A stretch of 64,000 nucleotides of DNA, taken from assembly GCF_021018745.1 (NCBI RefSeq), contig NZ_CP063845.1, forward strand, positions 1,860,001-1,924,000, given 5' to 3'. Origin of the DNA: Gloeobacter morelensis MG652769. Lineage in GTDB: Bacteria; Cyanobacteriota; Cyanobacteriia; Gloeobacterales; Gloeobacteraceae. The notes under the pieces are model-generated. The model saw nothing but the letters and a program-made list of their open reading frames with translations. It was not told the DNA's origin and did no database searches. Position numbers and translations under genes: made by a program. This document shows positions 1-64,000 of the stretch, piece after piece; the stretch's first letter is position 1, and every line of letters begins with the position of its first letter.

Positions 1-1
1 G

Positions 2-232
2 TATCTGGATCTGCCCCTGGAGCGCTTTGTCCTCAATATCGCTCGCTACGGCAATACTTCGGCCGCTTCGATTCCGCTCGCCCTCGCCGAAGCGGCGGCA
101 GCAGGACGGATCGCGGCGGACGAGCGGGTGCTGCTGGTCGGTTTCGGGGCGGGACTCACCTGCGGAGCGACCTTGATCCGTTGGGACAGCGAATTTATCT
201 ACGATGAGCCAGGAGCAAAGCCACGCCGATGA
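2..232 (+). CDS. FabH-family 3-oxoacyl-ACP synthase III, C-terminal part (partial)
   Basis: The reading frame is already open at the window edge and ends at a TGA at 230-232, giving the last 76 residues of a protein. It contains the FabH signature GNTSAAS, whose Asn is part of the Cys-His-Asn catalytic triad of KAS III enzymes, and a typical C-terminal stretch ([18 protein letters not shown]). KAS III condenses an acyl-CoA starter with malonyl-ACP. The stop overlaps the ATG of the next gene (ATGA), so it is translationally coupled to an AcpS-type gene. Because it sits with its own carrier protein and transferase, it may be a pathway-specific paralogue rather than the housekeeping fabH; the missing N-terminus prevents a decision. 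Confidence 0.88.
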
Positions 233-612
233 GCAGCATCTGTTTTGCGACGACGCGCCTGCGCACGGGCATTGACATCATCTACAACCACGATGTCCTG
301 GATCTGGTGGACGCGCCGCCGGGTGTCCTGCTCAGCGAGGGCGAATGGCGGGAGCTGCGCGCCTACGCCGAGCCGCTCGAACACCTGGCGGGCAAATTCG
401 CCTGCAAAGAGGCCGTGCTCAAGGCGATGGGCTGCGGCCTCGGGGAGGTCGAATTGAGCGACATCGAAATTAGCAAAGACAAGCTCGGCAAACCCTTCGT
501 CGCCCTGCACGGCAGTGCCGTCGAGTACTGGCGGCGCACCGGCTGCGCCCAACTGTCGGTAAGTATCAGCCACCACCGGGACTACTCGGTGGCCGTTGCG
601 GTCGCCGCTTGA
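229..612 (+). CDS. acpS: AcpS-type 4'-phosphopantetheinyl transferase
   Basis: A 127-residue protein with the two AcpS hallmarks: GIDI near the N-terminus (metal-binding Asp) and the [14 protein letters not shown] helix (metal-binding Glu). Length matches the single-domain AcpS family rather than the roughly 230-residue Sfp family. It should transfer phosphopantetheine from CoA to the serine of an acyl carrier protein, and an ACP is encoded three genes downstream. Start ATG overlaps the FabH-like stop by 4 nt. Cyanobacteria generally rely on one Sfp-type transferase, so an operon-borne AcpS-type enzyme is notable. A pathway-specific role is inferred from context. Confidence 0.85.
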
Positions 613-634
613 ACGTTTCTATAGAGGACTTTCT

Positions 635-1417
635 ATGGCGAAGATGGAAGCGCTGGTCATCGAGAACCGGCGCGCTCAGCAACTGGTCGGTGTCCTGCAC
701 CACGGCGAGGGAACGGGTCCGCGCCCCTGTCTGGTGGTTTGTCACGGTTTTGCCGGAACGAAGGTGGGCGGCAGCCGCCGCTTTGTCAACTTCGCCCGCT
801 ATGCAACTGGTTTTGGTTTGTCGGTGTTGCGCTTCGACTTCGCCGGTTGCGGCGACAGCGACGGCGAGCTAGCCGAATTGACCCTCGAAGGCGAACTGGA
901 CGACCTGCGTGCAGCGATTGCGACGGTGCGCGCCTGGCCGAGCGTCGACAGCGAACGAATCGGCGTGGTCGGGCATTGCCTGGGAGCGGTGACGGCCATC
1001 CGCGCCTGTGCCCGGGGTCTACCTATCGCCAGAGCCGTCGCCTGGGCACCGTTTGCCGACTTGCCCGGCACGCTGGAGCGACTGATTGGCGAGGCAGCGT
1101 TTGCGCTGGTGCGCGAGGGCGAAATCGCCGATTTTCTCTACAATCAGCAACTGTTTCAGTGCGGCCCGGATCTGCTGAGTGGAGTCGACGGTTTCGATCT
1201 CAAAGGCGACATCGAGCTGGTCCACCAGCCACTGCTCATCGTCCACGGCAGTGAGGATGCGACCGTGCCGCTTGCCGAAGTCGAGGGTTTGATCGAGGCC
1301 GCGCGCCCGACACCGGGCCTGCGGCGGCTGGAAGTGATCGAAGGGGCGCACCACTCGTTTCCTTATCACCAGGAGGAACTGTTTGACCTGACCGTTCAGT
1401 GGTTTCGCAATTGGTAG
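635..1417 (+). CDS. Alpha/beta hydrolase with Cys nucleophile (thioesterase/dienelactone-hydrolase-like)
   Basis: 260 residues with an alpha/beta-hydrolase layout: oxyanion region CHGFAGTK, nucleophile elbow GHCLG (Cys115 in place of the common Ser), Asp in GSEDATVP and His in GAHHSF. A Cys nucleophile is known in dienelactone hydrolases and some acyltransferases. I chose ATG 635, preceded by AGAGGA, rather than the longer frame from 596, which would overlap the upstream gene. It lies between the phosphopantetheinyl transferase and the ACP, so release or transfer of an acyl chain from the carrier protein is a reasonable inference. The substrate cannot be read from the sequence. Confidence 0.8.
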   Translation: MAKMEALVIENRRAQQLVGVLHHGEGTGPRPCLVVCHGFAGTKVGGSRRFVNFARYATGFGLSVLRFDFAGCGDSDGELAELTLEGELDDLRAAIATVRAWPSVDSERIGVVGHCLGAVTAIRACARGLPIARAVAWAPFADLPGTLERLIGEAAFALVREGEIADFLYNQQLFQCGPDLLSGVDGFDLKGDIELVHQPLLIVHGSEDATVPLAEVEGLIEAARPTPGLRRLEVIEGAHHSFPYHQEELFDLTVQWFRNW

Positions 1418-1447
1418 ACCCACCCAACTGTCTTGGAGACGATGCCG

Positions 1448-1720
1448 ATGGAAATGCCTTTGTTGCACAGTGTCCCTGTTGAAGAAGCCGTTCCCGGGTA
1501 TCGGGAATTCTGCAGCGCCGTCGCCGCACGACTCAATATCGATGCTGCCCGTCTGAAACCCGAAAGTACCTGGGTGGCCGATCTGGGCGCCACCTCGGTG
1601 GACATCGTCAAGATCGTCATGCTCATCCGCCAGCGCTTCGGCGTCAAGGTGCCGACCTCCCAGGCGGGCCGGATCAAGACTGTCCGCGACGCCTATTTGC
1701 TGCTGGGGCAGGGGAGGTGA
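1448..1720 (+). CDS. Acyl carrier protein
   Basis: A 90-residue protein with the carrier-protein signature DLGATSVDIVKIVMLI; the Ser of this motif is the expected phosphopantetheine attachment site (canonical DLGADSLDTVEL). ATG 1448 is favoured because GGAG at 1435-1438 sits 9 nt upstream; ATG 1442 and TTG 1433 are alternative in-frame starts. The N-terminal extension before helix 1 and the Thr in place of Asp before the Ser set it apart from housekeeping AcpP, in keeping with a dedicated pathway with the neighbouring KAS III and AcpS-type proteins. Its end overlaps the GTG start of the following HAD gene. Confidence 0.85.
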   Translation: MEMPLLHSVPVEEAVPGYREFCSAVAARLNIDAARLKPESTWVADLGATSVDIVKIVMLIRQRFGVKVPTSQAGRIKTVRDAYLLLGQGR

Positions 1721-2577
1721 GGACGGTCGCTTTTTGTCCCGATCGCCTGCGCGCCCTGGCGGCCGGGCGGCACTTCGGCCTCGCCGCCTTCGACCTGGAT
1801 GGCACCTTGCTCGATACCCACCACCGCCTCACCCCGGCCACCGTCCGGGCCGTGCGGCGGGTGGAGGCTAGTGGGGTGCGGGTGTTGCTGGCCACCGCCC
1901 GGACGGTAGGAGCGATCCGCCCGTACCTCGAACTATTGGCCACCCCGGGGCTGGTGGTCGCCCACAACGGAGCGCTGGTATGCGACACTGCCACCGGGGC
2001 GATCCCCTTTCGCTGCGCTGTGGACCGGCAGGTCGCCCTCGCCGCTGTCCAGACGGCCCTGGCCGGGGGGCTCGCTGTGCACTTCAACGGCGACGAGCGG
2101 GTCTACGCCTTTGCCCCGCATCCGCTGAGCCGCTCCTACGGGCAGGAATTGGGCATCACCCTCGATTATCCCGAGGCCGGCTGTGCCCCACCGGAGGATC
2201 CTGTGAGTGTCCTGGTCATCGGTGAATTTGCCCCCCTAGACGCCCTGCGCACCCAATTGGCATGCGCCTTTGCCGAACGCTTCGCCGCCGTACTCGCCCC
2301 CTGGAAAGAGCGCATCTGGCGACTGCAACTGCGCGCCCCGGCCACCTCGAAAGGTGCTGCCGTCTTCGCCGTCGCCCGCACCCTCGGCATCATCCCTACA
2401 GAAGTCCTGGCCTTTGGGGACAACCTCAACGACAGCGAACTGATCGCCGGTTGCGGCCTGGGCATCGCAATGGGCAACGCCGTCCTGGAGCTTCAGGAAT
2501 TGGCCGATTTCGTCACCCTTGACAACGCCCGTGAGGGGGTGGCCAGGGCACTGGAGGTACTGTTCCCGAAACATTAG
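1717..2577 (+). CDS. HAD-family phosphatase (Cof/IIB type)
   Basis: 286 residues. Motif I is FDLDGTLLDT near residue 28, motif II lies in LLATART, and the C-terminal GDNLNDSELI gives the motif IV acidic pair. The large insert between motifs II and III is the Cof-type (IIB) cap. Members dephosphorylate small sugar phosphates, nucleotides or cofactor intermediates such as pyridoxal phosphate; substrate is not predictable here. The GTG start overlaps the ACP stop (GTGA), so it is the last gene of the acyl operon, although a functional link to acyl chemistry is not obvious. Confidence 0.85.
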   Translation: MRTVAFCPDRLRALAAGRHFGLAAFDLDGTLLDTHHRLTPATVRAVRRVEASGVRVLLATARTVGAIRPYLELLATPGLVVAHNGALVCDTATGAIPFRCAVDRQVALAAVQTALAGGLAVHFNGDERVYAFAPHPLSRSYGQELGITLDYPEAGCAPPEDPVSVLVIGEFAPLDALRTQLACAFAERFAAVLAPWKERIWRLQLRAPATSKGAAVFAVARTLGIIPTEVLAFGDNLNDSELIAGCGLGIAMGNAVLELQELADFVTLDNAREGVARALEVLFPKH

Positions 2578-2722
2578 AGATGACACCTTCCGCCACCCCC
2601 GAAACCGGCGCGCTGGGGTTTGCAGATTGGGGCGGCACAGTCTCGTTCGCCTATGCTAAATCCACCCCCACACCCGGGCTTGCGCCATGGCAGGATAGGC
2701 GCGACCGAACGATCTCCCTCCC

Positions 2723-3655
2723 TTGGCTGAAACCGAGCGCCGTCCCTTCGATACCAGCCTCCAGGGTCTGGCCGCCCTCTACAGCCGTCACTTTCTCTGC
2801 TGGCTGCGCGGGCCGGATGCCGTCTGGCAACAGGAACTCAACTCCGTCATCGTCGCCCAGCAGCGCCGTGCCGACTTTCTCATCCGCTATACACACGCAG
2901 AGGGCCAGGAACACCTCCTTCATGTTGAGTTTCAAACTGTCGTGCAGCGAGGAGAACTGCGTGAGGAGTTGCCGGTGCGCATGGCCACCTACGCCGCCTT
3001 CGTCCTCAATCGGTACGGCCAAGTACCGGATCAGGTACTCGTGCTGCTGCAGGACACAGCCGCAACCCGCCGGGTGCCGGACCACTTCGCCCAGGGCCGA
3101 TTGCGGGTGGAGTACGAGGTGCTGCGCCTCTGGGAGCAAGATGCTGCAGTGGTTCTGGCGAGTGGTTTGGTGGGGTTGATGCCGCTGGTGCCGCTGATGG
3201 GCGGACAGAATGTGGAGGAGTTGCTCACAGCCAGCATCGCGGTGGTGGAGTCGGGGTTAGAATCGCTGCAAGAGCGCAACGAAGTGCTGGCGGTCACCGG
3301 CTTACTGGCCTCGTTGCGGGACCGGCAGCAGGTCGCGGAATTTTTCCGACGGAGGTCGATGATGAATTTGTTGCAGCAGACGCCGCTGTTCGAGGAGTTG
3401 ACCAGGGACATTGTCCAGCAAGCCGAGCAGCGCGGAGAACAGCGCGGAGAACAGCGCGGAGAACAGCGCGGAGAACAACAGGGGAGAACCCGAACGCTGC
3501 TGCTGCTGTTGCAGCACAAGTTTGGCCCGCTACCGGCAGAGGTGATCACCGCTTTGCAGAACATTAGCGATCCAGAAACTCTAGAGCACCTTTGTCTCGC
3601 CATTCTGGAAGCTCCAGACCTCAACACTTTTCGGCAGCAGATCCCTGCGCTCTGA
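2723..3655 (+). CDS. Rpn-family PD-(D/E)XK nuclease / putative transposase-like protein with DUF4351-like tail
   Basis: 310 residues starting at TTG 2723. The N-terminal half has the Rpn/PDDEXK signature: RADFLIRY followed by LLHVEFQT (D...ExQ catalytic pattern). Such proteins are abundant in cyanobacteria and related to recombination-promoting RpnA nucleases. Residues about 235-252 consist of a QRGE repeat encoded by a 12-bp tandem repeat, and the last 50 residues (LLLLLQHKFGPLPAEV...) resemble the DUF4351 tail common in this family. The gene stands alone. Repeat copy number could vary without breaking the frame. Confidence 0.75.
   Translation: MAETERRPFDTSLQGLAALYSRHFLCWLRGPDAVWQQELNSVIVAQQRRADFLIRYTHAEGQEHLLHVEFQTVVQRGELREELPVRMATYAAFVLNRYGQVPDQVLVLLQDTAATRRVPDHFAQGRLRVEYEVLRLWEQDAAVVLASGLVGLMPLVPLMGGQNVEELLTASIAVVESGLESLQERNEVLAVTGLLASLRDRQQVAEFFRRRSMMNLLQQTPLFEELTRDIVQQAEQRGEQRGEQRGEQRGEQQGRTRTLLLLLQHKFGPLPAEVITALQNISDPETLEHLCLAILEAPDLNTFRQQIPAL
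3428..3475 (+). repeat. Four exact copies of a 12-bp unit (CAGCGCGGAGAA)
   Basis: Four consecutive identical units encode QRGE four times inside the Rpn-type gene. Because the unit is a multiple of three, gain or loss of copies changes linker length without a frameshift. Confidence 0.95.
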
Positions 3656-3812
3656 CGGGGTATGGCTTACACCACTGTTCCAATCGTCTATTCTTGACCC
3701 GTTTAACGGGCAAAGTGTCTATCTTGGAAGCAGATCAGTCTGCCAAGCTTCTCAGCTAACCGGCTATGCACACGGATAATTGCTCCAAGCTGCCTCACTC
3801 CTCGATACCGAC

Positions 3813-4042
3813 GCAGCCCAGCAACAAGCCAGCCCCATCGCCGCAGTCGACACGCATCGTGCAGGCCCTAGAAGAGTGAACCGAGCCTGCCCACAAAAGC
3901 TCGTTCTCAGCCATGCCGCTTAGTCCGGGGGGTGTCGGGGCTGGCAGCCCCTCGACGCGGGGAGGTTGGAGAGCGCGAGAGGGGAACCCGAAGGGGGTTC
4001 CGCCTCTCGCACCCACAGACTGTCGTGCCCAGCTAACTGCCA
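3813..4042 (-). repeat. Dispersed repeat, copy 1 (inverted relative to 5687-5942)
   Basis: About 230 bp that matches, as reverse complement, the segment at 5687-5942 with few differences. Its core is an imperfect hairpin (GAGAGG-C-GGAACCC, loop CCTTC, GGGTTCCCCTCTC) followed by a GC-rich stretch. Both copies can be read as the same peptide (GARGGTPFGFPSRALQPP), but no start, ribosome site or protein family supports a gene. The whole gap 3656-4267 holds this repeat and otherwise nothing I recognise. Confidence 0.85.
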
Positions 4043-4267
4043 GGAATCCAGCTCCAGGTGACAAGTCTCTATAAATATCTTCAAGCGCTACTGAAAACCG
4101 AGGCCGGTTGTCCGCTGCTCGTATGGTTGGGCTATCCCCAGATTCAGGCCCAGAAAACAAAACCAACCTTCCGAAAAATCCGCCCGCCCACTCGAAAGAT
4201 TGCTCCTTGTGACCATTCGCTTCAATTACTATGCTGTTCTTGTTGCATAGCTCGGAGTTAAAACACG

Positions 4268-4891
4268 ATGATTGAATTGTACGCCGCTCCTACGCCGAAC
4301 AGCGTCAAAATCTGCATCATGCTCGAAGAGGTTCAACTTCCTTATAAAATCTTCAAGCTTGATTTCACCAAGGGCGAGCACTACCAGCCGGAGTTTCTGA
4401 AAATCAATCCGAACGCCAAAGTACCGGCAATCGTCGATCGCGATAACTTGCTGAATGTCTTTGAATCGGGGGCTATCCTGCTGTATCTGGCCGAAAAATC
4501 CGGCAAGTTGCTGCCCAAGAACAGCGAATCGCGCGCCGAGGTTTACCAGTGGCTGTTCCTCGAAGCAAGCGGTTTCGGTCCGACGGCAGCCCAGATCTTC
4601 CACTTCGGCCAGCTTGCCCCCGAAAAGATCCCCTATGCCATCGAGCGCTACCAACAAGAAGCGCTGCGGCTTTTGGCTGTTATCGATCAGCAACTGACCC
4701 ATCGCGACTACCTCGCAGGCGAATACTCGATCGCCGATATTGCGACCTTCCCGATCGTGCAGGGCTTTGCCTACGCGGGCCTGCCGATTGGCGATTTTGC
4801 GAACGTCGGCCGCTGGTGCGCCCAGTTGCAGCAGCGCTCCACCGTCGGCCGCGGTTCCTACATCCTGTTCCAGGAACCGGCCGTCGTCTAG
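4268..4891 (+). CDS. Glutathione S-transferase family protein
   Basis: 207 residues with a thioredoxin-fold N-terminal domain (MIELYAAPTPNSVKI, cis-Pro in NAKVPAIVD, and ESGAILLYLA for glutathione contacts) and an all-helical C-terminal domain carrying the conserved DYLAGEYSIADIATFP N-capping box. It resembles bacterial YfcG/Ure2-like GSTs, which act on disulfides or electrophiles using glutathione; cyanobacteria make glutathione. It is followed by a strong terminator, so transcription is probably monocistronic. The gene is enclosed, with the next one, between two inverted dispersed repeats. Confidence 0.9.
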   Translation: MIELYAAPTPNSVKICIMLEEVQLPYKIFKLDFTKGEHYQPEFLKINPNAKVPAIVDRDNLLNVFESGAILLYLAEKSGKLLPKNSESRAEVYQWLFLEASGFGPTAAQIFHFGQLAPEKIPYAIERYQQEALRLLAVIDQQLTHRDYLAGEYSIADIATFPIVQGFAYAGLPIGDFANVGRWCAQLQQRSTVGRGSYILFQEPAVV

Positions 4892-4944
4892 TTTCCCGCC
4901 CCATGGGCACCGGTCTCCCCCCGCCGGTGCTCCTGGTGCCTGTT

Positions 4945-4998
4945 GCCGGGGCCGGGCTGTTGCCGCGGCAACAGACATTGGCCCCGGCTTTGCTTTTT
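4945..4998 (+). terminator. Rho-independent terminator after the GST gene
   Basis: Outer stem GCCGGGGCC (4945-4953) pairs with GGCCCCGGC (4980-4988), enclosing a second stem CTGTTGCC/GGCAACAG, followed by TTTGCTTTTTTG. Confidence 0.85.
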
Positions 4999-5032
4999 TG
5001 ATCTGCAACGCTTGCCCATCCTGGAGAGATTT

Positions 5033-5602
5033 ATGGCAATTATTTCGGCCACCCGTCTGCGTTTAAAATCGGCTGCTTACTTGCTTCCGTTTTTCTGGCA
5101 CGTCTTCAAGGCGTCCCGTCAAACTGCCGCTGCGCCGGGGTTTCTGGGAGGACGGCTTTTTTGGGACCGGCGGCTTGTTTTCTGGACGGTGACCGCCTGG
5201 CAGGACTGCCGCACGATGCGCGGCTTCCAGACATCCGGGGCGCACCGCCAGGCGATGCCGCAGTTGGCGCGGTGGTGCAACGAGGGTTCGACCGCCCATT
5301 GGGAGACGGACAGTTCCCGATTGCCCGCGATGGAAGAAGCCTACCGGCGTATGTGCACAGGCAAGTTCATTGCGCTACCGGTCAGTTCACCTATGCACCA
5401 ACTGCGGCAGATCCCCAAGCCGCACCGGGCTCTGTGGCGCGGTGCGATGACCCGGACGATGGAACTGCTGGCTGGTCTGGTCCAAGAGAAAAAGAACGTA
5501 CCCGACACCCTGCACCTTGAAAATCTCTACCGCCAGTCCTGGCCGGAGCGCTCAAGCAACGAAAACTTGCGCAATCGGCCTGTTTCTTCTGAGCAGGAGT
5601 AA
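5033..5602 (+). CDS. Spheroidene-monooxygenase/DUF3291-like dimeric alpha-beta barrel protein
   Basis: 189 residues. ATG 5033 is preceded by CTGGAGAG. The pattern LLPFFWHVFKA ... FWTVTAWQDCRTMRGF ... GAHRQAMPQLARWCNEGS is the signature seen in DUF3291 and CrtA-like (spheroidene monooxygenase) proteins, which have a ferredoxin-like dimeric barrel. The C-terminal 80 residues match nothing I know. Function is unassigned; a haem- or cofactor-free oxygenase-type activity is only a possibility. It sits between two terminators, so it has its own promoter, though none is obvious. Confidence 0.65.
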   Translation: MAIISATRLRLKSAAYLLPFFWHVFKASRQTAAAPGFLGGRLFWDRRLVFWTVTAWQDCRTMRGFQTSGAHRQAMPQLARWCNEGSTAHWETDSSRLPAMEEAYRRMCTGKFIALPVSSPMHQLRQIPKPHRALWRGAMTRTMELLAGLVQEKKNVPDTLHLENLYRQSWPERSSNENLRNRPVSSEQE

Positions 5603-5630
5603 CTGTCTAGTGGCCGAAGCAACACGCCAG

Positions 5631-5662
5631 ACCCCACCGGATAGCCATCCGGTGGGGTTTTC
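5631..5662 (+). terminator. Rho-independent terminator
   Basis: Perfect 12-bp stem ACCCCACCGGAT (5631-5642) / ATCCGGTGGGGT (5647-5658), 4-nt loop, then TTTT. It ends the gene at 5033-5602. Confidence 0.9.
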
Positions 5663-5686
5663 TCTGGGTATCAGGTGATTGATGTT

Positions 5687-5942
5687 TGGCAGATGGCTGG
5701 GCACGAGGGTTTTTGGCGGTTGGTTTGGCACGAGGGTCTGTGGGTGCGAGAGGCGGAACCCCCTTCGGGTTCCCCTCTCGCGCTCTCCAACCTCCCCGCG
5801 TCGAGGGGCTGCCAGCCCCCGACACCCCCGGACTAAGCGGCACGGTTGAGTACGAGCATTGGCGGGTGGGATCGGTTTATGTTCAAGGGCCTGCACGATG
5901 CGTGTCGACTGCGGCGATGGGGCTGGCTTGTCGCTGGGCTGC
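5687..5942 (+). repeat. Dispersed repeat, copy 2
   Basis: Inverted relative to the copy at 3813-4042. It differs by an internal duplication of about 29 bp near its left end (GGCACGAGGGT occurs twice) and scattered substitutions in the right third. The gap 5603-6007 contains only this repeat and the terminator. Repeats of this kind are often found in several copies per genome; whether this one is cannot be told from one window. Confidence 0.85.
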
Positions 5943-6007
5943 AGATGCTCTGGGAAGTAGAGCAGTTAAACAGCTGTGAAAGTCCGACAGTTGACTGTCT
6001 GACACCA

Positions 6008-6898
6008 TCAGTCCTGCTTTTGACTTCGGTAACCACTGGGTGTCACCCCCAGTTCCCTGCGAAACCACTTGGCAAAATAACCCGCATCTTCAAAACCGAC
6101 AGCACGGGCAATTTCGTGCACCGAAAGTGCTGTGTACAACAACATTTCCGAAGATTTTTCGAGGCGCTTTTCGCTCACCAGCTCCAAAAAAGTTTTGCCG
6201 GTTTCGCGTTTGAGGATGCGCGCCAGATAGGTCGGTGACAAAAAAACCTGGCGCGCAGCATCTTCGAGGGTGAGCTTCCCCCCCAGACCCGACTGGATCC
6301 ACTGAAAAGTTCGGGTGATCGCCTCGCGGCCCTGGACAGTGCAGACACCAGAATTTAAGATATTTTCAATTGTCTGTTCATGGCGGCGGTAAGCTCCCAC
6401 CAGAAAAATCGCCAGGTAGGAGCGCATCATTTCCTGACTGCACAGGCCGGGCTGAGCCTGTTCTTTGCGCAGAAGCTCGCACAGGTCTCGCGCCAATGGC
6501 AGCGCTGCACCATCCAGCCGGTACTCCAGGTACCTCTGCAACAAAAATAACGCCATCATCGGATAGCGCCGAAAATCGAAGCCGGTGGAGTCCATCACAT
6601 CGATGTGGTTGGGTAGCTGCAGATAAGGCTGATCGAAGGTGAGCACGAAAAAGCGGCTTCCCGGTTGCAGTTGCAGGCGGTGCAGGGTGTAGGGGCGTAA
6701 AAAGAACAGACTGCCCGGCCCCACCGCCAGGCTCCGGCGGCCGATGTGGTGCGTTCCCGCTCCGGCCGTAAAAAAGAGGATCTCAAAAAAATCGTGGATG
6801 TGGATGGGGATGTCGAGTTGCGGCTGCGCTTCGAAGCGGATGTCGAAGTGGCTCTCGGGTGAGTTTTTGCCAAGTAGTGGATAGAGCGTCGTGTACAT
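6008..6898 (-). CDS. AraC-family transcriptional regulator
   Basis: 296 residues. The N-terminal half is a cupin-type sensor (DIPIHIHDFFEILFFTAG, GPGSLFFLRPYTLH). The C-terminal 100 residues have two helix-turn-helix motifs: KLTLEDAARQVFLSPTYLARI and the AraC signature VHEIARAVGFEDAGYFAKWF. It should bind DNA in response to a small molecule, often a sugar or aromatic compound. It is the last of four closely spaced minus-strand genes (43 nt after the acyltransferase) and may regulate them; three spaced sequence repeats upstream of the first gene are candidate sites. Confidence 0.9.
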   Translation of the reverse strand: MYTTLYPLLGKNSPESHFDIRFEAQPQLDIPIHIHDFFEILFFTAGAGTHHIGRRSLAVGPGSLFFLRPYTLHRLQLQPGSRFFVLTFDQPYLQLPNHIDVMDSTGFDFRRYPMMALFLLQRYLEYRLDGAALPLARDLCELLRKEQAQPGLCSQEMMRSYLAIFLVGAYRRHEQTIENILNSGVCTVQGREAITRTFQWIQSGLGGKLTLEDAARQVFLSPTYLARILKRETGKTFLELVSEKRLEKSSEMLLYTALSVHEIARAVGFEDAGYFAKWFRRELGVTPSGYRSQKQD

Positions 6899-6941
6899 CG
6901 TTCGTATAGTCCTGAAGAATGTGGGCGGTGCGGGCGTGAGC

Positions 6942-8144
6942 TTAGCGGGCCGGTGGGCGCCGGTGGGCGTCGAAGCGCACCAGCAGCCAACTGGTGGCGC
7001 AGGTGAGTCCGAGGGCGGTGGCGAAGGCGACCAGGTCCACCCCGGCGGCGGGGCCGGTCGCCCTCGGGGCGGCGACGGTCTGCAGCCAGTGGCGTCCGAT
7101 GAGCTGGCAGAAACCGACGAAGATGGCGTGGCACAAAAACACCGGGTAAGAATGGACCCCCAGTCGGCTCACCCACTCGAAGCCCTGGGCGAAGCCGCCC
7201 TCGAACGTCCAGGCCAGGTTGACAAAGCCCAGGGCCAACCCCGCCGCGAGCAACAGATCGCTTGCCACCCAACCGGCCGGGCCGACAAAAACCAGGGCAT
7301 TGCCCAGTACCCACAGGGCCAGGCCCGTCCCGGCCGCCACCGGACCAAACAGCAAGCGGTGGGTGCGCTCGGGAGCGCGCACCAGGGCCACGGCGGCAAG
7401 CATCCCGAGCCCGAATTCGGCGATGCGCGAGAAGGGCAACCCGAAGGGCGCCTGCAGCTGAAAGGGCGAGAGCGCCGGGTCCACGGTCACCGGCCAGGGC
7501 AAGGCGAGGACGCCATAGGCAATGGGCCAGCCGTTGCACCAGAAAATTGCGTAGGCCCGGTAGGCGCATTCGAGGGCGACCAGGGCCGCCAGTACCGCCA
7601 GGGCGCCCCGCAGCGTCTTGATGCGCCGCACCAGGGCAAAGAGCGCCGGAAAGAGCAGGTACATGCCCAGGATGAACGGCACGAACCAGAGCGAGACGTT
7701 CATCTCGGGGGTAATCGTCCGGTGGGACAGATCTCGCAACAGCAGCGCGTCGAGGAGCGCCTGGAGAAACGTCTCCCGCCAGACCGCCGCCGGAGCGCCG
7801 CCTTCGAGCGAACGGACCGTCAGGGCGACTACCAGGCCGATGAGCACCGTGAGCCAGTAACCCGGCAGGATGCGGCCCACCCGCCTGGATAGCCACTGCC
7901 GCCAGTCGCAGGGGGCATGCTTGGACAAGAGCGAGTAGGTCAGCCCAAACCCGCTCAGCACGATGAAGATGTGCACGCCCTGCCAGCCCGCCCACGAGAG
8001 CCAGGTGAGGCCGGTGGCGTACTGGTAATGAAACAGAAACACCCAGCCGATCGCAAAACCTTTGCAGCAGTCGGTGAGCGCGAGCAAACGGGCGGCGGGG
8101 CGCTCGGCCGCTGGGGCCGCCCCGACCAGAAGTTGGGTGGTCAT
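6942..8144 (-). CDS. Acyltransferase family 3 membrane protein (OafA/NodX-like)
   Basis: 400 residues starting at ATG 8144. The N-terminal region has the acyltransferase-3 pattern CKGFAIGWVFLFHY ... GWQGVHIFIVLSGFGLTYSL with the conserved His in the first helix, then a basic loop SRRVGRILPGYW and about ten hydrophobic segments. These integral membrane enzymes O-acylate cell-surface or periplasmic sugars. It lies in one run with two MDR oxidoreductases and an AraC regulator (32 nt and 43 nt gaps). The long frame continuing upstream of 8144 is noncoding antisense to the oxidoreductase gene. Confidence 0.85.
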   Translation of the reverse strand: MTTQLLVGAAPAAERPAARLLALTDCCKGFAIGWVFLFHYQYATGLTWLSWAGWQGVHIFIVLSGFGLTYSLLSKHAPCDWRQWLSRRVGRILPGYWLTVLIGLVVALTVRSLEGGAPAAVWRETFLQALLDALLLRDLSHRTITPEMNVSLWFVPFILGMYLLFPALFALVRRIKTLRGALAVLAALVALECAYRAYAIFWCNGWPIAYGVLALPWPVTVDPALSPFQLQAPFGLPFSRIAEFGLGMLAAVALVRAPERTHRLLFGPVAAGTGLALWVLGNALVFVGPAGWVASDLLLAAGLALGFVNLAWTFEGGFAQGFEWVSRLGVHSYPVFLCHAIFVGFCQLIGRHWLQTVAAPRATGPAAGVDLVAFATALGLTCATSWLLVRFDAHRRPPAR

Positions 8145-8176
8145 GGTGATATTCCGTAGGTGGAAGCAAGGATGGT

Positions 8177-9163
8177 TTACGGCAAGAGCAACACCTTGCC
8201 GAAGTGGGCGCGCTCTTCGATCAGGCGGTGGGCTTGCGCCGCTGCCGCCAGCGGTAGAGCGCGGTCGATTTGCACGCGGATGCGGCCTGCGGCGATATGC
8301 TCCGCCAACTTCAGCAGCATCGCGTGGCGCTGCACGGAACTTTGATGGGTAATGTTGATGCCTTCGATGCGCAATTCGCGCACCAGAAAATCGAAGCCGT
8401 CGAAGCTGAAAGGCCGACCGTAGGCGGTGCCGACCGCAAGCAGGGTGCCGCCCTGCTCCAGGCAGTCGAGGCTTTGCTGCACCACGGCGCCACCGACGGC
8501 GTTGAGCGCCAGTTGCACTCCGCGCCCCCCGGTGAGGCGCCGCACCGCCGCCGCCACGTCCTCTTCGCGGTAATTGACACAGGCTGCCGCTCCGAGGGCA
8601 ACCGCCTGAGCGCACTTGGCGGCGGTGCCGCTGGTGGCGATGACCCGCAGGCCAAGGGCCGCGGCGATTTGCAGCGCGGCTGAGCCGACTCCGCCCCCTG
8701 CCCCAGGAATGAATAACCAGTCGCCCGCCCGGGCACGCTCCCCCTCGACCAGCGCGTACCAGGCCGTCAGGTAAGAGATCCCGAGGCAGGCGGCAGTGAC
8801 AATATCGAGGGAGGCCGGTAGAGGAAAAACTTCCTCCTCGGCGATGCAGACGTGGGTGGCATAGGCACCCGGACCGCCGTTACCCAGCCGTTCGCCGAGC
8901 ACCACCACCGGCTGGCCGACCGGCAGGTCGGTGCGCTCACCCCGGTACACCTCGACGTACCCGGCGCAGTCGATGCCGACGATGCGCGGTAGGGGAAGAT
9001 CCGCCCGGATGCCGCGCCGCGAAAGAATGTCGTAGTGGTTGACCGCCGCGGCCTCGATGCGGATGAGCACCTCCGCGGGTGTGGGTTCGGGCGTGGGCAA
9101 CTCGTCGAGGACGAGCACCTCCGGATCGCCGAACCGGTGGTGGCGGATCGCTTTCACGGGCAT
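8177..9163 (-). CDS. Medium-chain dehydrogenase/reductase, quinone-oxidoreductase-like
   Basis: 328 residues with an N-terminal GroES-like domain (IEAAAVNHYDILSRRG) and a Rossmann domain with GAGGGVGSAALQIA as the NADPH-binding loop. Catalytic and structural zinc ligands are absent, so it belongs to the zinc-free quinone oxidoreductase/zeta-crystallin branch that reduces quinones or enoyl compounds. It is 18 nt downstream of a paralogue (9182-10192), both probably arising by duplication. Substrate unknown. Confidence 0.87.
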   Translation of the reverse strand: MPVKAIRHHRFGDPEVLVLDELPTPEPTPAEVLIRIEAAAVNHYDILSRRGIRADLPLPRIVGIDCAGYVEVYRGERTDLPVGQPVVVLGERLGNGGPGAYATHVCIAEEEVFPLPASLDIVTAACLGISYLTAWYALVEGERARAGDWLFIPGAGGGVGSAALQIAAALGLRVIATSGTAAKCAQAVALGAAACVNYREEDVAAAVRRLTGGRGVQLALNAVGGAVVQQSLDCLEQGGTLLAVGTAYGRPFSFDGFDFLVRELRIEGINITHQSSVQRHAMLLKLAEHIAAGRIRVQIDRALPLAAAAQAHRLIEERAHFGKVLLLP

Positions 9164-9181
9164 TCTCCATCAGGATGTGGG

Positions 9182-10192
9182 CTATCTGCCCGGCGGCCGC
9201 AGCGCCGAGACGTCGTCAATCCGAGTCGGAACGAGAATGATCTTGCCGAAGTTCTGGCGGTTCTCGAGCAGCTCGTGGGCCAGGGGAGCCTGTTCAAGGG
9301 GCAAGACCAGATTGGTGACCGGCTGGAAGGTACCGGCTTCAAACAGCTGCAGGACGGTGTCGAAATCCGTCGGGTCGATGGAGCGCAATGACCCGCAGAT
9401 CGTGGCGTTTCGGGCAATCAGATCGCCCAGATTGAGGTGGGCCTGCGCGCCGCTGAGCGTGCCGACGCAGACGACACGGCCGTGGGGAGCGAGCATCTCC
9501 ACGGCCGGTTGCAGAGCGTCGCGGCCCACCGCGTCGAGCACCAGGGTCGCCCCCAGCCCCCCGGTCGCCCCCACTACCCGCTCGACCAGGTCGAGATGGG
9601 ACTCGTCCAGGACGACATCCGCCCCCAACTTGCGCAGTGCCTCCGCCTTGTCGGCACCGCCGATGGCGATCGTCCGGGCGTTCTGCCAGCGGGCGATCTG
9701 CAAGGCGGCAGTACCAACCCCGCCCGCCGCCGCGTAGACGACGACGCGCTCGGCGGCCGGTTGCAGCCCGCCGCCATAGAACAGCGCGCACCAGGCAGCA
9801 CAAAAGGCCAGTCCGGCGCTCGCCGCCGCAATGTAGTCGAGCCCCACAGGCAGCCGGTGCAGCTGCCCGGTGGGCAACGTCGCAAATTCGGCGTAAGAGC
9901 CGTTGCGCGTCCGGCCGAGCCCCTCGTGGCTGGAGACGACGCGCTCGCCGACCTGCCAGCCTGTCACCCGCGGACCCAATTCGACAATCTCCCCGGCCAG
10001 GTCCGCCCCGAGAATGTGGGGCAGTTCCTTGGCCAGCAAAGATTTGCCGGCGCGCAGATAGAGATCGATGCGGTTGACCGTGGCGGCGTGCACCCGCACC
10101 AGGACTTCTCCGGCCGCCGGCCGGGGCGTCTCGACGGTCTCGTAGCTGAGCACGTTGCAATCTCCGCGCCTGTGCATGACGATGGCTCGCAT
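9182..10192 (-). CDS. Medium-chain dehydrogenase/reductase, quinone-oxidoreductase-like (paralogue)
   Basis: 336 residues from ATG 10192, which has GAGGAAG a few bases upstream; a longer frame to 10219 is less likely. N-terminal GroES-like domain (HAATVNRIDLYLRAG, GADLAGEIVELG) and Rossmann domain with AAAGGVGTAALQIA. No zinc ligands. First gene of the four-gene minus-strand run ending in the AraC regulator. The pair with the next gene suggests an induced set that reduces related unsaturated carbonyl compounds, but this is inference. Confidence 0.87.
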   Translation of the reverse strand: MRAIVMHRRGDCNVLSYETVETPRPAAGEVLVRVHAATVNRIDLYLRAGKSLLAKELPHILGADLAGEIVELGPRVTGWQVGERVVSSHEGLGRTRNGSYAEFATLPTGQLHRLPVGLDYIAAASAGLAFCAAWCALFYGGGLQPAAERVVVYAAAGGVGTAALQIARWQNARTIAIGGADKAEALRKLGADVVLDESHLDLVERVVGATGGLGATLVLDAVGRDALQPAVEMLAPHGRVVCVGTLSGAQAHLNLGDLIARNATICGSLRSIDPTDFDTVLQLFEAGTFQPVTNLVLPLEQAPLAHELLENRQNFGKIILVPTRIDDVSALRPPGR

Positions 10193-10291
10193 CGGTCTTC
10201 CTCGAAGGACACGGCCCATCGGCCGCTGGGAACTGCCTCAGAGATTAGTGAGTGCCCACTCCCGGGACAAGGCCCATTTTTTCAGGGGATA

Positions 10292-10381
10292 GGGCAATTC
10301 TTTCGTAGCGCCGATCTCTGGCCACGGATGGCGGATCTTTCGGTGGCAGTGGATTTTTAGCCCAACGGGGCGATTCTTTCG
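10292..10381. promoter_or_regulatory. Three spaced CTTTCG repeats upstream of the MDR/acyltransferase/AraC run
   Basis: GGGCAATTCTTTCG (10292-10305), GGCGGATCTTTCG (10330-10342) and GGGCGATTCTTTCG (10368-10381) share a core and have the same orientation; their CTTTCG cores are 37 and 39 bp apart. They lie 100-190 bp upstream of the ATG at 10192 and could be regulator sites, possibly for the AraC protein encoded in the run. The rest of the gap 10193-10835 shows no convincing gene; short frames there lack ribosome sites and family resemblance. Confidence 0.4.
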
Positions 10382-10835
10382 ATTGCAATGTTCCACCCGG
10401 TAACGATCCTCATCCTAGAAAGCATCCAAAGCCTACCGGACCGCCATCGTTTGGCTGGTCGAATGGCACCCGGTAGGTTATGCTGGCAGTACGTCCGCAT
10501 TCGACTGCTAGCAAATTTTGTCGGCGCGGATGGACAGGACGGCCAAGTAACTATTTGGTTCTTCTTAAAAGAAGCTTTAGCGAAAGATTCTCCCGATTCT
10601 CCCAAAGAAATTCCCTTGCTCACCGGGGTTTTGACTTCTAACATTCACTCAAGTCGAACACATTCGATGAGTACTCACTCAGAAGAGTGGTGAAACCGCT
10701 GTCCGGCATAGCTTCTGAAATTTTGTTTCAGGCTTTATGCAAGGGTTTCGGTAGCGTTTCAAGTCACCATGCATGTGGCTATATTCGTCTATTTCGCAGC
10801 CTGAGTCTATTTTGATATCCCCGGAGTAGAACATC

Positions 10836-11909
10836 ATGTCGATTGTGGTTTTGCCGCAGGACGACGAATATGTCCTGAATTATTGTGCGAGATATTTAAC
10901 CCGTGAAAACCAGGAAATTCGCCACAATTATGGTCAATTCGAAGAGCAAGATGCCCTGGGATCTATTTGTGAATCCTGGCGCTTTCCGAGCGTCGATAGT
11001 TACTGGGACGGCAAAGACCCCGAGACGAGTTATTTTTATAACCGGGTTACCTTCGTCTACAAACACAGCGGTTCGTCCCCGCCGGGCGAGGTGCGGCTGA
11101 TCGGCAATTTTGCCTGTCTGTACGAAAGTTTTCTGCTCCAGCCGGTGCGTTTTCTGGGCGAACCGACGGTGTACCACGCCCTGACGCTGGTGCTGCCCAA
11201 GGGCAAAGTCTACGTCTACAAGTTCATCGTGGATGGCCGGGTGTGCCTCGATGCGATCAATCCCCAGCGGGTGGTGCTCGACAACGGCCAGCCCTGGTCG
11301 CGGGTGTTTACCGATCTGTGCCCGGAGCTATTGAGTTTCGAGCCCGCTGAAGTGGAATTGCTCGCCCGGCTCACCGGCAGCGTCCTGCCTTTGCATCGCG
11401 CCGAGCGCAGGTGCTTTATCGAGCGCTATTACGAACAGATCGACCGCGAAAGCCGCAAGATCGAGTACGCCCACACCCAGCGGCTGGATCGTTCGGTGGG
11501 CGTCGTCAACTTTATCGACAAGCTGCTCGCCCGCCAGGAGCGGCACCATCTGATCGCCTATCGCCTCTGTTTGCCGATAATCGACAAGCTGCTGCGCGCG
11601 GCCCATCCCGACCGCGAGCCGGCCCAACTGCCGGAGGCAGTCTTTGACGAATTGTGCCGGGCGATGGCCAGGGGCCGGGTGCCGGGGTGGGATTACACCG
11701 CCTACAATAGCCCCGCCTACTTCCTGCAGCTGTTGCGCCGCCATACCTTCACCGGCGCCTTTTCCCACCCCAAGTACGGCGGCAACGTCGGGGCGGCGGG
11801 CTGGGCGTATCTCGAAGAGCGCTACCGCAGCCCGGAGGGCGACACCCTGTTTGCCTGGCGGCGGGCCATCGAGTACCCCCTCGGCAGCAGCACCGTCTAC
11901 CGCGGCTAG
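10836..11909 (+). CDS. Fusion of a glycogen-binding-like (CBM48/AMPK-beta-like) domain and a gluconate 2-dehydrogenase subunit 3-like domain
   Basis: 357 residues. Residues about 65-155 read as a CBM48-type beta-sandwich: EVRLIGNFACLYESF ... TLVLPKGKVYVYKFIVDGR ... NPQRVVLDNGQPWSRVF. The last third resembles gluconate 2-dehydrogenase subunit 3, the small partner of flavin-dependent sugar dehydrogenases, ending in TGAFSHPKYGGNVGAAGWAYL. The next gene, 33 nt downstream, is the matching GMC-type large subunit, so the two probably form an enzyme complex. No signal peptide or Tat motif is visible, unlike exported gluconate dehydrogenases. Substrate may be a glucan or glucan-derived sugar; this is inference from the binding-like domain. 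Confidence 0.65.
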   Translation: MSIVVLPQDDEYVLNYCARYLTRENQEIRHNYGQFEEQDALGSICESWRFPSVDSYWDGKDPETSYFYNRVTFVYKHSGSSPPGEVRLIGNFACLYESFLLQPVRFLGEPTVYHALTLVLPKGKVYVYKFIVDGRVCLDAINPQRVVLDNGQPWSRVFTDLCPELLSFEPAEVELLARLTGSVLPLHRAERRCFIERYYEQIDRESRKIEYAHTQRLDRSVGVVNFIDKLLARQERHHLIAYRLCLPIIDKLLRAAHPDREPAQLPEAVFDELCRAMARGRVPGWDYTAYNSPAYFLQLLRRHTFTGAFSHPKYGGNVGAAGWAYLEERYRSPEGDTLFAWRRAIEYPLGSSTVYRG

Positions 11910-11942
11910 TCATCGTCACCTTTATTTTTTCTGACACTCGCC

Positions 11943-13766
11943 ATGCACAACGATTTTGACGTGGTGATCATCGGCAGCGGCGCAGGCGGCGCACCGGTGG
12001 CCCACACCCTGGCCCAAGCCGGCAAAGCGGTCCTGGTGATCGAAAAAGGGCCGCTGTTTCGTCCCCAGTACCAGAGCCCGAACGGTCTGAGCGACTTCAA
12101 GCGCGACGAGCTGTTCGCCACCGGCCCCGAAAAGCGCATCCGCGTCCCCGGGGTGAGCAACTGGGGCGAGTCCTATTATTCCAGCCACGTTGAGCCCGAT
12201 TTGAACGACGAGCCGCATATCTACCAGGGCGAGGACGGCCGCGATCGCGCCACGATCGAAGGCTACACCGCCCAGGTGGTGGGAGGCGGCACCCAGTTGT
12301 ACGGAGGCGTCTCGCTGCGCTACTGCCCGATCGACTTTTGCCTGGGCAGCTTCAACGCCGAGCGCACAGATCTCAAGGACGACCCGGCGGGCGACATCCG
12401 GCGCGAGGCGCGCGACTGGCCCATCACCTACGCCGATCTCGAACCGTACTACGGCCGCGCCGAGCGGCTCATCGGCATCAACGGCACCCGTTCGGGGCAA
12501 GCCAAACCCTTCGGCGGCGATTATTACCAGCGGCCCCTGCCCCCCAACGCGATTAGCGACTACGTCAAGACCGGCCTGGACGCCCTGGGGCTCGCCAGTT
12601 ACCGGACGCCGCTTGCGGTGATTACCGAAGATCACGCTCCGAGCGGCCGGTGTATCCCCGCCGAGAGCGAAGTGGCCAAATCGGGATTTATCAACCGCTA
12701 CGGCGATCCGCTCGGCCTCAAGTCCAACACCTGGGTCTCGCTGCTCACGCCCGTCAGCCGTCTGGAAAATTTTGCGCTCTGGACCAACTGCGTGGTCACC
12801 CACCTGGGGTGCGCCCCCGGCGGGCGGATCGACCGGCTTTTTTATCGCGACCCGAGCGGTGCTGCCCGCCGCCTGGACCTCAAACCCGGCGCCGTCGTGG
12901 TGGTCGCCTGCTCGGCCATCGAGTCGGTGCGGCTGTTGGCCCTCTCCGCCCTCGCAGGGGCCGAATTCGACCGCAGAATCCACCACAACGACTTGTTGGG
13001 CGCCTACTTTCTTACCCACTGTCTGGGGGGAGCCGAGGCGATCATGCACCGGCGCTGCGACAAGTCGCGCTCCCTCGATAGCGACTGGGCCACCGACGCC
13101 TGCCAGAGCGAGGCGTTCTTGCACCAAACCGGTCTGTGGGCCGGCGGGGTCATCTACAACAACACCTCCGATCAAGCCCTGCCGCTGTCGCTGGCGCGCA
13201 CCCACGGCAGCCAGGATCTCGACACGATCTGGCGGGCCTTCGAGGGCGACACGCGCCTGTTGGGCGAGCCGCTCATCGACTTTCTCGATCAAAGTTTCGG
13301 CACCCTGCTGTCGGTCTGTTTCATGGCCAACCAGGTGCCGCTCAAAAGTAACCGCATCGCCCTGCACCCGAGCGCACGCGACAAGTGGAACCGGCCTGCC
13401 GCCTACATCGTCAAGCAGTGGCACCCCCACGACATCGCTGCGATGAACCTGCTTGCCGAGCAGTGCGCCCGCATCCTGCGCTTCGGGGCGGACCCGGTCC
13501 ACGGCCGCCATCCCATCGAAGGCCAGGGGGGCGTCCACCTCGCCCCCAACGCCCGGGCGCGCATCGCCAACCATATCCTGGGCGGCGCGCGCTTCGGGGC
13601 GGACCCGGCCGATTCGGTGCTGGACCCGACCTGCCGGGCCTGGCAATTCGACAATCTCTACGTCACCGACGGCTCCTTTATGCCCACCTCCGGCGGCGCC
13701 AACCCGACCCTCACGATCCAGGCGAACGCCTTTCGAATCGCCGATCACCTGCTTGCGAGGATTTGA
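11943..13766 (+). CDS. GMC-family FAD-dependent oxidoreductase (gluconate/sugar dehydrogenase type)
   Basis: 607 residues. The N-terminus is a dinucleotide-binding fold (FDVVIIGSGAGGAPVAHTLA) for FAD and the C-terminus has the GMC signature region (YVTDGSFMPTSGGANPTLTI). Overall it resembles the large subunit of gluconate/sorbitol-type dehydrogenases. It follows the subunit-3-like fusion gene at 33 nt and precedes an unknown gene by 3 nt, so an operon is clear. It would oxidise a sugar or sugar alcohol and pass electrons to a carrier not encoded here. A 774-residue antisense frame covers it but is a codon-bias artefact. Confidence 0.85.
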   Translation: MHNDFDVVIIGSGAGGAPVAHTLAQAGKAVLVIEKGPLFRPQYQSPNGLSDFKRDELFATGPEKRIRVPGVSNWGESYYSSHVEPDLNDEPHIYQGEDGRDRATIEGYTAQVVGGGTQLYGGVSLRYCPIDFCLGSFNAERTDLKDDPAGDIRREARDWPITYADLEPYYGRAERLIGINGTRSGQAKPFGGDYYQRPLPPNAISDYVKTGLDALGLASYRTPLAVITEDHAPSGRCIPAESEVAKSGFINRYGDPLGLKSNTWVSLLTPVSRLENFALWTNCVVTHLGCAPGGRIDRLFYRDPSGAARRLDLKPGAVVVVACSAIESVRLLALSALAGAEFDRRIHHNDLLGAYFLTHCLGGAEAIMHRRCDKSRSLDSDWATDACQSEAFLHQTGLWAGGVIYNNTSDQALPLSLARTHGSQDLDTIWRAFEGDTRLLGEPLIDFLDQSFGTLLSVCFMANQVPLKSNRIALHPSARDKWNRPAAYIVKQWHPHDIAAMNLLAEQCARILRFGADPVHGRHPIEGQGGVHLAPNARARIANHILGGARFGADPADSVLDPTCRAWQFDNLYVTDGSFMPTSGGANPTLTIQANAFRIADHLLARI

Positions 13767-13769
13767 ACC

Positions 13770-14378
13770 ATGTCCGTTGCCTGCGCGTCCATCCGCATCC
13801 CGTTCGCTAAAGCGCCCTTCGGCGGCCGTGCGCCGGGGGAGAGCGGCCACTGTCCGACCGTCGCTTCGCGCTACCGCTACCGGGTTTCGTGCACCCAGCA
13901 CCGCCGCGCAGCGAGCGTCAGCCTGGGCGAAGTTTACCTGGACGGCCGATTCTTGTGCCGGTTTTTGCGCGTCGAATGCCATCGCTCCCACCACCCGGCC
14001 CCCACCTTGAGCGTAGGCATCCAATTCGGCTTTGTGGGCAACCCCCCGACGACCTGCGAAGCCGCCCTCACCCTGCACAGAAAGCCGGGTAGCGATCTTT
14101 TCGCCGTCGAGATCTGGAGTTCGCTCGAACCCCCCCCCGGCAAGGGCCACGACTTTTCGATCCTCCAGCGCATGGGCCGCGAAGGGGCGATCACCCGGCT
14201 TAGAAGCTGCAGCCCCGCCTTCGAGCACTGCGAAAGCCTTCGGCACGTCGAACTGGTCTTTGCCTCCTCCTGCACACCCTTACCGGGCCGCCGCCATGCA
14301 TATCGTTCCCACCGACCGGGTGCGTCCGCCCTGCGGCGAGCGCACCAACCCGCTTTCGAAGTTGCTGAGGCTCGTTGA
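13770..14378 (+). CDS. Unknown protein of the GMC cluster
   Basis: 202 residues, not recognised. ATG 13770 follows the GMC stop by 3 nt, strongly suggesting coupling. It is rich in Arg, His and Cys in its first half and contains no membrane segment. Its 3' end overlaps the cupin gene by 83 nt, and the last 30 residues are Arg-rich and look like a frame shadow, so the functional part may end near residue 175. Its link to the pathway rests on position only. Confidence 0.55.
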   Translation: MSVACASIRIPFAKAPFGGRAPGESGHCPTVASRYRYRVSCTQHRRAASVSLGEVYLDGRFLCRFLRVECHRSHHPAPTLSVGIQFGFVGNPPTTCEAALTLHRKPGSDLFAVEIWSSLEPPPGKGHDFSILQRMGREGAITRLRSCSPAFEHCESLRHVELVFASSCTPLPGRRHAYRSHRPGASALRRAHQPAFEVAEAR

Positions 14379-15522
14379 GGGGGTGACCCTTGCCGCCGAG
14401 CGCGAACACTACCTGGCCGACAGCCTCGAATATCTCTTCCCTTTCGAACACCTCGAAATGGGCGCCCCCTGGAACGGCGAGCCGCTGCACCCTGGCCACC
14501 AGGACGACAAAGGCGACTTTCAAAAACAGAACGTGCTCGATTTTCACAGCGGCGACGCGTTCGTGGTGCGCGGCTGGGTGCACTGCGGCGAGTGGACGGG
14601 ACCGTTTTTGCGTCTATCGTACCGGGGTGGCCCCGATTCGCGGCTGTGGCAGAGCTGCCCCGGCGGTCTGGGCGAGGCGATCCGGCTGTGGCTGAAGGTG
14701 GGAGAAGCGAATACCGCCCGACCCCTCGTCGTCCCCTACAACCGTCTGAGCGGTCGCTACGAGGTGGAACTGTGGGGGTGCAGCCCGGCGGTCCTCGACC
14801 ATCTCGACCAAAAAGGCGCCGCCGCCCTGGCCCGCGGCGAGTTGCAAGGCCGGCCCGATCTGGTGCGCGGCAACCGTACCGATTTTTTACCCCAGCACAC
14901 CGCAGACCACCACCCGCTCGCCGCAATCGCCCCCGACCACACCCTGCACCCGGTCTTGCCGCTCGCTATCGAACTGGCCTGGGCGAGCGCAGACGAGCGC
15001 ATCTGGGATTCGCAGAACGGCCGCAACTACCGCTACCAGTTCCGCATGCCCCTGCGCGGCAGCGACCACTATCGGCAGACCGGTACCAGCCGCTCCCCCC
15101 ATGGCGGCCTCGGCCTGCTGGAGTACCGCAACTTGTTTTCCAATTACGGGCACCATCGGGGGAGCGACGAACTCGGCCGCCGCGTCGCCCCCTGGAGCTT
15201 CGATGCCTTCGGCCGCAAGCACCCCGAGGGAACCACCGAAAACTTTCTGGCCGTCGATTATCTGGATCTGAGCGTGCTCTACCCCGGCGGCGGCATCGGC
15301 CTGCACCGCCACCGCGACAACCAGGAAATCTTTGTGATGAGCCAGGGCCAGGGTCTGATGATCACCGGCGACTGGTGCCAGCACAGCGATCGGGAGCGCT
15401 GCTTCGAAATTCGGCTCCTAAAAGCGGGGCACCTCGTGCTGCTCAAAGCCGGCCAACTGCACGGCTTGCTCAACACCACAGAAGAAAGTATAGCTCTGCT
15501 TACACTAGGTGGTTACGACTGA
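14296..15522 (+). CDS. Cupin-domain protein of the GMC cluster
   Basis: 408 residues from ATG 14296. The C-terminal 130 residues form a cupin: GGGIGLHRHRDNQEIFVMSQ (metal ligands HxH...E type) and LKAGHLVLLKAGQLHGLLN (second His). The preceding 280 residues do not match a family I know but contain many His and Trp residues and a probable beta-rich region (FVVRGWVHCGEW, YEVELWGCSP). Possible roles are a sugar isomerase, dioxygenase or sugar-binding sensor. It is the last gene of the cluster and is followed by a regulator on the same strand. Confidence 0.7.
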   Translation: MHIVPTDRVRPPCGERTNPLSKLLRLVEGVTLAAEREHYLADSLEYLFPFEHLEMGAPWNGEPLHPGHQDDKGDFQKQNVLDFHSGDAFVVRGWVHCGEWTGPFLRLSYRGGPDSRLWQSCPGGLGEAIRLWLKVGEANTARPLVVPYNRLSGRYEVELWGCSPAVLDHLDQKGAAALARGELQGRPDLVRGNRTDFLPQHTADHHPLAAIAPDHTLHPVLPLAIELAWASADERIWDSQNGRNYRYQFRMPLRGSDHYRQTGTSRSPHGGLGLLEYRNLFSNYGHHRGSDELGRRVAPWSFDAFGRKHPEGTTENFLAVDYLDLSVLYPGGGIGLHRHRDNQEIFVMSQGQGLMITGDWCQHSDRERCFEIRLLKAGHLVLLKAGQLHGLLNTTEESIALLTLGGYD

Positions 15523-15564
15523 AGGGCCTCGGATAGGCAGGCACATTTCGCCAAAACCCTCGAT

Positions 15565-15594
15565 TTGACTACCTCCGACGCCCTTTCGTATAGA
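15565..15594 (+). promoter_or_regulatory. Sigma70-type promoter for the AraC gene
   Basis: TTGACT (15565-15570), an 18-nt spacer and TATAGA (15589-15594), about 90 bp before the GTG start of the AraC-type gene. Fit to consensus is good, but expression is not proven. Confidence 0.45.
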
Positions 15595-15686
15595 AATCTA
15601 AAATGTATTGATCCATACGGGATTCCACTCCTTGAAGGGTATATATGTAAGGGCGCGTATGAACCAGTCACTTGAGGTTTCCTTCT

Positions 15687-16598
15687 GTGCAGAAGCCCCA
15701 CAGCATCCTCCCCCTCAACGCTGCGTCTCCTGAATCCCCCCGCGTCGCGGTCGTCTGCATTCCCGGCGGCGAGGGGGTGTCGCTCGGTCCCCACGGCCAT
15801 ACGTTCTTTGAGATTTTATATATCGAAGAAGGGGAAGGCTGGCACTGGCTGGGCTCGCGCAAGCTCTGGGCGAGGGCCGGGGATTTGTTCTTGATTGCCC
15901 CCAACGAAATTCACGACATGAGCGGTATCCGGGGCCAAAAAAGCTGGATTGTCGCCTTTGAGGCGGACGCCCTGGCCGTCGAGCGCGGGATGGGCAATTC
16001 CTGGCTGGTCAGCGACGATCTGCTGCTGCTCGCTTTTTTGCGTCCGAAGGGCGTCGAGAGCGGTCACTTTCAGGTGCCGGCAGCCGAGCAGCCGCACTGG
16101 CAGACCCGCTTAGAAAAGATGGCCCACGAACTCGATCACAAGCGCGTCGGATTTGCCGAGGCCGTCTGCGCGATGCTGGTGCTGATGCTAATCGATACGG
16201 CGCGGCTTGCCTCCTCCCATGCCAACCAGCAACCTTTGCACCTGCAGCCGTTGCTTGCCAGTGCGCTTCGCTTCATTGCCGACAATTACAAACAGCAGAT
16301 CAGCCTCAGCGATGTCGCCCGCTCGGTCAACCGCTCTCCGGCCTATTTGACCGATTTTGTCCGGCGCGAGACCGGGCGCACGGTGCTGTGCTGGATTGTC
16401 GAATACCGCATGGCCGAAGCGCGGCGGCTTTTAGTCTCCACCGAGTACTCGGTACAGCAGATAGCCGAGATGACCGGGTACCTCGATGCCGGCCATTTCA
16501 GCAAACAGTTTCGCAGGCTCCACAACGCCCCGCCCCAGGTCTGGCGCCACGCCCACTGGAAGACGAACGCCGGCCCGGTGAGCGCCGCCCACAGCTAG
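15687..16598 (+). CDS. AraC-family transcriptional regulator
   Basis: 303 residues from GTG 15687, with GAGG 9 nt upstream (TTG 15672 is an alternative). The N-terminal cupin sensor shows GPHGHTFFEILYIEEGEG and GDLFLIAPNEIHDM. The C-terminal AraC/XylS domain carries ISLSDVARSVNRSPAYLTDF and VQQIAEMTGYLDAGHFSKQF. It follows the sugar-oxidation-like cluster on the same strand and is the best candidate regulator for it; sugar sensing is common in this family. Confidence 0.9.
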   Translation: MQKPHSILPLNAASPESPRVAVVCIPGGEGVSLGPHGHTFFEILYIEEGEGWHWLGSRKLWARAGDLFLIAPNEIHDMSGIRGQKSWIVAFEADALAVERGMGNSWLVSDDLLLLAFLRPKGVESGHFQVPAAEQPHWQTRLEKMAHELDHKRVGFAEAVCAMLVLMLIDTARLASSHANQQPLHLQPLLASALRFIADNYKQQISLSDVARSVNRSPAYLTDFVRRETGRTVLCWIVEYRMAEARRLLVSTEYSVQQIAEMTGYLDAGHFSKQFRRLHNAPPQVWRHAHWKTNAGPVSAAHS

Positions 16599-16741
16599 CT
16601 CGACAAGCGCAAGATCTTCCCACCGTCGGATAATTCTGTCGCTGGTTTGTGCTTTTGCCTCCCTTTAAACTTGGGGTGTTCCTGGTTGAAGCCGGAGGAC
16701 TTTCCGTCTTCATCCCCCCATCAGTTTCGGTTGGAGGAGCG

Positions 16742-17386
16742 ATGAGCCAGCTTACCTTAAATAGCTACCAATCTCTGCCGCAGTACCACTATTGCGTGGG
16801 TGAAACGATTCCCTGTTCCGCCCATCACATCTACCTGTGCATCAGCGGCGTGGTGCTGATTGCCACCTCCCACGCCACGGGTGAAGAAGGCTTGCTTGGC
16901 CTGGTGACCCCGAGCTTGCCCTTTGGTCTGCCCCTCAGCGAAGTGAGCCCTTACCGGGCGACGGCGCTGACGGCCGTGAGCGTCTATCGATTGCACGTTG
17001 CCGAACTCAGACAATGCCCCCGCATCGCCCAGCAGGTCTTGCCCTATTTGATCGAGAGTCTCAAGCGCAATGAAGAATTTTTGATCGTCAGTAACCGGCG
17101 CAGCATTGCGGAGCGTTTCGAGGCTTTTTTGGCGCTGCTGTGCAGGCGGGTTGGCCGCCGCACCGAGGAGGGCGTTCTGCTGGATATCCGCCTGACCCAC
17201 CAGCAGATCGCCAATGCCATCAACGCCACCCGCGTGAGCGTCACCCGGCTTTTGACCCGCTACCGCGAGGAGGGCATCGTGGTGGAGCGCCAACAAAAAT
17301 GGATCGTGCGCGAAGCGGATTCCCGGCCGCCGGCGCCGGTAGTTGCCGAGGAGCGGGTGCTGACGGGCCAAACGGCAGGCGTTTGA
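16742..17386 (+). CDS. Crp/Fnr-family transcriptional regulator
   Basis: 214 residues from ATG 16742, preceded by TTGGAGGAG. An N-terminal cNMP-binding-like beta roll (ISGVVLIATSHATGEEGLLGLV) lacks the full cAMP-binding signature. The C-terminal winged helix contains LTHQQIANAINATRVSVTRLLTRYREEG, a typical Crp-type recognition helix also seen in NtcA and SyCRP relatives. Effector unknown. It ends 1 nt before the convergent debranching-enzyme stop. Confidence 0.85.
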   Translation: MSQLTLNSYQSLPQYHYCVGETIPCSAHHIYLCISGVVLIATSHATGEEGLLGLVTPSLPFGLPLSEVSPYRATALTAVSVYRLHVAELRQCPRIAQQVLPYLIESLKRNEEFLIVSNRRSIAERFEAFLALLCRRVGRRTEEGVLLDIRLTHQQIANAINATRVSVTRLLTRYREEGIVVERQQKWIVREADSRPPAPVVAEERVLTGQTAGV

Positions 17387-17387
17387 A

Positions 17388-19385
17388 TTAGCGGCTGTAG
17401 CGCCAGGCGCACAAGATTTCGGCCACCGACCAGGCCTGGGCGATACAGCCTTTGGGGATCATCGGCGCCTCCCCGTCAAAAATTTCGCTCACCGTCCCCA
17501 GCCCGGCATCGCGCAGGTGATCGGCGATGGGCTCTAGAAAACCCCGCGCCTGCGCCCGATCGCCGTAGGCGCGCAGGTGGGCCTGCACGAACACGCCCAG
17601 CAGCCAGCCCCAGGCAGTGCCCTGGTGGTAGGCGCCGTCGCGCGATTTTTGGTCTCCGCCGTAGCGGCCCTGGTAAAAAAGCGAACCGGGGGCGAGGCTT
17701 CTCAACCCGCAGCCGGCCAGCAGCGTGCGGGCGCACACATCGACGAGGGCGCGCTGGCGCTCGTTGTCCAGGGGGCTGTTGGACAGCGAGACGGCCAACA
17801 GCTGGTTGGGGCGCAAAGCCGGGTCGTCTCCGCCGGGGCCCTCCAGCACATCGAAGCAGTAGCCGACCGCCGGATTCCAGAAGCGCTCGAACCCGCGCCG
17901 GGTCCGCTTGGCCATCGCCTCGTACTCAGAGGCCGATCGGCCCAACTGGTGGGCAAAATCGGCCATGGTGCACAGGGCGTGGTACCAGAGGGCGTTGACC
18001 TCGATCGGTTTGCCGATGCGGGGGGTAACCACCCAGTCGCCCACCTTCGCGTCCATCCAGGTGAGCTGCACCCCCGCCTCGCCCGCGTACAGCAGACCGT
18101 CGTGCGGATCTTGACAGATATGAAAGCGGGTGCCCCGGCTATACCAGTCGACGATCTCAGCCAGGATCGTGAACAGATCGCCCAACAGCCGCCCATCGCC
18201 GGTGGCCTGCGTGTAGGCGCGGATCGCCTCGAAGTACCAGAGCGTGGCATCCACCGTGTTGTAGTCGCCTTCTCCCAGAGGCGAGCCGTCGTCGGGAAAG
18301 CGGTTGGGAAGCATGCCGCGGCTGACGAAGGGGGCAAACGTGCGCAAGATGGCCCCGGCAACCTGCGGCCGACCGGTGACGAGGGTAAGGCCACTCAAGG
18401 AGATCATTGTGTCGCGTCCCCAATCGCTGAACCACGGGTACCCGGCAATCACTGTTTTGCCGGGGGCGGTACCGGGCAGAGGCCGCTCGACGATAAACTG
18501 ATCCGCCGCGAGCACCAACCGGGCCACCCAGCCGGGGTCTGTGCCGCCGGCCGGGTCCGCACTTTTCCAAGCGTCCAACAGGTTTTGCTCGTAGGCGACG
18601 CGCCTGGCTAGGCCATGGGAACCGTCGAGGTTCACCTTAGGCTCGGCGCTCGCCACTACGGTCAGTTCTTGACCGGGTTGCAAGGTGCATTCGACCGTAG
18701 CTGCGCACAGATGATCGTCGAGGGGTTCGAGTCCCCGTTCATGCTCGGCCGTCAGAAAAAATTGCCGGTACCACAGGTGGCTGGTGGTAAAGACTGCCCC
18801 CGCCGCCCTCACCCAAAAAGGCGCCGCCCCGTCGAAGGCCATCACCCGGATGCCGTCCGGGACCGACTCGATGTCCATCTGCCAGTTGCCGGCCCGGGTG
18901 CGGCCGTGGTGGTTGCGATAGTTGACCAGCACCTTGAGAGAAAGGGTGAGCGGTTGGGTGGCGCGCAGCAGGCGGTAGCGGACGTAGGTGGTGTTCGCCC
19001 CCGGCTGCATCCAGATCTGCTTGGCCACCAGCGCGTCGGCGCAGGCAAAGCGCCAGTGGGGTACCGCCCCGTCGAGACCGAAGTGCTCGATATGCACCTG
19101 CCCTTCGGGGTTGACACCGTCTATCCAACGGTTGGCAAACAGCGGATAGCTTCGCCCGTCGTACTGGGCGGTCTCGTCGAGCTTCGCCACTTGCAAAGTT
19201 TGGCCCAAGGGCGGCTTGAGGGCGGTAACCAGCAATCCGTGGTACCCCCGGGTCAAAAGCCCCGCCACCGTGCCGCAGGCGTAACTGCCCAGACCGTTGG
19301 TGACCAGCCATTCGCGCTTTTGTGCCGAGGGCAGATCACAACAGACCTCCCGCCCGAATGCCATATCCATCGCTTCCCAAATCAT
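17388..19385 (-). CDS. Amylo-alpha-1,6-glucosidase (glycogen debranching enzyme)
   Basis: 665 residues from ATG 19385, chosen because a start at 19472 would overlap the isocitrate dehydrogenase gene. The N-terminal domain has the GDE-N pattern (EWLVTNGLGSYACGTVAG, TRGYHGLLV) and the C-terminal (alpha/alpha)6 domain shows WFSDWGRDTMISLSGL, PNRFPDDG and YHQGTAWGWLLG, typical of bacterial GDE-C. It hydrolyses alpha-1,6 branches of glycogen in the cytoplasm. It lies 55 nt downstream of isocitrate dehydrogenase on the same strand and may share transcription. Confidence 0.9.
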   Translation of the reverse strand: MIWEAMDMAFGREVCCDLPSAQKREWLVTNGLGSYACGTVAGLLTRGYHGLLVTALKPPLGQTLQVAKLDETAQYDGRSYPLFANRWIDGVNPEGQVHIEHFGLDGAVPHWRFACADALVAKQIWMQPGANTTYVRYRLLRATQPLTLSLKVLVNYRNHHGRTRAGNWQMDIESVPDGIRVMAFDGAAPFWVRAAGAVFTTSHLWYRQFFLTAEHERGLEPLDDHLCAATVECTLQPGQELTVVASAEPKVNLDGSHGLARRVAYEQNLLDAWKSADPAGGTDPGWVARLVLAADQFIVERPLPGTAPGKTVIAGYPWFSDWGRDTMISLSGLTLVTGRPQVAGAILRTFAPFVSRGMLPNRFPDDGSPLGEGDYNTVDATLWYFEAIRAYTQATGDGRLLGDLFTILAEIVDWYSRGTRFHICQDPHDGLLYAGEAGVQLTWMDAKVGDWVVTPRIGKPIEVNALWYHALCTMADFAHQLGRSASEYEAMAKRTRRGFERFWNPAVGYCFDVLEGPGGDDPALRPNQLLAVSLSNSPLDNERQRALVDVCARTLLAGCGLRSLAPGSLFYQGRYGGDQKSRDGAYHQGTAWGWLLGVFVQAHLRAYGDRAQARGFLEPIADHLRDAGLGTVSEIFDGEAPMIPKGCIAQAWSVAEILCAWRYSR

Positions 19386-19440
19386 CGCTACCCACGGTAT
19401 ATGAACCGCTTGCCGGTTCGGTTGCAGTTGAAAGACCGCC

Positions 19441-20676
19441 TCAAGCGGCGAAGCGTTCTGCGTAGGCGGCATCGAGCCTGTGGGCGATGGCGTCGATAAA
19501 TGCGCCGGTGGTGAGGTACGGCTGCTCGGGGCTCACCAGCAGCGCTAGATCCCTGGTCATCTCGCCCGCCTCGACCGTCTCGACGCAGACGCGCTCCAGC
19601 AATTCGGCAAAAGCGCAAATCTCCGGGGTACCGTCGAACTGGCCGCGGTACCAAAGTCCCCGGCTCCAGGCAAAAATCGAAGCGATCGGGTTGGTGGAGG
19701 TCTGCTTGCCCTGCTGGTGCAGGCGGTAGTGGCGGGTGACTGTGCCGTGGGCGGCCTCGGTCTCGACCGTCTTGCCGTCGGGAGTGAGCAAAATCGAGGT
19801 CATCAAGCCCAGGGAGCCGAAGCCCTGGGCCACCACGTCCGATTGCACGTCGCCGTCGTAGTTCTTGCAGGCCCAGACAAACCCGCCCGACCATTTGAGG
19901 GCGGCGGCCACCATGTCGTCGATCAGGCGGTGTTCGTAACTCAAACCGCGCTCGGCAAAGGCGGCCTTGAATTCGCTGTCGTAGACGCTCTGGAAGATGT
20001 CTTTAAAGTTGCCGTCGTAGACTTTGAGGATCGTGTTTTTGGTCGACAGGTACACCGGCCAGTTGCGGGTGAGGGCGAAGTTGAAGCAGGCCCTGGCAAA
20101 CCCGGCGATCGACACATCGAGGTTGTACATGCCCAGGGCGACGCCTTTGTCTGCAAAATCGAAAACCGTCTGCTCGACTGGCTCACCCCCTTGGGCCGGC
20201 TCGAAGACGAGTTTGAGTTTTCCCGGCCCCGGCACGCGGTACTCGGTGGCGCGGTACTGATCGCCGAAGGCGTGGCGGGCGACGACGATAGGTCGCGTCC
20301 AGCCGGGCACCAATCGCGGGATGTTGCGACAGATGATCGGCTCGCGAAAGACCGTCCCCCCGAGGATGTTGCGGATGGTGCCGTTGGGGGACTTCCACAT
20401 CTTCTTGAGGCCAAACTCTTGGACGCGCGCCTCGTCGGGGGTGATCGTGGCGCACTTGACGCCCACGCCGTAGCGCTTGACGGCCTCGGCCGCCTCCACC
20501 GTCACCCGATCGTCGGTGGCGTCGCGGTTTTCGATGCCGAGGTCGTAGCGCTCGATCGTCATCTCCAGATACGGCCTGAGCAGCTTCTGCTGGATCATCT
20601 CCCAGATAATCCGGGTCATCTCATCGCCGTCGATATCAACCACGGTCGTCTTCACCGTCAACTTAGACACACTCAT
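19441..20676 (-). CDS. icd: NADP-dependent isocitrate dehydrogenase, type II (eukaryote-like)
   Basis: 411 residues from ATG 20676. It matches the homodimeric type II enzyme (mammalian IDH1/2-like): [64 protein letters not shown] and [12 protein letters not shown]. It converts isocitrate to 2-oxoglutarate, supplying the carbon skeleton for nitrogen assimilation. Most cyanobacterial icd genes encode the shorter-branch type I enzyme, so this version suggests an independent origin. An apparent ribosome site (AAGG) lies 8 nt upstream. Confidence 0.93.
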
Positions 20677-20765
20677 CGGCCATCCCTTCGCTTTGCAGGT
20701 CACAGTCTACGCACACGCAAGTGCACTGCATCCTATCGCACATCCGTCCTGGACCGGGTTGCAGC

Positions 20766-21323
20766 TCAACTTGCCGATGGGTTAGAGATATCAGGTTGTC
20801 GCAACTGGCCACTGGGCGGTGGGTCGTTGACAGCGACACCCGCTCTGAGCATCAACCGGCGCGAAATTTTGTAGTTTCCAGTTGCCCAACCCGCATCGCG
20901 AAACCCGCATTTTTCATAGAACCGAATGGCTCGCCCGTTGTAATGGATGACGCTGAGCTTGACTTGCCGCTCGGGTCCGATGTGCTGGAGCGCTTGGGCC
21001 ATCAGTGCCTGCGCCACCCCCGTTCCGTGGTATTGCGCTCCTACGATCAACCAGTCGATCTCAGGCAGTTGCGGGTCCGCTTCATCGACGATGACAAAGC
21101 CCGCCAGTTGGCTTTGGGCACCGCGCGCCACGAAAATACAGCGCCTTTCAGCCTTGATGGCACTCTCGCACGCCGCGCGGGAAATCTGCACAATGCGTTC
21201 GTTCTCAGCGCGTTGGTCGTCAGTGAGATCCGGATGGTCGAATGCCGGGTATACCGAGGCCGCCACAAACACCTCAATGTCCTGCAGATCTTTCAATTGC
21301 CCGATGTCTATCGTGTAGCTCAT
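20766..21323 (-). CDS. GNAT-family N-acetyltransferase
   Basis: 185 residues. GNAT motif A is visible as DWLIVGAQYHGTGVAQALMAQAL (acetyl-CoA pyrophosphate loop V/G-rich) and motif B as NGRAIRFYEKCGFRDAG. The substrate is unknown. The C-terminal 30 residues are low complexity and extend beyond the usual fold. Confidence 0.85.
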   Translation of the reverse strand: MSYTIDIGQLKDLQDIEVFVAASVYPAFDHPDLTDDQRAENERIVQISRAACESAIKAERRCIFVARGAQSQLAGFVIVDEADPQLPEIDWLIVGAQYHGTGVAQALMAQALQHIGPERQVKLSVIHYNGRAIRFYEKCGFRDAGWATGNYKISRRLMLRAGVAVNDPPPSGQLRQPDISNPSAS

Positions 21324-21392
21324 AAGGCGTCAGGTGTCAGCAAGTACACTCTGACACCTCATCCAAGTATGACAATACAAACGAAGCCAATG

Positions 21393-21521
21393 TCAGACCT
21401 CCGGGTTTTCGGGTGCTGGGAGGACCGCAACTGCATCGACTTCGATCAGCATGCCAGCCAGGGTTAGCCGTGCAACCGGGATCAGGATCAGGTTGCTCGT
21501 GGGCGGGTGCGGGCCCAAAAA
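21393..21521 (-). pseudogene. Remnant of a RidA-family C-terminus
   Basis: The minus strand encodes GPHPPTSNLILIPVARLTLA followed by GMLIEVDAVAVLPAP, which fits the end of RidA/YjgF proteins (HPPTSTLV..., GMLIEIEAVA). Upstream sequence in this frame is not RidA-like, so only the last 40 residues survive. Confidence 0.5.
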
Positions 21522-21673
21522 AGTCAGAGCCGCAGCGGACCACACTCGAAGTAACCCTCGCGCACACCGACTTTGCAAAAAATATGGATAATCCGTCTCC
21601 TCGCCGCGGTCGCTCTTGTGTTGATTATCAAAAATTGATAATATCTCGGTTGAGCTATCAACAAGGTATAGCC

Positions 21674-21934
21674 GTGCCATCGAGTTACGCCATAGGCGAT
21701 CACTTCGAGCAATTTATCCGCCGGCAAATTGAAAGCGGGCGTTACACCAGTGCAAGCGAAGTGGTGCGCGAGGCGTTGCGTCTTTTGGAAGGGCGGGAGC
21801 GTCTGCGCGAAATCGAACTTGATGAATACCGTGCGAAAATTCGCGAAGGCATTGCTAGCCCCGGACTGCCTGCCGAGCATGTTTTTGCCCGCCTTGAGCA
21901 AAAGTATCGGGCCATGCTTGACCAGCAGCCTTGA
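21674..21934 (+). CDS. parD: ParD-type antitoxin
   Basis: 86 residues from GTG 21674 with AAGG 8 nt upstream. The N-terminal ribbon-helix-helix is recognisable (YAIGDHFEQFIRRQIESGRY, SASEVVREALRLLE), and the acidic C-terminus would wrap the toxin. It overlaps the following toxin start by 1 nt, the normal arrangement of ParDE modules. RHH antitoxins repress their own operon, so the AT-rich DNA just upstream is the likely operator. Confidence 0.88.
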   Translation: MPSSYAIGDHFEQFIRRQIESGRYTSASEVVREALRLLEGRERLREIELDEYRAKIREGIASPGLPAEHVFARLEQKYRAMLDQQP

Positions 21935-22236
21935 TGGTTTCCGTGCCGTGCATCTTTTCGACTTTTGCCAATCTCGACCTTGAGGAGATTGCCGATTACA
22001 TCGCCCGCGACAACCCACGCCGCGCGTTGTCCTATATCGGCGAAATTCGTGATCGCTGCCGGAGCCTTATCTCCTTCCCAGAGGCTGCACCTTTGCGAGA
22101 AGAGTTCGGTGCGGGCATTCGCGTGGTTCCGTTTGGTCGGTATCTGATTTTCTACACGACGCAGCCCGACGCCGTTCGAATTGAGCCCATCTTGCCCGGT
22201 TCGCGCAACTTATCGAGCGACGACTTTCTCACCTGA
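21934..22236 (+). CDS. parE: ParE-type toxin (RelE/ParE superfamily)
   Basis: 100 residues. The pattern FANLDLEEIADYIARDNPRRALSYIGEIRDRC ... FGAGIRVVPFGRYLIFY is the RelE/ParE fold; ParE toxins poison DNA gyrase, RelE-types cleave mRNA, and ParD pairing favours ParE. ATG 21934 shares one base with the antitoxin stop; TTG 21931 is an alternative. Confidence 0.88.
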   Translation: MVSVPCIFSTFANLDLEEIADYIARDNPRRALSYIGEIRDRCRSLISFPEAAPLREEFGAGIRVVPFGRYLIFYTTQPDAVRIEPILPGSRNLSSDDFLT

Positions 22237-22399
22237 ACGGTTCGACGGCCATCGGCTCCAATGCCGCAGCGGCGGTTGTCATTGCCCACATTGGCGTCCA
22301 CGATTGCCATCGAGCGCAACTGGGACTGCCCGCTGTGCCATGTCGGCTGTAGGGGCGGGCGGGGAATAATCGACTCATCGAACCACACCAGGAGCCGCC

Positions 22400-22615
22400 A
22401 TGACCAGCCACTGCCGCCACCGCCTCTACGCCCTGCAAATTCTCGGAGCCGCCGTCGGCATCGCCATTCCGCTGATCAGCTGCCTGACGATGGTCTACGC
22501 CGCCACTACCGGCTATATGCCGTTTTTTGCCACCGGTGCGGTGCCGCTGGTGCTGCTCGCCCTTGCCGCTTTGCTCGGCTCATGGATCTGGACGCAAAGC
22601 GCCGAGCTGGCTTAA
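22400..22615 (+). CDS. Small two-helix membrane protein
   Basis: 71 residues with two hydrophobic segments (about residues 12-34 and 42-62) and a good ribosome site (AGGAG 6 nt before ATG). No family recognised. Stands alone between the ParDE module and the GH1 gene. Confidence 0.65.
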   Translation: MTSHCRHRLYALQILGAAVGIAIPLISCLTMVYAATTGYMPFFATGAVPLVLLALAALLGSWIWTQSAELA

Positions 22616-22761
22616 GTTTTCCCGCTGCTTTCTCCCCCCAAGCCCCCGTCGGTTTCCCTCCTTCCCCCCTCCTTCCCCCCTCCGTCCTCTCTTACTCCTC
22701 CTTGTTTCTGGTTCGATGCCCCCTCCCGCGCCCCCAGGCGTGGGAGTTTTCTTTTATGTGC

Positions 22762-24312
22762 TCAGTGAGCCTGTTGCAGCTGGGCGGCACGCACCAGGCG
22801 CGCATAGGTCTCGGAAGGGCGGTCCCCCAGGTGATCTTCCACCAGCCGCTCACTACCCTTTGCAAAATCGATGGCAAACAGGCCGAAGCGCGGCGTGTAG
22901 GAGCCCCACTCGTAGTTGTCGGTGAGCGACCAGTGCAGGTAACCAGCCACGGGCACTCTCTCGGCGCGCAGGCGCTGCACCTGCTGGATGTGCGCTTCGA
23001 GAAACTGGCTGCGCAGTAATTGATCCGGACGGTGACCGGCGGCGCTGTTGTCGGGTTTGCGCCGCAGAGCCATGCCGTTTTCGGCGATGAGCACCGGCAG
23101 GTTGTACTCCGCCGCGTAGTGGCCACAAAAAAAGTGCAATCCCTCCGGCAGGCTGCGCCAGTCCCACCATTTGCTGGTGATGCCGCTCATCATCCAGGCG
23201 CGCAGGCCGGTGGTCTTAAATTCAAAATCCGAAAACGAGGGCAGGCGCAGCGTGTGGGCCACAAATGGGTCGTAGTAGTCGATGGCGATGTAGTCGATGA
23301 CCCGCGCTCGGGGGCTCGTCTCCAGCGTGCGCAACAACAGCGCAAAGTGGCGGCTGTCGAAGGAGCGGTACCCGAAGCGGTTGGCCCACCAGTGCACGAG
23401 GCGGCCGGTGCGGTAGGGCAGATCCCGCACGAAGGGCAATTGCGCTGCGGCAAGGGCGGTCTCGAAGCGCTCCGCCTGCTGGTGCAGGTGCTCGCGCAGA
23501 TTGGCGGCGGGAATGGCCCGCTCGCGCAGGCACAGCAAGTCCCAGAGCACCTTGTCGGACCAGTAGAGATCGCTTGCGAAGGTGTTGAGGGTGACGCGCG
23601 GCCGGGGCCAACCCGCTTGCTCGTAGAGATTGTGGATGGTGTTGTAGGCCCGGATGTGGGCGGCAAGCAGATGGTCGTAGGCCCGCAGGCTCGCTTCCGT
23701 TCCCCGGTGCGGCCCGGCCGGAAACTGGCGGCCAAAGTAGCTGTTGATCACCAGCATGTTCGGCTCATTGATGGTGATGTACCAGTGCACCGGCGCCAGA
23801 CCGTAGCTATCGACCAGGCGGCGGTTGATATGGCCCATGGCGACGCGGACATACTCGGCAAAACCGTCGACGGTGGCGGGGGCAAGCCACGCGTCCGGCC
23901 CCAACCAGGCGGGATGGGTAAAGTGGTGCAGCGTCACGACCGGCTCCAGACCGGCGCGGCGGCAGGCAGCGAGCCGCTCGGCGTAAGCGTCGAGGGCGGC
24001 GGTGTCAAAGGCGGGGGCGGGGCCGGGCCGGGCCTCGAAGCGCGGTTGGATGCGCGCCCACTCCAGTCCCAGACGAAAGCTATTGAGGCCCATGCCCCGG
24101 CAGAGCCAAAAATCGGCTTCGTAGCGCGTCCAGAACTGGGCTGCGGCCCCGGTGCGCATGACGGTACCTTTCGCTTCGCCGCGCGCCCAGTTGTTGTGGG
24201 GCTGGCCGGGACCGTTGAAGCCGCCCTCGCTCTGGTAGCCGGAGGAGGCCACCCCCCAGAGAAAATCGCCGCTCCCTTTTGGCTCGGTGTTGTCGGTGTA
24301 GGACTCGGGCAT
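22762..24312 (-). CDS. Glycoside hydrolase family 1 protein (beta-glucosidase/galactosidase type)
   Basis: 516 residues from ATG 24312. GH1 signatures are complete: FLWGVASSGYQSEGG at the N-terminus, acid/base Glu in WYITINEPN, nucleophile Glu in VLIAENGM, and the aglycone-side motif YLHWSLTDNYEWGSYTPRFG. No signal peptide. Its start lies 2 nt after the stop of a GT28 glycosyltransferase related to MGDG synthases, so the two are co-translated. In plants the GH1 enzyme SFR2 is a galactolipid:galactolipid galactosyltransferase, which suggests a glycolipid substrate here; plain beta-glucosidase is the conservative alternative. Confidence 0.92.
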   Translation of the reverse strand: MPESYTDNTEPKGSGDFLWGVASSGYQSEGGFNGPGQPHNNWARGEAKGTVMRTGAAAQFWTRYEADFWLCRGMGLNSFRLGLEWARIQPRFEARPGPAPAFDTAALDAYAERLAACRRAGLEPVVTLHHFTHPAWLGPDAWLAPATVDGFAEYVRVAMGHINRRLVDSYGLAPVHWYITINEPNMLVINSYFGRQFPAGPHRGTEASLRAYDHLLAAHIRAYNTIHNLYEQAGWPRPRVTLNTFASDLYWSDKVLWDLLCLRERAIPAANLREHLHQQAERFETALAAAQLPFVRDLPYRTGRLVHWWANRFGYRSFDSRHFALLLRTLETSPRARVIDYIAIDYYDPFVAHTLRLPSFSDFEFKTTGLRAWMMSGITSKWWDWRSLPEGLHFFCGHYAAEYNLPVLIAENGMALRRKPDNSAAGHRPDQLLRSQFLEAHIQQVQRLRAERVPVAGYLHWSLTDNYEWGSYTPRFGLFAIDFAKGSERLVEDHLGDRPSETYARLVRAAQLQQAH

Positions 24313-24314
24313 CT

Positions 24315-25445
24315 TTAGACACTCAGGCGGGCAAGAATCGATTCGACGACGGCGAGGGCTGCGGTGGGACGCCCGTATTTTCGCGCCTGGGAGCGCATAA
24401 AAGCCAGATGCTCCGGCGCGCTCAGCAAAAACTGCACGGTGGGTGCCACCATCTCCGGCAGCCGCAACTGGATACCGGCGCCGTAGGCGGCGATCGCATC
24501 GGCGTTCCACTCCTCCTGGCCCGGAATCGGATCGACGATCACCATCGGCGTACCCCGCGCCATCACCTCGCTGGCGATGAGCCCACCGGCCTTGGTGATC
24601 ACCAGGTCGCTCGCGGCGATCAGATCGTCCACAAAATCGATCTGCCCGAGCGAGCGCAGGCGCATGGCCGGACCGTCCTCCAGATCCGCAAGGGCCGTAC
24701 CGAGGGCATGGTTGCGGCCGGCCACCACCGCGAGGGTCCCGGCAAACGGACTTTCGAGTAGCCCCGCCACCATCAGCCGCACCCGCCGCGGCTGCAGGCC
24801 GCCACCAAAAAGGGCAATCACCGGCGTGTCCAGCGGCAGGTCGTGGCGCTCGCGCATCTGCCGGGCGGGTTTGGCTTCGGCGATTTCGAGTTTGACGGGG
24901 ATGCCGGTTACGTGCAGCAACTCGGGGTCGACACCCTGTTTGGTGAGGATGCTCGCGGTCAGATCGCTCGCCAGAAAGTAGCCGTCCACCTCGTAGTTGA
25001 TCCAGGTGCTGTGGGCGACCGCGTCGGTAATCACGACATAGTGCGGCTGGGGCCAGTCGAACTCCTGCTTGAATAGCTGCACCAACCGGCTCGGAATTTG
25101 CTGGACGCAGATAAACACGTCGGGGGCTGCCTGCTTGATCAGTTGCTCGAACTTGCGAAAAAACGGCCGTTCGATTTTGCTGAGCAGCAGCGTGTTGCTC
25201 ATCGAGTCTTTGAGGTCGGAGACGTCACTGCCTTCGTAGATGAGCCGGTAGAGTTGCGGAGCTTTCTCACTGAGCTGTTCGTAGGCGCGGATGAGTGTCT
25301 CGCGCAGGATCGGGCTGGCGTAGGCGAGGGCATCCTCGATTTGCACCTCAACGTCCGCATAGCGGGAGAACGCCTCACCCAGGGCGTTGGCGGCGTGGAT
25401 GTGGCCCGAACCTAAGGAGGCATGAAAGATCAATATTCTGGGCAT
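24315..25445 (-). CDS. GT28 glycosyltransferase, MGDG-synthase/UgtP-like
   Basis: 376 residues from ATG 25445. N-terminal MGDG-synthase-like domain (ILIFHASLGSGHIHAANALGEAF; DVFICVQQIPSRL) and C-terminal GT28 domain with the donor-binding region SDLVITKAGGLIASEVMARGTPMVIVD and PGQEEWNAD. Enzymes of this type transfer galactose or glucose from a UDP-sugar to diacylglycerol at the membrane. Standard cyanobacterial galactolipid synthesis uses a GT2 enzyme (MgdA), so this would be additional or alternative. First gene of the pair with GH1. Confidence 0.87.
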   Translation of the reverse strand: MPRILIFHASLGSGHIHAANALGEAFSRYADVEVQIEDALAYASPILRETLIRAYEQLSEKAPQLYRLIYEGSDVSDLKDSMSNTLLLSKIERPFFRKFEQLIKQAAPDVFICVQQIPSRLVQLFKQEFDWPQPHYVVITDAVAHSTWINYEVDGYFLASDLTASILTKQGVDPELLHVTGIPVKLEIAEAKPARQMRERHDLPLDTPVIALFGGGLQPRRVRLMVAGLLESPFAGTLAVVAGRNHALGTALADLEDGPAMRLRSLGQIDFVDDLIAASDLVITKAGGLIASEVMARGTPMVIVDPIPGQEEWNADAIAAYGAGIQLRLPEMVAPTVQFLLSAPEHLAFMRSQARKYGRPTAALAVVESILARLSV

Positions 25446-25525
25446 AGAAGCGTGCCGCACCGGACTGGACGCGCGCCGGGGCAGGGCGCGGACCGCAATC
25501 TAGCATACCGCCGCGGCCTGTGCGC

Positions 25526-25723
25526 TTAGCGGCTCGGCTCGGCGGGCTTCCAGGTTCGCTCGATGTGGCTGTAGTACTGCGGATCTCCCGTAAACCGATC
25601 CAGACGCTCCGACGGGCTGAAGTAGCGATAGCGGAAGATGTAGGCTGTGAGCAGCAGTACCAGCAACATCGCCACGGGAATCAAAAACTGGGCGGGATAG
25701 AATCCGGCTCGGTGCAATGCCAT
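25526..25723 (-). CDS. Small single-pass membrane protein
   Basis: 65 residues from ATG 25723, with GGGGTGA upstream. One hydrophobic helix (about residues 11-30, FLIPVAMLLVLLLTAYIF) followed by a basic/aromatic tail. Function unknown; no neighbour link is clear. Confidence 0.6.
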   Translation of the reverse strand: MALHRAGFYPAQFLIPVAMLLVLLLTAYIFRYRYFSPSERLDRFTGDPQYYSHIERTWKPAEPSR

Positions 25724-26323
25724 GGCAATCACCCCGTTTGCAGAAAGTTCGACGAAGGTGTTGCGAGGTCGTTGGTAGGCGCCGATGGCGCTTGGAGGCC
25801 ATCTGCTTCGATAATCCTGCCATTATCTGCGGGTCGATGAGAAAAGATACGAATTTTCACCTCGGTCTCAAAACCGCCCCGGCTCCGCCCTGACGCTCCG
25901 GCGGCTGGGTCTTCCCCTTGCGCCCAGTGCTGCCGGTGGGTGCGAATATCAGTGGGGCGATTGCGGCTTGTCAGCGTAAAGCTAGACTGTCTACTTCCAA
26001 CCGGACGGTCAACACTACGGGCACAAGGCCACGTAGCTTGTCCCTCAACCCGAAAGTTGAAGACGTAAGGGCAATTGACTGTGCCCTGCCTCTGCGAGCC
26101 AGTGCTGATCCGAATTCTGGCAAACTAGGATCGGCCATCAGCGGATACAGGGGAGATATGTCTCTATAGGACTCGTCACTCGCGCTCGGCTTGAGTGGGT
26201 TGGCGTCATCTGCTCTTCCGCTTTCCCTGAGCACGCTTTCTCGCCCCGAAGAGCACGGCGCAAAAGGATGTCAAGCATCAGCCAATGCATTACATCATAC
26301 CTTATGGCCGTCGCTCTCATCGC

Positions 26324-26348
26324 ACCCCCGTTGACGCTCAACGGGGGT
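26324..26348. repeat. Perfect 11-bp inverted repeat in a gene-free stretch
   Basis: ACCCCCGTTGA / TCAACGGGGGT with a 3-nt CGC loop and no T-run. It may be a remnant of a mobile element end. The surrounding gap 25724-26446 is AT-richer than its neighbours and contains no frame that I can recognise. Confidence 0.6.
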
Positions 26349-26446
26349 CAGGGCACAAGGCCGTGTGATGTTCTCGCTCTCCTCATAAACAACAACCGGC
26401 CGCCTGGAAACTCCGACGCACAACCGTTTCAATCCTGAAACCTGCT

Positions 26447-26824
26447 CTAGAAGGGTGCGGCGATGAGATCGGTCACCGCGAAGTCGGTACCTTTGAACAG
26501 AAGACCGATGCCCCTCTCCTTGGCGAGCGCATAAGAAAACACATCGCCAAAATTCAGTATGCCGAAGCGATAGGCGGCTTCTTGAGCGCGGCGGGCTTGT
26601 TCGGGGGTGACAGAACAGACGCTGATCCCGCCCGTAGCCAGGAACTGCTCGATCAAGGGCGCAGAGGCCGACCCCTGCTTGTGTTTCATCACGAGGAAAA
26701 GCTCAACCAGGGAAGCAGCGGAGAGCAGCGGTTCTTCGTCCTGCTCGATGGCGCGTGCGAAGCGCTCCGCTTCGGGCTCACCAAGAAGAATGGCGACGAT
26801 GGCGGAAGTATCGATCGCGATCAT
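26447..26824 (-). CDS. vapC: VapC-type PIN-domain toxin
   Basis: 125 residues with the PIN-domain acidic residues: MIAIDTSAIVAILLGE (Asp5), ASLVELFLVM (Glu), and ILNFGDVFSYALAKE plus FKGTDFAVTD (Asp pair). VapC toxins are Mg-dependent RNases. Its ATG overlaps the antitoxin stop by 4 nt. Confidence 0.9.
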   Translation of the reverse strand: MIAIDTSAIVAILLGEPEAERFARAIEQDEEPLLSAASLVELFLVMKHKQGSASAPLIEQFLATGGISVCSVTPEQARRAQEAAYRFGILNFGDVFSYALAKERGIGLLFKGTDFAVTDLIAAPF

Positions 26825-27099
26825 CGAGCCGCCATCGGGTTTTTCGGCAATCCGTTCTCGTCGTAGAGGATCTCGTCGGGCGCGCGCGGGTCAAGGATGG
26901 GAAGCGCCACGCTCCTGGTGCCAAGGGCAAGCAGTCGTTCGGCGATACCCTCGCGGCGGCTGCGCGCCTGAGCACGAATCTTTTCGAGCCGCTCTTCAAT
27001 GGCTTGGGTGATCGCCTGGGTCACGCTTTCCCCGGTCAAGCGGCTCAGTTCGTTCGCCATCCGATAGGCTTTGTCGCTTTTAATGTTGATTTGCTGCAT
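26821..27099 (-). CDS. vapB: VapB-type antitoxin
   Basis: 92 residues: MQQINIKSDKAYRMANELSR followed by LTGESVTQAITQAIEERLEKI, the pattern of the Rv0623-like/PSK transcription-factor antitoxin family. The C-terminus (ILYDENGLPKN) is the conserved toxin-binding tail. An AT-rich stretch upstream (TTCTATATTCTACCTTCTAGAATA) is the likely autoregulated promoter/operator. Confidence 0.88.
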   Translation of the reverse strand: MQQINIKSDKAYRMANELSRLTGESVTQAITQAIEERLEKIRAQARSRREGIAERLLALGTRSVALPILDPRAPDEILYDENGLPKNPMAAR

Positions 27100-27331
27100 G
27101 GTTGCTTTTTCTATATTCTACCTTCTAGAATACGATGCCTTCAGCCCGCACTTCAAGGTCAGCCAAGTCGCACGGCTTTGTTGCAAAATCGATCATGCGT
27201 GATTCACAAACAAGATTTCGATGGTGCGGTTCTCGAACTTCGGCACCGGTCCGCTCAAACCCAGACTCGACCTGTGGCAACTGTTGAGCTAGGAGTTAAC
27301 AGTCTACGCACTCGTACCTTCGATTTTGGTC

Positions 27332-27583
27332 ATGGAAGACGGACAGAGCGATCAGCCTTCGAGAGATCTGTCGCAGGGCCTCACAGCGCGAGCGATCGGG
27401 GAGCGATTGGGCGTCTCACAGCAGATGGTCCTCAAGCAGTGGGACGCGCTGGGGCCGCTGTTTGCCAACTGGTGCCGTTCTGGTCGGAGCGCCCGGCGGG
27501 TGCGCAAGCGGGCGGATCCTGACGGGTTGGGTTGGGTGCGGGGCCTGGATGGCCGCTTCTACCCAGTTTCGCCTCATCAGTAG
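27332..27583 (+). CDS. Small helix-turn-helix protein
   Basis: 83 residues. The central part ARAIGERLGVSQQMVLKQWDAL fits a helix-turn-helix, with an Arg-rich segment after it. No partner genes; overlaps the convergent GNAT gene by 7 nt. A DNA-binding role is inferred; it could be a leftover of a plasmid or phage gene. No strong ribosome site before ATG 27332. Confidence 0.45.
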   Translation: MEDGQSDQPSRDLSQGLTARAIGERLGVSQQMVLKQWDALGPLFANWCRSGRSARRVRKRADPDGLGWVRGLDGRFYPVSPHQ

Positions 27584-28464
27584 AGAATTGACGGCAAGAA
27601 AGGTGCGGCCGGTTCGCTATAAAGGCCCTGGCTCATCAGCGTCAGCGGCTGGCTGATGCGCAGGCCCCGATGCAGGCACCACTGCAACAATTCGGCGTTG
27701 CGCGTCGGCAACAAAAAGCCCGGAATTTCAAATCCTCCGGCTGCACCGATGAGCGCTTTGAGATCCCAGTTGCTCTCACCGACGGCGTGACCAAAAAAAT
27801 TGAGACCCGAACTGTAGCCGGTGATCCGCCCATCGTGCTCGACGACCATCGCCGTACCCTGAGCGATCCCATCGAGGAGATCCTGGCGGCGCTCGAAGCC
27901 GTGAATCTGCCGGCAAAGCCGGTTGCATACGCCCAGGTCCGCCTCTGCCATCGGCCGCACCGTGTAGCCTTCCACAGCCACATCGAGCGCAGGCCCGGCC
28001 AGAGCCACCAGCGGCTCGCGCACCGCGAAGCCGAGCTTGGCATAGAGCGAAAACGATCGAAGATTATAAGCCGACTGCACCAGCCGCACCCCCGCGAAGC
28101 GCCCTTCCTCCACACGCCCCAGCACATGTTCCATCAACCGCCGCCCGACCGCGGCACTCTGGATGGCCGGATCGACGGCGATGGGTCCGATGCCCGCGAT
28201 AATCGCACTTTCCCAGAGAAAATTGCTCCCCACAACCCGCCCCTCCACCTCGGCAACCACCGGATAGACGTCCTCGCGCGCCAGCAGATAGGAGAGGATG
28301 CCCACGGCAAATTCTACCGAGGGAAAATCCGGCGGAAAATTGTGGGTTGTGGCAATGCCCCGAAACGCTTCGTAGGAGATGGCGCCGCAGGCCGGGGCAT
28401 CTTCGGGGGTGCCCCGGCGCAGATGCAGGTGTTCCACGGTCACCGTTGCTTTCATTTTGGTCAT
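27577..28464 (-). CDS. GNAT-family acetyltransferase with two domains
   Basis: 295 residues. The first half has a standard GNAT core: FLWESAIIAGIGPIAVDPAI then QSAAVGRRLMEHVL (acetyl-CoA loop) and NLRSFSLYAKLGFAVREP. The second half (YTVRPMAEADLGVCNRL ... ALIGAAGGFEIPGFLLPTRN) looks like a degenerate second GNAT domain. Substrate unknown. Confidence 0.82.
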   Translation of the reverse strand: MTKMKATVTVEHLHLRRGTPEDAPACGAISYEAFRGIATTHNFPPDFPSVEFAVGILSYLLAREDVYPVVAEVEGRVVGSNFLWESAIIAGIGPIAVDPAIQSAAVGRRLMEHVLGRVEEGRFAGVRLVQSAYNLRSFSLYAKLGFAVREPLVALAGPALDVAVEGYTVRPMAEADLGVCNRLCRQIHGFERRQDLLDGIAQGTAMVVEHDGRITGYSSGLNFFGHAVGESNWDLKALIGAAGGFEIPGFLLPTRNAELLQWCLHRGLRISQPLTLMSQGLYSEPAAPFLPSILY

Positions 28465-28666
28465 TACCCGTCCATTAACGCATCTTTCGCTCGAACGTCG
28501 AAACGCAGGTCGGACCTGCCGAGAGATTCGACAGGATTAGTCTAGCGTTCCGGGCTCTATTGACGCCCAGGGCAGTGCCTTGGTTCACCTAATGGTCAAC
28601 TCGATGATTCCGGAAAAATTGTGGCTTTCTGTCTGTTCGAGGAGGGCTTCATCTTTTTTATAATTC

Positions 28667-28697
28667 TTGACGATTGCGGAGTGTAAATTCGAACAAT
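28667..28697 (+). promoter_or_regulatory. Possible promoter upstream of the rod linker gene
   Basis: TTGACG (28667-28672), a 19-nt spacer and AACAAT (28692-28697), leaving a leader of about 150 nt. The fit is weak. The gap 28465-28857 otherwise shows only AT-rich DNA at 28590-28710 and no gene. Confidence 0.3.
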
Positions 28698-28857
28698 AAT
28701 ACAAAGGAAAACCTTGGGGCAAAAAGGCAGTCCGGTCGCGCTGCGGCGTCGGTGTTTGTGGCACCTGGCTTCGGAGCGATCGGAAAGGCAATCGGCAACC
28801 GCGGTCCATTCGTTACATCTGCCTTGATTTTTGACGACCTATCAGGAGAACCGATCG

Positions 28858-29682
28858 ATGAATGTGCTCACCACCAGCAGCCAGCGGGGCGGCAAACTGT
28901 TCAAAGTGACGATGACTCTCTCTCCGGCGCTGTCGCACCATCCCTGGCCGAGCCTCGACACCTACGAGCCGAGCCAGAACAGCTACAGCGTCGTGGTGCC
29001 CCTCGACCGGCTGCTGGCCGAGATGACCTACATCAAGAACAAGGGCGGTCGTGTCCTCGACATTTCCCCGGCGGATCTCGAGGCCCTGGGACCGCCCGAC
29101 ATCAGCTCGGTCGCCATTCCCCTCAAAGTCGAACTGTGGGCCAAAGCCGACATCTCCGATGTGCAGGCGGCAATCGTGGCGGCCTACAAACAGGTTTTCG
29201 GCAACACCTACGTGCTCGAAAGCGAGCGGCTCACCTCCGCCGAGTCGCTATTGCGCAACGGCTCGATCAGCGTGCGCGAGTTCGTGCGGCTTCTGGCCAA
29301 ATCCGAACTGTACAAGGAACGCTTTTTTCTTTGCACCTCCAACAACCGCTTTATCGAACTGAACTTCAAGCATTTTTTGGGCCGCGCCCCTTATAACCAG
29401 TCGGAGATCGCCGAGCACCTCGACCGCTACCAGACGTTCGGTTATGACGCGGAGATCGATTCTTACATCGACAGCGACGAGTACATCCAGGCTTTCGGCG
29501 AAAATGTCGTTCCCTACTACCGCGGCTTCAAGTCCCAGTCCGGCCAGACCGTAGAGAGCTTCAACCGGATGTTCAAACTCTACCGCGGTGACGCCGGCAG
29601 CGACACCAATCTGAACCTGCGGGGCCAGAAGCGCCAGGTCGACCCTAAAAACCTGCTGCGCTCCGGCCGCGGCATCGTCTGA
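28858..29682 (+). CDS. Phycobilisome rod linker with N-terminal CpcD-like domain
   Basis: 274 residues from ATG 28858 (AGGAG 9 nt upstream). Residues about 12-72 resemble the CpcD domain (KLFKVTMTL ... SYSVVVPLDRLLAEMTYIKN, GGRVLDI). Residues about 85-215 are a PBS linker polypeptide domain (ESLLRNGSISVREFVRLLAK, ELNFKHFLGRAPYNQSEIAE, SYIDSDEYIQAFGENVVPYY). Canonical CpcC-type linkers have these two domains in the opposite order. It would organise phycocyanin discs in the rods. It is convergent with cpcBA and has its own terminator. Confidence 0.88.
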   Translation: MNVLTTSSQRGGKLFKVTMTLSPALSHHPWPSLDTYEPSQNSYSVVVPLDRLLAEMTYIKNKGGRVLDISPADLEALGPPDISSVAIPLKVELWAKADISDVQAAIVAAYKQVFGNTYVLESERLTSAESLLRNGSISVREFVRLLAKSELYKERFFLCTSNNRFIELNFKHFLGRAPYNQSEIAEHLDRYQTFGYDAEIDSYIDSDEYIQAFGENVVPYYRGFKSQSGQTVESFNRMFKLYRGDAGSDTNLNLRGQKRQVDPKNLLRSGRGIV

Positions 29683-29706
29683 CAATCAACGACTGCTGTC
29701 GAAGAT

Positions 29707-29738
29707 CGCCGGGAAAGTCTGCTTTCCCGGCGGTTTTT
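29707..29738 (+). terminator. Rho-independent terminator of the linker gene
   Basis: Perfect 11-bp stem CGCCGGGAAAG/CTTTCCCGGCG, TCTG loop, then GTTTTT. Confidence 0.9.
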
Positions 29739-29755
29739 ATCGACCGGATTCCATT

Positions 29756-29786
29756 AAAAAGGGCAGGCGAAATGCATCGCCTGCCC
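29756..29786 (-). terminator. Rho-independent terminator of cpcBA
   Basis: On the minus strand GGGCAGGCGA pairs with TCGCCTGCCC (plus 29761-29770/29777-29786), followed by TTTTT. It lies 22 nt after cpcA. Confidence 0.88.
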
Positions 29787-29808
29787 CAGGTAGCTCAGCT
29801 GAGAGCAG

Positions 29809-30297
29809 TTAGCTCAGGGCGTTGATGCAGTAGTCGATGTAGGCGTTCGCCTCGGTGAGCGGCTGGCCCGACAGCTGCGAACCCACCTTGCCCTTGATGT
29901 GCTTCAACGCCTCGATGTACCAGCTCGGCGACAGGTTGAACGCCCGGTTCACCTCCCGCAGACCCGCCACGATGTAGTCGTCCAACGGACCGGTGCCACC
30001 CGCCACCAGACTGTAAGTAATAAAGCGCAGATAGTGGCTGATATCGCGCGCGCACTTCGCCTGGTTGGTGTCGCCGTAGCCCATCTGACCCGGCTGCGTC
30101 AGGTACGGAAACTTGTTGTACACCTCTTGAACCGCTCCTTTCACCAGCGAATCGGCGTTCGCGGTCAGCGCCCGCGCCGCTTCCATCGAGGACACCGCCC
30201 GCTGGAAACGGCCGTTCGCCGCCTGCAACTCGGTGTTGTTCAAAAAACGTCCCTGGCTGTCCGCCGAGGCGATCACTTCGGTAATCACGGTCTTCAT
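29809..30297 (-). CDS. cpcA: C-phycocyanin alpha subunit
   Basis: 162 residues, the standard CpcA length. The bilin-attachment Cys82 (Cys84 in consensus numbering) is in [20 protein letters not shown], and [20 protein letters not shown] and [13 protein letters not shown] are strongly conserved. Only one attachment Cys is present, as in phycocyanin rather than phycoerythrin. It forms alpha-beta trimers/hexamers with CpcB on the cytoplasmic face of the membrane and carries one phycocyanobilin. It is 32 nt downstream of cpcB. Confidence 0.96.
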
Positions 30298-30329
30298 GCT
30301 TGTCGTTCTCCTGTCTCGGTGGGTGAAAG

Positions 30330-30848
30330 CTAGGCGATGCTCGCAGCAGCCTTGTCAAAATAGGTGGCCGCTTCGTTGACCAGCGCCGAACAGTCGCCGC
30401 GGGTCACCCCGGCGGGGCTGTTGACGTAGCCTATCGCCGATTCTTTCATCAGTTGGACCGCGCGGGCCACCGAACGGGTCGGGGTGCCCAGCGCCACGTA
30501 GGTCTCTTTGAGGCCGTTGAGGCAGCGGTCTTCGAGCACCGACGCGTCGCCGGCCAAAAGCGCGTAGGAGACGTAGCGCAGGATGATTTCCATGTCGCGC
30601 AGGCAGGCGGCCATGCGGCGGTTGGGGTAAGCGTTGCCGCCCGGACGAATCAGGTCGGTCTGCTCGGCGAACAGTTTGTGGGCGGCATCGGAGATGATTT
30701 CGGCGGCGTTGCCGGTGATGGCGTTGACGGCGTCGAGGCGCTTGTTGGATTCTTTGACCAGGTTGGTCAGCTGGTTGAGTTCCTGCTCGTTGAGGAACGA
30801 CCCGCGCAGATCCGCCGCAACAATGGCTTTGGTGAATGCGTCTTGCAT
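30330..30848 (-). CDS. cpcB: C-phycocyanin beta subunit
   Basis: 172 residues from ATG 30848 (GGAG in the leader). Two bilin Cys residues are present: Cys82 in [19 protein letters not shown] and Cys153 in [12 protein letters not shown]. Asn72, methylated in known CpcB proteins, lies in [10 protein letters not shown] longer open frame upstream is not coding. First gene of the cpcBA operon; no linker or lyase genes follow on the same strand. Confidence 0.96.
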
Positions 30849-31091
30849 TACATTGCTCTCCTTAACACATTTAGGATGTGGTCCATGGGCGAAACAGCTT
30901 TCAAACCCCGAAAAGATTCTCTTGCCAGAACCGGTCTTCCCTCTTGCTTGAGACACAAGGTGCCCCACCGCAACTGCCGGAGGCACGATGGACAGAAGCA
31001 ATGCCTTCTTGCTCGTCCGCCGCACCCCTTGCGATGCGCAGGTCAGGCCAAAGTTAAGGTGCCTGAAGAATCTTCCCTGTTTTTGTAACAT

Positions 31092-31162
31092 GGATGCCGT
31101 TTGCCCAGGCATTAATTAATGTGAAAGCCTTGCCGGTTTGCTGGGCAGGCGGATGCCGTTTG
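31092..31162. promoter_or_regulatory. Direct repeat in the cpcB / glycosidase-like divergent region
   Basis: GGATGCCGTTTG occurs at 31092-31103 and 31151-31162, 59 bp apart, bracketing the palindrome ATTAATTAAT and the inverted pair TGCCCAG/CTGGGCA. The gap 30849-31244 separates the divergent cpcB and 31245 genes, so it must hold both promoters; I cannot place them securely. Confidence 0.4.
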
Positions 31163-31244
31163 GTGAGTGTTGCAGCCGCAGTGCTTACCGCAGCGCCGGG
31201 CCGAGCGAACGCTCGATAATGCGAATGCCCGACATACTTTGCCG

Positions 31245-32744
31245 ATGAGTCTGCACCGATTTTGCTGTGGGTTGCTAAGCGCCGTGCTTTTTGGTCTTGG
31301 GTCGCTGCTGGGTGCAGCCCCGAGCCGGGCAGCCGAGATCTCGGCACCCGCCGGGGGATGCCGGCTCTCCGCCGAGGCGGTGGCGCGCAAGGCGGCGTGG
31401 CAGCGCGCCGCACTGGCTGGGAACGGCGAAGCTGGGCGGCGCTATCTGGCGCAGATCGGCGAAGACGCCGCGCAGCTGCGGCTCTGCCGTGCTGCTGTGT
31501 GGCCGCGGGTGCAGGCAATCTGGCTGCGACTCTACCCGTGCGACCTACAGCCCGGGGCGATCGACGCGCTGATGGACCGGCTGGTGGCCCTGGGCTACAA
31601 CCGCATTCATCTGGAGGTGTTTTTTGAAGGCCAAGTATTGTTGCCCATGGCCGACAACCCGACTGTCTGGCCGAGCGTGGTCCGCGTGCCGCCCTCGGCG
31701 GATCTGCTGGCCTCGGCCATTGCCAGTGCAAGGGCGCGGGGAGTGGCCGTTTACGCCTGGCTGTTTTCGCTCAACTTCGGCTACTCCTATACCCAACTGG
31801 CCGACCGGCAGGTCGCCCTGGCCTGCAACGGTCTCGGCCGCACCAGTCTGACGGCGGTGGGGGAGATCGACTCCCAGACCGACATGAGTATTCTCGAACT
31901 GGATCGGGTCTTCGTCGATCCCTACAGCCGGGTGGCCCGGGAGGACTTCGCCCGGTTGGTCGAAGCGGTGCTGCGGCGCAAACCGGACGGCATCTTGTTT
32001 GATTACGTCCGCTATCCGCGCTCGAGCGGAGCGGCCTCGGTGGCGACGGGCGTGCGCGACTTGTGGGTCTTCGGTGAAGCTTCCCGCCAGACCTTGCTCA
32101 GCCGCACCCTCAACCTGTGGGGTGGGTTTCTCATCGAACGCTATCTGGAGCGCGGCTGGCTGAGCGAGAGCGATCTGGCCGAAGCGGACCGGCAATTTCC
32201 ACTGCGCACAGGAGCGCCCTGGAGCGGGTACAGCCCCCCGGCGCGGCCATTGTCGCCCGCCGGGCGCCGTCCGTACCTCCAGCGGCAGCTGTGGTCGCTG
32301 GGCCTCTCCCACGCCCGCGAAGGGATTGTCCAGTATCTGGCGGAAGCGGCGTTGCCCGCCCATCTCCAGGGGGTCGCCACGGGAGCGGTATTTTTTGCGG
32401 AGGCCGACCGGGCCGTAGGTGCCGGATTTGATTCGCGCCTGCAACCGTGGCCCCAATTTTTAAGCGTCGGCGAGTGGCATCCCATGGTCTACGCCAACTG
32501 CGGCGAGGCCCACTGCATCCTCTCCCAGGTGCAGACGGTTCTGGAGCGGACACCGCCGGGAATTGCCGTGGTGCCCTCCCTCGCGGGTGTCTGGGGGCGA
32601 GCGCACACCGGTCGGCCGGCTCTTGAAGTGCAGATGGCCGCGCTACAAGCCGCTTTTCCGTCCTTGCAGGCAGTGAGCCACTTTGCCTACGCCTGGCAGG
32701 AACCGCAACTAGAGCGCGAGCGGCGCACCTGCTCCGGCCACTAG
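31245..32744 (+). CDS. Secreted glycosyl-hydrolase-like protein (family 10-like, DUF187/GHL10 type)
   Basis: 499 residues from ATG 31245. A signal peptide is visible (GLLSAVLFGLGSLLGAAPSRA, cleavage near AEIS). The body has the TIM-barrel pattern of GHL10 proteins: MDRLVALGYNRIHLEVFF, SARARGVAVYAWLFSLNFGY, FVDPYSRVAREDFARLVEAV and GILFDYVRYPRS. Enzymes of this type act on bacterial envelope or extracellular polysaccharide. It is divergent from cpcB. Its stop codon and that of the convergent signal-peptidase-like gene share the palindrome CTAG. Confidence 0.8.
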   Translation: MSLHRFCCGLLSAVLFGLGSLLGAAPSRAAEISAPAGGCRLSAEAVARKAAWQRAALAGNGEAGRRYLAQIGEDAAQLRLCRAAVWPRVQAIWLRLYPCDLQPGAIDALMDRLVALGYNRIHLEVFFEGQVLLPMADNPTVWPSVVRVPPSADLLASAIASARARGVAVYAWLFSLNFGYSYTQLADRQVALACNGLGRTSLTAVGEIDSQTDMSILELDRVFVDPYSRVAREDFARLVEAVLRRKPDGILFDYVRYPRSSGAASVATGVRDLWVFGEASRQTLLSRTLNLWGGFLIERYLERGWLSESDLAEADRQFPLRTGAPWSGYSPPARPLSPAGRRPYLQRQLWSLGLSHAREGIVQYLAEAALPAHLQGVATGAVFFAEADRAVGAGFDSRLQPWPQFLSVGEWHPMVYANCGEAHCILSQVQTVLERTPPGIAVVPSLAGVWGRAHTGRPALEVQMAALQAAFPSLQAVSHFAYAWQEPQLERERRTCSGH

Positions 32745-33238
32745 CGCTCGACAACGGCGAGAATGTCCTTGACGGGCACGCTGGAGCGCCTCCACTGGCG
32801 GTTGTCGCTCGCGGCGGCGCGGTTGTCGCCTAAAACAAAGTACGCGTCCGTCGGAACGGTGAGCGGACCGAATTCGGCTTTGGGCCGGGGGGCACCGTCC
32901 TCGGTTGCCGGTTGGGTAGAAATAAACGGTTCATCCAGGGACCTGCCGCCCACGCTCGCCCGGTAGGCGGACACCTGCACCAGCTCGCCCGGCAGGGCAA
33001 TCACGCGGCGAATGGTGGTCTCGTCGGGTTTATCGGGATCTTTGACGACCACCAGGTCGAAGCGGCCCGGCGGCCGTTTCTCCAGAGTATCGAAGTTCTC
33101 GCGTACCACCTCCTGGGCTCGGATGGTGGGCTCCATGCCGCTGTCGGGCATCTTGCGCAGCCGTACATCGGTCTGCAGGGCGCAGCCGACCAACCCCAGG
33201 GCGAAACCACACAAAACAAATCGTTGCATGCGTCCCAT
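32741..33238 (-). CDS. Signal-peptidase-I-like lipoprotein with altered catalytic lysine
   Basis: 165 residues from ATG 33238 (33229 and TTG 33250 are alternatives). Family boxes are clear: box B with the nucleophile Ser33 (PDSGMEPTI), box D (TIRRVIALPGE) and box E (FVLGDNRAAASDNRQW). However, the general-base Lys of box D (KR.IG.PG in active enzymes) is Arg77, and the N-terminus is a lipobox (LGLVGC, Cys19) instead of a transmembrane anchor. It may be an inactive or repurposed S26 family protein held at the membrane by lipid. It overlaps the convergent gene by 4 nt. Confidence 0.82.
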   Translation of the reverse strand: MGRMQRFVLCGFALGLVGCALQTDVRLRKMPDSGMEPTIRAQEVVRENFDTLEKRPPGRFDLVVVKDPDKPDETTIRRVIALPGELVQVSAYRASVGGRSLDEPFISTQPATEDGAPRPKAEFGPLTVPTDAYFVLGDNRAAASDNRQWRRSSVPVKDILAVVER

Positions 33239-33318
33239 CAAAGCGTACAAGCCCTCCCCAGGGCAATGTGAGCAACTGTCCGCGCCGCCTCACCCCTGGG
33301 GCCGAACCTGCAAACCAG

Positions 33319-33391
<73 letters not shown>

Positions 33392-33535
33392 GGGTTTTCA
33401 CGAACACTCATTGTGTATCTGCGGCAACCTGAATGTCAATCGATTGGTCGATCCTCCGCTCGAACGGTGTCGGCAGGTAGAGAAGCGGCTTAAGAATACT
33501 TAGTACACTGAAGAAGCAGAGACCCGGAGCAAGCC

Positions 33536-34090
33536 GTGCAGTCCGCCCAGCCACGCGAAAAACACCTGATCATCGGAGTGTACGCCAATGAACCGATCGC
33601 CCTGGAAGCCTTTCGCCTACTCCAGCAGCGCGGTATGTCGCCTGAGAACGTCGCCATCGTGGGCAAGGGCTATCGCGACGCCGACGCTGTAGGCTTCGCA
33701 GACCCGGTGAAGGTGGCCAAAGAGCGCGCCTGGAAGACCGCCGGGTTTACAGGCCTGCTCGGGCTGGTGTTCGGCTTTTTGTTCAACTGGCTGACGCAGA
33801 TAGACATTGTCCCGGACAACCGGGTATTGAGCCTGATCATTGCCGCCATCCTGGGCGGTCTTTCCGGCCTGATGGGCGGTGTGTTGGTGGGTGGCGGCAC
33901 CGGCCTGGTCTTTGAGAGCGGCGAATCGATTGCCTACCGCAACCGCATCGAAAAGGGCAAATACCTGTTGCTCGTGGAAGGCAACGAAGTACTGGTGCGC
34001 ACTGCAGAACAGGCGCTGCGCAGTCTCAGCACCGCCGAAGCGCTCGATCGTTATTACTTTCGCGACTTGCAGCCGGCCGCCGATTCATGA
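33536..34090 (+). CDS. Membrane protein of the general-stress 17M/DUF1269-like type
   Basis: 184 residues from GTG 33536 (GGAG 6 nt upstream). The N-terminal part ([31 protein letters not shown]) resembles the heat-induced/stress 17M fold. Two Gly-rich hydrophobic segments follow at about residues 68-90 and 100-130 ([20 protein letters not shown]), and the C-terminus ([20 protein letters not shown]) is a small regulatory-looking domain. It overlaps the convergent hemC by 6 nt. Function unknown. Confidence 0.75.
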
Positions 34091-35071
34091 AGCCGGCGCG
34101 GCACCAGGAGCGACCACCTCGGGAGAACGAACGAGGACAAAAATCTCCTCAAGAATCGCCTGGGCGCCCGCCGCTTTGAGATCTTCTGCCACAGCCTGGC
34201 CCAGGGCCTCCGGCGCGTCGCCGGGACCGGTGCGGCAGGCGCGCGCCACATTCTGGCCATCGAGGGAAGCGACGATACCTTGCAGGGTGAGCCGACCGCT
34301 GTCGTCCAGTTCGGTGTATACGCCGATCGGTACCTGGCAGCCGCCTTCGAGGGCGCGCAGCATGGCCCGCTCCGCCCGGCAGCGCCAGGCGGTCGGGGGG
34401 TGGTTGAGAACGGTCAGCAAGTCCAGGATCTCCCCGTCCGCTTCGCGGCACTCGATACCTAGAGCACCCTGGCCGACGGCGTGCAGCGAGATGTCTGGGG
34501 AGAGCACTTCGCTAATCCGCTCGGCCCAGCCCAACCGCCGCATGCCTGCCACGGCGAGCACAATCGCGTCGTAGCGGCCCTCATCGAGCTTGCGCAAGCG
34601 CGTGTTGAGATTGCCCCGGATGTCCTCGAAGCGCAGGTGCTCGCCGTAGTGATGCTTGAGTTGGGCGAGGCGGCGCAATGAAGAAGTGCCGACGACCGCC
34701 CCTTCGGGTAGATCGGCAAGCCCCGCAGCTTCAAGCCCCCGGCGCACGATCACCGCGTCGCTCGGATCTTCGCGCTCGGTGATCGCTCCCAAAATGAGCC
34801 CCGGCGGCAGGGTCGTGGGCAGATCCTTCAGCGAGTGCACGGCAAGATCCGTGCGCTTCTCGAGCATGGCGCTTTCGAGTTCTTTGGTAAAAAGGCCCTT
34901 GTCGCCAATCTTGGCGAGGGCGACATCGAGGATCTTGTCGCCCTGGGTTTTCATCTCGACAATTTCAAACTGGATGTCCGGGTGGGCGCGCTGCAGTTCG
35001 TTGCGGACCCAGTGGGTCTGAACGAGGGCCAGTTGCGAATCGCGCGAACCGATAATCACTGTGCGGGACAC
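34085..35071 (-). CDS. hemC: Porphobilinogen deaminase (hydroxymethylbilane synthase)
   Basis: 328 residues. It shows [25 protein letters not shown], the catalytic Asp in [25 protein letters not shown], and the dipyrromethane-binding Cys in [11 protein letters not shown]. It polymerises four porphobilinogens into hydroxymethylbilane, the common path to haem, chlorophyll and bilins. The C-terminal about 20 residues are Ala/Pro rich and variable. It is monocistronic by position, with convergent and divergent neighbours. Confidence 0.96.
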
Positions 35072-35155
35072 GCCGCCACCTCCAACCGCAAAGCTTTCCT
35101 AGCATATCTGCAAGAGCAGGTACACTGAAAACGTTTGCCTGCCGAGTCTCCTGCG

Positions 35156-35926
35156 ATGATCCGCCTGCGCAGATCGTTTGCCAGCCGCGCCTTGCGCGGG
35201 CGGGCCGTGGTCGAGAACCACCACCGCCTGCAACAAAAAATTGCAGCTGCACCGGGAGGTTCTGCCGTGGCGGCTTTTTTTGACATGGACCAGACGCTGG
35301 TGGCCGGCAACTCCTCGATTCTCTACGTGCAGCGGGCGATGGCCGAGGAGCGCGCCGGGATGAGCGACCTGTTCAAGACGATCTATTACTATTTGCTCTA
35401 CCGCTTCAATCGGCTTTCGGTCGATGCCATTTTGAAGCCGACCCTCGAAGGCATCCGCGGCCGGCAGGAAGCGCAATTTGCCGATTTTTGCCGGCAGATC
35501 GCCCTCAAAGAATTGCTGCCCCGCGTCGGTCGCCAGGCGCGGCTGGTCCTCGATTGGCACCGGGAGCGCGGCCATCGCTGCGTGCTGTTGACCGCCGCCA
35601 CCTGCTATCTGGCCCAGCCGCTCGCCGAGGCACTCGGCATGGACGCGGTGCTCTCGACGCAATTGGAGGTAGCAGAGGGGCTGTTCACCGGCCGGTTGCA
35701 TGGCCTCGGCCTCTGCTACGGCGAAGGCAAGGTCAAAGCCGCCCAACTGTGGGCAGCGGCGGCGGGGGTCGAACTGATGGACAGCTTTTTCTACACCGAC
35801 AGCGCCTCGGATCTGCCGATGCTGAGTGCCGTGGGCATTCCGGTGGCGGTTAATCCCGACTGGGTGCTCCGTCGGCTCGCCCGGCGCAAAGGCTGGCTTG
35901 CCTGCCGCTGGCCGCGCCAGGCGTAA
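35156..35926 (+). CDS. HAD-IB family phosphatase (SerB-like)
   Basis: 256 residues from ATG 35156 (TTG 35135 possible). Catalytic motif I is FFDMDQTLVAGNS (Gln replaces the usual Gly), motif II is LLTAAT, and motif IV is YTDSASDLPML. The helical cap and the C-terminal basic region place it with HAD-IB enzymes such as CicA/SerB relatives that hydrolyse phosphoserine, phospholipid or acyl-linked phosphates. It precedes der at 40 nt and probably shares its transcript. Confidence 0.83.
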   Translation: MIRLRRSFASRALRGRAVVENHHRLQQKIAAAPGGSAVAAFFDMDQTLVAGNSSILYVQRAMAEERAGMSDLFKTIYYYLLYRFNRLSVDAILKPTLEGIRGRQEAQFADFCRQIALKELLPRVGRQARLVLDWHRERGHRCVLLTAATCYLAQPLAEALGMDAVLSTQLEVAEGLFTGRLHGLGLCYGEGKVKAAQLWAAAAGVELMDSFFYTDSASDLPMLSAVGIPVAVNPDWVLRRLARRKGWLACRWPRQA

Positions 35927-35966
35927 GAGCGCACCTGCCGCCTCGATGGGCTAGCATAGTCTGGCT

Positions 35967-37334
35967 ATGCAATTACCCATCGTCGCCATCGTTGGACGGC
36001 CGAACGTCGGCAAGTCCACGCTACTCAACCGCTTGGCGGGAGGCAGCGAAGCCATCGTCTACGACCAGCCGGGGGTCACCCGCGACCGGCTCTACCTGCC
36101 GGCCGAATGGTGCGGCTACCGCTTCGAGGTGGTTGATACCGGCGGACTGGTCTTCGAGGATAGCGAGGTCTTTTTGCCGCTGATTCGCGAGCAGGTCGAA
36201 ATCGCCCTGGCCGAAGCGGCGGCGGTCCTGTTCGTGGTGGATGGCCAGCAGGGGATCACCGGCGGCGATCGGGAGGTGGCCGACTGGCTGCGCGGACGCA
36301 AACCGCCCGTGCTCATCGTGGCGAACAAACTGGAGGAGCCTTCGACGGCCCTGAGCCTGGCGGCCGAATTTTATGCACTCGGTTTGGGCGAACCCTACGC
36401 CGTCTCGGCCATCCACGGTTCGGGCACGGGCGATCTGCTCGATGCGCTGGTGGCGGTGCTTCCCAAAGAGCAGCCCGAGGCACAGGAACTACCCGAACTG
36501 CGCGTGTCCATCGTCGGGCGGCCGAACGTCGGCAAATCGAGCCTGCTCAACGCCCTGGTGGGTGGGGAGCACCCGCGCTCGATGGTCTCGGAGGTGGCGG
36601 GCACCACCCGCGACGCCATCGACACGCTCGTCGAGCGCGGCGAGCGGCGCTATCGTCTGATCGATACGGCGGGCATCCGCCGCAAATCCCGCGTTGACTA
36701 CGGACCGGAGGCGTTCGGGGTGACGCGGGCGATTCGCGCCATCCGCCGCGCCGATGTGGTGGTGCTGGTCGTCGACGCCACCGAGGGCATCCACGATCAA
36801 GAAAGAAACCTCGCAGCCAAGATCGCTTCGGCGGGACGCGCCTGCGTGCTGGTGGTCAACAAATGGGATGCCATCGAAAAAGACACCTACACGATGAACC
36901 ACTACCGCGACGAGGTGCGCCGCGAACTGGATTTCGTCGAATGGGCGCCGGTGGTTTTTACCAGTGCCCTCACCGGCCAGCGGGTCGAAAAGATCTTCGA
37001 TGCCATCGACGCCGCCGCCGGGCAGCACCAGCGCCGTGTCTCCACCTCGGTACTCAACGAAGCCCTGCAGGATGCGCTGCTGTGGCGCTCGCCCCCCGCC
37101 AGCCGCCAGGGGCGCCAGGGCAAGGTCTACTACGCGACCCAGATCGCCACCAACCCGCCCACGTTCGTGCTTTTTGTCAATGACACCAAGCTCTTCAAAG
37201 AAGGCTACCGCCGCTACCTCGAAGGGCAGTTTCGCGGTTCGCTCGGCTTCGAGGGCTCGCCGGTGCGCTTTATCTTTCGAGGCAAACCCGAGCGCGAGGC
37301 AAACCGCACCGCCCGCAAAAGCGAGCCGGTCTGA
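35967..37334 (+). CDS. der: Ribosome-associated GTPase Der (EngA)
   Basis: 455 residues with two tandem GTPase domains: [14 protein letters not shown] and NKLE in the first, [14 protein letters not shown] and NKWD in the second, then the KH-like C-terminal domain. Der is needed for 50S subunit maturation. It overlaps the following DUF1802 gene by 1 nt (TGATG). Confidence 0.97.
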
Positions 37335-37900
37335 TGCGCACCGCCCTCAAGGAGTGGGCGGTAGTCTGCGAAGCCCTCGCCCGGGGCGAACAGAGCCTCC
37401 TGCTGCGCAAAGGCGGCATCCGCGAGCGCCGCGCGGGTTTTGCGTTGGAGCACCGGACTTTCTGGCTCTATCCGACCAGCTTTCATCAAGATCCCGAGAA
37501 GCTTGCACCCTCCGTCCGGCGGCAACGGCCGCCCCAACCGACGCCGGGAACGGTTGCGCTGGCCCTTTATGCCGAAGTGGCGGATCACTGGAAAGTGGTG
37601 GACCTCGAAGCGCTGCGCTCGCTCGAAGGGCTGCACGTTCTGGGCTGGTCCACGATCGCCGAGCGCTTTTATTACCGGAAGAAGCCCGGGCTGGAGGTGG
37701 TGCTGGTGCGGGTTTATCGGCCGGAGCATCCGCAGGTTCTTCGTGAGCAACCCCAGTACGCCGGTTGTCACTCCTGGATGACGCTCGATGCATCCATCGC
37801 ACCCGCAGCGAGCGTACCGGTAGTGGGCGACAGCGAATTTGCCGCGCTGCACCGACGGCTTTGCACGTTGCTTGGACCTCCTGGCGATGGGTCGATTTGA
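37334..37900 (+). CDS. DUF1802 family protein
   Basis: 188 residues beginning [20 protein letters not shown] followed by LLLRKGGI, the DUF1802 signature, with a later YRPEHPQVL. The family is frequent in cyanobacteria and has no known function. It is translationally coupled to der and overlaps the next hydrolase gene by 14 nt. Confidence 0.88.
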   Translation: MRTALKEWAVVCEALARGEQSLLLRKGGIRERRAGFALEHRTFWLYPTSFHQDPEKLAPSVRRQRPPQPTPGTVALALYAEVADHWKVVDLEALRSLEGLHVLGWSTIAERFYYRKKPGLEVVLVRVYRPEHPQVLREQPQYAGCHSWMTLDASIAPAASVPVVGDSEFAALHRRLCTLLGPPGDGSI

Positions 37901-38771
37901 TAAAACCCTGCACACCACTTTGCTGCGCCCTGTTCGGATGCTGCCTATCGGACTGATTGTGCTTGCGCTGGTACTCTACGCGGGTGCGTGCGCCTACCTC
38001 CGGCAGGCCCAGGAGCGCTTTATTTTTTTTCCTGAACGGGAAGTGAGCGAAACTCCCGCCACCTACGGCCTGGGCTACGAAGAGGTGTACCTGCCGCTGG
38101 GGGATGACCGTCTCCATGGCTGGTGGATCCCGGCGGATCGCCCGGATGCGCCGGTGGTGCTCTACCTGCACGGCAACGGCATCAACGTCGGCGCCAACGC
38201 CGAACACGCCCACCGCCTGCAATACCGGTTGGGTTTTACCGTCTTTTTGTTCGACTACCGCGGCTACGGCAAAAGCAGCGGCCCATTTCCTTCAGAAGAC
38301 CGGGTGTACGCCGACGCGGAGCGCGCCTGGCAGTACCTGGTGCGCGAGCGCCGTATCGACCCCCGGCGCATCGTGCTCTACGGCCATTCACTGGGTGGAG
38401 CCGTGGCCGTCGAGATGGCCCTGCGCCACCCGGAGGTAGCAGGTGCGGTGGTCGAAAGCTCCTTTACCTCAATTCAGGAGATGACCGCTACCCAGGCGTG
38501 GACGCGCTTTTTTCCGGTCAGATGGTTGTTGCACCAGCGCTTCGACTCGATCGCCAAGGTGAGCCGTCTGCAGGTGCCGGTGCTCTTCATCCACGGCCAG
38601 CGCGATCAAGTCATCTCCTACACGATGAGCGAGCGCAACTATGCCGCCACTCCCCAACCCAAGCGCCTGTTGCTGATTGCGGGTGGGGACCACGCCACCA
38701 ACGCCGTCGAGGGAGGCAACCTCTACCTGGAGGGATTTCGCGCCTTCGCCCACTCGGTGCTGTCGCGGTGA
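37887..38771 (+). CDS. Membrane-anchored alpha/beta hydrolase (ABHD/BEM46-like)
   Basis: 294 residues from ATG 37887. A hydrophobic N-terminal anchor (residues about 20-38, GLIVLALVLYAGACAYL) is followed by the hydrolase: oxyanion HGNGINVG, FDYRGYGKSSG, nucleophile Ser in YGHSLGGAVAVEMA, Asp in HGQRDQVI and His in GGDHATNA. Relatives are serine hydrolases acting on lipids or acylated proteins. It ends the HAD/der/DUF1802 run. Confidence 0.87.
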   Translation: MGRFDKTLHTTLLRPVRMLPIGLIVLALVLYAGACAYLRQAQERFIFFPEREVSETPATYGLGYEEVYLPLGDDRLHGWWIPADRPDAPVVLYLHGNGINVGANAEHAHRLQYRLGFTVFLFDYRGYGKSSGPFPSEDRVYADAERAWQYLVRERRIDPRRIVLYGHSLGGAVAVEMALRHPEVAGAVVESSFTSIQEMTATQAWTRFFPVRWLLHQRFDSIAKVSRLQVPVLFIHGQRDQVISYTMSERNYAATPQPKRLLLIAGGDHATNAVEGGNLYLEGFRAFAHSVLSR

Positions 38772-38928
38772 ATCGTTGTACAACAACTGGAACCCCTGGA
38801 TTGTCCTCCCATACAACGGATGAACTGTATACGTCAAGGGCCTTGCGAAGGAATCTTGATTGATGTATAACATTGTAATATTGCGTGGAAATGACTTAGG
38901 TGTGTTTACTACGGGCTGGTTTTTTCCG

Positions 38929-40509
38929 ATGAACAAATGGATGGTTGCACCCCTTGCCGCTGCGGCAGGCACGCTTTTGTGCCTGAGTTTTACGCGGATT
39001 CTCTACGCTCAGGCCGACAGGCTGAGTGTGTTGATCAATTTTCAACCAGGCAGCTCGTCGTTACCTGCCGACTATACTAAGGACACCGGTGCACCGTACA
39101 GTTCCGAGCGCGGCTATGGTTGGGTGCGCGAGGACAGCCTGAGTAGTGCGACGCCCACCGCAATCGGCATCTGGCCGAACACGCGAGATCGCAAGGTCAA
39201 GGGTCTCGATCCGCGTTTGAACACGCTGATGCATATGGACTATCCCCCCGGCGGCAGCGACCCGGATGCGGTAAAAGTGCCCGTCGCCTGGGAATATAAA
39301 TTACCCAACGGTTCCTACAGCGTTCAATTGACCGTGGGCGATCCTTCCTACTTCGACAGCGAACATTCGATCAATATCGAGGGGGTCCCGGCCCTCAGCC
39401 AGTTTGCGCCCACGGCGGCCCAGCCCTTCAAGCAGGTGCTCGTCAAGGCCGAGGTGAGCGACGGCAAGTTGACCCTTGATTCGATCGGCGGTACGAATAC
39501 CAAAATCAACACCGTCGAAATCGCCAGCCGGCCTGGATTCAACTCGGTCAGTTGGAGCAGTGTCGCCCCTTCACCGATTACCCGTTCTGAGGCCCAAGGC
39601 GGCTTCGCGGGCGGTAAGCTCTACGTGCTCGGCGGCTATCTCGACTTGAGTTTGATCACCACCAAGCGCAGCGATGTCTACGATCCGGCCACCAACACCT
39701 GGAAGCGGATCGCCGACATGCCCACGTCGATCACCCACGGCGGGACGGCGATTGTCGGGACGAATATTTATGTTGCAGGAGGATACATCGGCTATCCCGA
39801 CACCAGTCAGGTCTTCGGCACCAAGGAAGTCTGGAAGTACGACACGGTGGCCGATAAATGGACGGCGATGCCGCCTTTGCCGCAGGCGCGCGGGTCAGGG
39901 GCCTTGGTAGCCCTGGGTCGGGAACTGCACTTTTTTAGTGGCACCGATGTCAACCGCATCGACAAAAATGACCATTGGATCCTCAAACTCGACGGCGGCA
40001 ACAGTTGGACCACCTCCACTCCAGCGCCCATCCCGCGCTCCCACATGGGCTACGTGGCGTTGGGCGGCAAAATCTACACCATCGGCGGCCAAAAATCCTT
40101 CGATACAAACCTTGACGCCCAAGATGCGGTTCATGTCTGGCAACCAGAAAAACCGAATAGCTGGACGCAGTTGGCAAGTTTGCCGGAGCGCACCTCGCAC
40201 ATCTCCTCGTCGACCTTCGTGATGGACAACCGGATCATCGTCATCGGCGGGCAACTCAACAACAGCACCCCCTACAACACAGTGTGGGCCTACGATCCAC
40301 TCGACGACACCTGGGAAACATTAAATCCCTTCCCGGTCACTCGACACTCAGGCGTAGCGGGTTCCCACAAAGGCGTCATTTACTACGCGACCGGCCAGAT
40401 GCAAACCACCGTATACAAAGGTGTCCCTGCCACCGCCCAAACCAGCGCCTTTCTATACGATCCCTCGGTGCTCGATGACCGGCAAGAACACCCCTCCGCA
40501 GGTCACTGA
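38929..40509 (+). CDS. Exported kelch-repeat protein with N-terminal galactose-binding-like domain (copy A)
   Basis: 526 residues from ATG 38929. The N-terminus is a signal or anchor sequence (APLAAAAGTLLCLSFTRILYA). Residues about 30-185 (INFQPGSSSLPADYTKDTG ... GYGWVRED ... YSVQLTVGD) resemble a malectin/galactose-binding-like sandwich. Residues about 195-500 are six kelch blades (GGKLYVLGGY, GTNIYVAGGYI, GRELHFFSG, GGKIYTIGGQ, DNRIIVIGGQ, GVIYYATGQ). A surface carbohydrate-binding or oxidase-like role is possible; no catalytic residues identified. It is about 70% identical by eye to the next gene. Confidence 0.82.
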   Translation: MNKWMVAPLAAAAGTLLCLSFTRILYAQADRLSVLINFQPGSSSLPADYTKDTGAPYSSERGYGWVREDSLSSATPTAIGIWPNTRDRKVKGLDPRLNTLMHMDYPPGGSDPDAVKVPVAWEYKLPNGSYSVQLTVGDPSYFDSEHSINIEGVPALSQFAPTAAQPFKQVLVKAEVSDGKLTLDSIGGTNTKINTVEIASRPGFNSVSWSSVAPSPITRSEAQGGFAGGKLYVLGGYLDLSLITTKRSDVYDPATNTWKRIADMPTSITHGGTAIVGTNIYVAGGYIGYPDTSQVFGTKEVWKYDTVADKWTAMPPLPQARGSGALVALGRELHFFSGTDVNRIDKNDHWILKLDGGNSWTTSTPAPIPRSHMGYVALGGKIYTIGGQKSFDTNLDAQDAVHVWQPEKPNSWTQLASLPERTSHISSSTFVMDNRIIVIGGQLNNSTPYNTVWAYDPLDDTWETLNPFPVTRHSGVAGSHKGVIYYATGQMQTTVYKGVPATAQTSAFLYDPSVLDDRQEHPSAGH

Positions 40510-40679
40510 GCAGCAAAGAACAGTCAGTCGACTTGGCGCGGGCACCGAAGCAAACTGATGTGACCTGATCGTCGAGTACCGATGTTTGTGTTTATTAACT
40601 CAAAGACTGTTGCCCATGCCGTTGCGTGGGCGTATACACTTCATAAGTATCGTATTCGATCGATTCTATTGAGATTGTT

Positions 40680-42245
40680 ATGAACCAATGGATGGCCGCG
40701 CCTTTGGTGGCGGCAACGGTTGTGCTTCTGGGGTTGAGCCTCGCGAGAATTCTCAATGCTCAAACCGACAGGATAGGCGTCCAGATCAATTTTCAGCCGA
40801 CCGGCTCGGCGGTGCCCGCAGACTATCTCAAAGACACCGGAGCGGCCTACAGCAGCAGCCGAGGCTACGGTTGGGTGCGCGAGGACAGCCTGAGCGCTTC
40901 GACGGCCACCCCCCTCGACGTTTCAGCCAACACCCGCGACCGGGCAGTAGGCGGCATCGACCCCCGGCTCAACACCCTCGCCCATATGGAATATCCCCCG
41001 GACGGTGCGGTCAGTACACCCGCCGCGTGGGAGTACGCTCTTCCCAACGGCTCCTACAGCGTCCAGATCACCGTGGGCGATCCGGTCTATTTCGGCAGCG
41101 AGCATGCGCTCAATGTCGAGGGCGTCCCAGCCCTGGAGGGCTACCGGACCACCGCCAGCCGGCCGTTTAAGCAGGTGCTCGTTGAGGCGCAAGTCAGCGA
41201 CGGCAAGCTGTCTGTCGACGGCGTGGGCGGCCTGTACACCAAAATCAACACCGTCGAGATTGCCAGCCGGCCGGGCTTCGAGTCGATCGGCTGGAGTGGG
41301 GCGGCGGCTTCGCCCATCGCCCTATCGGAGTCCCAGGGCGGTTTTGCGGGCGGCAGGCTTTATGTGCTGGGAGGCTATACCGATCTCGATCCGCTGACGG
41401 CGACCCAACGCAGCTATGCTTACGACCCGGTGGCCGACAGTTGGAAGCAGATCGCCGATGCTCCGACATCGTTGACCCACGCCGGCATGGCCGTGGTCGG
41501 CCGGGACATCTACCTGGCCGGGGGCTACATCGCCGACAATACTTCGAGTGGCAGCCAAACTTTTGCTGTCAAAGACGTCTGGAAGTACGATACGGTTGCC
41601 AACCAATGGACGGCGATGCCGCCTTTACCGGCAGCGCGCGGATCCGGCTCGCTGGTCATGCTGGGCCGGGAGTTGCACTTTTTCGGCGGCAACGACGCCA
41701 ACCGCGTCGACAAAAAAGATCACTGGATCTTAAAACTCGACGGTGGGACCGCCTGGAGTACCGCGGCTCCGTTACCGACCGCCAAATCCCACATGGGGGC
41801 TGCGGCCCTGGGCGGGAAGATCTACGCTATCGGCGGCCAGCAGGGCTACGGCGACAGCCAGGTCTCCCAGAGCGCGGTGCACGCCTGGGATCCCGAGGCG
41901 GCGGACCGTTGGAGCGCGGTGGCGAGTCTACCGCAGGTGACTTCGCACATCGGCTCGGCAACATTTGCCATGGAGAACCGCATCGTGGTGCTGGGCGGGC
42001 AGTTCGACAGCAGCAACACCTACAACGACACCCTCGCCTACGACCCGCTTTCGAACGCCTGGACATCGCTTACCCCATTGCCGGTGCCCCGCCATTCGGG
42101 AGTTGCCGGCACCCACAACGGCCAGATTGTCTACACGGCGGGGCAGGTGCGCACCCAGACCTATCGAGGCCTCCCGGGAGAAGGCAGTGCCGCGGACTGG
42201 TTGAGCGCTCCGGGCGAATCCCGCAGGCACACTCCCCACCGGTAA
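40680..42245 (+). CDS. Exported kelch-repeat protein (copy B)
   Basis: 521 residues with the same design as the upstream paralogue: N-terminal anchor (APLVAATVVLLGLSLARIL), galactose-binding-like domain (INFQPTGSAVPADYLKDTG ... GYGWVRED) and kelch blades (GGRLYVLGGY, GRDIYLAGGYI, GRELHFFGGN, GGKIYAIGGQ). Tandem duplication is clear. The 170-bp spacer is AT-rich enough for a separate promoter. Confidence 0.82.
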   Translation: MNQWMAAPLVAATVVLLGLSLARILNAQTDRIGVQINFQPTGSAVPADYLKDTGAAYSSSRGYGWVREDSLSASTATPLDVSANTRDRAVGGIDPRLNTLAHMEYPPDGAVSTPAAWEYALPNGSYSVQITVGDPVYFGSEHALNVEGVPALEGYRTTASRPFKQVLVEAQVSDGKLSVDGVGGLYTKINTVEIASRPGFESIGWSGAAASPIALSESQGGFAGGRLYVLGGYTDLDPLTATQRSYAYDPVADSWKQIADAPTSLTHAGMAVVGRDIYLAGGYIADNTSSGSQTFAVKDVWKYDTVANQWTAMPPLPAARGSGSLVMLGRELHFFGGNDANRVDKKDHWILKLDGGTAWSTAAPLPTAKSHMGAAALGGKIYAIGGQQGYGDSQVSQSAVHAWDPEAADRWSAVASLPQVTSHIGSATFAMENRIVVLGGQFDSSNTYNDTLAYDPLSNAWTSLTPLPVPRHSGVAGTHNGQIVYTAGQVRTQTYRGLPGEGSAADWLSAPGESRRHTPHR

Positions 42246-42258
42246 GGTTCCTGGTCGG

Positions 42259-43071
42259 CTAGTCGAGCGGTTCGATGGCGGCGCGCGCCCCCCATGCGGC
42301 CAGTTCCCACTGGAACGCCTGGGCCTGCTCCCGGTCCAAAGCAGTGTTCAGGGTACGGGGCAACTTTTTGGTGCTGGAGAGCGCTTCTTTGAGGTCCAGA
42401 CCGCCGCGTTCGCGCAGCACGCGCACCACCTGGTTGCGCCGTTCGACATCGATGGCTTCGAGCACCAGGCGGTAGCGACTGGGCTGCGCCGCTTGGGTCG
42501 GCAAAGCCGCCAACAGCCCGGCCCCCTCGCTCTCCGCGCAGGGTGTCTCGGCAGTGCGGCCCTCTGTCTCGGGTTGTAGAAAGTAGCTGTCGGTGGCGGC
42601 ACTCAGCCGATCGAGGGTCTCGGCCAGGTCGGTGCTCTGGGCTGGTGCGTCCTCGGCACTCACCTCGGGGATCGCGTGGTGCTTGAAAAACTGCTCCAGA
42701 TAAGGGTCGCCCGGCGGGTCTGGGGCCAGCTCCACGGGGGTGGATATCAAGGCGGGGGGCTGCTCGTCGTCGGCTGTTGCGGCAACCGCTTCAGCCGGCC
42801 CGACGGCAGGCTGCTGCAGCGACTCCAGATAGGTGTTCGGTTGGACCGATTCGATCACCACATCGTAGATACCGGGTTCGTCTGCAGCCGCGGAGCCTCC
42901 GGCGGAGGTTGCAGCATGCTGCGCTGGGAGGTTACCCGACAGCTCCAGCGCCTCGGTTTGCAGGCTTACGACGCCCCTGGCGGGCTGCGGGTGTCGCTGG
43001 CGTTGCCTTTGCCACTGGACGAGGCTCAAGGCGCAGACCAGGGCGGCAACCATGGCAACGATGTAGATCAT
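42259..43071 (-). CDS. Membrane-anchored protein with ribosomal L7/L12 C-terminal-like domain
   Basis: 270 residues. An N-terminal transmembrane helix (IVAMVAALVCALSLV) is followed by a 170-residue acidic, low-complexity stretch. The last 70 residues (YRLVLEAIDVERRNQVVRVL, GGLDLKEALSSTKKLPR, ELAAWGARAAIEPLD) match the fold pattern of the ribosomal L7/L12 C-terminal domain, which normally recruits translation factors. It lies 30 nt downstream of a peptide-binding lipoprotein gene and probably shares its transcript. Function unknown. Confidence 0.75.
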   Translation of the reverse strand: MIYIVAMVAALVCALSLVQWQRQRQRHPQPARGVVSLQTEALELSGNLPAQHAATSAGGSAAADEPGIYDVVIESVQPNTYLESLQQPAVGPAEAVAATADDEQPPALISTPVELAPDPPGDPYLEQFFKHHAIPEVSAEDAPAQSTDLAETLDRLSAATDSYFLQPETEGRTAETPCAESEGAGLLAALPTQAAQPSRYRLVLEAIDVERRNQVVRVLRERGGLDLKEALSSTKKLPRTLNTALDREQAQAFQWELAAWGARAAIEPLD

Positions 43072-43101
43072 TTCATCCTCGCAATCCGGTCCGGTTCGTC
43101 T

Positions 43102-44703
43102 TCAGCTGCCCGGTGCCGGGGAGACTTCTGCCGGGGGCGGCGGTGCTTTTTGCACCTCCCAAATGTTAGCGAGGATGCGGCCGTTGTAGGTGCTCTCGAA
43201 GGCACTGAAGCGACTTTCGCGTACATCGGCCCGAATGGCGGCAATCGCCAGGGGACGCACCAGTTCGACAAGCGGCTGGTGCGCCGCGAACAATTGTTCG
43301 CGTTCAGACGCACCGGCTTTGCTTTCGAAAGTGGTGTCGAATTGGGCTTGCCAGGGGGGGAGGCCCCGGTCGTCGCCCAGGTCAAAAAAATGCCACGGGC
43401 TTGCGGATCGCCAGAACGAAAGGCTCGCCGGGGGCTGCGCCCCCAGTCGCTCGGGATTGGTGATGGCAGCCTGCCAGCGTTTTTGGCGCAAGATGCGGTT
43501 GCGCAGCACCAGCCGGGGCAGCGGGCGCGGTTGGGCGTCGAGACCGACGAGCGCCAGTTGGGCGCGCACACCCTCGCCCAGCCGCATCTGGGCCGGATCG
43601 TCGCCGTCGAGCAATACCTCGAAGCGGACTTTATTGCCCGCCGCATCGGTGAGCGCTCCGTCCGCACCGCCTTTGAACCCGGCGGCGGCGAGCCTTTCGC
43701 GGGCGGTACTCTGGTCGAATGTTCCTTTGCCGGCCTCAGCCGTATTCAAGAAGGCTTGCTCGACTAGTTGGTTGCGATCGATGGCAAGGGCCACCCCCTG
43801 GCGGAAGGCAGGGTTGGCGAACCATTCCCCCGCAGGCGATTCGACTGCTTTGCGGTTGAGGTTGAAGGCGAGATAGATAGGCGCCTCGGTGCCGCCGCTC
43901 ACCAGGGCGTAGTCACCCGAAGAGCGCCCGGCCGCCAGCGCGGCATACTCTTCGGGGCTCAGCCGGTAGGTGTCGCTCTGGCCGCTCTGGAAGCGGGCGA
44001 GGGCCGCGGGCCGATCCGGCACGATCCGGTAGCGAATGCCCGCCAGATAAGGTTGCTCGGGCCGGCGCCAGTAGCGGGGATTGGCCGCCAGTTCCAGACT
44101 CTCGCCAGGCGTATAGCCGCGGCACAGAAACGGCCCGCTGACCGGCAGGGTGGTCGGGTCGGCGTCGAGCCCCCACCGGGCGAGCGGATCGCCTTCGGCC
44201 AGGGCGTGGGCCGGCAAAATCGGCAGCGTCAGGTAGGCGGCAAAATCAAAATCGGGGGCCGGCAGGACAAATTCGACAGTTCGCTCGTCCGGGGCGCTCA
44301 CCTTCAGTCCCCGGGGCAAACTGCCTGGAGATCGTCCGTCGCCGTAGACCCGCTCGAAGGAGAACACGACATCGTTCGCGCCGAGCGGTTGGCCATCGGA
44401 CCAGACCAGGGCGGGTTTGAGTCGGACGCGGTAGCGGCGGCCGTCCTCGGCCTGCTGAAAGTCAGCAGCCAGGTCGGGGGAGAAACCACCGGCTTTGTCG
44501 GGCATCAGCAATCCGGCAAACATCAGCCGACTGACCTCCAGGGCGCTGCCGCGCCGGGCGAGGGCCGGGTTGAAGGTGCCTGGATCGCCGATGAGGGTTC
44601 CGGAGAGGACGCCGCCCGTCACCGGTTTGGGTGCAAGCGGCAAAGAGGTGGAGGTGCAGCCTGCGAGCAGCAAGGCGGCAGCAAACGCAAAAATCCTAGC
44701 CAT
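43102..44703 (-). CDS. ABC transporter solute-binding lipoprotein, family 5 (peptide/nickel type)
   Basis: 533 residues from ATG 44703. Lipobox AAALLLAGC gives a lipoprotein. The fold matches SBP_bac_5: DPGTFNPALARRG, YRVRLKPALVWSDGQPLGANDVVFSF, PVSGPFLCRGYTPGESLELAANPRYW and FRQGVALAIDRNQLVEQAF. It would bind oligopeptides or a similar solute in the periplasm for an ABC importer whose permease and ATPase genes are not nearby. Confidence 0.88.
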   Translation of the reverse strand: MARIFAFAAALLLAGCTSTSLPLAPKPVTGGVLSGTLIGDPGTFNPALARRGSALEVSRLMFAGLLMPDKAGGFSPDLAADFQQAEDGRRYRVRLKPALVWSDGQPLGANDVVFSFERVYGDGRSPGSLPRGLKVSAPDERTVEFVLPAPDFDFAAYLTLPILPAHALAEGDPLARWGLDADPTTLPVSGPFLCRGYTPGESLELAANPRYWRRPEQPYLAGIRYRIVPDRPAALARFQSGQSDTYRLSPEEYAALAAGRSSGDYALVSGGTEAPIYLAFNLNRKAVESPAGEWFANPAFRQGVALAIDRNQLVEQAFLNTAEAGKGTFDQSTARERLAAAGFKGGADGALTDAAGNKVRFEVLLDGDDPAQMRLGEGVRAQLALVGLDAQPRPLPRLVLRNRILRQKRWQAAITNPERLGAQPPASLSFWRSASPWHFFDLGDDRGLPPWQAQFDTTFESKAGASEREQLFAAHQPLVELVRPLAIAAIRADVRESRFSAFESTYNGRILANIWEVQKAPPPPAEVSPAPGS

Positions 44704-44777
44704 CAGCAGGAAACTTATCACACTCACCGCCGTCCTAGCCATGGAGGCACCCGCCCACCCGAAAGCTTCGGGCGGCC

Positions 44778-44783
44778 TATAAT
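44778..44783 (+). promoter_or_regulatory. Consensus -10 box for the membrane gene at 44808
   Basis: TATAAT 25 nt upstream of the ATG at 44808. No good -35 box at the proper distance; a CCCGAAAGCTTCGGG hairpin lies just upstream. Confidence 0.35.
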
Positions 44784-44807
44784 TTTCGTATCTTCCCTGC
44801 GATCACC

Positions 44808-45233
44808 ATGCTCGAACCCCGCAACAGTGCCGATCTGACCCCCCGCCCCCTCGAATCGCGAGCCGTATTTACTGGTTCGCTAGTCGATGTCGCCGGTACG
44901 CTGCACTCCGAACTGGCTACGTACATGGCGGCGGGTCTGGTGGCGATGCTGAGCGGGTATCCCGTCGAGGGCACGGCCGCCTTTTTTGTCTTCAATTTTT
45001 TGCGCGGACTGTTTTTTACCGGCCTCGGGGGCTATATGGCTTCGCGCACCGCCCGTTCCCTGCCGCTGCGCCACGCGCTGCTGACTGGGATCATTTCGCT
45101 GGCGGTTTCAATCTTCTTCAATCTGGATGCTCCCGGGGGACTGCTCTCCTGGCCGCTGGTGCTGGGTTTGTTGGCTGTCGTGCCGGTGGCAGTACTGGGC
45201 GGATTACTGGCCAATCCTGAACGCAATCTCTAG
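44808..45233 (+). CDS. Integral membrane protein, four helices
   Basis: 141 residues with about four hydrophobic segments: near residues 36-50, 58-80, 88-105 and 113-135. No family recognised with confidence; the small Gly-rich helices (FLRGLFFTGLGGYMASR) suggest an oligomeric membrane protein. Its neighbour downstream is a kinase-like gene 18 nt away. Confidence 0.72.
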   Translation: MLEPRNSADLTPRPLESRAVFTGSLVDVAGTLHSELATYMAAGLVAMLSGYPVEGTAAFFVFNFLRGLFFTGLGGYMASRTARSLPLRHALLTGIISLAVSIFFNLDAPGGLLSWPLVLGLLAVVPVAVLGGLLANPERNL

Positions 45234-45251
45234 AGCAAAGCAGGTCTGAAC

Positions 45252-46196
45252 TTGTGTACGAACAAGCAGGTCAGAGAAATTCTTGAGCAATATGCTCTGG
45301 AGAATGCCGAGTGCACAGTGCTGCGGCACTTGGGGAATCTGGTGGTTCGGGTGGAAACCGATGCGAGGCGGTACGCTTTGCGCGTTTGCGAACCGCAGGT
45401 GAGCGCAGCACAATTACAGACGGAACTCGATTGGCTCCAAGCGCTCAAAAGAGACACCGATCTGTGCGTTCCGACACCGGTGACCAGCGTACAAGGCAAC
45501 TTAGTCACCGCCTCCATCGATGAGTCTGCTGTTCAGTGGTGGTGCGTTCTATTCGACTGGATCGACGGTGAACCGGTCAGTAGGCAGATGTCTGAGCAAG
45601 CGGCCGCCCGGGTCGGTGAACTGGCAGCCGAACTGCATCTGCACGCCCGGCGGTGGACTCCAAATGTTCCCAGCCACATCGGGCTTCGGCAGTTCGATCC
45701 TACCTGGCTTGCCGGTCCTGCCTCGTGGTGGGCGTCCGGTAGGGCGCTTGCGGCCCTCGGCCGCCCAACCTGGCAAGCTCTAGATCGCGCGGTGCAGTTG
45801 GCGGTCGAGGCTATGCAAGATCTTGGAGAATCGTCGGAGGTCTTTGGCCTGATCCACTCGGATTTGCACTTCGGCAACATCCTGGTGACCGAGGGCGGCT
45901 ATGCGGTTATCGACTTTGACGGATGTGCCCTGGGCCACTATCTGTTCGACCTGGCAGTGATCGAAGCTGAGTTTCTTGATTACCCTATGGCAGAGGCGTA
46001 CATTGCCGCTTTTCGAAACAGTTATTCCTGTGCTTCGAAAAGCTCGACCCTCTCGCCCCAACTGCTGCAAAGATTCTCGGTTCCGGCGGCGGTGGTTTTT
46101 CTAGAGTGGGTGTACACCAGTCCGAACCCGGCGGTGCGCGAAGACAAGCTTTCCTGGGTGCCGGTGGTCGTCGAGCAAATTTTATCCACGCTCTGA
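45252..46196 (+). CDS. Aminoglycoside/homoserine-phosphotransferase family kinase
   Basis: 314 residues from TTG 45252 (no better start seen). Kinase-like features: LVVRVETDARRYALRV for ATP binding, catalytic loop GLIHSDLHFGNILV (Asp as base, Asn) and metal Asp in YAVIDFDGCALG. The family phosphorylates small molecules such as homoserine, choline, fructosamine or antibiotics; substrate is undetermined. Confidence 0.82.
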   Translation: MCTNKQVREILEQYALENAECTVLRHLGNLVVRVETDARRYALRVCEPQVSAAQLQTELDWLQALKRDTDLCVPTPVTSVQGNLVTASIDESAVQWWCVLFDWIDGEPVSRQMSEQAAARVGELAAELHLHARRWTPNVPSHIGLRQFDPTWLAGPASWWASGRALAALGRPTWQALDRAVQLAVEAMQDLGESSEVFGLIHSDLHFGNILVTEGGYAVIDFDGCALGHYLFDLAVIEAEFLDYPMAEAYIAAFRNSYSCASKSSTLSPQLLQRFSVPAAVVFLEWVYTSPNPAVREDKLSWVPVVVEQILSTL

Positions 46197-46294
46197 AGAT
46201 CGGTACAACTGTAGAGAGTTCGAAGTTCAGCCGGGTGTGATGTTCATGGTGCAGGACGCCCACCAAGTGTGTTATTGAACAGTATGTGCTTTTC

Positions 46295-46585
46295 TCAGCG
46301 CAGATTTTCTGGCCAAATCTGTGAACCGTGGATGACGGCCAGAATTTCAATGTGCTCGCCAACGAGATAGGCGACGACAAACTGAGTCTGTGTCACCACC
46401 AGTTCCCGAGTACCGCCTATGCGTCCTGGTCTTCCAGACAGGGGAAATTGGGCGAGTTGTTGGACACTCCGTTCAATGCGCTCGACAATCCGCAACCTGA
46501 TTTCGGATGGAAGAGCCTCGCGCAACCGCGCCAGATCCGCGATCGCTCGCCGCCGCCAGAGGATTTTTAGAGGCTGGCTTTCCAT
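46295..46585 (-). CDS. RelE/ParE-family toxin
   Basis: 96 residues: ILWRRRAIADLARLREAL, FPLSGRPGRIGGTRELVV, FVVAYLVGEHIEILAVIHG. It follows and overlaps by 19 nt a CopG-like antitoxin gene, a standard module. mRNA cleavage or gyrase inhibition are the alternatives. Confidence 0.85.
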   Translation of the reverse strand: MESQPLKILWRRRAIADLARLREALPSEIRLRIVERIERSVQQLAQFPLSGRPGRIGGTRELVVTQTQFVVAYLVGEHIEILAVIHGSQIWPENLR

Positions 46586-46800
46586 TCGGCAAGTTCAGCG
46601 GCGACTTCTGCTTCATCCGCAAGCTCAGGATCTTCGAGGGCCTTTTGGATGTGTCGGCATGACCAGTGGTAATGGGCGATGTGTTGTCCAATGGCTGTCT
46701 GGATGACGGTGTTACGATCCATGCCCTGGGCGTTGGCGATTGCATCGAGGGCAGCGAGATCCTCTTCTGGGATCCGAATGGAGACGATCGCACTCTGCAT
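46567..46800 (-). CDS. CopG-like ribbon-helix-helix antitoxin
   Basis: 77 residues: AIVSIRIPEEDLAALDAIAN is the ribbon and first helix, GMDRNTVIQTAIGQHIAH the second helix, followed by an acidic tail. Partner of the overlapping RelE/ParE-type toxin; it would repress the operon. Confidence 0.85.
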   Translation of the reverse strand: MQSAIVSIRIPEEDLAALDAIANAQGMDRNTVIQTAIGQHIAHYHWSCRHIQKALEDPELADEAEVAAELAEWKASL

Positions 46801-47025
46801 GGATGTTTTCCTGACGACATGGGCCTATCTTCTCACACCACGCCATCGGCCCAATGCCGGTGTGCAGGGTAGAAGCGCATTATTGAACGGGTGCACGTCG
46901 CTGAAGGCTGCTGGGTGTGCCGAAATCTTTTCAACCTCCCGTTCGATGCTGTCTTTCATTTTCAAGTGTAAAAGAGCGTCCCTAGCCGGTCTCATCGCAC
47001 TCTACTTTATGGAGAAAGTATTGAT

Positions 47026-47430
47026 ATGACAGAACAACCGGAATTCGGGGTGCCGGAGCTTGCCGACCTTGGAGCGGACGAGGACGATCAACAGCTCTTG
47101 TTGGCCCAGGCAAGACCGGTGCAAACGGATGTCGGGTACTGGCAGGGTGAGACGCTGCCCTACGACGGTCACAACGTCAATCAGGACGGCAGCACCGACT
47201 TTACCTCCGACGCCCAGGAGGCCCTGTTCTACGGAGACCCCGAACAGCAGGCTTGCCTGAGAGGCTCCGGTTATACTGAGCAACTGATCGACGCCGCCGA
47301 GCGCTTGGCCGGGCAACTCGAAGACAGCGTGAACGAGACGACCCGCGGTACCGTCCTCGAGTGGGGGGACTCTTTTCTGGATGACATCGACCCCGAAAGC
47401 TGCCCCGACACCGACACCAGCGCCTTTTGA
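47026..47430 (+). CDS. Acidic protein of unknown function
   Basis: 134 residues, strongly acidic (about 29 Asp+Glu against 4 Lys+Arg), with no membrane segment or recognised fold. ATG 47026 has GGAG 11 nt upstream. It ends next to a broken phosphoesterase gene. The extreme charge suggests a DNA mimic or salt-type protein, but nothing confirms either. Confidence 0.5.
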   Translation: MTEQPEFGVPELADLGADEDDQQLLLAQARPVQTDVGYWQGETLPYDGHNVNQDGSTDFTSDAQEALFYGDPEQQACLRGSGYTEQLIDAAERLAGQLEDSVNETTRGTVLEWGDSFLDDIDPESCPDTDTSAF

Positions 47431-47439
47431 GCGCGGTTG

Positions 47440-48110
47440 CGGCACGCGGCGCAATCCGGTGGTGCGCAGCACTTCCGGAACCACCGCCGTGTAGGTCCAG
47501 GTTTTTTGCTGCAAATCAAAAACATCGGCCATCGGTGCTGCGAAACCGTCGTAGAGGCCGAGGGGGTCGATGCCCAGCACGTCTGCGATGGTGCGGACCA
47601 TATGACGGTCGTCTAATGGGTCGACACGACCGGCCCCTGTTTGACGTAGGGGCCGACGACAAAGGCGATGCTGCGCTGGGCGTCGACGTGATCGGGACCG
47701 TCCTGGGCATCGTCCTCGATGACGAAGATGAGCGTGTTGTCTTTGTAGGGGCTTTTTGACACCTTCTCGACCAGCAAACCGAGGGCGTAGTCGTTGCCGG
47801 CCATTTGCATCTCGATGGTGTCGACGCCGTCGATCGCCTCGGCGAAACTGCCGAAGTGGTCGTGGGGCAGCGCCACCAGGGAGAGCGCGGGCAGATTGCG
47901 CTTCTGGACGTAGCCGTCGAACTCGCCCTCCCACTCCTTGAACAACCAATAGTCCGGATACTTCATGTCGTACCCACGGTAGTACGGGTCGTTGACGGCC
48001 TGCAGCGTGCGCTTTGTAGCGAACGAGACAACGACGCCTTCGGCGAACGGGCGCCGCCCGGGTGGAATGAAGGCCAGATCGGTGGTCGGCAAAGAGTACG
48101 GTAGATGAAC
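47440..48110 (-). pseudogene. Broken alkaline-phosphatase-superfamily phosphoesterase (C-terminal part)
   Basis: The minus strand encodes NDPYYRGYDMKYPDYWLFKE, MQMAGNDYALGLLVEKVSKS, FVIEDDAQDGPDHVDAQRS and GPYVKQGPVVST, the C-terminal half of phosphoesterase-family proteins. A TAG at 47613-47615 replaces the expected Tyr codon of the STRYTTV motif, and a 1-nt deletion near 47603 moves the frame, after which MVRTIADVLGIDPLGLYDGF continues. The N-terminal half is missing. Confidence 0.75.
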
Positions 48111-48261
48111 GGCATTAACAGGCGGTGAACATATATTGTTAACGGCGCATGAACAAACCATGGCCTTTCCCTGAAAAACGGGTCCAAACGGCTGGGTCTC
48201 TCGGCAAAGGACCCGGAGAATGTCCAGAACTATCAAAGTTCTGCTGGAATTTCAGGTCGAA

Positions 48262-48499
48262 TTACTCAAGTTCGCGCTGCAATTGCCGACGCAACTCGCG
48301 CATGGCCGCACCGGTGCCGCGCTCGCCCGCAGCCCGCACACATTGTTCGAACAGCGACGACAAGTCTACGCCCGGAAAGTAAGGACTCGTTTCTTGAAGT
48401 CGGTACCCGTTGCCTTGTAGCCGGTAAATGGCGAGACGGCTGCGACGACACAACCACACCTCCGGCAGCCGATATAACAAGTAATCGTTCACATCGGTG
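48262..48499 (-). pseudogene. Uma2-family protein, C-terminal fragment cut off by the IS630 element
   Basis: The fragment reads TDVNDYLLYRLPEVWLCRRS and FPGVDLSSLFEQCVRAAGER, the C-terminal half of Uma2 (DUF820, PD-(D/E)XK-like) proteins. It continues the fragment at 49614-50017: joined across the element at the TA target, the frame is restored as DVTNYTDVND with 213 residues in total. Confidence 0.88.
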
Positions 48500-49615
48500 T
48501 AAGTAGGGAGATAGGGAAAAACTGAATATACTGAGGATGCCGCATCTTTCAGACTATGCCTCATAAGATCCATCTCTCTGCCGATGAAGACCTGGCCTTG
48601 CTCGCACTTTCTCAGAACAGTACGGTACCGTCTCGGGTTCGACAGCGGGCTGAAGCCCTCAGATTGTCCGCAAGAGATTGGACGGTACCTCGCATCGCAG
48701 AATTCTTCCATTGCCATCAGCAGACGATACGTGAGACGTTTCAGCGTTGGTGGGATGGTGGCATTGAAGGTCTTTATGAAGCTCCCGGTCGTGGCGGGAA
48801 ATCAAGATGCACGCAAGAGGACTTGGCCTGTCTTGAGAAGCGCATTCTCGAAGACGAGCAAACGTACAACGCTCGGCAGTTGTCCGAGTTGCTTTTGGCG
48901 GAGCGCGGGGTCAGTATGTCCGCGGTGCCGCTGCGCAGGGCGCTAAAAAAAATGGCTACGTCTGGAAACGCACACGCAAAAGTCCTGGTGGAGCGGATCC
49001 AAAGCTCCGGCAGGAGAGGCAAAAACAGCTCGACGAGCTCAAAGCGTCGGCAGAAGATGGTTTCATCCGATTAAAGTATCTGGATGAGACGGGAAAAGAC
49101 GGGGAAAGCACAGTCAACTACACCTGGATGAAGATTGGCCGGCAAAAGCACATTAAGCAACCCAAAGAAGCGGCGAAACGTCAGAGCATCTTGGGTATTT
49201 GGGAACCGAGCAAAGATTTCAAATATGCCCTGATCAAGAAGAACTTTACGAGTGAGGAATATCTGAAGATTATGGAGCAGGAGGCACGGGAAGCCTGGAG
49301 ACATTTTCTGGCGACGGGCCAGCCGACCGTGATCGTTCAGGACAATGCATCGATTCACAAAAGCAAGAAAATCCAGAAGCACTGGAGGTTGTGGCATAGG
49401 CAAGGGTTGCACATGTTTTTTATCGCACCGTACAGCCCCCAGCAGAACCTTATTGAGGGCGAGTGGCTACATTTGAAGTACGATGAACTGAGAGGAAAAA
49501 GCTTTACTGAAGAATCTGCTCTAGAAAAAGCACTCGTGGAGGCGATAGAGAACCGCTTCGCAAAGAAAGGGCACTCAGTCAAGCGATATTTGCTTTAATC
49601 CAGTAAGCCTACTTA
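48500..49615 (+). mobile_element. IS630/Tc1-type insertion sequence
   Basis: About 1.1 kb flanked by TA dinucleotides (48500-48501, 49614-49615), the usual IS630 target duplication. Ends share TAAGTAGG in inverted orientation, with weaker similarity further in. It carries one transposase made by -1 frameshifting and interrupts a Uma2-family gene. Confidence 0.9.
48556..49598 (+). CDS. IS630-family transposase (two frames, -1 frameshift)
   Basis: The first frame (48556-49074) has an N-terminal HTH domain (RDWTVPRIAEFFHCHQQTIR; second HTH near GGIEGLYEAPGRGG). The second (ending at 49598) continues after a run of eight A at 48945-48952: in the -1 frame RALKKNGYVW...RLKYLDETG gives the first catalytic Asp, VIVQDNASIHKSKK the second, and PQQNLIEGEW the Glu. 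The A-run in an IS630 element is a typical programmed -1 slippery site, so the enzyme is probably intact. Confidence 0.87.
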
Positions 49616-50017
49616 GTTGGTGACGTCGATTTCAATTGCAAGGTCGGGCCAGGGGTCGATCCCCCAATTCAAACGATCTCGCCCGACTACCCCTTGCCAG
49701 TTGTCGATGTAGAAACAATAGTCCGGCTCGATGCCGCCTTGTTCCGGCAGTTCCATTGTGATTGGCGTGAAGGCTTCGTAATTGCGGTTTTGAGCATCGA
49801 GCAAAGCGGTGACGATACTCGCGATCAGGTGGGCATCGCGCCCATGCTTGGGCAGAGGGGAGATCAGCAAAACCTCTTCGTCCCGGTACTTGATGCGGGG
49901 AATGGAGGCGCCGCCCCGGCTGTCTCGAAGGACACGGTAGCCCTCCCAGGAGCCCAGCATCCGGACGACGGTCCCAGGCGGCAGCTGAATCTTCTGGCTG
50001 GAAATCAGAGCGTACAT
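49614..50017 (-). pseudogene. Uma2-family protein, N-terminal fragment
   Basis: About 133 residues including ISPLPKHGRDAHLI, IEPDYCFYIDNW and PDLAIEIDVT, the catalytic core of Uma2/DUF820 nuclease-like proteins. It stops at the element boundary. The other half is at 48262-48499. Before insertion the gene had 214 codons. Confidence 0.88.
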
Positions 50018-50110
50018 AACGATTCTTCAGCCGTTAACTATAGAGCGGATCTTATCGCACAGAAATTCCGCTTGAGCTTGAAAAGGCTTTCAGACGGCTA
50101 TAGGCAAGCT

Positions 50111-51421
50111 CTAGCGTCCGGTGGCAACATCGCCCGGCTGGGTGCGCACAATCAAGGCCGCTTCGCGTTGGGCGGCGGCGAGGGCGGCAGCGGGGGTACG
50201 CGCCCCCAGCAGCACCTGCTCGACCGCGCGGCCGATGGCGTCAGAAATTTGCGGGTAGGTTGGGTCGAGGGGGCGGTTGCGGCCCGAAGGCAACTGGTCG
50301 AGGAAGACTTTGAGTTGCGGATTGCGCTGTAAAAACGCCTGGTAGGCGGGGGTGCGGGTCGCCTCGGGGGTGACGGGCAAGTAGCCCGTGCCGGTGGCCC
50401 AGGCGCTCTGAAATTCGGCGCTGAGCACATATTGCGCGAAGCGCCAGCCGGCCTGCTCGCGCTCGGGCGTCGTCTTCATCAAAAACAACTGCTCGCCGCC
50501 GATGGCGGTGGCCCGCATCTTGCCGCGCGGCAAGGGAAATACACCGTAATCCATGCCGTTTTCACCAATTTCTCCCAGGGTCCAGGGACCGCTCACCTGC
50601 ATCGCCACCCGCCCGGCAAAAAAATCGTCGAACATGTAGCCCTGCTCGGGCTGGGAGAGGCTCGCGGCGGAGCGCGCCAGCAAGCGCTGCCAGTAGGCGA
50701 GGGCGCGCACCCCCGCAGGCGAATCGATCTGCGGTTGGCCGCCCACGAGCAGCTCACCCCCCGCCTGCCAGAAAAAGGGCAGCCAGTTAAATACGGTCCA
50801 TTCGCCTTTGCCCAGGGGCAGCCGCAGACCGTGGCGCTCCGGGCGGCCGTCGCCATTGCGATCGACGGTGAGCCGCTCGGCGAGGCTCAGAAATTCGGCC
50901 CAGGTAGTGGGAAAAGTCTGCATCCCGGCTTCTGCGAAGATCTTTTTGTTGTAAAAGACCGCCAGGTTGTTGGTGTCAAAAGGGAGCGACCAGGTCTTGC
51001 CCCGGTAGCGGGTGGCGGGGAGCAAATTCGGATAGACCCGCTCGAGCAGGTTTTCTTTTTGTAAGTACTCGTCAAGCGAGACGATGGCGTCGGCCTTGAC
51101 CAACTGGCCGGTGAGCGTGGCGTTGTACCAGAGCAGATCCGGGGGCGAGCCGCCGATCACCGCCGCCAAAATTTTGGGGATTTGCTGATCCTGCTGGCCC
51201 GCGTAGATGGCGCGCACGCGGATACCCGGGTGCTGAAAATTAAAGCGCTCCACCAGCTTGTCAAGTACCACCCGGTTGGGAGGCGGGTCGGCACCGTGCC
51301 AGAACGTCAGCTCGATGGGGCCGGAAGGTGCAGGTGACCCGGAGCAAGCGACCAGCAACGCGCTAAGCACCGCAAGCCAAAGGCCGGACCGCTTCCCCAG
51401 CGCGCGCACCGGCCCGCTCAA
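50111..51421 (-). CDS. ABC transporter solute-binding lipoprotein, family 1 (sugar type)
   Basis: 436 residues from TTG 51421, whose codon overlaps the topA stop (TTGA). Lipobox LSALLVAC gives a lipoprotein. Family 1 features include ELTFWHGADPPPNRVVLDKL, SPPDLLWYNAT, YNKKIFAEAGMQTFPTTWAE and AGWRFAQYVLS. It would bind a sugar or glycerol-phosphate compound in the periplasm. No permease or ATPase gene is adjacent. Alternative starts inside the hydrophobic region are possible. Confidence 0.87.
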   Translation of the reverse strand: MSGPVRALGKRSGLWLAVLSALLVACSGSPAPSGPIELTFWHGADPPPNRVVLDKLVERFNFQHPGIRVRAIYAGQQDQQIPKILAAVIGGSPPDLLWYNATLTGQLVKADAIVSLDEYLQKENLLERVYPNLLPATRYRGKTWSLPFDTNNLAVFYNKKIFAEAGMQTFPTTWAEFLSLAERLTVDRNGDGRPERHGLRLPLGKGEWTVFNWLPFFWQAGGELLVGGQPQIDSPAGVRALAYWQRLLARSAASLSQPEQGYMFDDFFAGRVAMQVSGPWTLGEIGENGMDYGVFPLPRGKMRATAIGGEQLFLMKTTPEREQAGWRFAQYVLSAEFQSAWATGTGYLPVTPEATRTPAYQAFLQRNPQLKVFLDQLPSGRNRPLDPTYPQISDAIGRAVEQVLLGARTPAAALAAAQREAALIVRTQPGDVATGR

Positions 51422-53715
51422 CCGGTAAGCAAGGCGGCCTGCCGCTCCACTTCCTCCTCACCCACCATCTCCTGGGCGGGGGCGGTGAATTTGCAGGCGG
51501 AGCAGGCCACCATGTCGTCGCCGCGCTTGCGGGGTTTGTAGAGCAAGATCGAACCGCACTCGGGGCAGGCGGGCTTGTCGATGGGCCGGCTCCACAGCAC
51601 AAAGTCGCAATCGGGATACTGGTCGCAGCCGTAGAAATTCTTGCCCATCTTCGAGCGGCGCTCGACAATCTGGCCTTTGCTGCACTTGGGGCAGGTGATC
51701 CCCGTCGATTTGGGCTGGCTCTTGCCGCAGGCAGGGCATTTGAGATATTCGCCGTAGCGGCCGTAGGTGATGAGCATCGGCGCGTGGGCGCACTGGTTGC
51801 AGGAAATCCCCTCGGCGGGGCGGTCCTTGGGGACCGGTTTGTTGTCGCGGGTGAGCTGGTGGGTAAAGTCGCACTCCGGATAGCCCGAGCAGCCCAAGAA
51901 GTTGCCAAAGCGGCCGTAGCGGTTGAGCAGTGGTCGGCCGCAGCTCTCGCACAGGTGGTCGGTGACGATCACCACCCGCTTCATCTCCTCGTCGGCGGCC
52001 TTGAGCGTCTCCACGAACGGCCCATAAAAATCCGCGAGCAACTGGGTCCAGCGCTGGGAACCCTTTTCGACCTCGTCGAGCTGCGCTTCCATGTTGGCGG
52101 TAAATTCGGTATCGACGATGTTGGGAAAGTGCTGGACCAGTTGGTCGTTCACCTTCATGCCCAGCTCGGTGGGGATGAGCGTGCGGCCATCTTTATTGAC
52201 GTAGCCGCGCTCCTGGATTGTGCCGATGGTGGGGGCGTAGGTACTCGGTCTGCCGATCCCCTGCTCTTCGAGGGCCTTGACGAGAGTGGCCTCGGAGAAG
52301 CGCGCGGGCGGCTGGGTAAAGTGCTGCTTGGGGTCGACCGTGAGCAAAGTGAGCGCCTCGCCCTCTTCGAGCACCGGCGCGGCACCGGGCGCTTCTTCGT
52401 CGCCCGTGGCTGCTTCCTCGCGCGCTTCCTCGTAGACGCGGGTGTAGCCGTCGAAGACCGTGCGGGTGACCGAGACGCGAAACAGGGCGTCGGGGCGGCC
52501 GACTGTGGGGGTGGCGGTGATTTCGACCGTGCGCGTCTCCAGGGTGGCCGCCGTCATCTGCGAGGCCGTAAAGCGCTGCCAGATCAGGCGATAGAGCTTG
52601 AACTGGTCTGGGGTGAGCGATTTTTTGATCGCGTCGGGGGGGCGGTTGATGTCGGTGGGCCGGATGCACTCGTGGGCGTCCTGGGCGCCTTTTTTGGCGC
52701 CGTACTGGCGGCGGCGGCTCGGGTAGTACGGTTTGCCGTAGGCGGCCAAGATAAAATCGCGCGCCGCTTCCTGGGCTTCTTCGGCCACCCGGGTGCTGTC
52801 GGTGCGCATGTAGGTGATCAGCCCCACCGGCCCTTCTTCACCCAAATCGATGCCTTCGTAGAGTTGCTGGGCAATAGCCATCGTGCGCTTGACGGTGAGC
52901 CCCAAGGCCGAAGCGCCTTCGCGCTGCAGGGTGCTGGTGATGAAGGGTGGTTGGGGTTCTTTTTGCCGCTCGCGGGTCTTGACCGAATCGACCCGGGAGG
53001 CAGCTCCCGCCAGGGCTTCGACCACCGCCCGCGCCGCCGTCTCGTTGCCTAGGTCCGGCTTTTTGCCCGACCAGCGGACCAGATCGGCGCTGAACGGGAT
53101 GGCTTCGGCCTGAGCACTCTGGCGAAAGCGGCCGTGGACGGTCCAGTACTCTTCGCTCACGAACGCCTGGATTTCTTTTTCGCGGTCGCACAGCAGGCGC
53201 ACCGCCACCGACTGCACCCGCCCGGCGGACAGGCCGCGCTGCACTTTTTTCCACAGCAGCGGGCTGAGCTTGTAGCCCACCAGCCGATCGAGGATGCGCC
53301 GCGCCTGCTGGGCATCGACCCGGTTGATATCGATGTCGCGGGGATGGGCGACGGCGTTCTGGATGGCCTGCTTGGTGATCTCGTGAAACTCGATGCGCTG
53401 CAGCCGCTCGCCGGGAATATCCAGAATCTGCGCCAGATGCCAGGCGATCGCTTCTCCCTCGCGGTCGGGGTCGGGGGCCAGATAGACCCGGTCGGCATTG
53501 CGGGCGGCCCCCTTGAGTTCTTCGACCACCTCTTCTTTTTTGGGAATGATCACGTATTTGGGCTCGAAGTCATTTTTGACATTCACACCCATCTCTTTTT
53601 GGGGAAGGTCGCGGATGTGCCCGGCGGAGGCCTTGACGACAAAGTTCTTGCCGAGGATCTTGCTGATCGTTTTGGCCTTGGCGGGGGATTCGACGATGAC
53701 TAGCGATTTGCTCAT
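51418..53715 (-). CDS. topA: DNA topoisomerase I
   Basis: 765 residues from ATG 53715. N-terminal Toprim domain (LVIVESPAKAKTISKIL, APDPDREGEAIAWHLAQIL), central domains with the active-site Tyr in LITYMRTDSTR, DAHECIRPTDI, and four C-terminal CxxC-type zinc ribbons (CESCGRPLLNRYGRFGNF, CNQCAHAPMLITYGRYG, CPKCSKGQIVERRSKMG, CPECGSILLYKP). It relaxes negative supercoils. The solute-binding lipoprotein gene is coupled downstream. Confidence 0.97.
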   Translation of the reverse strand: MSKSLVIVESPAKAKTISKILGKNFVVKASAGHIRDLPQKEMGVNVKNDFEPKYVIIPKKEEVVEELKGAARNADRVYLAPDPDREGEAIAWHLAQILDIPGERLQRIEFHEITKQAIQNAVAHPRDIDINRVDAQQARRILDRLVGYKLSPLLWKKVQRGLSAGRVQSVAVRLLCDREKEIQAFVSEEYWTVHGRFRQSAQAEAIPFSADLVRWSGKKPDLGNETAARAVVEALAGAASRVDSVKTRERQKEPQPPFITSTLQREGASALGLTVKRTMAIAQQLYEGIDLGEEGPVGLITYMRTDSTRVAEEAQEAARDFILAAYGKPYYPSRRRQYGAKKGAQDAHECIRPTDINRPPDAIKKSLTPDQFKLYRLIWQRFTASQMTAATLETRTVEITATPTVGRPDALFRVSVTRTVFDGYTRVYEEAREEAATGDEEAPGAAPVLEEGEALTLLTVDPKQHFTQPPARFSEATLVKALEEQGIGRPSTYAPTIGTIQERGYVNKDGRTLIPTELGMKVNDQLVQHFPNIVDTEFTANMEAQLDEVEKGSQRWTQLLADFYGPFVETLKAADEEMKRVVIVTDHLCESCGRPLLNRYGRFGNFLGCSGYPECDFTHQLTRDNKPVPKDRPAEGISCNQCAHAPMLITYGRYGEYLKCPACGKSQPKSTGITCPKCSKGQIVERRSKMGKNFYGCDQYPDCDFVLWSRPIDKPACPECGSILLYKPRKRGDDMVACSACKFTAPAQEMVGEEEVERQAALLTG

Positions 53716-53857
53716 GCGCTCAACATAAGAGGTGGCAAGACAGACCGTCCATTGTCCGCCTCGGGAAGCCGGGACCGTCCGGGGCGGATGGGGGTTGCCC
53801 ACAGCTTAGCCGCTCCGGGAGTGGGCGAGTATCCTACCCCGGTTCTAGCGACTTTCA

Positions 53858-53905
53858 AGCCGGGGGCGCAACCGCCGCTCCCCTACGAGGGTTGCGCCCC
53901 CGGCT
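53858..53905. repeat. Perfect 16-bp inverted repeat upstream of topA
   Basis: AGCCGGGGGCGCAACC and GGTTGCGCCCCCGGCT with a 16-nt loop, no T-run on either strand. It lies 140 bp upstream of the topA start, in the divergent gap 53716-54197, which has no other feature that I recognise. Confidence 0.75.
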
Positions 53906-54197
53906 CGACTAGCGAGATCGAAGCCCACTGCCCCAGCCGTTTTTTGAGCATCGACCGGCAACAACGCCAGCAGCGCTGCACCGCACTCTGCACCCCGGAC
54001 GCCTCGCCCTCGAAACGCTCACCGTGTCTCAGTGTGGTTGCGGTTGCAGCCTGGAGTATGCGCCGAGGCTTCCTTCCGCAGATAGAGCCTCCTCTACAAC
54101 CCTCAGTAGTTGCTTTTCTAGCGTTGCACGCGGAACCTTGAAGGAGACTACTTCAACTTATCCTCACTTTGATGTCAATAGAGGCATATGCGGATTT

Positions 54198-54452
54198 ATG
54201 CAAATTGAGACTTTGGTAAGGGGCGTTTTTTTTGATAAAGCTACAGGGAAAGCCTTGATCAGCGGAACCTGGGTGGTGCAAAACAAACATGCGATTCAAG
54301 AACGAAGATATGTATTTGTCACGGACGACGAACGCCAATTTCCGGCGGGCCTGGTGGAAGAAAGTGCTGGATTTCGTACGCAAATTCAATTGGTCGCCCT
54401 GGATCTGGCCCGCGACTGCGACTGCAGCGAACTGTGGTTTCGGCCAATCTAA
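54198..54452 (+). CDS. Small protein of unknown function
   Basis: 84 residues from ATG 54198. It looks like a compact beta-rich domain (GVFFDKATGKALISGTWVVQ, RYVFVTDDERQFPAG) ending in an acidic/Cys tail (ARDCDCSELWF). A GAGG lies upstream at a long distance. No family recognised. Confidence 0.5.
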   Translation: MQIETLVRGVFFDKATGKALISGTWVVQNKHAIQERRYVFVTDDERQFPAGLVEESAGFRTQIQLVALDLARDCDCSELWFRPI

Positions 54453-54502
54453 GTGAGGATGCGGGATCCAGTGCGGGCGCGCTTGTGTGGAAGGGGGTCG
54501 GC

Positions 54503-54721
54503 ATGTTCGTGGCAGCTTCGATCGCAGCGGTAGCCGCCTTTGCCATCGCCAAAGGGTATCGCTCGACAACGCCGGTGGCCTTGCTGTGGGCCGTCGCTGT
54601 CTTCGCGGGGGTAAGCGGCGGCCTGTGGCTGTTGGGCGGCGGCCGCGACCCACTGGATCCCCCGTCGCCCGAGACCGTCGAGGCCTACGAACAGCTCAAA
54701 GGCGCCAACCGCAAGCGCTGA
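54503..54721 (+). CDS. Small two-helix membrane protein
   Basis: 72 residues from ATG 54503 with a strong ribosome site (GGAAGGGGG). Two hydrophobic segments (about residues 1-17 and 24-43) and a charged tail (ETVEAYEQLKGANRKR). A longer frame from GTG 54434 is possible but overlaps the previous gene. Confidence 0.6.
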   Translation: MFVAASIAAVAAFAIAKGYRSTTPVALLWAVAVFAGVSGGLWLLGGGRDPLDPPSPETVEAYEQLKGANRKR

Positions 54722-54809
54722 GCATCCCGGCACGGTTGACGAAAATGTGTAGCAAAAGCTACAGTTGCTTGGGCAATGTATCAAAACGTCAAGGCTAAGG
54801 GTGCGGCCG

Positions 54810-54905
54810 ATGTGGGAGAGGGTGCTCGGTTCTGCCGCTAGAACTTTTCTGGCGCTGTTGCCGGTGACCGACCCGTTGGGGGCGGTGCCGATTTTTTATG
54901 GTTGA
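54810..54905 (+). pseudogene. Remnant of a MarC-family N-terminus
   Basis: The frame reads FLALLPVTDPLGAVPIFYG then TGA, which matches the start of MarC (UPF0056) membrane proteins (LFPVVDPLGAVPIF). Only 31 codons survive. The gap 54722-55097 holds this remnant and a small palindrome (TGTAGCAAAAGCTACA, 54748-54763). Confidence 0.5.
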
Positions 54906-55097
54906 CGGGATGCGGAAATTGCTGCGTTGAGTGCAGCGCTTGCCCAGTGATCCCCGTGGCGGTTGCTGCCGATTTTTTCTACAATAGAGGTAGCGAAACT
55001 GTGCACTTCGGTTTGAATAACTGTTTGCAATCAGGTTGAAACCGGCCGCCCCTGTGGGGAGTGCTTGCAAGTCCAATTCTTTGTAGGGGGCAATGCC

Positions 55098-55307
55098 ATG
55101 CCTTCGGACAGCCACGATTTGCCGCTGCACGCGCCGGAGCCGCTGCAAAGCAGTTTTGAGCGTCTGTGGCTCGATACGACCGAACCGCTCGATCAACTAC
55201 TCGCCCTGAAGCTTGTTCAACTCGTTCGTCAGACTGTGGAGATTGCCTATGCAATGGGTTACCAGGACGGGCAAGATCGATGCCCCGGTTTGCCGCCGCT
55301 CTCGTAG
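55098..55307 (+). CDS. Small conserved-looking protein of unknown function
   Basis: 69 residues from ATG 55098 with AGGGGG 8 nt upstream. A helical segment (EPLDQLLALKLVQLVRQTVE, AYAMGYQDGQ) dominates. No family recognised; followed by a hairpin. Confidence 0.5.
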   Translation: MPSDSHDLPLHAPEPLQSSFERLWLDTTEPLDQLLALKLVQLVRQTVEIAYAMGYQDGQDRCPGLPPLS

Positions 55308-55320
55308 CAACAACCTCGCT

Positions 55321-55356
55321 CCATGCCCCCGGATTGTCTCCAGTCCGGGGGCATGG
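55321..55356 (+). terminator. Terminator-like hairpin
   Basis: Perfect 13-bp stem CCATGCCCCCGGA/TCCGGGGGCATGG with a 10-nt loop, followed by CTTT. Weak T-run, 13 nt after the previous gene. Confidence 0.65.
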
Positions 55357-55462
55357 CTTTGAGTCGGTTCGCCCCGGTTGTGGAGGGTTATCCTGGAGGA
55401 GCCGGTGCGCGGTTGCGATTGCGCCCGCAGGCCGGACGACGCTACTTTTTGGAGAAGTCTTC

Positions 55463-55864
55463 ATGTCCTCTGTGACCCCGCCGCGCACCCGTCTGACCCG
55501 CCTGGGGCATGTGGCTGTCTGCGTGCAGGATGTCCCGCGCGCCGTCGCATTTTATCGGACCCTGGGGATGGAAGTGGCCTGGCAGGACGAGGACTGGGCC
55601 TTTGTCAAAGCCGGCGGCGACGGGCTGGCGTTGCTTGGACCCAAGTACTCGGCGGCCGGACCGCACTTCGGCTTTGTGCTCGAAGACGAGGCGGCCCTGG
55701 CCCATTACTACGCCCAACTCCAAGAACAGGGTGCCGCCGCCACCACCATCCATGCCCATCGCGACGGCACCAGTTCCTTTTATGCCAAGGATCTCGACGG
55801 CAACACCTTTGAATTTCTGGCGCCCCGCACTCCGGAGGCGGCCCGACTGCTCGGGTGCGGGTAA
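55463..55864 (+). CDS. VOC-family (glyoxalase/dioxygenase-like) protein
   Basis: 133 residues from ATG 55463 (GGAG 8 nt upstream). A single VOC unit: LGHVAVCVQDVPRAVAFYRTLGM (His metal ligand), FGFVLEDEAALAHYYAQL, SSFYAKDLDGNTFEFLAP (Glu metal ligand). Similar proteins are lyases, isomerases or dioxygenases. Activity unknown. Confidence 0.87.
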   Translation: MSSVTPPRTRLTRLGHVAVCVQDVPRAVAFYRTLGMEVAWQDEDWAFVKAGGDGLALLGPKYSAAGPHFGFVLEDEAALAHYYAQLQEQGAAATTIHAHRDGTSSFYAKDLDGNTFEFLAPRTPEAARLLGCG

Positions 55865-55940
55865 AGTTTTCTTGCCGATTTTCAGCCATAATTGAGCACA
55901 GTCCGGGGATCAAGGCCGGTCTGGTTTTTTTGGAGGGGTG

Positions 55941-57302
55941 ATGCTCGAGGGTTCGATCCTGTACAAACTGCGCAAGCAACTGGGTGCGGACCCACCTTCC
56001 TTTGGTGTGTACTACAAAAACACCCTGGTGGCTCTCTGCCACGCTCTCGAAGATCACATCCTGACCTGCGGCAGTCCGCCGCTGGTATTGACTGCCTTTC
56101 AGCGCGGCAAATGGTATGCCCAGGAGGCGAAGCGCTACCGCCAACTCGCGATGCACAGCCGCCAAGTTCTGATTATGGCGGTGCCCGATTCGGGATTTTT
56201 GCAGCCGGACAATCCCGCCAACCTCACCCAGTTGGCCCTCAGCGAGACCGACCCGGTCTCGGTGGAGTGGCACCTGATGATCCTGGCCCCCAACTATGCG
56301 GCGATGGTGATGTGTCAGGAGTTGGGCGAAGCGGAGTACGGGCCGGGGGGAAGGCCCCAGCAGGATGCCGAGCGCAAGTTCTACGGGTTTTGGACGTTTG
56401 AGGAGCCGCTGGTGCGCGCGGCCGTCGAGCTGACCCTCGATCACATCCGCGGCTACGACGCGAAGCTCACCGAAAAGCTGGAGAACGAACTGGAGGGCAT
56501 CGACGCGGAGCCGGCTGGCCTCCGCTCGGACCTGAGCGGCGTGGTCGCCCGGGTCGTCACCTATTTACAGAGCAGCCAGCAGCAACTGGTCTCCCTCACC
56601 CGCCCCACCCCGCCCACCTGGGAGGAGCCCGACAAACTGGGCACCAACCTGACCGCCAACCGGTTGCAGGCATTCTTGCGCATGGCCCAGCGCATCGACG
56701 CGGGCGATATCAGCAATCCCCAGGCTTCGTTGCAGGTGAGCAGTCTGGTGGAGGTGATGGGCCAACTGATGAACCTGCCCTTTGGGCGCCTCAGGCGCTT
56801 GCGCCTCGCGGCCCTGCTGCACCGTATCGGCCTTTCGGAGATTCCCGGAACGCTCATCGACCCCGACAGCCGGGACACGCTCAAAGTACTCGCTGAAGCC
56901 GCCGGGTTCGCCGGGGAGCTGTTGCGCTCGATGCCGGAATTGCGCTCGGTGGCCCGCATCGTCGAGCGCCAGTACGAGTGGTGGAACGGCGAGGGCCTGC
57001 CGGAGGGCTTGGCGGGCGAAGCGATCCCGCTCGAATCGCGCATCCTGGGTCTTATCGCTTACTTTCAGGAGTGGCTGGTCGCCCGGGGCGAGCGTCCGGG
57101 GTGCACCCCGGACGAAGCGCTCTCGCTGTGCGAAACAGGCGCAGGCGGGCGCTGGGATCCGCAGCTATTGGAGCAACTGGCCAACATGGTCCGCCTGATG
57201 CAGGCGGGCATCCTCCTCGATCCGCTGCAGCCCAAAGCCGGTACCGGCCAGTGGTTGCTGCACGCGGCGATGGACGCCTCCGAGGAATCGACAGTCCGTT
57301 GA
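55941..57302 (+). CDS. DICT sensory domain protein with degenerate HD-GYP domain
   Basis: 453 residues from ATG 55941 (GGAGGGG upstream). Residues about 1-160 fit the DICT domain (ILYKLRKQLGADPPSFGVYY, FQRGKWYAQEAKRYRQLA, TDPVSVEWHLMIL), common in cyanobacteria in light- or signal-related proteins. Residues about 270-410 resemble HD-GYP (RLAALLHRIGLSEIP, GLPEGLAGEAIPLESRIL), but the metal-binding HD pair is HR, and GYP is GLP. The domain probably lacks phosphodiesterase activity and may act by binding. The pentapeptide gene follows at 18 nt. Confidence 0.8.
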   Translation: MLEGSILYKLRKQLGADPPSFGVYYKNTLVALCHALEDHILTCGSPPLVLTAFQRGKWYAQEAKRYRQLAMHSRQVLIMAVPDSGFLQPDNPANLTQLALSETDPVSVEWHLMILAPNYAAMVMCQELGEAEYGPGGRPQQDAERKFYGFWTFEEPLVRAAVELTLDHIRGYDAKLTEKLENELEGIDAEPAGLRSDLSGVVARVVTYLQSSQQQLVSLTRPTPPTWEEPDKLGTNLTANRLQAFLRMAQRIDAGDISNPQASLQVSSLVEVMGQLMNLPFGRLRRLRLAALLHRIGLSEIPGTLIDPDSRDTLKVLAEAAGFAGELLRSMPELRSVARIVERQYEWWNGEGLPEGLAGEAIPLESRILGLIAYFQEWLVARGERPGCTPDEALSLCETGAGGRWDPQLLEQLANMVRLMQAGILLDPLQPKAGTGQWLLHAAMDASEESTVR

Positions 57303-57320
57303 GTGTATTGTTAACGAGCG

Positions 57321-57899
57321 ATGATCGAAGCAGAAAAGATTAGACAGGGTGAAGTCGAAGACCTGCGCGGCGCCGGCCTCGAAGGCATCGATCTGGCGGG
57401 GGTGCGCCTGGAGCGCCACAACCTGGCTGGGGCCAACCTCACCGGTGCCCACCTGGCGGGTGCTGTCCTGCACTGCGACCTGTGGGGGGCCAACCTGATG
57501 GGGGCCAACCTGAGCGAATCCGACCTGCGCGGCGCCAACCTGCGGGGTGCCAACCTGATGTCGGCCAATCTTCAAAATGCCAGCCTGGGCGGCGCCAATC
57601 TGGAGGGAACCAACCTGATGGGCCTCAACGGCATCGGGGCCGACTTGCGCCACGCGGATCTGCGCGGAGCGCGGCTGAGCGGGGCGAATCTGGCGGGGGC
57701 GGACCTTTCGGGAGCGAATCTGGCGGGGGCAGACCTGCGCAGCGCCGACCTGGAGGAAGCCAACCTCAGCGGCGCCGCCGTGGCCGGGGCCAGTTTCGCC
57801 GGGGCCAACCTGCTGTGCGCGGATCTCAGCGGGATCGACACCCGCCTGGCCGATTTCGAAGGAGCCTGTCTGGTGGGTACGCTTCTCGATGCGGTCTGA
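57321..57899 (+). CDS. Pentapeptide-repeat protein
   Basis: 192 residues composed almost entirely of A(D/N)LXX repeats (for example GANLTGAHLAGAVLHCDLWG and GANLSESDLRGANLRGANLM), about 30 units forming a right-handed quadrilateral beta helix. Many cyanobacterial homologues are of unknown role; some mimic DNA. It is close behind the DICT gene. Confidence 0.9.
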   Translation: MIEAEKIRQGEVEDLRGAGLEGIDLAGVRLERHNLAGANLTGAHLAGAVLHCDLWGANLMGANLSESDLRGANLRGANLMSANLQNASLGGANLEGTNLMGLNGIGADLRHADLRGARLSGANLAGADLSGANLAGADLRSADLEEANLSGAAVAGASFAGANLLCADLSGIDTRLADFEGACLVGTLLDAV

Positions 57900-57917
57900 G
57901 ATACGCTGTACTCAAGT

Positions 57918-58487
57918 TTGCTCGATTTTACTTTTTCACCTGTGACCCCCAGCAACGGCCAACCGCCCAGTAGCAGCGACCGGCTCGACCGCATCGAGCG
58001 CATTCTTGCCGCAGTGGCGGCCGGCGCAGAAAAACACGACCGCCAAATCGGGGCACTCCTGAGCCGGGATGCCCTCCACGAACAGCGGCTGGACGCGTTC
58101 GAACGGCGGACGGCGGTTCTCGAAAGACAGCTTGAAGCTTTCAATCAGCGGACGGAAGTTCTTGAACAGCGGATGGAGGCTTTTGATCAACGGACAGAGG
58201 CTTTCGAGCAGCGGTTTGCTAGCCTCGATCAACACCTCGCCACCATTGCTCAGCAGCAGGAGCGGAACACCGAGACTATCTCAAGGCTGGCTGAGGAAGT
58301 CGCCGAGGCGAACCGAATGGCCACCAATGCGATCACTGGCCTGATAGATGTGGCCGACGACATCATGGCGCGCTTCGACGACATCATGGCGCGCATCGAT
58401 GCAAACTCATTGCAGATTGTCGGACTCCAAACAGAAAACCGCCGCATTCTGGAGATTCTTGAGCGACGCAATGGCGGACGGGGTTGA
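57918..58487 (+). CDS. Coiled-coil protein
   Basis: 189 residues (start TTG 57918, or GTG 57942). After a short N-terminal tail comes a long helix with heptad repeats (LEAFNQRTEVLEQRMEAFDQ), encoded by DNA with a matching near-21-nt periodicity, then a helix with IMARFDDIMARIDAN. Probable oligomeric structural or tethering protein; function unknown. Confidence 0.65.
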   Translation: MLDFTFSPVTPSNGQPPSSSDRLDRIERILAAVAAGAEKHDRQIGALLSRDALHEQRLDAFERRTAVLERQLEAFNQRTEVLEQRMEAFDQRTEAFEQRFASLDQHLATIAQQQERNTETISRLAEEVAEANRMATNAITGLIDVADDIMARFDDIMARIDANSLQIVGLQTENRRILEILERRNGGRG

Positions 58488-58568
58488 CCAGCAATAGCAG
58501 GCCGGGCGGGCGCGGGGCTCGCATAGCAAAAGGGCGAGTCAGCGAAATCGGCAACGCTGGAAAGGAGG

Positions 58569-59110
58569 TTATGGGCCCTCTGTACTTTCGTCGGCACCGG
58601 CCGCGAACAGTTCTGGGAAACACGCCTCGGCGAGCGAGGCCGAGAAGTTGAGGCGGACCTGTTTGCCTCTTGGGGAATTGGAGGCCAGGAGCCCCTTGTT
58701 TGAGAGTGCGGCCACCGCTTCGCGGGCCTGGCGGTCGCTGTAACCGGAGATCGTCGCGGCCTCACCGCGCGCAAGGCTGCCGCAGGTCAAGGCGTGGTTG
58801 ATGAGCCGGTCGCTGCCGGAAGGCAGCTTTTTTTGGGCCATGTCTGCCCTGACGTGGGCCAGCACACGCTCCCGCAGCGAGTTTGTCTGCATCAGCCCTT
58901 GCATGAATTCCACCTGGTCGATCGCCACTCCCTACAAGAAAAAATTCGAGAAATCCAGCAAGGCAATCTCGCTGAGGTGGCCCCTGCCGTCGAGGTCACT
59001 GCGGCGGTCGGCGTCGGCATGGGAAAGCAAACTCCTATAGTGGTTCCGTTTGCGGGCGAGTCCCCGAGAGATGGACTACAGCGAGTCTTTGCACAGGCCC
59101 GTGCGGGGGT
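58569..59110 (-). pseudogene. Decayed Fic-family gene (C-terminal half)
   Basis: The minus strand reads SISRGLARKRNHYRSLLSHA then DADRRSDLDGRGHLSEIALL, DFSNFFL, DQVEFMQGLM, ARGEAATISGYSDRQAREAV and KGLLASNSPRG, the order of a Fic-domain protein and its winged-helix tail. TAG stops interrupt the frame before SISRG (where Trp is expected, TGG to TAG) and after FFL. The HPFxxGNGR active site should lie further upstream (higher coordinates) but was not found. Confidence 0.7.
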
Positions 59111-59460
59111 CTGACAATCTGGCGGTGGAGCGAGCAGGGAGCCGACTGCTTGATGTGGGACTGGTGCGGCAACCTGCGTCTTTACTGTCAAATTGTCCGC
59201 TGCCCCGCCGCAGCCTGAACACCCTGATCTGCACTGGATGGAGGCAATTGATCGATATGGTGCACCGCAAGCCTCGCCTGGTGTTCGAGTACATGGGTCA
59301 GTGCGCCGCCGAGCATTTCTTCGAGTATCGGCAAGAAGCCCGCAGCCATATCGCCGCCGAGTTGGGTTTCGATCCGCTCAGCTCGGCAGCAAAGCCACAT
59401 CCGGCACTCCCACTACCGGATGAGCTTTTTGCTGGCCTCGGAGCGCCATTGCTTTGACAG
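59111..59460. other. Gap without a recognised gene
   Basis: Open frames exist on both strands but lack ribosome sites and recognisable families. Probably eroded sequence upstream of the Fic remnant. Confidence 0.5.
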
Positions 59461-60435
59461 CTAACGGGCTATCTTGTCCGGCCGCAGGTTCAGTAGCTCC
59501 TCGGGAGAGGCCAGCAGATCGATGCCCACATAGAAGATTTTGCCCTCCGGGTTGAGGGCAAAGCGCCAGGCGATATTCATCGCAACGTTGACGCCGAACC
59601 AGGGAGTTTGAACTTTACCGGTAATCTTCAGCTGCTTGGACCCATCGCCCAAGAGCTGACTGATTCCCTGCTGCGGCATCAGGGTCAGGCCTTTGGCTTC
59701 TTCGCGCATGTAGGCCGCGATGGCCCCATGGCCGACGATCGGTGCTCTAAAGGGCGGCTGCAGGGCGCCGTCAGGAGCAAACAGCGCAACGGCGGCAGCG
59801 AAGTTATCGGTATTCATCGCCTCAAAGTAGCTCAGCACCACCGGTTCTTTGATGCCTTCGATGTGGGGTTTGGCGGCAGCGACCGGCTCGGCGCGGATGA
59901 ATTCGAATTCGACCGGCTCCGGAGTAACCTTGGAGACGGCAGGATCGTACCCCATGTTCACCACGATGTCGCGCAGGATCTGAATTTGCTGGCCGCCATC
60001 CAACTGCTTGAGGGTCTCGAACAACTCCTGTCCCTGGGAAGAAAGCTGGTATCCATACTGAATAGGGGCGACCAGACCATCGGCCATCCACTGGGCCAGC
60101 TGATACCAGAAACCAAGCTTGGTGTTGGCGCTGTAGGAACTATACGAACGGCTTACCGGGCTGTCGGCGCGCCTGACCAGATCGAACATCACCTGGGTCT
60201 GCTCAGGACCACTCATCCGCTTGATGCGATCCAGTAAATCTTCAATCAAGAACATACTGGAAGCACTGAGGGCGGCGGGTGTGATAGATTGGCCTGTCTC
60301 TGTGTAGGCGTACCACAGCAGTGCTAGCTGGTCCTCAGTACTCAGTCGATTGAACTGGTCGAGGATAGCTGGAATCGGGCTGGGGGAACTGTTCCCCGAG
60401 AACATCGCCTGGGCTGACTCGATGGTAAGGACCAT
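59461..60435 (-). CDS. ocp: Orange carotenoid protein
   Basis: 324 residues from ATG 60435. The N-terminal helical domain (PAILDQFNRLSTEDQLALLW, TKLGFWYQLAQWM) and C-terminal NTF2-like domain (GALQPPFRAPIVG, TPWFGVNVAMNIAWRF) are complete. Conserved functional residues: Tyr44, Trp110, Arg155 with Glu246 partner, Tyr203 and Trp290 (Synechocystis Tyr201/Trp288), which hold the ketocarotenoid and the interdomain lock. It quenches phycobilisome energy in strong blue light. The linker (about residues 165-190) differs from OCP1. No frp gene is adjacent. Confidence 0.96.
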   Translation of the reverse strand: MVLTIESAQAMFSGNSSPSPIPAILDQFNRLSTEDQLALLWYAYTETGQSITPAALSASSMFLIEDLLDRIKRMSGPEQTQVMFDLVRRADSPVSRSYSSYSANTKLGFWYQLAQWMADGLVAPIQYGYQLSSQGQELFETLKQLDGGQQIQILRDIVVNMGYDPAVSKVTPEPVEFEFIRAEPVAAAKPHIEGIKEPVVLSYFEAMNTDNFAAAVALFAPDGALQPPFRAPIVGHGAIAAYMREEAKGLTLMPQQGISQLLGDGSKQLKITGKVQTPWFGVNVAMNIAWRFALNPEGKIFYVGIDLLASPEELLNLRPDKIAR

Positions 60436-60952
60436 GATCAAAATCTCCAAAGTAGCTAATGAGTAAGCTCTGCAAAAATGAGAAGCTTGGTTTAGAATGA
60501 CACGACCCAACGGTCGACTTTTGATGGTAGACAATGACTTTAGGTTACAACGGCCCCTTTGCAGCCTACGTAGTAGCCGAGATTGACGGCTGCCCAATGA
60601 AGCTTAGTGAATCTTTGGAGCGACGAATTGGGAGCATCGATCATTCAGAACAAATCAGGCGCAGGTCGGGTACCTGCATACACATCGGTTGATTCATAAC
60701 CGATTCTTAGTGAAAGTTGCCAAATATGGCGAGTCTTTCATACTGTCACTGTACTCTAGTATCTCGGATATTTGAGTATGTTTAATGAATCAATATAGTC
60801 ACCGACATTCCGCTGATTGGGCGGGCCTGCAGGCGGGGCGTTTCTATGACGAGCGGCTTGGCCGGTGCTTGACAACCATCCGCAGGCGCACAGTGGAATG
60901 AAAGCCAGCTATTGCTCTGTGCCGCTTTCGCTCAAAAGCCGGGGTGTGCATG
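60436..60952. other. Gap upstream of the OCP gene
   Basis: AT-richer DNA containing the OCP promoter region by position; no gene recognised. No clear -10/-35 pair located on the minus strand. Confidence 0.5.
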
Positions 60953-61046
60953 GTGTTTGGTCCTCCTGGCAAGCCGACGGACAAATCGCACATCGAAAGC
61001 TGCAATGGTCGCGTTCGTAGAGGAGTGCTTGAATCTGCACTATTGG
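60953..61046 (+). pseudogene. Fossil IS3-family transposase fragment
   Basis: The plus strand reads VFGPPGKPTDKSHIESCNGR, then after a 1-nt insertion EECLNLHYW, the signature of IS3 orfB (SRPGKPTDNAFIESFNG, DECLN.HWF). About 30 residues remain; it overlaps the 3' end of the pcp gene by 7 nt. Confidence 0.65.
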
Positions 61047-61693
61047 CGGGTTGCCGGTCGGCCGGTTGTGGTTTGGGCAACAGAAAACTGCTCTAAGCCG
61101 AGCACCTCCAGAGCCATTTCGATACCGCGCAGGGTGGTCGCCAGTTCCATGCTCGCTTTGCCGGGATGGCGAACGGCCTGCTCCGGCAGATAGGGAACGT
61201 GGATGAACCCGGCGCGCACGGGAGTGGCTTGCCCCAGATGGTGCATCAGGCCGTAGAACGTGTGGTTGCAGACAAACCCCCCGGCCGTGCGCGAGATCTC
61301 CGCCGGAATACCCGCCGCCAGTAGCTTGGCCACGATTGCCCGCACCGGCAATGTCGTGAAGTAAGCCGCCGGACCGTCGGGCTCGACGGGAATCTCGACC
61401 GGTTGCTGACCTTTGTTGTCGGGGATGCGTGCCTCGTCGAGGTTGAGGGCGACCCGCTCGATCGAGATGGCCGCGCGTCCCCCGGCTTCGCCGAGACAGA
61501 CCACCGCCTGCGGGCGATAGCGCTCAAGGGCCGTGCGCAGACAGGCAATCGAGGCGCCGAAAACGGTCGGCAACCGCTCCGCCATCACCGCACAGCCCGA
61601 GACCCGCCGGTCTGCCAGTCGGCTCGCCACTTCCCAGGACGGATTGACAAGCTCCCCCGCGAAAGGCTCGAAGCCGGTCAGCAGCACCCGCAT
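61040..61693 (-). CDS. pcp: Pyrrolidone-carboxylate peptidase
   Basis: 217 residues. Family features: LLTGFEPFAGELVNPSWEVA, catalytic Cys in GGFVCNHTFYGLMH and His in AGFIHVPYLPEQ; Glu in LGEAGGRAAISIERVALN. It removes N-terminal pyroglutamate from peptides in the cytoplasm. It lies 3 nt after the uracil-DNA glycosylase gene on the same strand, so they are co-transcribed. Its C-terminal tail after LEQF may be altered by the adjacent IS3 fossil. Confidence 0.92.
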   Translation of the reverse strand: MRVLLTGFEPFAGELVNPSWEVASRLADRRVSGCAVMAERLPTVFGASIACLRTALERYRPQAVVCLGEAGGRAAISIERVALNLDEARIPDNKGQQPVEIPVEPDGPAAYFTTLPVRAIVAKLLAAGIPAEISRTAGGFVCNHTFYGLMHHLGQATPVRAGFIHVPYLPEQAVRHPGKASMELATTLRGIEMALEVLGLEQFSVAQTTTGRPATRQ

Positions 61694-61696
61694 GGG

Positions 61697-62386
61697 CTAC
61701 CGGGCCGCCACAAATTCGTCGTACTTGGCGCGCACCTGCTGGATATCCTGCCAGGCGAGCCACTTGGGGCTGCCCGCATCGCGGCTCGGGTTGCGCAGCA
61801 AAAAGGCCGGGTGAAAAAACGGCATCACCCACCGCCCCTGCCACTGCAGCCATTGGCCCCGCAACTTGGTAATGCCGCGCTTGTCGCCGGTCAACCCTTC
61901 GACGGCGGTTCCCCCCGCAAGCAGCAAGATTTTTGGATCTACCATGCGGATCTGCTCGTTCAGGTAGCCCAGGCAGGCTTTCATCTCCTCGGGGGCGGGC
62001 TTGCGGTTGCCCGGCGGGCGGCATTTGACGATGTTGGCGATGTAGACGTCCTTTTCGGTGTCAAACTGCACCGCCTCCAGAATCTTATCGAGCAGTTGCC
62101 CGGCTTTGCCCACAAAAGGAATGCCGGTGAGATCTTCGTTTTCTCCCGGTCCTTCGCCAATCACCATCAACAACGCCTCCGGGTTGCCGCGGCCCACCAC
62201 TGCGTGGGTGCGGGTCTTGCCCAGTTCACAGCGAAAACAGGCATTGCAATGGGTGCGAATTTGCTCGAAATCGCTGTAGGTACCCGGCACGATCGAAACG
62301 GCGGCATCTCTGGGGATGCGCTCGAATTGCACCTGGGTCGGTGCCGCCTCGGACAAATTAAAAAGGCTGACCTGCTCTTCGGCCAT
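61697..62386 (-). CDS. Family 4 uracil-DNA glycosylase
   Basis: 229 residues. Family 4 features: CNACFRCELGKTRTHAVVGR, GEGPGENEDLTGIPFVGKAG, KCRPPGNRKPAPEEMKAC and HPAFLLRN. Cysteines in the first and third motif are the expected 4Fe-4S ligands. It excises uracil from DNA, limiting the effect of cytosine deamination in this GC-rich genome. It precedes pcp by 3 nt. Confidence 0.92.
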   Translation of the reverse strand: MAEEQVSLFNLSEAAPTQVQFERIPRDAAVSIVPGTYSDFEQIRTHCNACFRCELGKTRTHAVVGRGNPEALLMVIGEGPGENEDLTGIPFVGKAGQLLDKILEAVQFDTEKDVYIANIVKCRPPGNRKPAPEEMKACLGYLNEQIRMVDPKILLLAGGTAVEGLTGDKRGITKLRGQWLQWQGRWVMPFFHPAFLLRNPSRDAGSPKWLAWQDIQQVRAKYDEFVAAR

Positions 62387-62418
62387 AGAAGCAATAATTT
62401 GCGTCAGCCCAGTTTAAC

Positions 62419-62853
62419 TCAGACAAGCCGGGGGCGAGTCTCGCGGCGCAGGTACTTGCAAAGGCGCAGCTGGTTGCCGGGAGGCACCCACTGCACCTCG
62501 TCGAAGATCTGGCGCAGGATAAAAAGCCCCCGGCCACACTCCCACTCGACGCAGGGTGCCGCCTCGGGGCACGAGCCGTTCGGGTCGAAACCGGCTCCCT
62601 CATCAACGATGGTCCAGATGTACTGATTGGGACCGACGGTGAACTGCACCGTGACCTGTTTGTGGGGGTCCAGGCAATTGCCGTGGCACGCGGCGTTGAC
62701 CAGGGCTTCTTGCAGACCCAGCCGCACATCGGAGCGCCACAAGGGCGAAACTTCGGCCAGCAGCAGATCGAGAATCGGTCGCAAGTAAAGGGTCGAAGCG
62801 AAAGTGACGGTACGCTGCTCTTGTTTGTAGGGCTGGAGAGCAATAGCGATCAC
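62419..62853 (-). CDS. RsbW-like anti-sigma-type ATP-binding protein
   Basis: 144 residues with the HATPase_c_2/RsbW pattern: LGLQEALVNAACHGN (N box), VDEGAGFDP (G1), ECGRGLFILRQIFDEV (G2). Such kinases phosphorylate anti-sigma-factor antagonists or bind sigma factors. No partner STAS or sigma gene is nearby. Confidence 0.85.
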   Translation of the reverse strand: MIAIALQPYKQEQRTVTFASTLYLRPILDLLLAEVSPLWRSDVRLGLQEALVNAACHGNCLDPHKQVTVQFTVGPNQYIWTIVDEGAGFDPNGSCPEAAPCVEWECGRGLFILRQIFDEVQWVPPGNQLRLCKYLRRETRPRLV

Positions 62854-62918
62854 AGGGGTCCTGCCTTCTTTTACCCGCGTCTATCCCCATTTTAACGGAG
62901 TCAAAGCCGGGATAAAAC

Positions 62919-64000
62919 TTAAGATTTCTGAAAGTCGCTCTCCGGGCGGGGGACATCTGTCTCTTCAGGAGGATTACTCCCTGCTGAGGTGGGCTTGGGC
63001 GGTCCACCGAGGGCAGCCACCAGCGCCTCGACGACCCGCGATACCGGTACGATTTCCATGCCCGGCATGCCCACTACCGAACCGCGCGGCACGATCGCCC
63101 GACGGTAGCCGAGTTTGAAGGCTTCTTTGAGGCGCAGTTCCAGTTGGGAGACAGGGCGCACCTGACCACCCAGGCCGACCTCACCCAACAGCACCGTGTG
63201 CGGATCGACGATGCGATCGCGGAAACTGGCGGCCACCGCGACGGCCACCCCCAGATCGGCGGCGGGTTCGGAGACGTCGAGCCCCCCCACCGAGGCGACG
63301 TAGGCATCGAGTTTGGAGAGGGGAATGCCGACGCGCTTTTCGAGGACCGCCAGGATCTGCAGGAAGCGGTTGTACTCGATGCCGGTGGCGGTGCGGCGCG
63401 GCGAGCCGTAGCTGGTGGGGCTCACCAGGGCCTGCAGTTCGACGACCAGGGGCCGGGTGCCCTCGCAGGCGACGATCGTGGCGGTGCCGGGGGCGGGTTC
63501 GTCGCGGCTGGTCAAAAACAATTCCGACGGATTTTCGACCTCCGCCAGACCCCGCTCGCCCATCTCGAAGACACCGATTTCGTGGGTGGCTCCGAAGCGG
63601 TTTTTGACCGAGCGCAGCAAACGATGGCTCTGGAAGCGGTCGCCTTCGAAGTAGAGCACCGTATCGACCAGGTGTTCGAGCACCTTGGGTCCGGCGAGGG
63701 ATCCTTCTTTGGTGACGTGCCCGACGATAAACAGTGTGATGCGGGTGCGCTTGGCCAGGCGCATCAGCGAAGCGGTGCACTCGCGCACCTGGGAGACCGA
63801 ACCGGCGGCGGCGGTGAGCGCCCCCAGATAGACCGCCTGGATCGAATCGACAACAGCAATAGCGGGCTTGAGGCTCTCCAGTTCGCCCAGCACCGCCTCA
63901 AGCTCGGTCTCCGCCAGCAAAAAGAGCCCCGGCGCCGCCACCCCCAGCCGTTCGGCGCGCAATTTCACCTGCTGGGCCGATTCCTCGGCGGCGACGTAGA
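62919..64000 (-). CDS. radA: DNA repair protein RadA, C-terminal part (partial)
   Basis: The gene runs off the right end of the window; about 360 residues are seen, missing the zinc finger and Walker A. It includes VVDSIQAVYLG (Walker B), VKNRFGATHEIGVFEM (the KNRFG motif), and the Lon-like domain (DAYVASVGGLDVSEPAADLG, TVLLGEVGLGGQVRPV, RAIVPRG). RadA is a branch-migration helicase in recombination. The C-terminal tail (PPEETDVPRPESDFQKS) is variable. Confidence 0.95.
   Translation of the reverse strand, partial: YVAAEESAQQVKLRAERLGVAAPGLFLLAETELEAVLGELESLKPAIAVVDSIQAVYLGALTAAAGSVSQVRECTASLMRLAKRTRITLFIVGHVTKEGSLAGPKVLEHLVDTVLYFEGDRFQSHRLLRSVKNRFGATHEIGVFEMGERGLAEVENPSELFLTSRDEPAPGTATIVACEGTRPLVVELQALVSPTSYGSPRRTATGIEYNRFLQILAVLEKRVGIPLSKLDAYVASVGGLDVSEPAADLGVAVAVAASFRDRIVDPHTVLLGEVGLGGQVRPVSQLELRLKEAFKLGYRRAIVPRGSVVGMPGMEIVPVSRVVEALVAALGGPPKPTSAGSNPPEETDVPRPESDFQKS

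Follow-up and report, generated by a model that had tools for sequence, protein, structure and literature searches.

Type I signal peptidases use as nucleophile the serine that directly precedes the methionine of the S-M-x-P-T motif. Dead relatives of these enzymes are known in Gram-positive bacteria, where their job is unsolved. In SipA of Streptococcus pyogenes both the Ser and the Lys of the catalytic dyad have been lost (Asp48 and Gly85), and a peptide-binding cleft has been kept (PMC4049620). SipA is essential for pilus assembly and polymerisation, mutating its "catalytic" positions had no effect, and it did not bind test peptides in vitro (PMC4049620). Within the literature that we searched, no relevant paper dealt with a cyanobacterial type I signal peptidase that is inactive or a lipoprotein.

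Here we describe a gene of Gloeobacter morelensis MG652769 that lies in a stretch of 64,000 nucleotides (the window, whose positions are used throughout) and that is predicted to encode such a protein. The features of the locus are collected in Table 1.

Table 1. Features at the S26-like lipoprotein locus, in window positions
Feature	Position	Strand	Basis or remark
S26-like lipoprotein CDS (165 aa + stop)	32741..33238	minus	ORF, Pfam/TIGR matches, orthologs
In-frame TTG, alternative start of the S26-like gene	33250	minus	
Predicted lipoprotein signal peptide MGRMQRFVLCGFALGLVG, residues 1-18, lipobox L-V-G-C	33185..33238	minus	Hydrophobic, n-region +2, GvH lipobox pattern
Cys19 codon, predicted lipidation site and first mature residue	33182..33184	minus	Invariant in 6/6 orthologs
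Box B, P31-D-S-G34-M-E-P-T-I-R40	33119..33148	minus	Three alignments; catalytic Ser position is Gly34 (GGC)
Box D, I76-R77-R78-V-I-A-L-P-G-E85	32984..33013	minus	Three alignments; catalytic Lys position is Arg77
Box E, G137-D-N-R-A-A-A-S-D-N-R-Q-W149	32792..32830	minus	HMM columns; E. coli Ser278 position is Ala143
tRNA-Phe (gaa), neighbour immediately upstream, not part of the system	33318..33391	minus	
Convergent 525-aa ORF	31167..32744	plus	Stop overlaps the end of the S26-like gene by 4 bases

An S26 protein confined to Gloeobacteraceae among the genomes searched

Judged by its sequence, the window protein is beyond doubt a real S26 protein. It matches Pfam Peptidase_S26 (PF10502; E 4e-25, 89.2 bits against a cut-off of 22.9), TIGR02227 (78.6 bits against a curated cut-off of 47) and solved signal peptidases in phmmer searches, the best being 4me8 (7.9e-9). 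Boxes B, D and E are all recognisable and in order, as an earlier reading of the window from its letters alone (the sequence-only reading) had held. The surrounding genome of 5.1 Mb encodes two canonical signal peptidases besides (L001 and L002), and these active-looking paralogs coexist with an S26 core that has lost both dyad residues. An AlphaFold model based on just the window protein and one near-identical relative had a pLDDT of only 37, too low to be of use.

When the protein or the six-member ortholog alignment was used as query, strong matches (237-308 bits) were found only in six Gloeobacteraceae genomes, that of the window and five others (G001 to G005); any other S26 protein in 386 sampled Cyanobacteriota genomes scored at most 83 bits. 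No clade member was found in three other Gloeobacterales genomes or in the 385 further Cyanobacteriota genomes sampled. Each of the six genomes has one clade copy and one or two further S26 proteins. Identities to the window protein are 96, 96, 55, 53 and 50%, and divergence among the six reaches about 47-50% identity. The orthologs form one clade on a long branch (support 100/100) and have in common the signature CxLQTDxRLRxxPDSxMEPT. A contig scan with close-relative peptide patterns, the means by which phyla other than Cyanobacteriota were searched, gave a near-identical copy in Aphanocapsa lilacina as its sole match. Viral contigs yielded zero matches, and plasmids only weak ones (29-34% identity among the matches listed), mostly annotated as ordinary signal peptidases. 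From these searches, the six proteins are a distinct clade of predicted lipoproteins, confined to Gloeobacteraceae among the genomes searched.

In another Gloeobacterales family, the genomes G008 and G007 (L075 and L076) each have adjacent canonical signal peptidases with long open frames (276-362 aa). They match the query in two pieces, suggesting a core insertion, and have S-M-x-P-T and the box E Ser.

Replacement of the catalytic residues

The register of positions 34 and 77 was taken from a phmmer alignment to PDB 4me8, from the columns of a profile HMM whose alignment took in 67 canonical cyanobacterial sequences, and from a profile-profile alignment. All three place Gly34 at the catalytic Ser of box B and Arg77 at the catalytic Lys of box D. 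The sequence-only reading was thus right to put Arg77 in the place of the general base, but it mistook Ser33 for a retained catalytic Ser; Ser33 is the variable residue just before the nucleophile column (G, E, D, S, T or A in aligned relatives). A third loss, that of the box E Ser (Ala143 in the profile HMM columns), was missing from that reading. Among non-clade cyanobacterial S26 proteins, all 63 that could be scored at the three positions read S/K/S, and four further canonical proteins read S/K with box E unaligned; there was no loss of S or K wherever both positions aligned (L077 aligned partially, and its Ser column was not scored).

In the order Ser, Lys and box E Ser, the clade members read G/R/A (window, G001 and G002), G/R/G (G003), A/R/N (G004) and S/K/S (G005). 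The Lys-to-Arg change that the sequence-only reading proposed to look for in relatives is therefore shared by the window protein and four orthologs, and the fifth keeps Lys. Because Ser, Lys and the supporting Ser have all been replaced, a retained Ser33 paired with an Arg base would not make a working dyad, and the window protein is very probably inactive as a protease. Two candidate substitutes were rejected: Ser33 as nucleophile, which aligns to a variable position and also occurs in the S/K-bearing G005 protein, and K66 as base, which is likewise present in that Lys-bearing ortholog. Box D itself has no Lys, and the notion that some other Lys acts as general base finds no support. The sequence-only reading had left the choice between an inactive regulator and a new S26 enzyme; the three replacements favour the inactive protein, and a new enzyme is unlikely for the window protein but possible for the G005 ortholog, with its lipobox and intact S/K/S.

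A predicted lipid anchor

We looked for the strict lipobox pattern [LVI][ASTVI][GAS]C, preceded by hydrophobic residues and by an n-region that carries charge. The strict pattern is present in five of the six orthologs, and a looser one in all six; the window protein has LVGC and an n-region charge of +2, the G004 lipobox is non-canonical at -3 (TTAC), and the G005 n-region has no net positive charge. The only hydrophobic segment of the window protein is the one that ends in the lipobox. In its mature part, no 19-residue window exceeds 1.0 on the Kyte-Doolittle scale, whereas a canonical paralog does have one. The sequence-only reading was right about the lipobox at Cys19, and a lipid anchor in place of the transmembrane helix is predicted. 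Across the six-ortholog alignment, 15 of the 20 columns from Cys19 on are invariant as against 0 of the 18 ahead of it, as one would expect if a signal peptide is removed and the mature N-terminus after it is under constraint. Both Lgt and LspA are encoded in the genome. Cys19 precedes the box B Met by 16 residues, at the place where the hydrophobic helix of the canonical paralog L001 is ending, and the lipid could therefore hold the core about as high above the membrane as the canonical helix does.

Proposed order of events, and selection

The G005 ortholog (L008) reads C-GLQTDVRLRKMPDSSMEPT, TLIKRVLALPGE and ADNRIDSYDSRLW, that is, with the lipobox at the same position and with all three catalytic residues, and is predicted to be active. 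A gene neighbouring it on the contig is 77-78% identical to its counterparts in three genomes of the window's genus as against 58-61% in other families of the order, and on this ground the contig is genuinely from Gloeobacteraceae. Because the G005 protein combines the lipobox with an intact active site and is the first to branch inside the clade (support 95/65), the data suggest that an active signal peptidase exchanged its membrane helix for a lipid anchor first and lost catalysis later, under purifying selection. A lipoprotein signal peptidase that was still active was probably the ancestral form, a state that would survive in G005, and the simplest history then has Arg replacing Lys in the common ancestor of Gloeobacter and G004. 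At the nucleophile position, G004 has the codon GCT (Ala) and Gloeobacter GGC or GGT (Gly); since TCT, GCT and GGT form a path of single changes, one loss of Ser followed by drift and two separate losses are both possible.

Between the window gene and its G001 ortholog there are 14 differences (dN 0.016, dS 0.067), for a dN/dS of about 0.25 that is imprecise because dS is oddly low (0.29-0.32 in the canonical paralogs). For the same species pair, the dN of the canonical paralogs is 0.011 and 0.045, with the window gene between them, and against the more distant orthologs its dN is below dS. These values speak against decay, and the protein sequence is conserved.

Divergence between the window and G001 is uneven by gene (34085-37900; L035 and L039): a HAD-like and a Der-like GTPase gene are 99% identical, and the next ORF 85%. 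Together with an S26 gene dS about one quarter of that of the canonical signal peptidases, this hints at recombination between the window species and G001.

Genomic neighbourhood

The convergent 525-aa ORF is a neighbour conserved in the closest species only. Its copy in G002 is full length (93%), and that in G001 (L035, 10155-11127) aligns over residues 1-253 and 451-525 only, the middle looking deleted. Across the compared ortholog loci we found no conserved neighbour that names a client and, reading the neighbourhoods by eye, no sortase-pilus operon. In G004 alone, three prepilin-like genes and a gene for a HEAT-like protein precede the ortholog on the same strand (L038, G004:C100, 686-3754, minus strand) and possibly form one operon with it; these genes were identified by eye, and we treat them as a lead to function, not as evidence for it. 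Also near the window gene, by eye, are phycobilisome-linker-like and phycobiliprotein-like genes (28831-29682, 29809-30297 and 30330-30836); the two phycobiliprotein-like ORFs share about 30% identity.

Proposed role and alternative explanations

The explanation that we favour, and consider reasonably probable, is that the window protein is a lipid-anchored S26 pseudopeptidase, which no longer cuts but has kept its cleft and binds peptide at the membrane surface. Lgt and LspA would process the precursor, so that the mature core would begin at the lipidated Cys19 and sit on the periplasmic face of the membrane, with Cys19 about where a canonical membrane helix ends. Through a peptide-binding cleft that would have outlived its cutting activity, the core may bind a peptide or a signal-peptide segment. 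It may act as adaptor, chaperone or competitor, whether towards a secreted client or towards the two ordinary signal peptidases. The peptide-binding role is proposed by analogy only. Ordinary signal peptidase function is already covered, since the genome has two canonical enzymes. A bolder version, which we put forward as doubtful, is that in Gloeobacter the lipoprotein acts as a partner of the two ordinary signal peptidases: without catalysis of its own, it would bind signal peptides or preproteins and tune how these enzymes process them. It would derive from a lipid-anchored active enzyme, still active in G005, and would work in thylakoid-less cells that have one membrane for both periplasmic and photosynthetic export.

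We weighed these ideas against four others. Loss of the catalytic residues, partial degradation of box E in G004 and the lack of a conserved neighbourhood would all fit a decaying, functionless remnant of a signal peptidase; this is nevertheless improbable, for the frame is intact in six of six Gloeobacteraceae genomes at identities down to about 47-50%, 15 of 20 columns are invariant from the Cys on, and dN/dS is about 0.25 with a dN not above that of a canonical paralog. It is highly improbable that the protein remains a peptidase and works by an unusual mechanism, in which the nucleophile has shifted to Ser33 and the base is Arg77 or a different Lys, for instance K66. In favour of this, all six orthologs have both Ser33 and K66, and LexA with its catalytic Lys changed to Arg reportedly still cleaves itself at very high pH. 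However, Ser33 and K66 also occur in G005 beside an ordinary S/K pair and are hence no replacements, Ser33 stands in a variable position adjoining the nucleophile in a register on which three alignments agree, and the box E Ser has gone together with the Ser and the Lys.

The remaining two concern the anchor and the partner. If the lipobox were unused, the uncleaved N-terminus would be the membrane anchor of an ordinary transmembrane-anchored S26 pseudopeptidase, and the hydrophobic stretch is indeed located like a canonical transmembrane helix relative to box B. Against this, which we consider quite improbable, are a Cys that is invariant although none of the columns ahead of it is, the strict lipobox pattern of five of the six orthologs, and the presence of Lgt and LspA. 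A role like that of SipA, as an accessory lipoprotein that helps the subunits of pili or pseudopili to assemble into filaments, would suit the G004 gene, just downstream of its prepilin-like and HEAT-like genes; yet pilin genes were not seen near the other ortholog loci, and the peptidase that processes type IV prepilins is of another class. SipA is itself a pilus-assembly protein (PMC4049620), but its system, that of sortase pili, is a different one, and an accessory of this kind seems improbable too.

Significance and comparison with known systems

The window clade adds an independent case of a dead signal peptidase, in a Gram-negative lineage. One intact protein and several dead ones occur naturally in this small family, which makes the step from enzyme to pseudoenzyme testable by comparing them. 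If the lipid anchor is true, the core of a type I signal peptidase does not need its membrane helix to be tethered. It is also likely that genes of the clade are misannotated as "signal peptidase I", because the TIGR02227 equivalog cut-off is passed despite the lost active site.

The window protein belongs by sequence to the same family as the type I signal peptidases (LepB/SipS, MEROPS S26A; TIGR02227), with boxes B, D and E in order and the same predicted topology, in which the core lies outside the cytoplasmic membrane and a hydrophobic segment directly precedes it. Unlike these enzymes, it has other residues in place of the Ser nucleophile, the Lys base and the box E Ser, a lipobox and predicted lipid anchor instead of a transmembrane helix, and a shortened C-terminus from which the canonical FRFWP stretch is missing. 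The G005 ortholog resembles the window protein in its lipobox, its CxLQTDVRLRxMPDSxMEPT signature and its clade, but has S, K and S all present and is predicted to be active. With SipA, the window protein shares an S26 ancestry in which both dyad residues have been replaced, and probably a peptide cleft, which in SipA was shown by structure (PMC4049620). SipA, however, has Asp and Gly at the dyad positions, is encoded in Gram-positive sortase-pilus operons and is not described as a lipoprotein (PMC4049620), whereas the window clade is cyanobacterial, stands outside any conserved operon, and combines Gly or Ala and Arg at those positions with a lipobox.
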